Shown here: piece after piece, positions 1-24,425 of the stretch
Position numbering within the stretch: position 1 is the first letter of the stretch
How the letters are laid out: each line of letters begins with the position of its first letter
Source: a virus
Reading direction: 5' to 3' (one strand)
IMG/VR virus record: IMGVR_UViG_3300000115_000186
Location: 1-24,425 of that record
DNA length: 24,425 bases
Made by a program: the position numbers and the translations under genes
Notes under the pieces: model-generated
The model's input: only the letters and a program-made list of their open reading frames with translations
Told to the model about the DNA's origin: nothing
Databases searched by the model: none

Positions 1-240
1 TTAAAGCGTGATGCAGAACGAAGATACACAGGCTTTGCATTAGCAGGAATGTTAATTTATCCGTTTATTATATTACTTGCCAGTGTCTTAGGTTTTGATA
101 AAGCGGCTACATTAATTACAGATATTGCGTCAGTTTATGTGATTGCTGCATCTGGTGTAGTAGCCGCATTTATGGGCTTCAATGCTTACTCCGCAAAGTC
201 AGATAAGAAAACATCCATGAGTATGGAAGGTGAAAAATGA
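1..240 (+). CDS. Partial small membrane protein of the lysis cassette (holin or antiholin candidate)
   Basis: The frame is open from the first base, so the gene begins upstream; 79 codons plus stop are visible. The ATG at 49 is internal, since a basic stretch (LKRDAERRYTGFALAG) is encoded before it. Two hydrophobic segments follow (about codons 12-32 and 42-60), then a polar, charged tail (KSDKKTSMSMEGEK). Its stop overlaps the next start as ATGA at 237-240, so it is translationally coupled to the 3-TM holin. A two-TM protein beside a holin and an amidase is typical of class II holins or antiholins, but I cannot name a family. Lysis role is inferred from position and topology. Confidence 0.7.
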   Translation, partial: LKRDAERRYTGFALAGMLIYPFIILLASVLGFDKAATLITDIASVYVIAASGVVAAFMGFNAYSAKSDKKTSMSMEGEK

Positions 241-617
241 TACAGTTTTTAACTCCAATAGCAAACCTAGCAGGATCGTGGCTTGATGCAAAGACTAGTA
301 AACAAGCGGCAGAAGCTAAACTAAAGCTAACAGAGGCAGAAGCGAAAAGTAAAATTTTACTCTCAAAGGAAACATCGGTTGCCGATTGGGAGCGCATTAT
401 GGCTCAAGGAACTCAGAACTCATGGAAAGACGAATATTTGGTTGGTTTGTTCAGTATTCCATTAATTTTGGTGTTCACAGGTGAAAAAGGCCGTCAGATC
501 GTTGCAGAGGGCTTTGTAGCGTTGGAAAGTATGCCAGAGTGGTATCAGTATACCTTGGGCGTTATCGTAGCCAGTAGCTTCGCTGTGCGTTCTGCTACTA
601 AATTCTTTAGGAGATAA
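237..617 (+). CDS. Holin, 3-TM gene-transfer-agent type
   Basis: 126 aa. Seen: a short N-terminal hydrophobic stretch (FLTPIANLAGSWLD), an Ala/Lys/Glu-rich probable coiled coil (about residues 18-45), the polar segment NSWKDEYLVG, a clear TM segment (about 66-81), a linker, a second TM segment (about 103-119) and a basic C-terminus (KFFRR). This plan and the WKDE motif before the TM segment match the GTA_holin_3TM family, common in alphaproteobacterial phages and gene transfer agents. It should form inner-membrane lesions that release the downstream amidase. The start overlaps the upstream stop by 4 nt; the amidase starts 2 nt after its stop. Family assignment is from recognition of the pattern, not a search. 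Confidence 0.75.
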   Translation: MIQFLTPIANLAGSWLDAKTSKQAAEAKLKLTEAEAKSKILLSKETSVADWERIMAQGTQNSWKDEYLVGLFSIPLILVFTGEKGRQIVAEGFVALESMPEWYQYTLGVIVASSFAVRSATKFFRR

Positions 618-619
618 AA

Positions 620-1048
620 ATGAGAGATATAAACGAAATAATTATTCACGCTACAGCAACTAATCCTAGTTGGATGCAAAACAATTCTGTTGATGATGTC
701 GTTGCAGAGATCCGTAGATGGCACGTTGATGAGCGTAAGTGGTCTGATATAGGCTACCATGCTGTAATCCATAGAGATGGCGCAGTGGGCTACGGACGGC
801 CTGTAGAGAGATCTGGCGCTCATGTAGGTGGTAGAAACAAAACTACTATAGGTGTAAGCTTAGTAGGTGGCAGAGGCGGCATTGCTGATGGAGAATTTTC
901 TGACAACTTCACACCAGAACAGGAAGCATCATTGCGTCAGCTAATAGAAGATTACAAGAAACAGTTTCCATCTATTACAAAAGTAACAGGCCATAATGAA
1001 TATGCTTCAAAAGCTTGCCCTTGCTTCTCTGTAAAGGCTTGGCTATAA
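620..1048 (+). CDS. Endolysin: N-acetylmuramoyl-L-alanine amidase, T7 lysozyme type
   Basis: 142 aa, a single Amidase_2 domain. The T7 lysozyme active-site set can be placed: Zn ligands His10 (IIIHATAT), His125 (TGHNEY) and Cys133, catalytic Tyr46 (SDIGYHAVIH), and Lys131 two residues before the Cys ligand as in T7. The His-to-Cys spacing of 8 also matches. It hydrolyses the amide bond between N-acetylmuramic acid and L-Ala in peptidoglycan. No signal peptide or wall-binding domain is visible, so export would depend on the holin. T7 lysozyme also inhibits its RNA polymerase, but nothing here suggests a phage RNA polymerase. An AGGAGA ribosome-binding site lies just upstream. Last gene of the rightward late cassette. 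Confidence 0.93.
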   Translation: MRDINEIIIHATATNPSWMQNNSVDDVVAEIRRWHVDERKWSDIGYHAVIHRDGAVGYGRPVERSGAHVGGRNKTTIGVSLVGGRGGIADGEFSDNFTPEQEASLRQLIEDYKKQFPSITKVTGHNEYASKACPCFSVKAWL

Positions 1049-1058
1049 AATTAAAGTA

Positions 1059-1119
1059 ACCAGAGCAGATTTTTCTGTTTTCTCACTCAAAACAATTCTG
1101 CTTTTTTGTCTGCTCTGGT
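1059..1119. terminator. Terminator between convergent late and early operons
   Basis: An 11-bp perfect inverted repeat (ACCAGAGCAGA at 1059-1069, TCTGCTCTGGT at 1109-1119) encloses about 39 nt. Inside it the same left arm can pair with a nearer TCTGC at 1097-1101, with an inner GTTTT/AAAAC stem, and this shorter hairpin is directly followed by T6 at 1102-1107, the better rightward terminator. It sits in the 80-nt gap between the rightward amidase and the leftward 1129-1320 gene. The T-tract favours the rightward direction; leftward use is less certain. Confidence 0.65.
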
Positions 1120-1128
1120 CACACGATG

Positions 1129-1320
1129 TTATAATCGCACACCCTGCCTTATTACTTTCCATTCAATATCATATCTTTTAACGTAAGTATTAAGTTTAGA
1201 TAGCTTGCAGCCAAGTATTTTAGCTGCTTGTGTCTGTGTATATCCGCTTTCTGATAATGACTGCAGTGCTTCAATACGTTCTTTTTTATGTCTTTGAAGC
1301 ATTTCGTTCCAATGTTCCAT
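1129..1320 (-). CDS. Small helix-turn-helix protein
   Basis: 63 aa, last gene of the leftward early unit. A basic, Glu-rich N-terminal helix (MEHWNEMLQRHKKERIEALQ) is followed by a helix-turn-helix-like core around residues 24-50 (SGYTQTQAAKILGCKLSKL), with the TQAAKILG first helix typical of Fis/transposase-type HTHs. Probably a sequence-specific DNA-binding regulator; its target is unknown. The ribosome-binding site GAGGAG lies 9-10 nt upstream of the ATG, and the ATG overlaps the upstream stop by one base (TAATG). Its position next to the end of the late operon could suit a late-gene activator, but that is inference. Confidence 0.75.
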   Translation of the reverse strand: MEHWNEMLQRHKKERIEALQSLSESGYTQTQAAKILGCKLSKLNTYVKRYDIEWKVIRQGVRL

Positions 1321-1511
1321 TATATATTTACTCCTCTTTGTCGTAGTTTAGATGTAAATTCTTTTAGTTCTTCTCTTGCTCTAAACAAATCTTGTTTAAC
1401 ATTTGGATGGGCGTCTAATCTATGCTGTTCATCTTGAAGCCTATCCACTAACTGCCGTAAGTGCCTCAGTAAACTTACATCTGCAGGGTTTAGATTGTGC
1501 CTGTAACTCAT
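1320..1511 (-). CDS. Small helical protein of unknown function
   Basis: 63 aa. Not recognised. The sequence is rich in Leu, Arg, Gln and Glu with heptad-like spacing from about residue 12 to 56 (LLRHLRQLVDRLQDEQ, then REELKEFTSKLRQR), suggesting an all-helical, possibly coiled-coil dimer. An AGGAG ribosome-binding site precedes the ATG by about 9 nt. It is coupled to the HTH gene downstream (TAATG), so the two may act together. Confidence 0.7.
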   Translation of the reverse strand: MSYRHNLNPADVSLLRHLRQLVDRLQDEQHRLDAHPNVKQDLFRAREELKEFTSKLRQRGVNI

Positions 1512-1516
1512 TGTAT

Positions 1517-1738
1517 CTAACTCCTAAAAGGTGGTTGGATAATTTTGTAAAGTTGATCGGATTTTGTATAAATATAGATGGGCATGTTGTATTGTTTTGC
1601 TGACCTCAAAGCATCAGACCGCAAACGGTGAGTATATCGTTCTCCTGCTATACGTTCATCTTCGTCAACTATTATTGTCATCCATTCCCCTACATCTTTC
1701 CAATTTATGTTGTAACTAACTTCAACGTGTAACGACAT
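1517..1738 (-). CDS. Early protein of unknown function
   Basis: About 73 aa from the ATG at 1738, which has a GGTGAT Shine-Dalgarno-like sequence at the right distance. A GTG at 1747, overlapping the upstream stop as GTGA, and a TTG at 1750 are alternative starts. Not recognised. The N-terminal half looks beta-rich (HVEVSYNINWKDVGEWMTII); an acidic patch VDEDE follows, then a basic helix (ERYTHRLRSDALRSAKQY) and a short hydrophobic strand (MPIYIYTK). Small alpha/beta fold expected; no catalytic motif seen. Confidence 0.65.
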   Translation of the reverse strand: MSLHVEVSYNINWKDVGEWMTIIVDEDERIAGERYTHRLRSDALRSAKQYNMPIYIYTKSDQLYKIIQPPFRS

Positions 1739-1743
1739 GTCTA

Positions 1744-1950
1744 TCACCAAGGCCGTATTTTTGGCGTTACAACGTAAGATGGGTAATCTGACACTTCGCA
1801 GAAACCTGCTTGCCCATTAATTTGGTCATAGATTGTTTCAGTGTCTAGCAGTACATTCCAACAGTCATCTTCGGATGCAAATAATATTTTTGCTTCTAAC
1901 GGCTGACCGCCCATTACATAGACGATAGTAAGCATCGTAAAGTATTCCAT
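1744..1950 (-). CDS. Early protein of unknown function
   Basis: 68 aa. Not recognised. Beta-rich N-terminus (MLTIVYVMGGQPLEAKILFA) then an acidic helix with one Cys (SEDDCWNVLL), a second Cys near residue 51 and a C-terminal strand (SYVVTPKIRPW). Two cysteines are too few for an obvious zinc site. The ATG at 1950 comes 1 nt after the upstream stop; a second in-frame ATG lies 15 nt inside. Compact size and coupling suggest a host-interaction or anti-defence protein, which is inference from position only. Confidence 0.65.
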   Translation of the reverse strand: MEYFTMLTIVYVMGGQPLEAKILFASEDDCWNVLLDTETIYDQINGQAGFCEVSDYPSYVVTPKIRPW

Positions 1951-1951
1951 G

Positions 1952-2137
1952 CTACAGATCCCCCCACTTTATTGGTTTTTCTTCACCAGTGTCAGGACAG
2001 TCAAAGTAACCATCCGCACCTTTATCGTGTGGATATTGTTTCCTAATTTCTTCCAGAAATGTTTTTTCATCAGGCGCTTGGATCATGCCAAAGTAAACGC
2101 CGTATTCACTGTCAAATGTAAATTCATAGTCTTTCAT
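1952..2137 (-). CDS. Early acidic protein of unknown function
   Basis: 61 aa from the ATG at 2137. This start is chosen because it overlaps the upstream stop as ATGA (2134-2137) and has an AGGGA ribosome-binding site; a longer form would start at 2152. Not recognised. It is acidic and aromatic (DYEFTFDSEYGVYFGM), with a middle helix (PDEKTFLEEIRKQYP) and a C-terminal loop DGYFDCPDTGEEKP. Such small acidic early phage proteins sometimes act as DNA mimics or inhibitors of host enzymes, but nothing here proves that. Confidence 0.65.
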   Translation of the reverse strand: MKDYEFTFDSEYGVYFGMIQAPDEKTFLEEIRKQYPHDKGADGYFDCPDTGEEKPIKWGDL

Positions 2138-2325
2138 TTTATTCCCTGCCATTCTTCATAACCTTTTTGCATTGCGTTAATAGCATTTTGTAACACTCTA
2201 GCTTCAGTCGCTATTCCAGTATCTATAAAATCGTTAGCCATTATATCTTGAATGTGATTTCCAAGGGTCATTGTAGCCATAAGAAATTGGTTTTCGGTCA
2301 ATTCAACTTTAATCTTTTTTGCCAT
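2134..2325 (-). CDS. Early helical protein of unknown function
   Basis: 63 aa. Not recognised. Predominantly helical: a basic start (MAKKIKVELTENQ), then a Met/Ile-rich amphipathic run through about residue 55. A GAGAGGAAC ribosome-binding site precedes the ATG at 2325. The start lies 17 nt inside the preceding small Cys-rich gene, and the stop overlaps the next start by 4 nt, so it sits in a coupled chain of early genes. Confidence 0.68.
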   Translation of the reverse strand: MAKKIKVELTENQFLMATMTLGNHIQDIMANDFIDTGIATEARVLQNAINAMQKGYEEWQGIK

Positions 2326-2461
2326 TGCTTTTGTTCCTCTCTTTCTCTTTTCTCTTTATATAATCATGCCAACATTCGTGACGCATAGTGGCACAGCCGT
2401 AGCAATCACAGTCGGGGTTTTCGTAATCTTCTTCGAAGTATGGATTTTCCCAAGGCTTCAT
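2309..2461 (-). CDS. Small Cys-rich (putative zinc-binding) protein
   Basis: 50 aa. Supported by ATGA overlap with the upstream stop (2458-2461), a GGAGCG ribosome-binding site, and a 17-nt overlap with the next start. Acidic, aromatic N-terminus (PWENPYFEEDYENPD), then a compact Cys cluster C-x-C-x2-C-x6-C (residues 18, 20, 23, 30) with His28 and His32 beside it, then a very basic tail (KRKEKERNKSNGKKD). The cluster could hold one zinc ion, and the basic tail could bind nucleic acid. No family is recognised. Function unknown; zinc binding is inferred from the ligand pattern. Confidence 0.6.
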   Translation of the reverse strand: MKPWENPYFEEDYENPDCDCYGCATMRHECWHDYIKRKEKERNKSNGKKD

Positions 2462-2727
2462 GTGTAACGCTCCTTCCAACAATCGTAAGCAAAGTCACCA
2501 TCATCTATAGCTGCTAGACTAATTGCGTCATCAATTTCGTAAGCGTATTCTTTTTCGATGTATGTGCGAACACGCTTTGGTAAATCTTTTTGTTGTTTAG
2601 TTACAAAGTTTTGCCAGAACATCTCTATGTTTTCTGCGCAACCATCTCTGTCTACGTCACCAGTAATATCAATTCTAAATTCTCTATCTCTGATAACTAC
2701 GTTTATGTCAGTGCTAAATTGTGTCAT
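2458..2727 (-). CDS. First gene of the leftward early unit, unknown function
   Basis: 89 aa, first gene after the operator-promoter at about 2754-2781, with an AAGGAAA ribosome-binding site. Not recognised. A beta-rich N-terminus (INVVIRDREFRIDITGD) is followed by a helical, acidic C-terminal half (RTYIEKEYAYEIDDAISLAA, DDGDFAYDCWKERYT). Two cysteines, no obvious metal site or HTH. As the promoter-proximal gene it should be among the most strongly expressed of the unit. Confidence 0.7.
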   Translation of the reverse strand: MTQFSTDINVVIRDREFRIDITGDVDRDGCAENIEMFWQNFVTKQQKDLPKRVRTYIEKEYAYEIDDAISLAAIDDGDFAYDCWKERYT

Positions 2728-2753
2728 GTTGTTTTCCTTCTCTATAAAATGAT

Positions 2754-2781
2754 GGTATCACAGAAGATACATATCTGTCAA
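2754..2781 (-). promoter_or_regulatory. Leftward early promoter with overlapping palindromic operator
   Basis: On the minus strand a perfect -35 TTGACA (2781-2776) is followed after 16 bp by GATACC (2759-2754) preceded by TGT, an extended -10 arrangement. The palindrome GTATC-N6-GATAC at 2755-2770 covers the -10 and much of the spacer, a classical site for repression by steric exclusion. The same palindrome type recurs at 3909-3926 in front of the other leftward unit. Confidence 0.6.
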
Positions 2782-2816
2782 CAATAGTATATAAAATAAT
2801 TAAATTTTTTATGAGG

Positions 2817-2830
2817 GGGGCTTATGCCCC
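2817..2830 (-). other. GC hairpin at the end of the 3880-2822 gene unit
   Basis: GGGGC-TTAT-GCCCC, with the stop codon of the 2822-3007 gene in the loop. The minus-strand sequence after the stem is CCTCATAAAAAATTT, so the immediate U-tract of a standard intrinsic terminator is missing. It may attenuate transcription or protect the mRNA end. Only the stem itself is certain. Confidence 0.35.
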
Positions 2831-3007
2831 ACCTTCTGCTTCATCACTGAAAGAGAATTGTTTCTTCTTCTCTTCGATGTTCACAACATTGAGTATGAAC
2901 TTAACGTGGACGTTACCGCCCTGCATCGAACTTACGCTGTATGAGCATGGGCATGTTCGAAGCCAATCTAAGATCGGGTCTAAATCTTCTGCTTTAACTA
3001 TCAGCAT
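2822..3007 (-). CDS. Early protein of unknown function
   Basis: 61 aa. Not recognised. N-terminal part MLIVKAEDLDPILDWLRTC resembles a beta strand plus amphipathic helix; then CPCSYSVSSMQGG with two close cysteines, a strand NVHVKFILNVVNI and a charged tail ending in EAEGGA. The start is coupled to the upstream stop as TAATG. Last gene of the upper leftward unit; the stop lies inside a GC hairpin. Confidence 0.65.
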   Translation of the reverse strand: MLIVKAEDLDPILDWLRTCPCSYSVSSMQGGNVHVKFILNVVNIEEKKKQFSFSDEAEGGA

Positions 3008-3384
3008 TATACTTCATCCACTTCATTATGTAGTCGGTTGATAATGGCACTAAGGGCAGAACCTAAATGCTTGCGGTCACAATTTGCAACAACATCGTGA
3101 ACATCATGGCGGTTTAATTCATCAATGCTTGTTGCGCTTCTTGAAAATGCTGCGCGGCCTTTAGGCGTTACATACAATCGCGCATTATCATCAGGTGTGG
3201 GCGTATTGAATTGTTCTGCTATCTCAGCATGTGATTGTGAAACAACCCGACACTTGTTTAGCCACTTCATCAAGGCTTCTTTGCTAACTGGCACTTCTAC
3301 AAGCGCCGTGTCTTTGCCCCAAACTTTTTTGGCATCTGCTTGTGTTCCTGTCCATTCGCCTTTGTTGTTAGTATATAGTCTCAT
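3007..3384 (-). CDS. Early protein of unknown function
   Basis: 125 aa, the largest of the small early cluster. Not recognised. It begins MRLYTNNKGEWTGTQADAKKVWG, has a helical middle (KEALMKWLNKCRVVSQSHAEIAEQ), then a strand (ARLYVTPKGRAAF) and a C-terminal region rich in His and Asp (NRHDVHDVVANCDRKHLGSA) ending in a helix. His/Asp residues near 92-107 could be metal-linked, but the spacing matches no motif I know. The GGAG ribosome-binding site lies inside the end of the upstream gene, and the start is coupled as TAATG. Confidence 0.68.
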   Translation of the reverse strand: MRLYTNNKGEWTGTQADAKKVWGKDTALVEVPVSKEALMKWLNKCRVVSQSHAEIAEQFNTPTPDDNARLYVTPKGRAAFSRSATSIDELNRHDVHDVVANCDRKHLGSALSAIINRLHNEVDEV

Positions 3385-3665
3385 TATACTTCTCCTTCTT
3401 CAAGTTCTTCTGGTAATCCATAAATTTGGCCTTGATCCCATCGTCCGTTTTCTAAATCATTGCGGATTGTAGTTAATTGGGTGATCAAACTGTCTAAGGT
3501 AGATCCGTAAAAGTAAATCGGCATACCGCCATATTCATCATCATGGTTAATCAAAGCAATTTCTGTTTGATCGCGTCCATTGTCATTCCTATGGTGCGCG
3601 ATAGAAATCGGCGTACCATTGTGATGAACCAAAACATTGTTCATATTTACGTCTTTCATTTGCAT
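3384..3665 (-). CDS. Early protein of unknown function
   Basis: 93 aa from the ATG at 3665, chosen because it overlaps the upstream stop as TAATG, matching the other junctions in this unit; a longer frame reaches 3701. Not recognised. The sequence alternates short strands and loops (NNVLVHHNGTPISIAHHRND, GGMPIYFYG) before a helix (LDSLITQLTTIRNDLE) and an acidic end (LPEELEEGEV). Three His residues near the start are notable but not motif-like. Confidence 0.65.
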   Translation of the reverse strand: MQMKDVNMNNVLVHHNGTPISIAHHRNDNGRDQTEIALINHDDEYGGMPIYFYGSTLDSLITQLTTIRNDLENGRWDQGQIYGLPEELEEGEV

Positions 3666-3880
3666 TATGACCTTACCGTTACTAAAATTGTTAAATCCCA
3701 AGGCTTATCTTCAGGGCGGTTATTGAAGAAATCCCAAGCAGCTCTGCTATCGTTTGAAGCAAAAAGGTCATGGTAGATCCAACGTCCAAACGGCTTACCT
3801 TCATTTACCTGTCGATACTTTCTTTGAACAGTGTAGGTGTTTTGCATATACCCTACTTGAAATTCTCTATCTTCGTTCAT
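3665..3880 (-). CDS. First gene of the upper leftward early unit, unknown function
   Basis: 71 aa from the ATG at 3880, which has an AAGGAGAA ribosome-binding site; the frame extends to 3916 but that would place the start inside the operator. Not recognised. Basic and aromatic: MNEDREFQVGYMQNTYTVQRK, then GRWIYHDLFASNDSRAAWDFF, ending in strand LTILVTVRS. Probably a small alpha/beta domain. The promoter-operator at 3909-3935 lies immediately upstream. Confidence 0.66.
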   Translation of the reverse strand: MNEDREFQVGYMQNTYTVQRKYRQVNEGKPFGRWIYHDLFASNDSRAAWDFFNNRPEDKPWDLTILVTVRS

Positions 3881-3908
3881 GTTATTCTCCTTTTTCCTAT
3901 ACTTAGGT

Positions 3909-3935
3909 TGTATCATAGCTGATACATAAGCACAA
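3909..3935. promoter_or_regulatory. Palindromic operator and promoter between the leftward early unit and rusA
   Basis: The 18-bp palindrome TGTATCA-TAGC-TGATACA occupies 3909-3926. On the minus strand GATACA (3914-3909) can serve as a -10, with TTGTGC (3935-3930) as a weak -35 at a short 15-bp spacing. Geometry is nearly the same as at 2754-2781, so one repressor could control both units. It also lies upstream of the rightward rusA gene, so it may act on both strands. The operator is well supported by the repeated pattern; the exact -35 is not. Confidence 0.58.
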
Positions 3936-3975
3936 GCACTATTTGCATTATTTTAAAAAAAAGTTACAAAGATTT

Positions 3976-4422
3976 ATGATCGTAACCTTAAACCAAGTAG
4001 AAATAGAAGTTTCTGGACAGCCAATAGGCAAGGGCAGGCCAAGGTTTACCAAGGCAGGTCACGCATATACTCCGACTAAAACTAGAGAATATGAAAAACG
4101 CATACAGGCTGCAGCTTGGTCTAAAATGCAAGAAATGAAACTTAAACCAACAGGTAGGTTTTGTCATGTAAAAGTTGTAGCTTTCATGGACATACCGCAA
4201 TCGTGGCCTAAAGTAAAAAGATTAGAAGCAGAGTATGGCGTTTTAAAACCTATTGCTAAACCTGATTTAGATAACATTGTGAAGATTGCCAAAGACGGTA
4301 TTAGTGGCATGGATGGTATTATTCTGGATGATAAACAGGTTACAAGTATCGAAGCGCAAAAGGTTTTTTGCCATCCAGAAAAAGGGCCAGTGCTTTATAT
4401 CTCCGTATCTTGGACTGAATAA
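3976..4422 (+). CDS. rusA: RusA-family Holliday junction resolvase
   Basis: 148 aa from the ATG at 3976; a TTG at 3943 in frame would add 11 residues with no better ribosome-binding site. Typical RusA features: GQPIGKGRPRFTKAG near residues 15-28 followed by YTPTKTREYE, and the catalytic segment KPDLDNIVKIAKDGISG (residues 96-111) with Asp97 and Asp99, plus Asp118/Asp119 in DDKQV. It should work as a dimer that resolves four-way junctions made by phage recombination. It is the only rightward gene between 1.1 and 7.3 kb, and its last 28 nt overlap the end of the convergent Ref-like nuclease gene. Confidence 0.9.
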   Translation: MIVTLNQVEIEVSGQPIGKGRPRFTKAGHAYTPTKTREYEKRIQAAAWSKMQEMKLKPTGRFCHVKVVAFMDIPQSWPKVKRLEAEYGVLKPIAKPDLDNIVKIAKDGISGMDGIILDDKQVTSIEAQKVFCHPEKGPVLYISVSWTE

Positions 4423-4727
4423 CTCCAATCAGCACCATAAAGTTCACGCCATTTTCTTTTGTTGTCATGTATTGCACAATCTTTCGATTTATCCCACAAT
4501 GCTTGGTGATGTCCATCACATAAGGGTATGGCCTGCAGGTCACTAGATTTTGTTGTGCCATACCTGTCATGGATTACATGGTGCGCTGTTGTTGGACTAA
4601 GCTGTGCCTGCCCAAATTTCTGACAGACACAGCAAGGCATCTGTCTAATTTTTTCTAAGTGCTTTGCGTCTTTTTTCTTTGTTTGAATTTTTAAACCTAG
4701 CGGTGGCCTATTGGTTAAATTAGTCAT
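4395..4727 (-). CDS. Ref-like / HNH-type Cys-His nuclease
   Basis: 110 aa from the ATG at 4727, which overlaps the end of the preceding 33-aa gene (ATGACTAA); a longer frame starts at 4781. A basic N-terminus is followed by PCCVCQKFG (Cys32, Cys33, Cys35), TTAHHVIH (His49, His50, His53) and a second cluster PLCDGHHQAL (Cys70, His73, His74). This layout resembles P1 Ref (RecA-dependent nuclease) and related DUF968-type phage recombination endonucleases, an HNH/beta-beta-alpha-metal type. Beside SSB and RusA it probably processes recombination intermediates. Exact family is a recognition call; the metal-binding clusters are plain in the sequence. Confidence 0.78.
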   Translation of the reverse strand: MTNLTNRPPLGLKIQTKKKDAKHLEKIRQMPCCVCQKFGQAQLSPTTAHHVIHDRYGTTKSSDLQAIPLCDGHHQALWDKSKDCAIHDNKRKWRELYGADWSYSVQDTEI

Positions 4728-4821
4728 CTTCTTTTTTTTGACCAGAACTATGCTTGCAATATTCGTTTGGTTTTGCGCCACATTTCGGGCAAAATTCGTG
4801 TGGTTTTCTGAGGTTACTCAT
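4720..4821 (-). CDS. 33-aa zinc-knuckle-like protein
   Basis: The start overlaps the upstream stop by 8 nt (ATGAGTAA) and the stop overlaps the nuclease start by 8 nt (ATGACTAA); this double coupling is the main evidence that it is translated. Sequence: basic start, then EFCPKCGAKPNEYCKH, giving C-x2-C-x7-C-x-H (Cys11, Cys14, Cys22, His24), then a polar tail. It resembles a half zinc ribbon; homologous short zinc fingers are frequent among phage recombination genes. Could assist the downstream nuclease or SSB. Function not established. Confidence 0.55.
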   Translation of the reverse strand: MSNLRKPHEFCPKCGAKPNEYCKHSSGQKKEDD

Positions 4822-5287
4822 AATTATCCCAAGGCCAATGTTCGTTTAAAAATCTAAATAGCTCACGTTTGCTAGTTTTTCCAAAATTATCAATGTGTTT
4901 TGTACCCATTTGACGCACTTTTTTTCTATGTTTTGGGTTGTTTAAATCCAATATTCTTTTTTCTTTTGGAGCAATTCTTTCGTGTATTTTTTTATCCCAA
5001 CAATTACTTTTGAGTAAATTATTATCAAATTCGTTAGCCAAGCAATTAATAATTCTTGTTCTGTTTTTTAAATATAATAATTCGTCTACCCAATCAATTT
5101 CACCCCTTTGTTTTTCGTATTCTTCAACAGTAAACTCATTGCCATCTCTTGTTTCAATAACAATCTTTTTCTTAACTTGCATTTCTGGCTTTCTAGGAAA
5201 TGGTCCTTCTGTTGGGCAGATAGATTTTAAAGCCAAACTTAACTTTACTGAAAATTCATCTCTTTCTATTTGTTCTTCTATATTCAT
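4814..5287 (-). CDS. Conserved-looking recombination-block protein of unknown function
   Basis: 157 aa. Not recognised. Composition is highly charged: acidic N-terminal helix (MNIEEQIERDEFSVKLSLAL), strand region (KKKIVIETRDGNEFTVEEYE), a middle helix (WVDELLYLKNRTRIINCLAN) and a basic C-terminal half with KEKRILDLNNPKHRKKVRQM. The gene is noticeably more AT-rich than its neighbours, which may hint at separate acquisition. ATGA coupling with the upstream gene (5284-5287) and 8-nt overlap with the downstream 33-aa gene place it in the recombination operon, so a DNA-binding or nuclease-accessory role is possible but unproven. Confidence 0.68.
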   Translation of the reverse strand: MNIEEQIERDEFSVKLSLALKSICPTEGPFPRKPEMQVKKKIVIETRDGNEFTVEEYEKQRGEIDWVDELLYLKNRTRIINCLANEFDNNLLKSNCWDKKIHERIAPKEKRILDLNNPKHRKKVRQMGTKHIDNFGKTSKRELFRFLNEHWPWDNYE

Positions 5288-5739
5288 ACTAAATTTTCTC
5301 CCTTAAAAAATGTAAAATTGACTACTGGCAAGTGTGCTACAATTTCACGATCATCGGCAGGGTTGCGGCGGTTATGTGAGATAGGTGACATTCTAAAATC
5401 ACCTGTCATAACGTACTCTTGCAAATCGACATAACCCACCGCATCCTGCCATTGTACCACAAACAGGCATGGAAGTCGCGTTATTCCATACATTGTGTGC
5501 CAAGCTACAAGCTTTGTCATACTGACCATTGCTGTAGGGTATTTGTCTTTCGAACAGTTTAGTTTGCGCAGTTCGATTAATGCTCTAGGCTTTCCGTCTT
5601 TGTGTGCAATAAAATCAAACTGTGATAATTTTTTCTGTCGATACATTTCACACTTCCACTTTTCGCATAGAAAGTCTGCAAGCTTCTGTTCTACCAGATA
5701 ATCATTTTTGTTTTCGTATATTGGTTTCGATTGGGTCAT
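5284..5739 (-). CDS. Putative PD-(D/E)XK-fold nuclease
   Basis: 151 aa. The N-terminal half fits a restriction-endonuclease-like core: helix with Glu17 (DYLVEQKLADFLCEKW), strand FDFIA with Asp42, strand ALIELR with Glu56 and Arg58 in the place of the usual E-x-K, followed by a Lys-rich loop and helix (SMTKLVAWHTMYG) and a strand LPCLFVVQW. Arg for Lys at the last position occurs in some family members but weakens the call. It lies among SSB, DUF1367-like and Ref-like genes, consistent with a recombination nuclease. The start overlaps the upstream gene by 38 nt and no later in-frame start is attractive. Confidence 0.6.
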   Translation of the reverse strand: MTQSKPIYENKNDYLVEQKLADFLCEKWKCEMYRQKKLSQFDFIAHKDGKPRALIELRKLNCSKDKYPTAMVSMTKLVAWHTMYGITRLPCLFVVQWQDAVGYVDLQEYVMTGDFRMSPISHNRRNPADDREIVAHLPVVNFTFFKGENLV

Positions 5740-6124
5740 ATCCTATAGCCTCTGCTAGTTTTTCCATAGACATTTCGAAATATTGGTTAAATTCTTTCTG
5801 ATCCATTTCATCAAAGTTGATGCTATCAATCATTCTCATGTGTGCGCTTGCTAAACTATTCCAACGCATCTTAACGTAACCACATGCCCACTTTAACTCA
5901 TTGTGCAAGTGTTCTGTTGTAGGCCAACGCCCTGTTGCTTTAACCACGTTACTTAATGTTACCCAATACAAACTATGATGTGGGTTAGATCGTTTTCCTG
6001 TGGCTTGCAGGTTGTAGGTTTGCCCCTGCTTTGCTTCCTGTAGCTGTTGACTGTCATGCTCAGAGACAGGCAGTAGTTGCCCATCCCTGATATGAACTTG
6101 AATTTTAGAATGGGATTTCATCAT
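5702..6124 (-). CDS. DUF1367-like (NinB-like position) recombination-associated protein
   Basis: 140 aa. Seen: SQQLQEAKQGQTYNLQ, then TGKRSNPHHSLYWVTLSNVV and GRWPTTEHLHNELK, then DSINFDEMDQKEFNQYFE toward the C-terminus. The R-S-N-x-x-H-x-x-x-W block and the S-I-x-F-x-x-M-D-x-x-E-F block resemble DUF1367 proteins of lambdoid phages; position in the recombination block and the His/Trp motif also recall NinB (Orf). Probably binds single-stranded DNA or a recombination partner; no catalytic motif is evident. The start (ATG at 6124, or the next codon at 6121) lies 20 nt inside the end of ssb, which suggests coupled translation. Confidence 0.62.
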   Translation of the reverse strand: MMKSHSKIQVHIRDGQLLPVSEHDSQQLQEAKQGQTYNLQATGKRSNPHHSLYWVTLSNVVKATGRWPTTEHLHNELKWACGYVKMRWNSLASAHMRMIDSINFDEMDQKEFNQYFEMSMEKLAEAIGYDPIETNIRKQK

Positions 6125-6488
6125 CGCCTAAATCATCTGCTACTGATTGGCCCTCTGCCATTCTGTTGTTTTGCTGAGATACTTCGCTAACAGTCTTAGG
6201 TGCGCCTTGTATAGAACCACCTAACTCAACTTTATAAGCTTGTATTTTTAAGTAAGTTTTGTCGTTGTACACACTAGTTTTAAAATCACCATGCACTGTA
6301 ACCTGCTTACCTTTAGTCACATAAGGTGCAATGCCCTCACGATTATAAGCTACATCAAAGAAGATTGCTGTTTGATTTTCTTTATAACCTTCGTTAACTG
6401 CAACAGAAAAGGTAACAAACTTCCCTGTGTCTGTCTGACGAACTTCACAGTCTTTGGTGACACGCCCGAATATTGTAATAACTTTCAT
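6105..6488 (-). CDS. ssb: Single-stranded DNA-binding protein (SSB)
   Basis: 127 aa. N-terminal OB fold: MKVITIFGRVTKDCEVR, then GKFVTFSVAVNEGYKEN, aromatic strand AIFFDVAYNREG and the GKQVTVHGDFKTSVYNDKTY segment. After about residue 92 a Gln/Asn-rich linker leads to the acidic tip DDEIPF, the standard bacterial SSB tail that recruits partners such as exonuclease I, RecO and helicase-loading factors. It coats single-stranded DNA in phage replication and recombination. Coupled as ATGA to the putative annealing protein upstream. At 127 aa it is shorter than host SSBs (about 170-180), as is common for phage versions. Confidence 0.95.
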   Translation of the reverse strand: MKVITIFGRVTKDCEVRQTDTGKFVTFSVAVNEGYKENQTAIFFDVAYNREGIAPYVTKGKQVTVHGDFKTSVYNDKTYLKIQAYKVELGGSIQGAPKTVSEVSQQNNRMAEGQSVADDLGDDEIPF

Positions 6489-7075
6489 ATTGTTAACTCC
6501 ACTTTTCTTTTGTTGTGCGCTTCTACAACAGCATTGTATTGCGGTTCTGTTATGTCTGCGCTGTTTAATAAATTTTTATACCGCTTTTCATTAGCTATAA
6601 ATTTGTCTGTGTTGCAATCTTCATAGAATGTAATAGCAGCATCTACCCTAGCTTCTGTGTCTAGGTTCATTATTTTTTTAGGCATAGCTTCTTCTAATTC
6701 ATCGGCTTCTGACTGACTGTAAACGTGACCATGCAAGCCAATTAGTTTTAAGATTACCCTGTCCTTGGCACGTTTCTCTGCCATAGCGTAGGGGTAGTTG
6801 TTTTTGTTGTTGTAAGGTGTTGCTTCGCCAATAGACCATTCAGTGTTGTCACCCATATGACCAGTAACGCACATGACAGCGTGTTTTTTGCCTGCGTCAC
6901 TTTCAATCATAACTGGCGCATCGAATACAATATTATTTACGGCAGCAATTCTTTCACAAGCTTTATGTAATAGAACAGGTGTGCCATGAACATCCCATGT
7001 GGCTTCTTCTTGCGTCATATCTATTTTCTTTAAAAGCTCTAACAGTTTAGGCGGTAATGTTTTTTCTTTAGGCAT
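6485..7075 (-). CDS. Putative single-strand annealing-type recombination protein
   Basis: 196 aa from the ATG at 7075, which has an AAGGAGAGGG ribosome-binding site and overlaps the upstream stop by 8 nt; a frame reaching 7156 would overlap more. Seen: EEATWDVHGTPVLLHKACER near residues 24-42, a beta-rich centre (PVMIESDAGKKHAVMCVTGH), then SIGEATPYN and YPYAMAEKRAKDRVILKLIG (95-114) and VYSQSEADE. The strand core followed by an Ala/Lys/Arg helix preceding G-x-x-x-Y resembles the DNA-binding layout of Rad52-like or ERF-type phage annealing proteins, and it sits directly upstream of ssb as those often do. No decisive family motif, so the call is tentative. Confidence 0.55.
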   Translation of the reverse strand: MPKEKTLPPKLLELLKKIDMTQEEATWDVHGTPVLLHKACERIAAVNNIVFDAPVMIESDAGKKHAVMCVTGHMGDNTEWSIGEATPYNNKNNYPYAMAEKRAKDRVILKLIGLHGHVYSQSEADELEEAMPKKIMNLDTEARVDAAITFYEDCNTDKFIANEKRYKNLLNSADITEPQYNAVVEAHNKRKVELTI

Positions 7076-7286
7076 CTTCCCTCTCCTTAATTGGCTTAAA
7101 TCCTGCGTAAATACCATGCTGTTCAAATGATTTAAAAGCATCATCAATTGCATCATCTAATATTTTCTGTGCGCCTGCAGGAAACATTGGATCGCCATTA
7201 TCCAGTGCTTTCATTGTGTGCTTATTAATAGCTGTAGCTATAAAAAGCTTTAGCGTAACTTGTGGTGGTCTTTTTTCTTCTGACAT
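7068..7286 (-). CDS. First gene of the leftward recombination operon, unknown function
   Basis: 72 aa from the ATG at 7286, preceded by AAAAAGGAC; an upstream in-frame ATG at 7319 would put the coding start in the divergent control region. Not recognised. Predominantly helical: LKLFIATAINKHTMKALDNG, then AGAQKILDDAIDDAFKSFEQ, then a basic end. Position immediately before the annealing-type gene, with 8-nt overlap, suggests an accessory role in recombination. Confidence 0.66.
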   Translation of the reverse strand: MSEEKRPPQVTLKLFIATAINKHTMKALDNGDPMFPAGAQKILDDAIDDAFKSFEQHGIYAGFKPIKEREDA

Positions 7287-7376
7287 TTTTTTGTCCTTTT
7301 TCCAAAATGTATCTTGCATCTACCATAAATGTAGCGTAGACACAACCCTAATAAAGCAAATTAAGGAAAAAAATTT
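7287..7376. promoter_or_regulatory. Divergent control region between recombination and replication operons
   Basis: This is the only divergent gap between the leftward 7286 gene and the rightward HTH gene at 7377. It holds an inverted repeat CTAC-N7-GTAG (7319-7333) followed by another GTAG (GTAGCGTAGAC), and a GTATC half-site at 7309-7313 similar to the early operators. Promoters for both directions must lie here, but no -35/-10 pair is convincing by eye. It is the natural operator region for the neighbouring Cro-like protein. Confidence 0.45.
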
Positions 7377-7556
7377 ATGGAAACAATGCTGACGTTAAAA
7401 GATGTGCAGGTTTTATTGAAAGATGAACGCCCTGCAGATGTATGCAGTAAGACAGGCTTATCGCGTCACACTGTATACAGAATTAGAGATGGAGTATTTG
7501 ATGATGTTAAATATACAACAGTAAAAGCTTTGTCAGATTATTTTAAATATGATTAA
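7377..7556 (+). CDS. Cro-like helix-turn-helix regulator
   Basis: 59 aa, AAGGA ribosome-binding site 9 nt before the ATG. XRE/Cro-type fold: a first helix (LKDVQVLLKD), then PADVCSKTG-LSRHTVYRIRDG (residues 19-39) as the helix-turn-helix, with SRHTVYR as recognition helix, then TTVKALSDYF as the closing helix. It is the first gene of the rightward replication operon and faces the leftward recombination operon, so it is placed like lambda cro and probably represses one or both promoters between. No CI-like partner with a peptidase domain is present in the window. Confidence 0.8.
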   Translation: METMLTLKDVQVLLKDERPADVCSKTGLSRHTVYRIRDGVFDDVKYTTVKALSDYFKYD

Positions 7557-7563
7557 ATAAAAA

Positions 7564-7587
7564 GACCCCCTACCGAAGCAGAGGGTC
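7564..7587 (+). other. Hairpin in the leader of the initiator gene
   Basis: GACCCCCT and AGAGGGTC pair around a short loop (one internal mismatch), 8 nt after the cro-like stop. It is followed by AATCTAAAG with no T-tract, so it is not a standard terminator; it may partly attenuate transcription into the initiator gene or stabilise the short upstream message. Confidence 0.35.
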
Positions 7588-7638
7588 AATCTAAAGAGAA
7601 GTGAAACAACCGAAAGACCACAACAGAAAGGATGCCTC

Positions 7639-8322
7639 ATGTCGCATTATATGACAGCATTAGCTATGAAGCAAACTAATTTAAAGCCTGCCACTAAAAT
7701 AGTTTTATATTGGATTGCAGACCACCATAACGGAGAAACAGGTGAATGTTTCCCAAGCATAAACCGACTTGCAAATTTATGTGAGATGTCAAGACGATCT
7801 GTAGAGACACATATAGTTACTTTAGAACACGCAGGTTTATTAGAAAGAAAAGCACAATACAGGGAAACAGGCGGTAAAACAACTAATAGCTACATATTAG
7901 AACTTACTGGATCTCCTTGGAACTCAGACGATGCGCAAAATCTGCGTATGGGTAGCGCAATATCTGCGCATGGGGATACGCAAAATCTGCGTATGAATAA
8001 CCTTGTAATAAATAACCTTGGAAATAAACCTAATAATATAGATCAATTATTTGATGAATTTTGGAGTTATTATCCAAGAAAGATAAACAAGATGGCAGCA
8101 AAGCAATCGTTTATGACTGCTATCAATAAAGCTAAACCAGATGTTATTATTGATGGCATCAAAGCATACGCAGAAAGTATTAAACATTTTTGCAATCAGG
8201 ATATGAAGTTTATTCCACATGCTAGAACATGGTTACGACAAGAGCGATGGACAAATGAAGTAGAATTAGCAACAGTTAACATTCAAGACAGAGTTTTGCA
8301 GGAGATGATGAATGAGAAATGA
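7639..8322 (+). CDS. Replication initiator, lambda-O-like, with origin inside the gene
   Basis: 227 aa. Two domains: an N-terminal winged helix (HTH_36 type; LKPATKIVLYWIADH, then ECFPSINRLANLCEMSRRSV and LEHAGLLER, residues 15-70), and a C-terminal replisome-organiser segment (IDQLFDEFWSYYPRKINKMA at 134-153, FIPHARTWLRQERW at 191-204), typical of phage O-type proteins. The linker (about 96-133) is polar and contains QNLRM twice because it is encoded by origin iterons at 7931-7994. The winged helix should bind the iterons, the C-terminal domain should recruit helicase or its loader. RBS AAAGGA; stop overlaps the next gene by 11 nt. Confidence 0.85.
   Translation: MSHYMTALAMKQTNLKPATKIVLYWIADHHNGETGECFPSINRLANLCEMSRRSVETHIVTLEHAGLLERKAQYRETGGKTTNSYILELTGSPWNSDDAQNLRMGSAISAHGDTQNLRMNNLVINNLGNKPNNIDQLFDEFWSYYPRKINKMAAKQSFMTAINKAKPDVIIDGIKAYAESIKHFCNQDMKFIPHARTWLRQERWTNEVELATVNIQDRVLQEMMNEK
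7931..7994. repeat. Three palindromic iterons (initiator-binding sites)
   Basis: Three 19-bp repeats start at 7931, 7953 and 7976 (22 and 23 bp apart, about two helical turns). The third is a perfect palindrome, ATACGCA-AAATC-TGCGTAT; the first (ATGCGCAAAATCTGCGTAT) and second (TAGCGCAATATCTGCGCAT) differ at a few positions. Equal phasing on one DNA face is the arrangement of lambda and plasmid iterons. Confidence 0.85.
7931..8040. other. Predicted replication origin: iterons plus AT-rich unwinding tract
   Basis: Directly right of the iterons lies a strongly AT-rich tract (7995-8064) with AATAACCTTG repeated exactly at 7996-8005 and 8011-8020 and a variant AATAAACCTA at 8023-8032. Iterons followed on one side by an AT-rich repeat tract, all inside an O-like gene, is the lambda ori design. 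Strand opening at 7995-8060 is inferred. Confidence 0.75.
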
Positions 8323-8776
8323 AGAGTTAAAAGAAATGTTCTTATCAATGTTAGGACGTTTAAATGCACCTAGATCAATTACAAACAACAGTGAGGGCAT
8401 GAAGAAGGAAGCTGAGATACTTACAAATGTTATTATCAAGAACGCTCCCACAAGAGGCTATAAGGATTGGTTTAATGATTTCGAAGAGGCACTGTTAGGA
8501 AATTTAGAAACCAGAACATGGCCTACAATAAAAGAGATGCACAAAGCAGCAAAGCAAATATCAACAAGACGTCCTGAGTTTCGTGACTTAACAGGTGATG
8601 ACAAATATACTCCTGATCCATTTAAAATAAACGCAGCAAGAATAAAACGTGGCGAACCAGTAGATGAGCATTACATAAATGGAACTGAAGCGCAAAAGCT
8701 TTTGAACAAGGGGTTAGTTACTGAGGCAGATATACAACCTTATAAAGAAGCGTTGACGGCTGTTCATAATTATTAA
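8312..8776 (+). CDS. Replication protein in the lambda-P position (possible helicase loader)
   Basis: 154 aa, starting 11 nt inside the end of the initiator gene. No Walker A motif. Helical N-terminal half: ELKEMFLSMLGRL, then GMKKEAEILTNVIIKN and KDWFNDFEEALLG, then TRTWPTIKEMHKAAKQIS, a W-P-T-x-x-E segment as seen in non-ATPase helicase loaders and primosome proteins. C-terminal half is polar. Position right after an O-like initiator suggests it delivers host DnaB to the origin, which is inference; a recognised family is not evident. Ends just before the terminator/packaging-region gap. Confidence 0.62.
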   Translation: MRNEELKEMFLSMLGRLNAPRSITNNSEGMKKEAEILTNVIIKNAPTRGYKDWFNDFEEALLGNLETRTWPTIKEMHKAAKQISTRRPEFRDLTGDDKYTPDPFKINAARIKRGEPVDEHYINGTEAQKLLNKGLVTEADIQPYKEALTAVHNY

Positions 8777-8780
8777 AAGA

Positions 8781-8789
8781 TGGTACAAT
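8781..8789 (+). promoter_or_regulatory. Candidate extended -10 promoter
   Basis: TGGTACAAT: a TGn extension followed by TACAAT (5 of 6 to consensus). The -35 region at the proper spacing (about TGTTCA at 8761-8766) is poor; TTGACG at 8753 is too far. Transcripts would begin near 8796 and reach the 8884 terminator. Confidence 0.4.
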
Positions 8790-8793
8790 GTCA

Positions 8794-8884
8794 CTCAGGG
8801 CGTGTTATAAACCTCCCTGAGATACGCCTTAACTGCCCTTCGAAGCGTTTCCTTTTTCCAAAAAACTTCGGGGGGCTTTTTTTT
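8794..8884 (+). ncRNA. Candidate short structured RNA between replication and late genes
   Basis: A transcript from the 8781-8789 promoter would hold a perfect 7-bp hairpin CTCAGGG/CCCTGAG (8794-8800 with 8815-8821), an alternative GGCGT/ACGCC pairing (8799-8803 with 8824-8828) that competes with it, then the terminator. Length about 90 nt. No known RNA family is recognised; it could instead be terminase-recognition DNA. Confidence 0.35.
8835..8884 (+). terminator. Strong intrinsic terminator before the late operon
   Basis: GCCCTTCGAAG (8835-8845) pairs with CTTCGGGGGGC (8866-8876) over 11 positions, two of them G-U wobbles in RNA, closed by a 20-nt loop and followed directly by T8 (8877-8884). 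Ends rightward replication transcription. Confidence 0.85.
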
Positions 8885-8910
8885 GTAATCTTTTTAGGTT
8901 ATATTATATA
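8883..8910 (+). promoter_or_regulatory. Candidate late promoter for the terminase operon
   Basis: TTGTAA (8883-8888) then 16 bp then TATATA (8905-8910), with an overlapping TATAAA at 8907-8912; it lies directly after the terminator and before the AAGGACGGA ribosome-binding site of the terminase small subunit. AT-rich surroundings make chance matches likely, so confidence is moderate. Confidence 0.45.
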
Positions 8911-8941
8911 AAGTATAGACGCACCCTGTAAGGACGGACAT

Positions 8942-9280
8942 ATGAGTACAAAAGAAGAACAAATATCTAAAGTAGAAGGATCTGGTAGAAAAAAGGGAAC
9001 AGGTAATAAAGTTCCAAAGCTACTTAAAGATGCTATATTAGAAGCTGCAGATAGGGCAGGACAGAACATTGTCTTAGCAAGATATGATGATCCTGATAAA
9101 GCTGATCCTAGATTTGTAGAAGATGCTAAGAAGGAAGGTATGGTTTCTTACTTAGAACATCAAGCTATAGAAAATCCACAATCATTTATGTCTCTTATGG
9201 GTAAAGTATTACCGATGCAGGTCAAAGCAGAAATAGATGGTGGCCTAGAGCATGTGGTTAGATTAAAATGGAAGATGTAA
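8942..9280 (+). CDS. Terminase small subunit (putative)
   Basis: 112 aa. Charged N-terminal region GSGRKKGTGNKVPKLLKDAI, then AADRAGQNIVLARYDDP, and a C-terminal part YLEHQAIENPQSFMSLMGKV followed by LPMQVKAEIDGG. The R-K-K-G-x-x-N-K-x-P motif and the helix with F-M-S-L-M-G-K-V-L-P are common to small terminase subunits of marine podo- and siphoviruses. It should bind the packaging site and present DNA to the large subunit. The call leans on its position 5' of terL with a 13-nt overlap. Confidence 0.72.
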   Translation: MSTKEEQISKVEGSGRKKGTGNKVPKLLKDAILEAADRAGQNIVLARYDDPDKADPRFVEDAKKEGMVSYLEHQAIENPQSFMSLMGKVLPMQVKAEIDGGLEHVVRLKWKM

Positions 9281-10533
9281 TAGAGATTGATTACAAACCG
9301 CGCAAACAAGCAAAAGACTTCCACAATAGAACAGAACGCTTTGCTATTATTGTTGCGCACAGAAGGTTTGGTAAAACAGTAGCAGCAATAAATGATTTAA
9401 TTAGGTCATGTTTTTCAGTGGAGAAAGAAAACGTAAGAGTAGCGTACATTGCTCCATATCTTTCACAAGCAAAAGCTGTAGCTTGGGATTATGCACTAGA
9501 ATATACTCAAGACATTCCTAATAGAAAAATTAACAACAGCGAACTAAGGATTGACTTTAGCAATGGAAGCAGATTTCGTGTCTACGGCGCAGATAATTAT
9601 AATGCTATGCGTGGTCTTTATTTTGACAGCATAGTTTGTGATGAGATGGCAGACTTTCCTGCTTCAGCTTGGCCTACAGTGTTGCGGCCTGCAATATCAG
9701 ATAGACATGGAAGCTGTACGTTTATCAGTACACCCAAAGGTAAAAACGAATTTTGGGAATTGTGGCATGATGCGCAAGACAATCCTAATTGGTTTACTGC
9801 AATGCACAAAGCTTCGGAAACTAACATATTAGACAAAGAAGAATTAAAAGAAGCGAAACGCACAATGGGTGAAGATCGTTATGAACAAGAGTTTGAATGT
9901 TCTTTCGAAGCAGCAATACAAGGCGCTTATTATGCTCAAGAAATGAAAGATGCCACAAATGAAGATAGGGTAACAAGTGTTCCTTATGATCCTGCTATGT
10001 CAGTAATTACTGCTTGGGATTTGGGAATAGGTGACAGCACATCTATTTGGTTTTGTCAGTTTCTAGGCGGTGGTGAAGTTAGAGTTATTGATTATTATGA
10101 AAATAGTGGTGTAGGTTTGGATCATTATGCAAAGGTTCTGCTCAACAAAGAATACCATTACGAACAACACATTCTGCCGCATGATGTACAGGTTAAAGAG
10201 CTTGGAACAGGTAAAAGTAGGTTAGAAGTTTTAGATGCTCTTGGCATACGAAACATAGAGATAGCGCCAAAGCTTGCAATAGAAGATGGCATACAGGCAG
10301 CAAGAACAATGATACCTAGATGCTATTTTGATGAAACTAAATGTAATCGTGGCATTGAAGCGTTACGTCAATATCGTAGAGATTTCGATGAAAAAAACAA
10401 AACATGGCGTGGTAGACCATTACATGATTGGACTTCACATGGTGCTGATGCTTGGCGATATATGGCTGTAGGTTATCGTCCGTTACAAAGTTGGGGTGAA
10501 CCCATAAGAAGGAATTTGCGTGGCATTGCATAA
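9268..10533 (+). CDS. terL: Terminase large subunit
   Basis: 421 aa. ATPase domain: Walker A variant HRRFGKT at residues 31-37, Walker B SIVCDE at 121-126 (Asp125, catalytic Glu126), coupling motif FISTPKG at 152-158. Nuclease domain (RNase H-like): first acid Asp251 in ITAWDLGIGDST, second acidic strand VRVIDYYE (Asp275), last acid Asp394 in HGADAWRY. It pumps DNA into the prohead and cuts the concatemer. The ATPase lacks the extended N-terminal region of many TerLs, and at 421 aa it is compact. Start inside the small-subunit gene with ATG at 9268. Confidence 0.95.
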   Translation: MEDVIEIDYKPRKQAKDFHNRTERFAIIVAHRRFGKTVAAINDLIRSCFSVEKENVRVAYIAPYLSQAKAVAWDYALEYTQDIPNRKINNSELRIDFSNGSRFRVYGADNYNAMRGLYFDSIVCDEMADFPASAWPTVLRPAISDRHGSCTFISTPKGKNEFWELWHDAQDNPNWFTAMHKASETNILDKEELKEAKRTMGEDRYEQEFECSFEAAIQGAYYAQEMKDATNEDRVTSVPYDPAMSVITAWDLGIGDSTSIWFCQFLGGGEVRVIDYYENSGVGLDHYAKVLLNKEYHYEQHILPHDVQVKELGTGKSRLEVLDALGIRNIEIAPKLAIEDGIQAARTMIPRCYFDETKCNRGIEALRQYRRDFDEKNKTWRGRPLHDWTSHGADAWRYMAVGYRPLQSWGEPIRRNLRGIA

Positions 10534-10567
10534 TGTGTTAGTCTCAAATTAATTTTAGGAGATGCGT

Positions 10568-10753
10568 ATGCCAAAACGTGGATTATATTCTAATATTCAA
10601 GCAAAACGTAAGCGCATAAAAGCGCAGAAAAAAGCAGGAAAAACGCCAGAAAGAATGAGAGCAAAAGGTTCAAAAGGCGCACCTACAGATAAAGCTTTTA
10701 AGCAAGCGGCTAAAACTGCTAAGAAAACTACCAAAAAGAAAAGTAAAAAATAA
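10568..10753 (+). CDS. Small very basic protein (MPKRGLYSNI type)
   Basis: 61 aa from the ATG at 10568, 6 nt after an AGGAG; an ATG at 10562 sits too close to it. Begins MPKRGLYSNIQAKRKRIKAQ, then SKGAPTDKAFKQAAKTAKK and a poly-Lys end. Such N-termini (M-P-x-R-G-L-Y-x-N-I-x-A-K-R-K-R-I) recur in marine podo- and myoviruses as proteins of unknown function. Strong positive charge suits nucleic acid binding or a capsid-associated role. Coupled (TAATG) to the next gene. Confidence 0.72.
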   Translation: MPKRGLYSNIQAKRKRIKAQKKAGKTPERMRAKGSKGAPTDKAFKQAAKTAKKTTKKKSKK

Positions 10754-10929
10754 TGGCTAAAAGTGTTGCACATTATTTCAGAGATGGCACAAAACATACA
10801 GGTGGTATGCACAAAATGCCTAATGGTCAGGTTCATTCTGGCAAGACGCATGGAAAAACAAGCAAAAGACTATATCATTTTAGTGAATTAAGTAGTACAG
10901 CAAAAAAGAAATCAAAAAGGAGATCATAA
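10753..10929 (+). CDS. Small basic protein of unknown function
   Basis: 58 aa. Starts at the TAATG of the previous gene and ends at the TAATG of the next. Sequence is Lys/His/Gly-rich (MAKSVAHYFRDGTKHTGGMH, SGKTHGKTSKRLYHFSELSS) with a basic C-terminus (KKKSKRRS). Unknown; probably a small virion or DNA-associated protein like its neighbours. The coupled starts and conserved style of the run support it as real. Confidence 0.62.
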   Translation: MAKSVAHYFRDGTKHTGGMHKMPNGQVHSGKTHGKTSKRLYHFSELSSTAKKKSKRRS

Positions 10930-10967
10930 TGTACCCGAAAAAGAAAAAAGGCGGTAAGAAGAAGTAA
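10929..10967 (+). CDS. 12-codon basic micro-ORF
   Basis: MYPKKKKGGKKK and stop. It has the strongest ribosome-binding site in this stretch (AAAAAGGAGATCATA before ATG), a TAATG junction with the previous gene, and its stop directly abuts the next ATG at 10968 (TAAATG). The 249-aa gene that follows has no ribosome-binding site of its own, so this micro-ORF may feed ribosomes into it. Whether the peptide itself acts is unknown. Confidence 0.45.
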   Translation: MYPKKKKGGKKK

Positions 10968-11717
10968 ATGGCTTTTACGTTCAAAGATGGCAAGCTAACA
11001 AAAGTAGACGAAGAAAAACGTCAGGCCGCATATAGTCCATCTAGCCCACAATCTCAGGCTGTTCGTTCTGGTGGTGGGGGCAAAGGCTCTGGGAAAAATA
11101 TGAAATTTAAAGATGGTAGCCCAAGCGATAATCAACGTAAAAGAATATTGGCAAGTCAAAATGATAATTCTTGGGGTTATCACGATATGAACACAGGAAA
11201 ATATGTTCCTTGGTATATCGACATTCAAGATGGCGGCGGTAGGAATACGTCTGGTGATACTTTCCAAGGCGCAGGCTTATACAGCGCAGCATTAAATTTA
11301 GCTAACGTAGCTCCATATGGATACAACAGGCCAAGAACTTATGCACAAGCAGGTATGGAAAACAGACCGTCAGGCGTGAGTGCGGCAGACATAGAATTTA
11401 TGAATAATATGGTTGCTAATAACGAAATGCGTAATCCTCTTCAGCAAAACGTAGAAGTAAATGAATTGCCGCCTTCAGATCCAAGTGATGCAAACAGGGC
11501 AAGATTTGACAGGACTAGATCGTTTCCAAATGTGAACAGCCCTTTATCTTCATCTCCCTTAAATAATCAACAGATAGAAGAAATGGTTAATCCGATTATA
11601 CAAGGTTTGTTGCAGCAAGAACTTAGGCCAGAAATGGTAGATCCTATGCAAATGATAGCAATGTTGCGTGATAAAGAAATGAGGCGGCGTAATCAACCAC
11701 CAACTTTATTAAGCTAA
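10968..11717 (+). CDS. Putative virion protein, low complexity, unknown function
   Basis: 249 aa. Not recognised. N-terminal region is polar and Gly/Ser-rich (SPSSPQSQAVRSGGGGKGSG), then an aromatic segment (NSWGYHDMNTGKYVPWYIDI), then Asn/Pro/Ser-rich stretches, and a C-terminal helical part (NNQQIEEMVNPIIQGLLQQE and PMQMIAMLRDKEMRRR). The disordered middle suggests a linker-rich capsid- or tail-associated component or a scaffold. Translation probably depends on the preceding 12-codon ORF. Confidence 0.62.
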   Translation: MAFTFKDGKLTKVDEEKRQAAYSPSSPQSQAVRSGGGGKGSGKNMKFKDGSPSDNQRKRILASQNDNSWGYHDMNTGKYVPWYIDIQDGGGRNTSGDTFQGAGLYSAALNLANVAPYGYNRPRTYAQAGMENRPSGVSAADIEFMNNMVANNEMRNPLQQNVEVNELPPSDPSDANRARFDRTRSFPNVNSPLSSSPLNNQQIEEMVNPIIQGLLQQELRPEMVDPMQMIAMLRDKEMRRRNQPPTLLS

Positions 11718-11718
11718 C

Positions 11719-11985
11719 ATGGCTAAGAAAAAAGACAGTCGTTTAGAACGTGCAGGGGTCAGCGGTTATAATAAACCAAAACGTACACCTAGTCACAAAA
11801 CTAAATCACATGTCGTTGTTGCCAAAGAAGGTGAAAAAGTTAAAACTATTAGGTTTGGTCAACAAGGCAAGACAGGCGATAAAAAAATGACTAAACGTGC
11901 TAAATCTTTCAAAGCAAGACATGCAAAAAACATTGCCAAGGGTAAAATGTCTGCAGCATATTGGGCGAATAAAGTAAAATGGTAA
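11719..11985 (+). CDS. Small basic conserved phage protein (KSFKARHxKNIAKGKMSAAYWANKVKW type)
   Basis: 88 aa, about 1 nt after the previous stop. Basic throughout. N-terminal: LERAGVSGYNKPKRTPSHKT, then SHVVVAKEGEKVKTIRFGQQ, and a C-terminal motif SFKARHAKNIAKGKMSAAYW. I recognise this C-terminal block as recurrent in marine viruses, but its function is unknown. The strand-rich centre and basic charge suggest nucleic-acid binding or a capsid-interior role. Stop overlaps the next start (TAATG). Confidence 0.7.
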   Translation: MAKKKDSRLERAGVSGYNKPKRTPSHKTKSHVVVAKEGEKVKTIRFGQQGKTGDKKMTKRAKSFKARHAKNIAKGKMSAAYWANKVKW

Positions 11986-12842
11986 TGGGTCTATTAAATC
12001 GTTTAAAGGCTCCTGTGAAAAATCGCGGAGATGAAATCTTAGGTTTGCTAAACGCAGGTAAAGCTAATCAGGTTACAGACGAAATGCTTGAAATGGGTGA
12101 TGATGTAGCCAACGCGCAGCTAAATATGTATTTGTCAGAAAACTATGATCTGCCTATGGACGCCGCAAGTCGCATGGATAGAGCTAAAGCAATGGGTTTT
12201 AATCCAAGGCTTCATGGCACACCAGACGATATTAGGGCGATTGATCCTTCTAAGTTAGGGGTTAGGCAAAATCTTCTTGGCAAAGGATTTTATACATCAA
12301 CAGATCCTAATAGAACTGATCGGTATATTGGTAGAGCAAACCAATATGAAACGCCAAGACCTTATGTGGAAGGTGGAAATCAAACGGTTTTGTCTGTTCG
12401 GTCAGATAATCCTTTTGATGCTTCACAGCGTACAGGCAAAGAAAATGCAGCAAAAATAGGAAAAGCTTTTGAAGGAGAGGGATCGGAATTTGATGTTGAA
12501 ATTAAAAACGATGGTGATCAGGTTTTTATTAAACACAAAACAAATCCTAAAATGTCAGTATATATTGATAGTCATCAAGACGGTATAGTTACTATTTCAA
12601 AGCTTAGAGAAACTTTTGGTAATGATAATCTTACAGAAATATTAGAAAATGCAGGATTTACAGGTGTAAGAGCGCCCGAAGCAAAAGGCAATATGACTGA
12701 AGTAAGTTACAATCCAGAGGATGTAAGGTCACGTTTTGCACGTTTTGATCCTAGATTATCGCATTTAAAAAACCTTATGGCGTCAGGCGCAGGCGGTTTA
12801 TTAACGATACCTTTTATGGAGGAAGATAATCGTGGCAACTGA
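11985..12842 (+). CDS. Putative ADP-ribosyltransferase-fold protein (polyvalent ART type)
   Basis: 285 aa from ATG 11985, coupled to the previous stop as TAATG. Motifs counted from there: AKAMGFNPRLHGTPDDI with His77-Gly-Thr, GKGFYTSTDP at 99-108 (Tyr103, Ser105), and near the C-terminus MTEVSYNPEDVRSRFARFDP with Glu239. An early H-G-T, a G-K-G-x-Y-x-S/T-x-D-P block and a late Glu match the H-Y-E layout of ADP-ribosyltransferase domains in phage polyvalent proteins; N-P-E-D-V-R-S-R-F-A-x-F-D-P is the common end of those. It would transfer ADP-ribose from NAD+ to a host protein or RNA, probably carried in the virion. Catalysis is unproven. Confidence 0.62.
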   Translation: MGLLNRLKAPVKNRGDEILGLLNAGKANQVTDEMLEMGDDVANAQLNMYLSENYDLPMDAASRMDRAKAMGFNPRLHGTPDDIRAIDPSKLGVRQNLLGKGFYTSTDPNRTDRYIGRANQYETPRPYVEGGNQTVLSVRSDNPFDASQRTGKENAAKIGKAFEGEGSEFDVEIKNDGDQVFIKHKTNPKMSVYIDSHQDGIVTISKLRETFGNDNLTEILENAGFTGVRAPEAKGNMTEVSYNPEDVRSRFARFDPRLSHLKNLMASGAGGLLTIPFMEEDNRGN

Positions 12843-15800
12843 AAATAGAAATATTTTTGGCGCGTTAGAGGATTACTTTACTAGGCAGCTAGATAGACGC
12901 TTCAACAAAGACAATAGGTTTGGTGATGTCGTAGAAGATTACGGTAACGAAATGCTTGATTTGTCTAAAACATTTGCAGGCAATGCAGGTGAAATTAGTT
13001 TCAGTGGTTTTCGTGAAAAAGCGCCAGATATGTTTCGTCCTTACATACAAGCACCTGCTTATTTGTCAGATATGGCGGCTGCAGGATTGTTTGGTATTCT
13101 TGGCGCAGGAGAAAAAGGTATTGCTGCGTTAGCAGAAGGAATAGCAGGCGGCACTGAAAGCGAAGATAGATTGACTAGGGATATTCTGGGCGCGGCTGAA
13201 GTGGCAGGTGTTAGTCCTCAAGGAAGAATGGCAGGAATTTTAGCACCATATGCTCAATCATATATAAAAGCTAGATTACCAGATTATCAGTATGCAGGCA
13301 GATCACTTTTACAAGGTGATATGGAAGGTGTTAGAGAAGCGTTTACAGAAACGGATATGCTTCCAAAGGCGTTAAGTGCTGACGTTCCAAAAAGTGCAGA
13401 AGAAATAAGAAAGCTTTATGCAGATGGTGAAAGAATAGTAAAAGAAACACCCACAGGTTTTTATACACAAGATGGAAGCTTTAAAAGTTACAGAAGTGGC
13501 GTTAAAAGATATAGCCCATCTGTTAGGGCTGCAGAAAATTTACCACAAAATAAAGGTAGCTATGAGCAACTTAGAGAATGGATGGTAAAAAAGGGTGGAG
13601 CAAATTTAGACGAACTTCAATGGACAGGCGCAGATAGCAAATTTTCTGGTAAAAACGTCACTAAAGAAGAACTTATAAATTACCTAAACAAAAGAACGCC
13701 AATAATAAAAGAAGAAACGCTAACATCAAGCGGAACAATAGGTGCTGAACCTCCTTCGTCTGAAGAGATGTTGGAAGAGTTTATTGAGAGTGCATTACCA
13801 GATGAAGTTGAATATTACAGAAATGAATACTTGCCAGAACTAATAAATGAAGATGAGCGGTATATGATGATCGCTGATGCTGATGATGATATTTTGGAAG
13901 AGTTAAGTAAACGATCAGGTTATACAATAGAAGAACTGCGCGGTGAAGGTTCAAGCAAACCAGAGATTATGAACATGCCATATAATTATATAGATATGGA
14001 AAATTCTATGCGAATTAAAGAACCAGAAGAACTAATTGAAGCAAACTATGATGCTGAACAAATGGCAAAAGATAGCCTTACAGAGATGGCTGAAGCTGAA
14101 GGTTTATATAGTGATCCTCAGTATTTTTATTCAACGATGCTTGGTAAAGGTACAGAGGACGATTATTATGATTTTTCTTTTTATGAGGGTGACACTGAAT
14201 ATTCTGAGTATATTCCTGCAGGTGGGAGTAACTATACAGAAAAAGTTTATTCATTAGAAGATTTCGATAATCTTGTTAATGATAATGTTAATATGGAAAC
14301 GGCAAGTCACTTTACAGATTATGCAGATGGCATTGTCTCTCATGCAAGAACAGCTTCTTATCCACGATACGGTTATGAAGATGAAAGCATTTATTTGTTT
14401 GGTGAGGGTCAATCAGATATTGGTCAAAGAATACGCAGACAAAAGCAATCAATAGCAGAAAGACTAGAGGCGTTGCCAACTTACACTGAAGATGAAATTC
14501 GACAATATGCAGAAAATTTAGGAGTAACGCCTGAGTATTATAAAGGAATAATGAACAGAGAAAGAGCAGAAATACAAAATGATTTGCGAATTAGAAGCCG
14601 CGATCAAATGGTAGCCCTTAATAATTATGAGCAATCAGTCAAAGATGTTTACAATGATTACAACGGCAGACTTTCCAAAAGCATGGATGAGTTTCAAAAA
14701 GAGTTTGGGTCACAAAGAAAAAATCCAAACATAAGAAGTTTAGATGATAGTGATAGTTACAAGGCGTTTTTAGACGATATAGATGAAACAAGCCAAATGG
14801 CTACAAAGCTAAACAACGAAAAAATAGAAGCAGATTTTAGAAGAAGATATAGAATAGCTAAAAATAACGCTTTGGACAGCAACGATAATATTGGTTCTTA
14901 CCTGTTAGTAGGTGATTTAGATGCAGACAAAACAAATTGGTTTGACAGACAAAACGTGCTTTTTGAGTTATTCGAAGCTAACGCATTAGACACTACTAAC
15001 CATACAAGAGGAAATCCAAACGCCTTAAAAGGTTATGAAAATTATCCAATCAGAACACATGGCGAAAATCAAAATCCAATGACGCCATCACGGAATAATG
15101 ATACCTTGGCCTACGGTTATTATAATCCTAATACACACTTTTTTAATAATTATGTTTTAAATAACAAATCAAAAATGATAGAATTTATAGCAGATGCAGA
15201 GGGATTAAAAAACAAAGAAGATGTTTTCAGATTAGGCTTTTTAAGCAAAGCAAATACTGGACGCCCTGCGGCTAGCAATACTGAAGATCAACAACTGATT
15301 GCTGCAGTAAAAGATGTTTTTAACAGAAGATTTGTGCAAAACAATCAATTTGAACCGCTTAATGTTGATAATATGACAGTTAGTATGTTTGAAGATATAA
15401 CAAACAACCTTTCTTTTCCATCATTGAAAAAGTACACTGAGCAAACAAGAAAATCTAAAGTTCAAGTAGATGTCGATGTAAATGCACTAGAGCAAACTGA
15501 TGATTACAGAAAAGCATTTCCACAGTCTGATGTGCAATCTGGATCAATGGACGCATTTTTGAACGCCGCACCACAAGACAGCATAAATTATGTAAATTTA
15601 CCGCCATTGACAGAAAGCACAAACAAATGGCTAGATATGACGTTAAAAAATAATTTATATGACGCAATACAAAGCGGTGATAAATGGTTCGCGTTACCAA
15701 ATGCTAGAATGGTTGCAGAAAAAACAGGTGGTAAACTAGAAGGGCATAGAGGTTTTTATGAGGGCATTGCGCCTAAAAGATTAGAAAAAATCCTAAAACA

Positions 15801-16023
15801 GATAGATAAAGACGCAAAATTAGAACCAATTAATTTAGAAACAACAGATCCGAAGTTAGCGGATAAGCAGGGTGTTTTGGGTTTTCGTCTTACTGATGAA
15901 TTTATCAAGAAAGCATATAAAAAAGGTATTCCACAATTAGGTGTTGTAGGGGGTGTCGGATTGATGGATTTTATGGTAAGAGACAATAAAGATGGTAGAA
16001 ACGATAGTTTGCTTACCTATTAG
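12832..16023 (+). CDS. Large polyvalent-type virion protein, GTG start
   Basis: 1063 aa, GTG at 12832 with GGAGGAAGA upstream, overlapping the ART-like gene by 11 nt. Order of features: Ala/Gly-rich hydrophobic stretch at about 75-105 (AAAGLFGILGAGEKGIAALA); a GSYEQLREWMVKKGG block near 242; an acidic region; SIYLFGEGQSDIGQRIRRQ near 520-535, matching the E-x-Q-S-D motif of domains found in phage polyvalent proteins; a central helical region; and a C-terminal ALPNARMVAEKTGG plus GHRGFYEGIAPKRLEKILKQ near 970, another shared polyvalent segment. Likely packaged and ejected with DNA. No catalytic site is certain; toxin, protease or modifier roles are all possible. Confidence 0.6.
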   Translation: MATENRNIFGALEDYFTRQLDRRFNKDNRFGDVVEDYGNEMLDLSKTFAGNAGEISFSGFREKAPDMFRPYIQAPAYLSDMAAAGLFGILGAGEKGIAALAEGIAGGTESEDRLTRDILGAAEVAGVSPQGRMAGILAPYAQSYIKARLPDYQYAGRSLLQGDMEGVREAFTETDMLPKALSADVPKSAEEIRKLYADGERIVKETPTGFYTQDGSFKSYRSGVKRYSPSVRAAENLPQNKGSYEQLREWMVKKGGANLDELQWTGADSKFSGKNVTKEELINYLNKRTPIIKEETLTSSGTIGAEPPSSEEMLEEFIESALPDEVEYYRNEYLPELINEDERYMMIADADDDILEELSKRSGYTIEELRGEGSSKPEIMNMPYNYIDMENSMRIKEPEELIEANYDAEQMAKDSLTEMAEAEGLYSDPQYFYSTMLGKGTEDDYYDFSFYEGDTEYSEYIPAGGSNYTEKVYSLEDFDNLVNDNVNMETASHFTDYADGIVSHARTASYPRYGYEDESIYLFGEGQSDIGQRIRRQKQSIAERLEALPTYTEDEIRQYAENLGVTPEYYKGIMNRERAEIQNDLRIRSRDQMVALNNYEQSVKDVYNDYNGRLSKSMDEFQKEFGSQRKNPNIRSLDDSDSYKAFLDDIDETSQMATKLNNEKIEADFRRRYRIAKNNALDSNDNIGSYLLVGDLDADKTNWFDRQNVLFELFEANALDTTNHTRGNPNALKGYENYPIRTHGENQNPMTPSRNNDTLAYGYYNPNTHFFNNYVLNNKSKMIEFIADAEGLKNKEDVFRLGFLSKANTGRPAASNTEDQQLIAAVKDVFNRRFVQNNQFEPLNVDNMTVSMFEDITNNLSFPSLKKYTEQTRKSKVQVDVDVNALEQTDDYRKAFPQSDVQSGSMDAFLNAAPQDSINYVNLPPLTESTNKWLDMTLKNNLYDAIQSGDKWFALPNARMVAEKTGGKLEGHRGFYEGIAPKRLEKILKQIDKDAKLEPINLETTDPKLADKQGVLGFRLTDEFIKKAYKKGIPQLGVVGGVGLMDFMVRDNKDGRNDSLLTY

Positions 16024-16032
16024 GAGTGTAGA

Positions 16033-16653
16033 ATGGCACTAACAACATATGATGAACTTAAAGCTTCTATAGCAGACACTTTAAATCGTGATGATTTAAC
16101 ATCACAAATACCAGATTTTATTACAATGGGTGAAACGCAAATTAACCGCGATGTGCGTCATTGGAGAATGGAAGATAGAGCAACAGCAATAGTTGATACG
16201 CAATACACGGCTTTGCCAAATAATTTTGTAGAACCAATTAGAATAACTATTCCTGCAAGTCCTAGTCATACTATGGAATTGATGGGGCCATTTGAGTTGT
16301 CAAAACTAAGAATGGAAAATGATGATACTTCTGGTAGGCCGCTATATTATGCAGTAGTGGACAGTGCTTTTGAAGTTTACCCAACGCCAGATACTGAATA
16401 CACAGTAGAGTTGGTTTACTATGAAAGCATACCAAATATGACTTCAGTTTTACAATCAAACTGGGTTTTAGAATATTTTCCTGATGCTATTTTATATGGT
16501 AGTTTGTTGCACTCCGCGCCATATTTGCAGGAAGATAATAGGGTGCAGCTATGGGGAGCATTGTATCAAGCAGCGGTTTCTGCTATAAATCTGGAAGGCG
16601 AACGTGCTAGATCGTCAGGTTCTGGGCGTAGAATTAAAATTAGGAGTTACTAA
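16033..16653 (+). CDS. Head-tail adaptor protein (SU10-type)
   Basis: 206 aa, RBS AGGAG. N-terminal helical region TYDELKASIADTLNRDDLTS, then PDFITMGETQINRDVRHWRM, then an IVDTQYTALPNNFVEPIRIT strand region and a C-terminal helix (WVLEYFPDAILYGSLLHSAP, ALYQAAVSAINLEGERARSS). The D-E-L-x-x-x-I-A-D-x-L-N-R-D-D-L and I-N-R-D-x-R-x-x-x-M-E signatures match the adaptor that links the portal ring to the tail in SU10-like short-tailed phages. Its presence argues for a podovirus-type tail. Confidence 0.78.
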   Translation: MALTTYDELKASIADTLNRDDLTSQIPDFITMGETQINRDVRHWRMEDRATAIVDTQYTALPNNFVEPIRITIPASPSHTMELMGPFELSKLRMENDDTSGRPLYYAVVDSAFEVYPTPDTEYTVELVYYESIPNMTSVLQSNWVLEYFPDAILYGSLLHSAPYLQEDNRVQLWGALYQAAVSAINLEGERARSSGSGRRIKIRSY

Positions 16654-17085
16654 ATGGCAAGTTTTACTAAAGTAAATGACTTTGTGGTCAATCTAGCTAA
16701 CGCAATGGATATGAACGCTGACACGTTTAAAGTGGCGTTATCTAATACAGATCCAACATCAGGTACAGATGCGGCAGCAGACGGAAACGGTGTTTTAGCA
16801 AATATTACGGAGATTGCTTACACTAATCTTTCTTCGCGTACATTAGCCAACGTCACAAGTACGCAAACATCAGGAACATATAAATTATCGGCTGATGATT
16901 TAGTGTTAACTGCGTCAGGTGGCAGTGTTGCAGCTTTTCGTTATGTTATCATATACAATGATACACCTACATCACCTGCAGACCCACTGGTTGGCTATTA
17001 CGATTATGGTTCATCATTAACACTTAACGATGGCGATACATTCACAATAGATATTGGAACAAACGGTATCTTAACGCTGACATAG
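16654..17085 (+). CDS. Conserved phage structural protein (MASFTKVNDFV type)
   Basis: 143 aa, RBS AGGAG. Recurrent pattern: MASFTKVNDFVVNLANAMDM, DTFKVALSNTDPTSGTDAA, EIAYTNLSSRTLANV, DLVLTASGGSVAAFRYVIIY, and GYYDYGSSLTLNDGDTFTID. These features define a widespread family of phage virion proteins, probably all-beta, of uncertain place (head decoration or fibre-linked). Lies just before the His-rich fibre. Confidence 0.72.
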   Translation: MASFTKVNDFVVNLANAMDMNADTFKVALSNTDPTSGTDAAADGNGVLANITEIAYTNLSSRTLANVTSTQTSGTYKLSADDLVLTASGGSVAAFRYVIIYNDTPTSPADPLVGYYDYGSSLTLNDGDTFTIDIGTNGILTLT

Positions 17086-17097
17086 TAGGAGAGCGTC

Positions 17098-18372
17098 ATG
17101 GCAAAACTTTTTAACAGAGCCAAAATGACGACATCCACTACTGGCTCAGGTACGGTAACATTAGGTTCTGCCTCAGTCGGTTTTCAAACATTTGCTAATG
17201 CAGGTGTTAGTGATGGTGATGTTGTTCAATATGTCATTGAGGAAGGTAGTAATTTTGAAATAGGCACTGGAACTTATAGTTCTTCTGGTACATCATTAAC
17301 CAGATCGCCTGCAGAAAGTAGCAACAGTGGTTCAGCAATTAGTCTTGGTGGAGTTGCAACAGTTTCTGTTACAGCCATAGATGACGACTTTAATAGGTTA
17401 GAACATAACGGTTCAACAAAAGTTTCTGCAACAGCCACAGGTGCAACTGTAACAGGCACACTTGCAGCAACAACTTTAACAGGTGACGGTTCAGCGCTAA
17501 CTGGTATCACTACAGTACCTTCTGGCGTTATTGTGATGTGGTCAGGAACTAATGCAAGTATTCCTACAGGTTGGAAGCTTTGCGACGGTACAAATAGCAC
17601 ACCAAATTTAACAAGCCGTTTTATTTTGGGGCGCGGTGCTTCAACAAACACAAATAGCACTGGCGGCGCAAACACTGTAACCCTTACAAATTCACACTTG
17701 CCAAGCCACACACACGGGGATGGTAACTTAGCAACCGCTTCTGCAGGGGCGCATACACACTCATTTAGTGGAAACACTGGAAACTCAGGAAACCATACAC
17801 ACAACGGTAATACGTCAAATACTGGTTCGCACTCTCATGGTGACGGAAACTTAGCTACTGGCGGTGGTGGTGACCATTCGCACAACTTTAACACAAATAC
17901 AGGCAATTCTGGAAACCACTCTCATAGTGGAAGCACATCAAATACTGGTGGTCATAACCATACACTAACGTATTCTTATAATAACGGCAGTAACAATGCT
18001 TACTTTTTCTCAAGCCATGTTGGTAATAGTAGCTACTTGAGAAACACAAACCAAATAAGCAACTCAGGTTCTCACAGTCATAATTTAAATACAAATAGTG
18101 CAGGGAGCCACAGCCATAACTTCAACGCAAATACTGGTAATTCTGGCAACCACACGCACAATGTGTCAGGAAATACAGCTAGCGCAGGTAACCACAGTCA
18201 CAATGTATCAGTAGCGGCAGGCGGTGACCATAGCCATAGTTTTAGTGGTACAACTGGCAGTGATGGCGCGCACACACATACAATTTCAGGAAATACGGCT
18301 GCAACAGGTTCGGGCAGTTCGGTAACAACAACTCCAGTATATTTTACATTAGCTTTCATAATGAAATCATAA
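17098..18372 (+). CDS. Tail fibre with collar domain and HxH metal-binding repeats
   Basis: 424 aa, AGGAGAG ribosome-binding site. N-terminal 120 residues form a Gly/Ser/Thr-rich beta region with a short L-x-G-D-G-S-A-L-T-G linker; then a collar-like domain at about 140-175 (VPSGVIVMWSGTNASIPTGW, LCDGTNSTPNLTSRFILGRG); then thirteen H-x-H motifs between about residues 203 and 395, spaced 12-15 residues apart. In T4-type fibres H-x-H pairs hold iron in a thin trimeric rod. The end VTTTPVYFTLAFIMKS is the usual collar-family finish. Probably receptor-binding. Repeats may vary between relatives. Confidence 0.85.
   Translation: MAKLFNRAKMTTSTTGSGTVTLGSASVGFQTFANAGVSDGDVVQYVIEEGSNFEIGTGTYSSSGTSLTRSPAESSNSGSAISLGGVATVSVTAIDDDFNRLEHNGSTKVSATATGATVTGTLAATTLTGDGSALTGITTVPSGVIVMWSGTNASIPTGWKLCDGTNSTPNLTSRFILGRGASTNTNSTGGANTVTLTNSHLPSHTHGDGNLATASAGAHTHSFSGNTGNSGNHTHNGNTSNTGSHSHGDGNLATGGGGDHSHNFNTNTGNSGNHSHSGSTSNTGGHNHTLTYSYNNGSNNAYFFSSHVGNSSYLRNTNQISNSGSHSHNLNTNSAGSHSHNFNANTGNSGNHTHNVSGNTASAGNHSHNVSVAAGGDHSHSFSGTTGSDGAHTHTISGNTAATGSGSSVTTTPVYFTLAFIMKS
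17704..18285 (+). repeat. Imperfect tandem repeats encoding H-x-H motifs
   Basis: About thirteen units of 36-45 bp, each encoding a G/N-rich spacer and an H-S/T/N-H pair. Units such as the CA-rich CACAC-x runs and the AACTCAGGAAACC-type blocks recur with drift, so expansion and loss by recombination is plausible. One longer insertion (near 17970-18060, encoding SYNNGSNNAYFFSSHVGNSS) interrupts the series. Confidence 0.8.
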
Positions 18373-18373
18373 A

Positions 18374-19066
18374 ATGGGAAACAAGATAAAATTTCATGCA
18401 ACACAAGAAATAGTTGACGCATTTCCGCACCCTTATTCGTCTGGCAAAGTTATGCCTGATTGGTTTAAAAGTTTGCCTGCCGCACTAAGTGAGCATCCAC
18501 GCAGCAGTTCAGTCAAAAGATGTTTACCTTTTATCGATGCAATGTCTCAAGGTTATATCATACCGTTTTTTTGTGATGTTTGGGTGATAGCAGAAAAAGA
18601 AAATCTTCAGTTTGAATTTTCAGAAAAAAAGTTAACGGCAGGTATGTCAGATCACAGTTATGATCAAGTAATGGGGCATCCTATGAAAGATCAGCAATTT
18701 GGTGATATACCGTTAAAGTGGCATAATCCTTGGGTTATTGAAACTTCAAAAAATTATAGTTGTTTATTTACTGCGCCTTTAAATAGAATGGAAAAACGAT
18801 TTAAAGTTTTAGACGGTGTTGTAGATACAGACACCTACTACAATCACATTCATTTTCCTTTTATCTGGACAGGTGGCGAAGGCAGATTTCTTATACCAAG
18901 AGGAACACCACTTATTCAAGTTATACCATTTAAAAGAGAAACATTAAAATTAGAAGTTGCAGTTTTAAATAAGCAAAAACAAGATAAAACACAAAACAGG
19001 TTAATGACACAATTTAGTAGCGGTTATAGAAAATTATTTTGGCATAAAATGGAGCATAAACGATGA
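18374..19066 (+). CDS. Conserved phage protein (DUF6065-like)
   Basis: 230 aa, starting 1 nt after the fibre gene with no clear ribosome-binding site, so it may be coupled. Pattern: KIKFHATQEIVDAFPHPYSS, MPDWFKSLPAAL, SSVKRCLPFIDAMSQGYIIP, then VMGHPM, WHNPWVIETSKNYSCLFTAP, NRMEKRFKVLDGVVDTDTYY, HFPFIWTG and TPLIQVIPFKRE. This order of motifs is widespread in cyanophages and marine phages near tail fibres; the DUF6065 name is from recall. Function unknown. A cupin/oxygenase-like beta core with H and D residues is conceivable but not shown. Confidence 0.66.
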   Translation: MGNKIKFHATQEIVDAFPHPYSSGKVMPDWFKSLPAALSEHPRSSSVKRCLPFIDAMSQGYIIPFFCDVWVIAEKENLQFEFSEKKLTAGMSDHSYDQVMGHPMKDQQFGDIPLKWHNPWVIETSKNYSCLFTAPLNRMEKRFKVLDGVVDTDTYYNHIHFPFIWTGGEGRFLIPRGTPLIQVIPFKRETLKLEVAVLNKQKQDKTQNRLMTQFSSGYRKLFWHKMEHKR

Positions 19067-19368
19067 AGGCTTTTAATTTAAAAACAAACGGTGCGGTTGA
19101 ATTAACAACTGACACAGAGCAATATATTACTGATGTAACGGATACAGCTTTTAGCGAAAGCCGCAAAACAGCACTTGATAATTTGCTTACCGAAATAAAA
19201 AGCGAAGGCGTTACAGAATTACATTTAGAAGAAAATGGCCCAAATATTTTTGTCCATAAAGTTACAGCCGAAGATATTTTGCACAGCGATAATGTAAACT
19301 CATATGATGTATTTATAGATATGCAAGGCTATTGCGATGAACTGAGGGCTTCTTTAGAAGGAGAATAA
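19063..19368 (+). CDS. Small protein of unknown function in the tail region
   Basis: 101 aa, coupled to the previous stop as ATGA. Acidic: TNGAVELTTDTEQYITDVTD, EIKSEGVTELHLEENGPNIF, SYDVFIDMQGYCDELR. Not recognised. Its small size and site between fibre-linked genes suggest a fibre accessory or assembly factor. Confidence 0.62.
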   Translation: MKAFNLKTNGAVELTTDTEQYITDVTDTAFSESRKTALDNLLTEIKSEGVTELHLEENGPNIFVHKVTAEDILHSDNVNSYDVFIDMQGYCDELRASLEGE

Positions 19369-19371
19369 GCT

Positions 19372-19992
19372 ATGACTATTGCAGCAGGGCCAATCGGCGC
19401 AGGGCCAATAGGTTCAAGCGGTGGCGCTAATTTCTCTATGGTTGTTACGCATGGCACTTTTACGTTGTCAATGCAGGGTGCTGCAAAACTTATAACTGAT
19501 ATTTACCCAAGTGGAACTTTTGCAACAAGTGGTCAGGCCGTAGAGTTTTTAAACGGCTATCACTTTGATATTGTAAATGGTGCTTTTGTTTTGTCTGGGC
19601 AAAATGCTGTTGGCTCTCTTGGCAAAGGTTTGGTCGCAGATGTTGGCACGTTTACATATAGTGGGCAACCTTTTGACTTTTTTAGCGGTTTCAATTTAAC
19701 AGCAGATGTTGGAACTTTTGCGATAACAGGGCAAACTCAAGATTACGAAATTCATATATCGCTTGGTGATCCTGTTGGTACGTTTACTTATACTGGTCAG
19801 CCAGTTACATTTCATTTTCTAATTGATCCAGAAACAGGGGTTTTTACATATTCTGGTCAAACAGTATCATTAAAAGTAGCCAGAAAAATTGTTGTTGATA
19901 CGGCAGAATTTATTTTAACAATGCAAGATTTTAAAATCAAAGGTTGGTTTAGTCCGTTTGTACCACCAGAAATATGGACTGATGCAGCTTAA
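19372..19992 (+). CDS. Beta-repeat structural protein with eight G-x-F-x-x-x-G-Q units
   Basis: 206 aa, AAGGAG ribosome-binding site. After a Gly/Pro-rich start (AGPIGAGPIGSSGG), eight units of the type H/S/N/V-G-T-F-T-Y-S-G-Q recur every 20-27 residues (GTFTLSMQ, GTFATSGQ, GAFVLSGQ, GTFTYSGQ, GTFAITGQ, GTFTYTGQ, GVFTYSGQ, AEFILTMQ). Each looks like a beta hairpin, so the protein should fold as a stacked beta structure, and likely contributes to the virion surface or tail. The two end units are degenerate (M-Q), consistent with capping. Confidence 0.7.
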   Translation: MTIAAGPIGAGPIGSSGGANFSMVVTHGTFTLSMQGAAKLITDIYPSGTFATSGQAVEFLNGYHFDIVNGAFVLSGQNAVGSLGKGLVADVGTFTYSGQPFDFFSGFNLTADVGTFAITGQTQDYEIHISLGDPVGTFTYTGQPVTFHFLIDPETGVFTYSGQTVSLKVARKIVVDTAEFILTMQDFKIKGWFSPFVPPEIWTDAA

Positions 19993-20024
19993 AATGTTAA
20001 GGTAAAAAAAATGAGGAAATTTTT

Positions 20025-20840
20025 ATGGCTATTTCTATAACAAAACCAACGGTAGGCGGTAGTTCGGGAACGTGGGGAACACAATTAAATACGGCTTTAG
20101 ATACCATTGTAAATGCCGCAAATGGAACATCGGGAACGTTAGCACCAAATTTAACGGTTCTTACTATCAATAGTGCAAATGTTACTTCAACAGCCGCAGA
20201 ACTTAATAAAGTTGACGGATTTACTGGTGATAAAGACGATTTAAATTACGCAAAAGATTTGCGCGCAACAGGTGTAACCTCTGCAGAATATGACTATTTA
20301 GACGGTGTAACCAGTAATATACAAACACAATTAGATGCAAAGTTGGCAAAAACTGGTGGCACAATGACAGGTGCTATAAGGTACAATGATAATATAAATG
20401 CTAATTTTGGCACAGGTGATGATGCAGAATTATATTTTTCTGGCAGTCAACTTAACCTAGATATGAATAGCAATTACGATTTTAAAATACGCGATGGGGC
20501 TTCTAGTAACGTTGATAGGTTTACATTCGACACTTCAAGCGGCAATTTTACGGCAACAGGAAACATTACAGCATACTCTGACGCTACACTAAAATCAGAT
20601 ATTACAACAATAGATAATGCGTTAGAAAAAGTCGCAGCAATGCGCGGTGTATTTTTTAACAAAGACGGTGAGCGTGGAACTGGTGTAGTTGCACAAGAGG
20701 TTCAAAAGGTTATACCAGAAGCCGTTTTTGATGGCGAATATCTTTCTGTTGCATATGGAAATTTAGTAGGTGTTTTAGTTGAAGCCATAAAAGATTTAAA
20801 AACCCAAGTTGAGGAACTAAAAAATGGTTCTGCCAAATAG
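20025..20840 (+). CDS. Tail fibre with S74 intramolecular chaperone domain
   Basis: 271 aa, AGGAAA ribosome-binding site. N-terminal: ITKPTVGGSSGTWGTQLNTA, a T-S-x-x-E-L-N-x-x-D-G-F linker near 55-66 repeated as TSAEYDYLDGVTSN near 85-98, then a beta region. C-terminal domain from about 184: YSDATLKSDITTIDNALEKV, GERGTGVVAQEVQKVIPEAV, LSVAYGNLVGVLVEAIKDLK. That is the peptidase S74 / endosialidase chaperone: it trimerises the fibre, then cleaves itself before Ser185 (Ser185-Asp, Lys190 near). It ends in a Leu-rich helix. Confidence 0.88.
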   Translation: MAISITKPTVGGSSGTWGTQLNTALDTIVNAANGTSGTLAPNLTVLTINSANVTSTAAELNKVDGFTGDKDDLNYAKDLRATGVTSAEYDYLDGVTSNIQTQLDAKLAKTGGTMTGAIRYNDNINANFGTGDDAELYFSGSQLNLDMNSNYDFKIRDGASSNVDRFTFDTSSGNFTATGNITAYSDATLKSDITTIDNALEKVAAMRGVFFNKDGERGTGVVAQEVQKVIPEAVFDGEYLSVAYGNLVGVLVEAIKDLKTQVEELKNGSAK

Positions 20841-21648
20841 CCCATCTTCAATAAGCTTAAATCAAATTCATGTAGAAGCAGGTGGTTCTTCTGGTAGTTT
20901 AGCGTCAATAAATGACAGCGATATAAGGGGTCTTATTGGCAAGTCAGCTAATACAAATATGAGTTTTAGCGAATGGTACGGCGCTAGTAATACGCCAGTA
21001 TCCGTTAACTTTATAGGGCGTGATGCAACAAATTTAAGTACCTTCCCAAATGGTACGCAAACATTTTCAAGTGGAAATAAAATTATAGTTATTGCTGTAA
21101 TTTCTCAGCAAACCACATCATCAACGCCCATAAGCACTGTTACGGTTGGTGGATCATCGTTAACAAAAGCAATAGATTTGAAAACAATAGATAGTGGCAA
21201 TAAAGGTGGAAATGTCGCCCTTTTCTATAAGGAAACAACTGCATCTGGTGCTTTAGCAATAGATGGCGCAGGGTTTGGCACTGGCGCAGGACCGTCAGAA
21301 TATCAAGCTTTCGAAATTACAGATTTTGTTAGTTCAACTCCCTCAATAACAGTAAGCACCGATAACGTAAGCAGTCCTTCTACTTCGCATGGCATTACAT
21401 TTAATGGTCAAACTAATGGTGGTGGAATTATAATCGCAGGGCGTTCTTACCTTGGAACAAATACAGTTAATCAAAGCGCAACAATATTAACAGATGCGCA
21501 AAGTGCAGGAAGTTCAACTTTTACGGTAAGAAAAGCAGGAATATCATCAGGTAACGTTACTTACACGGTAACAAACGATAATTCTGTTGGAACAGTCGGC
21601 TCAAGTACGAATGGATTATTTGTAATGGTAGGTGCTCAATGGCGTTAG
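20824..21648 (+). CDS. Tail-associated structural protein, unknown exact role
   Basis: 274 aa, overlapping the S74 fibre by 17 nt. N-terminal motif PSSISLNQIHVEAGG, SINDSDIRGLIGK and SFSEWYGAS is frequent at the start of marine phage tail proteins, acting as an attachment module. The rest is beta-rich with Ser/Thr/Gly (NKIIVIAVISQQTTS, TVTVGGSS, GGGIIIAGRS) and probably forms a receptor-binding or decoration domain. Its end overlaps the next gene by 10 nt. Confidence 0.65.
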   Translation: MVLPNSPSSISLNQIHVEAGGSSGSLASINDSDIRGLIGKSANTNMSFSEWYGASNTPVSVNFIGRDATNLSTFPNGTQTFSSGNKIIVIAVISQQTTSSTPISTVTVGGSSLTKAIDLKTIDSGNKGGNVALFYKETTASGALAIDGAGFGTGAGPSEYQAFEITDFVSSTPSITVSTDNVSSPSTSHGITFNGQTNGGGIIIAGRSYLGTNTVNQSATILTDAQSAGSSTFTVRKAGISSGNVTYTVTNDNSVGTVGSSTNGLFVMVGAQWR

Positions 21649-23123
21649 TTCCTTTAAATCTAAAAGCAGGGTTCTACAGAAACGGAACAGAATTTGATGC
21701 ATCAAATAGATGGCGCGATGGTAGTTTAGTTCGGTGGCGCGATGGTTCTTTGAGGCCAATTGGCGGTTGGCAGGAAAGAAAAGTAGGTTTTTGCACGAAC
21801 CCAGTTAGAGGCTCACACGCTTGGGAAAGTAATAACGGCACATCATATTTTGCAGGTGGAAGTTATAACGAATTAACAGCTATGACCGATGGTGGAGTTT
21901 GTTACACAATAACGCCAACAGTTATGTCAACAGGAAGAGAAGATGCGGCTCAAAATTTAGGTTTTAGTGGAGGTGCGTATGGCACTGGATACTTTGGTAC
22001 GCCAAGACCTTCTACTGGAACTTATTCTGAGGCTACGACATGGAGCCTTGATAATTACGGTCAGTTTCTTGTGGGTGTTCACTACGACACAGGAAATTTG
22101 GTAGAATGGCAACTTGGTTCATCTTCCGTAGCGGCTGTGGTAGCTAACGCGCCAACCAATAATTTAGGTTTGGTTGTTACAGAAGAGAGGTTTATATTTT
22201 TAACTGGCGCAGGTGGAGACCCTAGAAAAGTACAATGGTGCGATAAAGAAGATAATACAACTTGGACACCTGCAGCAACTAATGAAGCAGGTGACATTAC
22301 TTTACAAACGTCTGGTCAAATTATGCAAGCGCTTAAAACAAGAGGGCAGACGCTTATAATTACCGACACGGACGCTCATTCAGCAAAATATATAGGGCCA
22401 CCCTATGTTTATGGTTTTAATAGAGTTGGCACATCTTGTGGCGCTGTTTCTAGGCATTCGGCTGTTGACACTGACATGGGTGTTTTTTGGATGGGTCAAA
22501 GAGGATTTTTTGCATTTGATGGTAATACAGTTAAAGAGATACCATGTGAAGTTCACGATTACATTTTTGACGATATTAACACAAACCAACAAAGCAAAAT
22601 ATGGGCATTCAATAACGTAGAATTTAGCGAAGTTTGGTGGTTTTACCCTTCGTCTACAAGCACTGAAATAGATAGGTATATTGCAATAGACTTACTAGAA
22701 AGTCATTGGCTTATAGGAAATTTGTCAAGAACATCGGGAACGCCAAGAGGTGTTTTTCAACGTCCTTATTTAACGGGTCACGACAGTGATACTGACTTAT
22801 TTGAGCATGAAAGTGGTACAAATTACGACAGCGGTTCTGTATTTTGTGAAACTGGGCCTATTTCTATAGCAAACGGTGACCAAATTTCAAAAGTTATTGA
22901 CGTTATTCCTGATGAAAAAACACAAGGCGATGTGGATTTAAAATTTAAAACAAGATTTTACCCAAACGCCGCAGAAACAACACATGGTCCATTTAATCCT
23001 AGCAACCCAACATCAGTTAGGTTTTCTGGTAGGCAAGTTAGAATGAGAGTTGAAGGTGATCAATTAACAAATTGGCGTGTTGGTACAATGAGATTAGATA
23101 CAATTGCAGGAGGTAAAAGGTAA
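21639..23123 (+). CDS. Tail nozzle / tail hub-type protein (P22 gp10, T7 gp12-like)
   Basis: 494 aa. Starts MALVPLNLKAGFYRNGTEFD, followed by WRDGSLVRWRDGSLRPIGGW, a signature of the propeller-like nozzle in short-tailed phages. Repeated aromatic/Gly strands (GQFLVGVHYDTGN, RFIFLTGAGG, KIWAFNNVEFSEVWWFYPSS, RYIAIDLLESHW) fit a beta-propeller. It should form the hexameric tip of the tail tube. Call made from the N-terminal motif and strand pattern; P22 hub versus T7 nozzle equivalence is not settled. Confidence 0.72.
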   Translation: MALVPLNLKAGFYRNGTEFDASNRWRDGSLVRWRDGSLRPIGGWQERKVGFCTNPVRGSHAWESNNGTSYFAGGSYNELTAMTDGGVCYTITPTVMSTGREDAAQNLGFSGGAYGTGYFGTPRPSTGTYSEATTWSLDNYGQFLVGVHYDTGNLVEWQLGSSSVAAVVANAPTNNLGLVVTEERFIFLTGAGGDPRKVQWCDKEDNTTWTPAATNEAGDITLQTSGQIMQALKTRGQTLIITDTDAHSAKYIGPPYVYGFNRVGTSCGAVSRHSAVDTDMGVFWMGQRGFFAFDGNTVKEIPCEVHDYIFDDINTNQQSKIWAFNNVEFSEVWWFYPSSTSTEIDRYIAIDLLESHWLIGNLSRTSGTPRGVFQRPYLTGHDSDTDLFEHESGTNYDSGSVFCETGPISIANGDQISKVIDVIPDEKTQGDVDLKFKTRFYPNAAETTHGPFNPSNPTSVRFSGRQVRMRVEGDQLTNWRVGTMRLDTIAGGKR

Positions 23124-23470
23124 TGCCTGTTACACCGCCAGTTATTGGAAATGACATTCGTCAATGGGGAAGAGAACTTAATCTTTTTCTTAGCAGAAAT
23201 TTAGGTAAATTGTTTTTTAAACAGTCTGGTGATGTTCCAGTAGATAATGGTATTTTTTTATGGGATGAGCAAAATAACTATCCTGTTGTTTCGGCGCAAA
23301 ACGCATTTAAGCAAGTTGCAATGAAACAAACCACGCCTAGCTCTAGTGTTGGTGCGTCAGGTGATGGTGTGGGTATGATAGCTTGGGATGTAAACTATAT
23401 TTATATATGTACCGCAGCACATGATGGTTCAACAGCAATTTGGAAAAGGGTAGCATTGTCTACATATTAA
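23123..23470 (+). CDS. Structural protein of the tail region
   Basis: 115 aa, start overlapping the previous stop (TAATG). N-terminal VTPPVIGNDIRQWGRELNLF is helical; a middle loop; C-terminal DGVGMIAWDVNYIYICTAAH, then STAIWKRVAL. The G-M-I-A-W-D-x-N-Y-I-Y-I-C-T-A block recurs in marine phage tail proteins. Probably a fibre- or nozzle-bound component; no enzyme motif. Confidence 0.66.
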   Translation: MPVTPPVIGNDIRQWGRELNLFLSRNLGKLFFKQSGDVPVDNGIFLWDEQNNYPVVSAQNAFKQVAMKQTTPSSSVGASGDGVGMIAWDVNYIYICTAAHDGSTAIWKRVALSTY

Positions 23471-23857
23471 ATGCCAAAAGATACAATATTAAATGACGAC
23501 TTAGAAAAATGCCGCCCTTGGATAGAGGCGGCTTTGGTGTATACTGGCGGCACACATGAATGGGATGATATTGTTGACAGCATAGCCAAAGGTACAATGC
23601 AGCTTTGGGCGGCTGACAGGGGGTGCATTGTTACAGAGATTGTGGTATATCCTAGAAAAAAGGTGTTAAACATATTTTTAGCAGGCGGTGAATTGGATCA
23701 AATATTAGATATGGACAATGATGTAAAAAAATGGGCAGAACAGCATGGGTGCAGTGCCGCAACAATGTCAGGGCGCATAGGTTGGAAAAAACCTTTAGCA
23801 CCTTTGGATTGGAAAATGCAGCACGTTAGTTTCTTGAAGGAGTTTAGAAATGGCTAA
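23471..23857 (+). CDS. Conserved virion protein of unknown function (marine podovirus type)
   Basis: 128 aa directly after the previous stop (TAAATG). Motifs: CRPWIEAALVYTGGTHEWDD, KGTMQLWAADRGCIVTEIVV, YPRKKVLNIFLAGGELDQIL, VKKWAEQHGCSAATMSGRIG, WKKPLAPLDWK. The C-x-V-T-E-I, Y-P-R and G-C-x-x-x-x-x-x-G-R-x-G-W signatures are typical of small proteins near the nozzle and internal virion genes of marine phages, sometimes likened to acetyltransferase folds; enzymatic action is not shown. Confidence 0.66.
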   Translation: MPKDTILNDDLEKCRPWIEAALVYTGGTHEWDDIVDSIAKGTMQLWAADRGCIVTEIVVYPRKKVLNIFLAGGELDQILDMDNDVKKWAEQHGCSAATMSGRIGWKKPLAPLDWKMQHVSFLKEFRNG

Positions 23858-24290
23858 AGGTGGCAGAGAAAGTAATGATGCAACAATGCCGAAATTTTTT
23901 GAGACTGCATTGCAACAGTCTATTGGAATGGGGCAAGACGCAGCGGCAATGCCTTACGCAGAATACAGGGGGCCAGACGTAGCAGCTTTTAGTCCAATGC
24001 AAGAAGCAGCTTTTCAAAATCAACAAAATGCTATGAACGCTTTTGGTATGCAGGGTGGTCAAGGTGGATATATGCCGACACCAGTAAATGCAGGCGGTGC
24101 GATAGGGTATTCTTCAGCGCCAGTTTATGATCAGGCAAGGCAAAACTTGCAAATGTTCAGTCCTGCAACGGCAGAATATATACCAAGTTTCGGAATAGAT
24201 CCAGTTACAGGTGAAATGGGAAGTCGCGCACCTGATAGTCAACCAGTAGCGTTAGAAATGACTAGCGCAGGTAAAAGAGGCGGTAAATAA
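23850..24290 (+). CDS. Gln/Ala/Gly-rich virion protein
   Basis: 146 aa, overlapping the previous gene by 8 nt, AAGGAG ribosome-binding site. Helical, Gln-rich start (FFETALQQSIGMGQDAAAMP), PYAEYRGPDVAAFSPMQEAA, Asn/Gln and Met/Gly/Pro-rich middle, then a Lys/Gly end. Not recognised; composition and place suggest an internal virion or scaffold-like component related to the next gene. Confidence 0.62.
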   Translation: MAKGGRESNDATMPKFFETALQQSIGMGQDAAAMPYAEYRGPDVAAFSPMQEAAFQNQQNAMNAFGMQGGQGGYMPTPVNAGGAIGYSSAPVYDQARQNLQMFSPATAEYIPSFGIDPVTGEMGSRAPDSQPVALEMTSAGKRGGK

Positions 24291-24291
24291 T

Positions 24292-24425
24292 ATGGCAGGT
24301 TCAGCAAATCCCAACATGGTACAAGCGGCTTCAAATCCATACAGCCAAGCTTCTACAGCACAGCTAGGCGCACTTAATCGCGTAGGGCAAGGTTTAAATC
24401 AAACAGCCGCGCAAGGAATGGCTAC
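24292..24425 (+). CDS. Partial virion gene, runs off the right edge
   Basis: 44 codons visible from ATG 24292, 1 nt after the previous stop; no end in the window. N-terminus: MAGSANPNMVQAASNPYSQA, then TAQLGALNRVGQGLNQTAAQ. Ala/Gln/Asn-rich and disordered-looking, like the upstream protein. Function unknown. Confidence 0.6.
   Translation, partial: MAGSANPNMVQAASNPYSQASTAQLGALNRVGQGLNQTAAQGMA

Follow-up and report, generated by a model that had tools for sequence, protein, structure and literature searches.

The window analysed here is a virus record of 24,425 bp, a fragment of a phage genome whose nearest terminase matches are marine phages, e.g., Methylophilales phage Venkman and Pelagibacter phages. 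Left of ~7.3 kb, the window contains leftward early genes (SSB, NinB/Orf-like, and HNH nuclease). A small Cro-type gene lies to the right, then the initiator gene and another small gene, with the terminase and structural genes after them (Table 1). The Cro/CI-type gene lies upstream of the initiator gene and is divergent from the leftward early genes. Between it and the initiator gene, just upstream of the latter, sits a terminator-like hairpin that may mark a short antisense or leftward RNA. Most relatives have a leftward hairpin, followed by a T run and diverged in sequence, in the corresponding position, and rightward ones are rare. The oop terminator of lambda is leftward and lies just upstream of the initiator gene, and the window's hairpin is placed like it. 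A promoter scan for rightward transcription across the region discussed below returned no more sites than shuffled sequences did. Further left, a RusA-type resolvase gene (3943–4422), 99% identical in the longer relative L004, lies on the plus strand amid the otherwise leftward early region.

Table 1. Features of the window around the initiator gene (positions are those of the whole window).
Feature	Position	Strand	Sequence	Remarks
Small Cro/CI-type HTH gene	7377..7556	+		HTH_26 weak, E 2e-4; PHROG repressor families, E 6e-5
Terminator-like hairpin	7564..7587	-		Leftward; 10-bp stem, T run after
Initiator gene	7639..8322	+		227 aa: N-terminal winged helix (HTH_36), linker 92–131, helical C-terminal domain
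Putative minimal origin	7921..8034			Codons 95–132; extent by frozen synonymous codons
Iteron 1	7931..7949		ATGCGCAAAATCTGCGTAT	Dyad centre 7940; aligns with palindromes in 41 relatives
Iteron 2	7953..7971		TAGCGCAATATCTGCGCAT	Dyad centre 7962; reading frame differs from iterons 1 and 3
Iteron 3	7976..7994		ATACGCAAAATCTGCGTAT	Dyad centre 7985; perfect 7-bp arms around AAATC
AACC repeat element	7996..8031	+		AACC at 7999, 8014, and 8027; starts the AT-rich presumed unwinding element
AT-rich tract	7996..8060			80% AT versus 61% for the window
Downstream gene	8312..8776	+		Overlaps initiator gene; candidate helicase loader by position (place of lambda P)

The initiator is an HTH_36/PHROG_270 phage replication initiator: it matches PF13730 (HTH_36) with an E value of 1.6e-15 (57 bits against a cut-off of 25) and, over residues 1–216, the PHROG_270 replication initiation protein with an E value of 2.1e-42. 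Its AlphaFold2 model, with a pTM of only 0.40, places the recognition helix at residues 52–65 and gives the linker a pLDDT below 50. Foldseek listed many winged helices for it, including the initiators 4pql, 4pt7, and 5kbj and DnaD-N 2v79. The original prediction had described the initiator as O-like. Neither the window protein nor the relatives scanned matched PF04492 (Phage_rep_O), which lambda O itself matches at 5.7e-36, and hhalign (A1 against lambda O) gave a probability of 6% over 15 columns. Homology to lambda O was rejected on these grounds, and what stands of that description is that the site appears to work like the lambda origin.

The codons for the disordered linker, 290 bp into the coding sequence, contain three 19-bp palindromes whose starts are separated by 22 and then 23 bp, as found by direct reading and by a repeat search. 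Iteron 2 is less regular than iterons 1 and 3. The best three-copy score in the gene was 49 of 57, compared to 37 at the next best place in the window. Synonymous shuffles of the gene scored at most 42 (none of 1000 reached the real score) and 1000 codon-order shuffles at most 40. Matches to the iteron with three or fewer mismatches occur at these three places only in the 24,425 bp, with 0.06 expected. Adjoining iteron 3, the AT-rich tract carries two copies of AATAACCTTG (7996 and 8011) and, at 8023, the variant AATAAACCTA. Ranked by stability, its weakest 50-mer falls in the bottom 0.12% of the window. These features lie exactly where they had been predicted: three iterons, not the four of lambda, the third of them a perfect palindrome, next to an AT-rich tract with its own repeats. 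AACC-type matches taken alone, with two mismatches allowed, were weakly enriched in the window (16 versus 9.2 expected), and support for the AACC element comes instead from its fixed position, frozen codons, and distant relatives.

Repeats within a gene could arise as a by-product of selection on the encoded peptide, here the linker (DAQNLRM ... DTQNLRM, NNLVINNLG), and iterons 1 and 3 do share a frame and encode similar peptides, with the NL motif kept in the alignment. But the 22 + 23 bp spacing puts iteron 2 in another frame, indicating that a repeated peptide cannot be the cause. In addition, the linker is predicted to be disordered, synonymous shuffles never reproduced the pattern, synonymous codons are frozen, as described next, and some relatives encode NQG in place of NLG yet keep AACC and GG. 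We give this explanation almost no credence.

Searches of viral contigs and genomes produced a family of 108 distinct genes starting MSHYMTALAM or near. Constraint and geometry were assessed in 41 relatives with <85% protein identity, chosen as protein-divergent and not as independent lineages. Where relatives share a residue, codon identity was about that expected from codon usage along most of the gene, with scattered smaller excesses (n = 41). Over much of codons 95–132, which hold the iterons and AACC repeats and nearly coincide with the linker, synonymous codon identity was close to 1 (n = 41). Synonymous codons are nearly fixed at codons 120–130; codon 121 is AAC in 41/41 relatives and codon 126 is AAC in 39/41. 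These frozen codons are the strongest single evidence pointing to selection on the DNA itself. A constrained Ser codon at position 40 (AGC) is isolated and best explained by the two separate sets of Ser codons.

The geometry of the site is also conserved. A palindromic triplet lies at the same place in all 41 relatives, scoring 68–106 versus at most 58 in a control stretch, with spacings of 22 + 23 bp in 37 relatives, 23 + 23 in three, and 21 + 24 in one. The spacers between iterons in relatives are often runs of C or G. In 34/41 relatives the first AACC starts at a distance of 14 nt from the iteron 3 centre, and the second is 15 nt beyond the first in 35/41. The original prediction of an iteron origin inside the initiator gene is thus supported both by the constraint, which falls mainly at the iterons and AT-rich repeats, and by the shared three-palindrome layout.

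Two other functions could be proposed for such a site. The iterons could be operators through which the winged-helix protein controls transcription of its own gene, with the origin elsewhere; many winged helices of the same fold class are transcription regulators, and the sites do lie in the protein's own gene. They lie 290 bp inside the coding sequence, however, not at a promoter, and the AACC and AT-rich element is constrained as strongly as the iterons, whereas a roadblock operator needs no such element. The best family match is also to phage replication initiators. We consider autoregulation alone very unlikely, although it could coexist with an origin function at the same sites. Alternatively, the site could serve a plasmid-like prophage in partition, as a centromere, or in incompatibility, and not be where replication starts. 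Initiator iterons commonly mediate incompatibility, as established for iteron plasmids, and the window proteins that were searched included no recognised integrase. But parA and parB were not recognised near the site, and an AT-rich, unstable tract kept at a fixed spacing fits unwinding, making this explanation very unlikely indeed. We conclude that the site is very probably a phage replication origin, located within the linker-coding part of its own initiator gene and working as the lambda origin does.

GC skew, which had been expected to switch near 7.95 kb, was dropped as evidence for the origin. Its switch in sign, near 7.35 kb, is caused by the reversal of gene direction at that point; the skew follows the coding strand, with plus-strand genes on either side of the site at +0.155 and +0.144. 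The cumulative curves of two longer relatives reach their minimum away from the site.

The iteron arms vary between groups of relatives, mostly as palindromes and with several copies changing at once. We grouped the recognition helices into classes by residues about 51–58 and read the half-site as the right arm outward. Helix SRRxVExH occurs with half-site TGCG, SKRxVQxH with TGCC or TGCA, APRSIHSH with TGCA, TDRxVRxH with TTCC, TDRDVRRQ with GTCC, DRxT(I/V)IRH with GCGAC, TRQSVITH with TTTTACA, and TRQSIINQ with TTTTGACA; SATSVKNH was paired by eye with GGGCAAAATCCGCC, as automatic centring failed there. Recognition-helix distance correlated with half-site distance (Mantel r = 0.75), compared to r = 0.01 for the C-terminal domain. 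After controlling for the C domain and for the remaining part of the N domain, the partial Mantel r was 0.71 (p = 0.0005, the floor of 2000 permutations, in which relatives are treated as exchangeable and the tree is not modelled). The residues best associated with the half-site (53, 56, 51, and 54) are on the modelled recognition helix or just before it.

Several pairs of genes differ in this respect while being nearly identical at their ends. L077 and L209 have identical C domains and first 40 residues that are 92% identical, but residues 41–95 are 49% identical and the iterons are TGCG versus TTCC. Across this pair and two others (L054/L047 and L026/L044), C domains are 91–100% and first 40 residues 92–98% identical, whereas helices and iterons differ. 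The converse also occurs, with C domains 13–16% identical and yet the same iteron arms. The helix and iterons are thus swapped jointly, as a block, among genes that are 90–100% identical at their ends. Shared ancestry could account for part of the covariation, since the helix and iterons lie ~120 bp from each other and move together; the partial test lowers this concern, as does the fact that the three copies change in concert, but neither removes it. We therefore regard the covariation as strong but not final. The repeats do change together with the winged-helix sequence in relatives, as had been anticipated. The related proposal that the encoded protein binds its own gene here is strengthened by this covariation, from which we infer the binding itself.

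Homologues of the downstream gene come after the initiator gene in most relatives. The model of its 154-aa product is helical and confident (pLDDT 88), and no convincing Pfam or PHROG match to it was found. Comparison with residues 37–117 of lambda P in the DnaB complex (9oa1_Y) gave a weak match (Z 7.8) tied with unrelated folds (AAA lid domains), and sequence comparison with lambda P returned nothing. Homology to lambda P is thus unsupported by sequence, and the structural match is weak and tied; from position and this match, our guess is that the gene may encode a helicase loader. The ORFs searched in L004 gave structural functions, with three of those ten lacking any match. No helicase, primase, or polymerase was recognised among them, which fits dependence on the host. 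Some relatives (L047, L050–L056, and L195–L203) have the same N domain and origin but another, DnaT-like C-terminal domain, whose match to DnaT is below threshold, and another downstream gene. This second type of C domain suggests that the module on the helicase side, too, can be exchanged, the exchange occurring at the end of the origin. In L011, L012, and L017, the initiator gene is followed directly by a 281-aa reading frame starting MTNPYILPEGNVRINFSGGRTSGYML that is unlike the usual downstream gene.

HTH_36 phage initiators are widespread, and we examined distant ones from phages of Vibrio, Escherichia, Salmonella, Klebsiella, Stenotrophomonas, Arthrobacter, and Pseudanabaena, and from prophages. 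Most of these genes contain in-gene repeats, and the 22 + 23 bp spacing recurs in several (L326, L330, L364, and L407). In the 75 nt 3' of the repeats, the most enriched 4-mer was AACC, in all three reading frames: it occurred 37 times versus 4.7 expected in the same genes and 20.3 (maximum 28) in synonymous shuffles, a test that is partly circular because the motif had been noticed beforehand in about a dozen of those genes. Among prophage genes fetched after this test, L413, L415, L398, and L407 show AACC, and L401 and L402 show it weakly or not at all. In the gene of the 523-aa prophage protein L402, a 22/23-bp repeat occurs in the linker far more than three times. The iteron finder returned no convincing triplets in some distant genes (e.g., L327–L329, L350, L352, L365–L367, L408, L409, and L411), indicating that not every match to these profiles has the layout, and no AACC turned up 3' of the repeats of L329 and L345. 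Taken together, the sequences suggest that AACC repeats next to the iterons are a common element. The literature searched held nothing specific on an HTH_36 initiator origin with such a layout or on an AACC unwinding motif.

These observations led us to a broader proposal that we find plausible but would not yet call probable: HTH_36 initiator genes in phages of Proteobacteria, Actinobacteria, and a cyanobacterium may share one kind of portable origin, with palindromic iterons commonly spaced 22 + 23 bp and AACC as a common unwinding or strand-capture element. The helix and iterons would travel as an interchangeable unit of specificity, with selection driving its diversification; the cause may be escape from replicon interference by co-infecting phages or satellites, which is speculation on our part.

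From the repeats within the gene, the DNA-level constraint, the fixed geometry, the helix covariation, and the block exchange seen in the aligned sequences, we infer how the origin of the window might fire, with replication starting at 7.95 kb. Dimers of the HTH_36 winged-helix protein would bind the three palindromic iterons via the recognition helix (residues 51–56), building a nucleoprotein complex on the 5' side of the AT-rich tract. Torsion would then open the tract, which carries the AACC repeats at a fixed distance from iteron 3, and one of its strands would be held. The C-terminal domain of the initiator, and probably the product of the next gene, would bring in the host DnaB helicase. 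The relatives offer a natural experiment: eight or more helix classes are paired with cognate palindromes, and in several nearly identical genes the helix-plus-iteron block is the main difference. Initiator-origin specificity is thus directly testable by swaps. Origins in many uncharacterised phages could also be located from sequence alone.

Origins inside initiator genes have long been known, and the basic finding is an ordinary one for a specialist. In the repABC plasmids of Alphaproteobacteria, oriV lies inside repC near an AT-rich region (PMC3155836), as in the window, but repC of p42d has no iterons, the main feature of the window. Membership of the window in this RepC group was rejected, as iterons are present and the RP-C domain appears in some relatives only, below cut-off. 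The N-terminal domain of the staphylococcal pSK41 Rep protein (RepA_N) binds repeated boxes central in its own gene, and its origin encodes the inter-domain linker (PMC5703833). The window shares this placement of the origin in linker codons, but pSK41 is a plasmid, not a phage, and the window has long-armed palindromes, the AACC element, and an initiator without a RepA_N match (PF06970 is absent from its Pfam matches up to E 0.1).

The PHROG_270, PHROG_391, and PHROG_8540 initiators (of ST64B, mEp460, Vibrio D65, and Klebsiella and Arthrobacter phages) have the same HTH_36 domain and, in most cases, in-gene repeats spaced at ~21–24 bp, followed by AACC-containing repeats. Their iteron sequences differ from those of the window, and in the enteric members AACC falls mostly in Glu-Pro codons (GAA CC), with 12 + 17 nt spacing. 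Lambda and Stx phage origins share with the window iterons of 18–19 bp with inverted arms and an A-rich centre in the middle of the initiator gene, and an AT-rich tract 3' of them (PMC5043065, PMC7466680); in lambda, the tract and adjacent iterons suffice for opening (PMC7466680; PMC5043065). A second small gene directly follows the initiator gene in both lambda and the window. The initiators belong to different families, Phage_rep_O and HTH_36, and the lambda AT-rich region lacks AACC repeats. The window has three iterons at 22 + 23 bp, whereas lambda has four at 20, 24, and 23 bp and Stx phages have six (PMC7466680); iteron number thus varies among known members, and four iterons are not strictly defining. 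New relative to the lambda and RepA_N models are the AACC repeats beside iterons in most distant HTH_36 initiator genes examined, in differing reading frames, and a natural table of helix-to-site specificities; together with the natural swaps and the exactness of the geometry, these lift the finding above its basic form.
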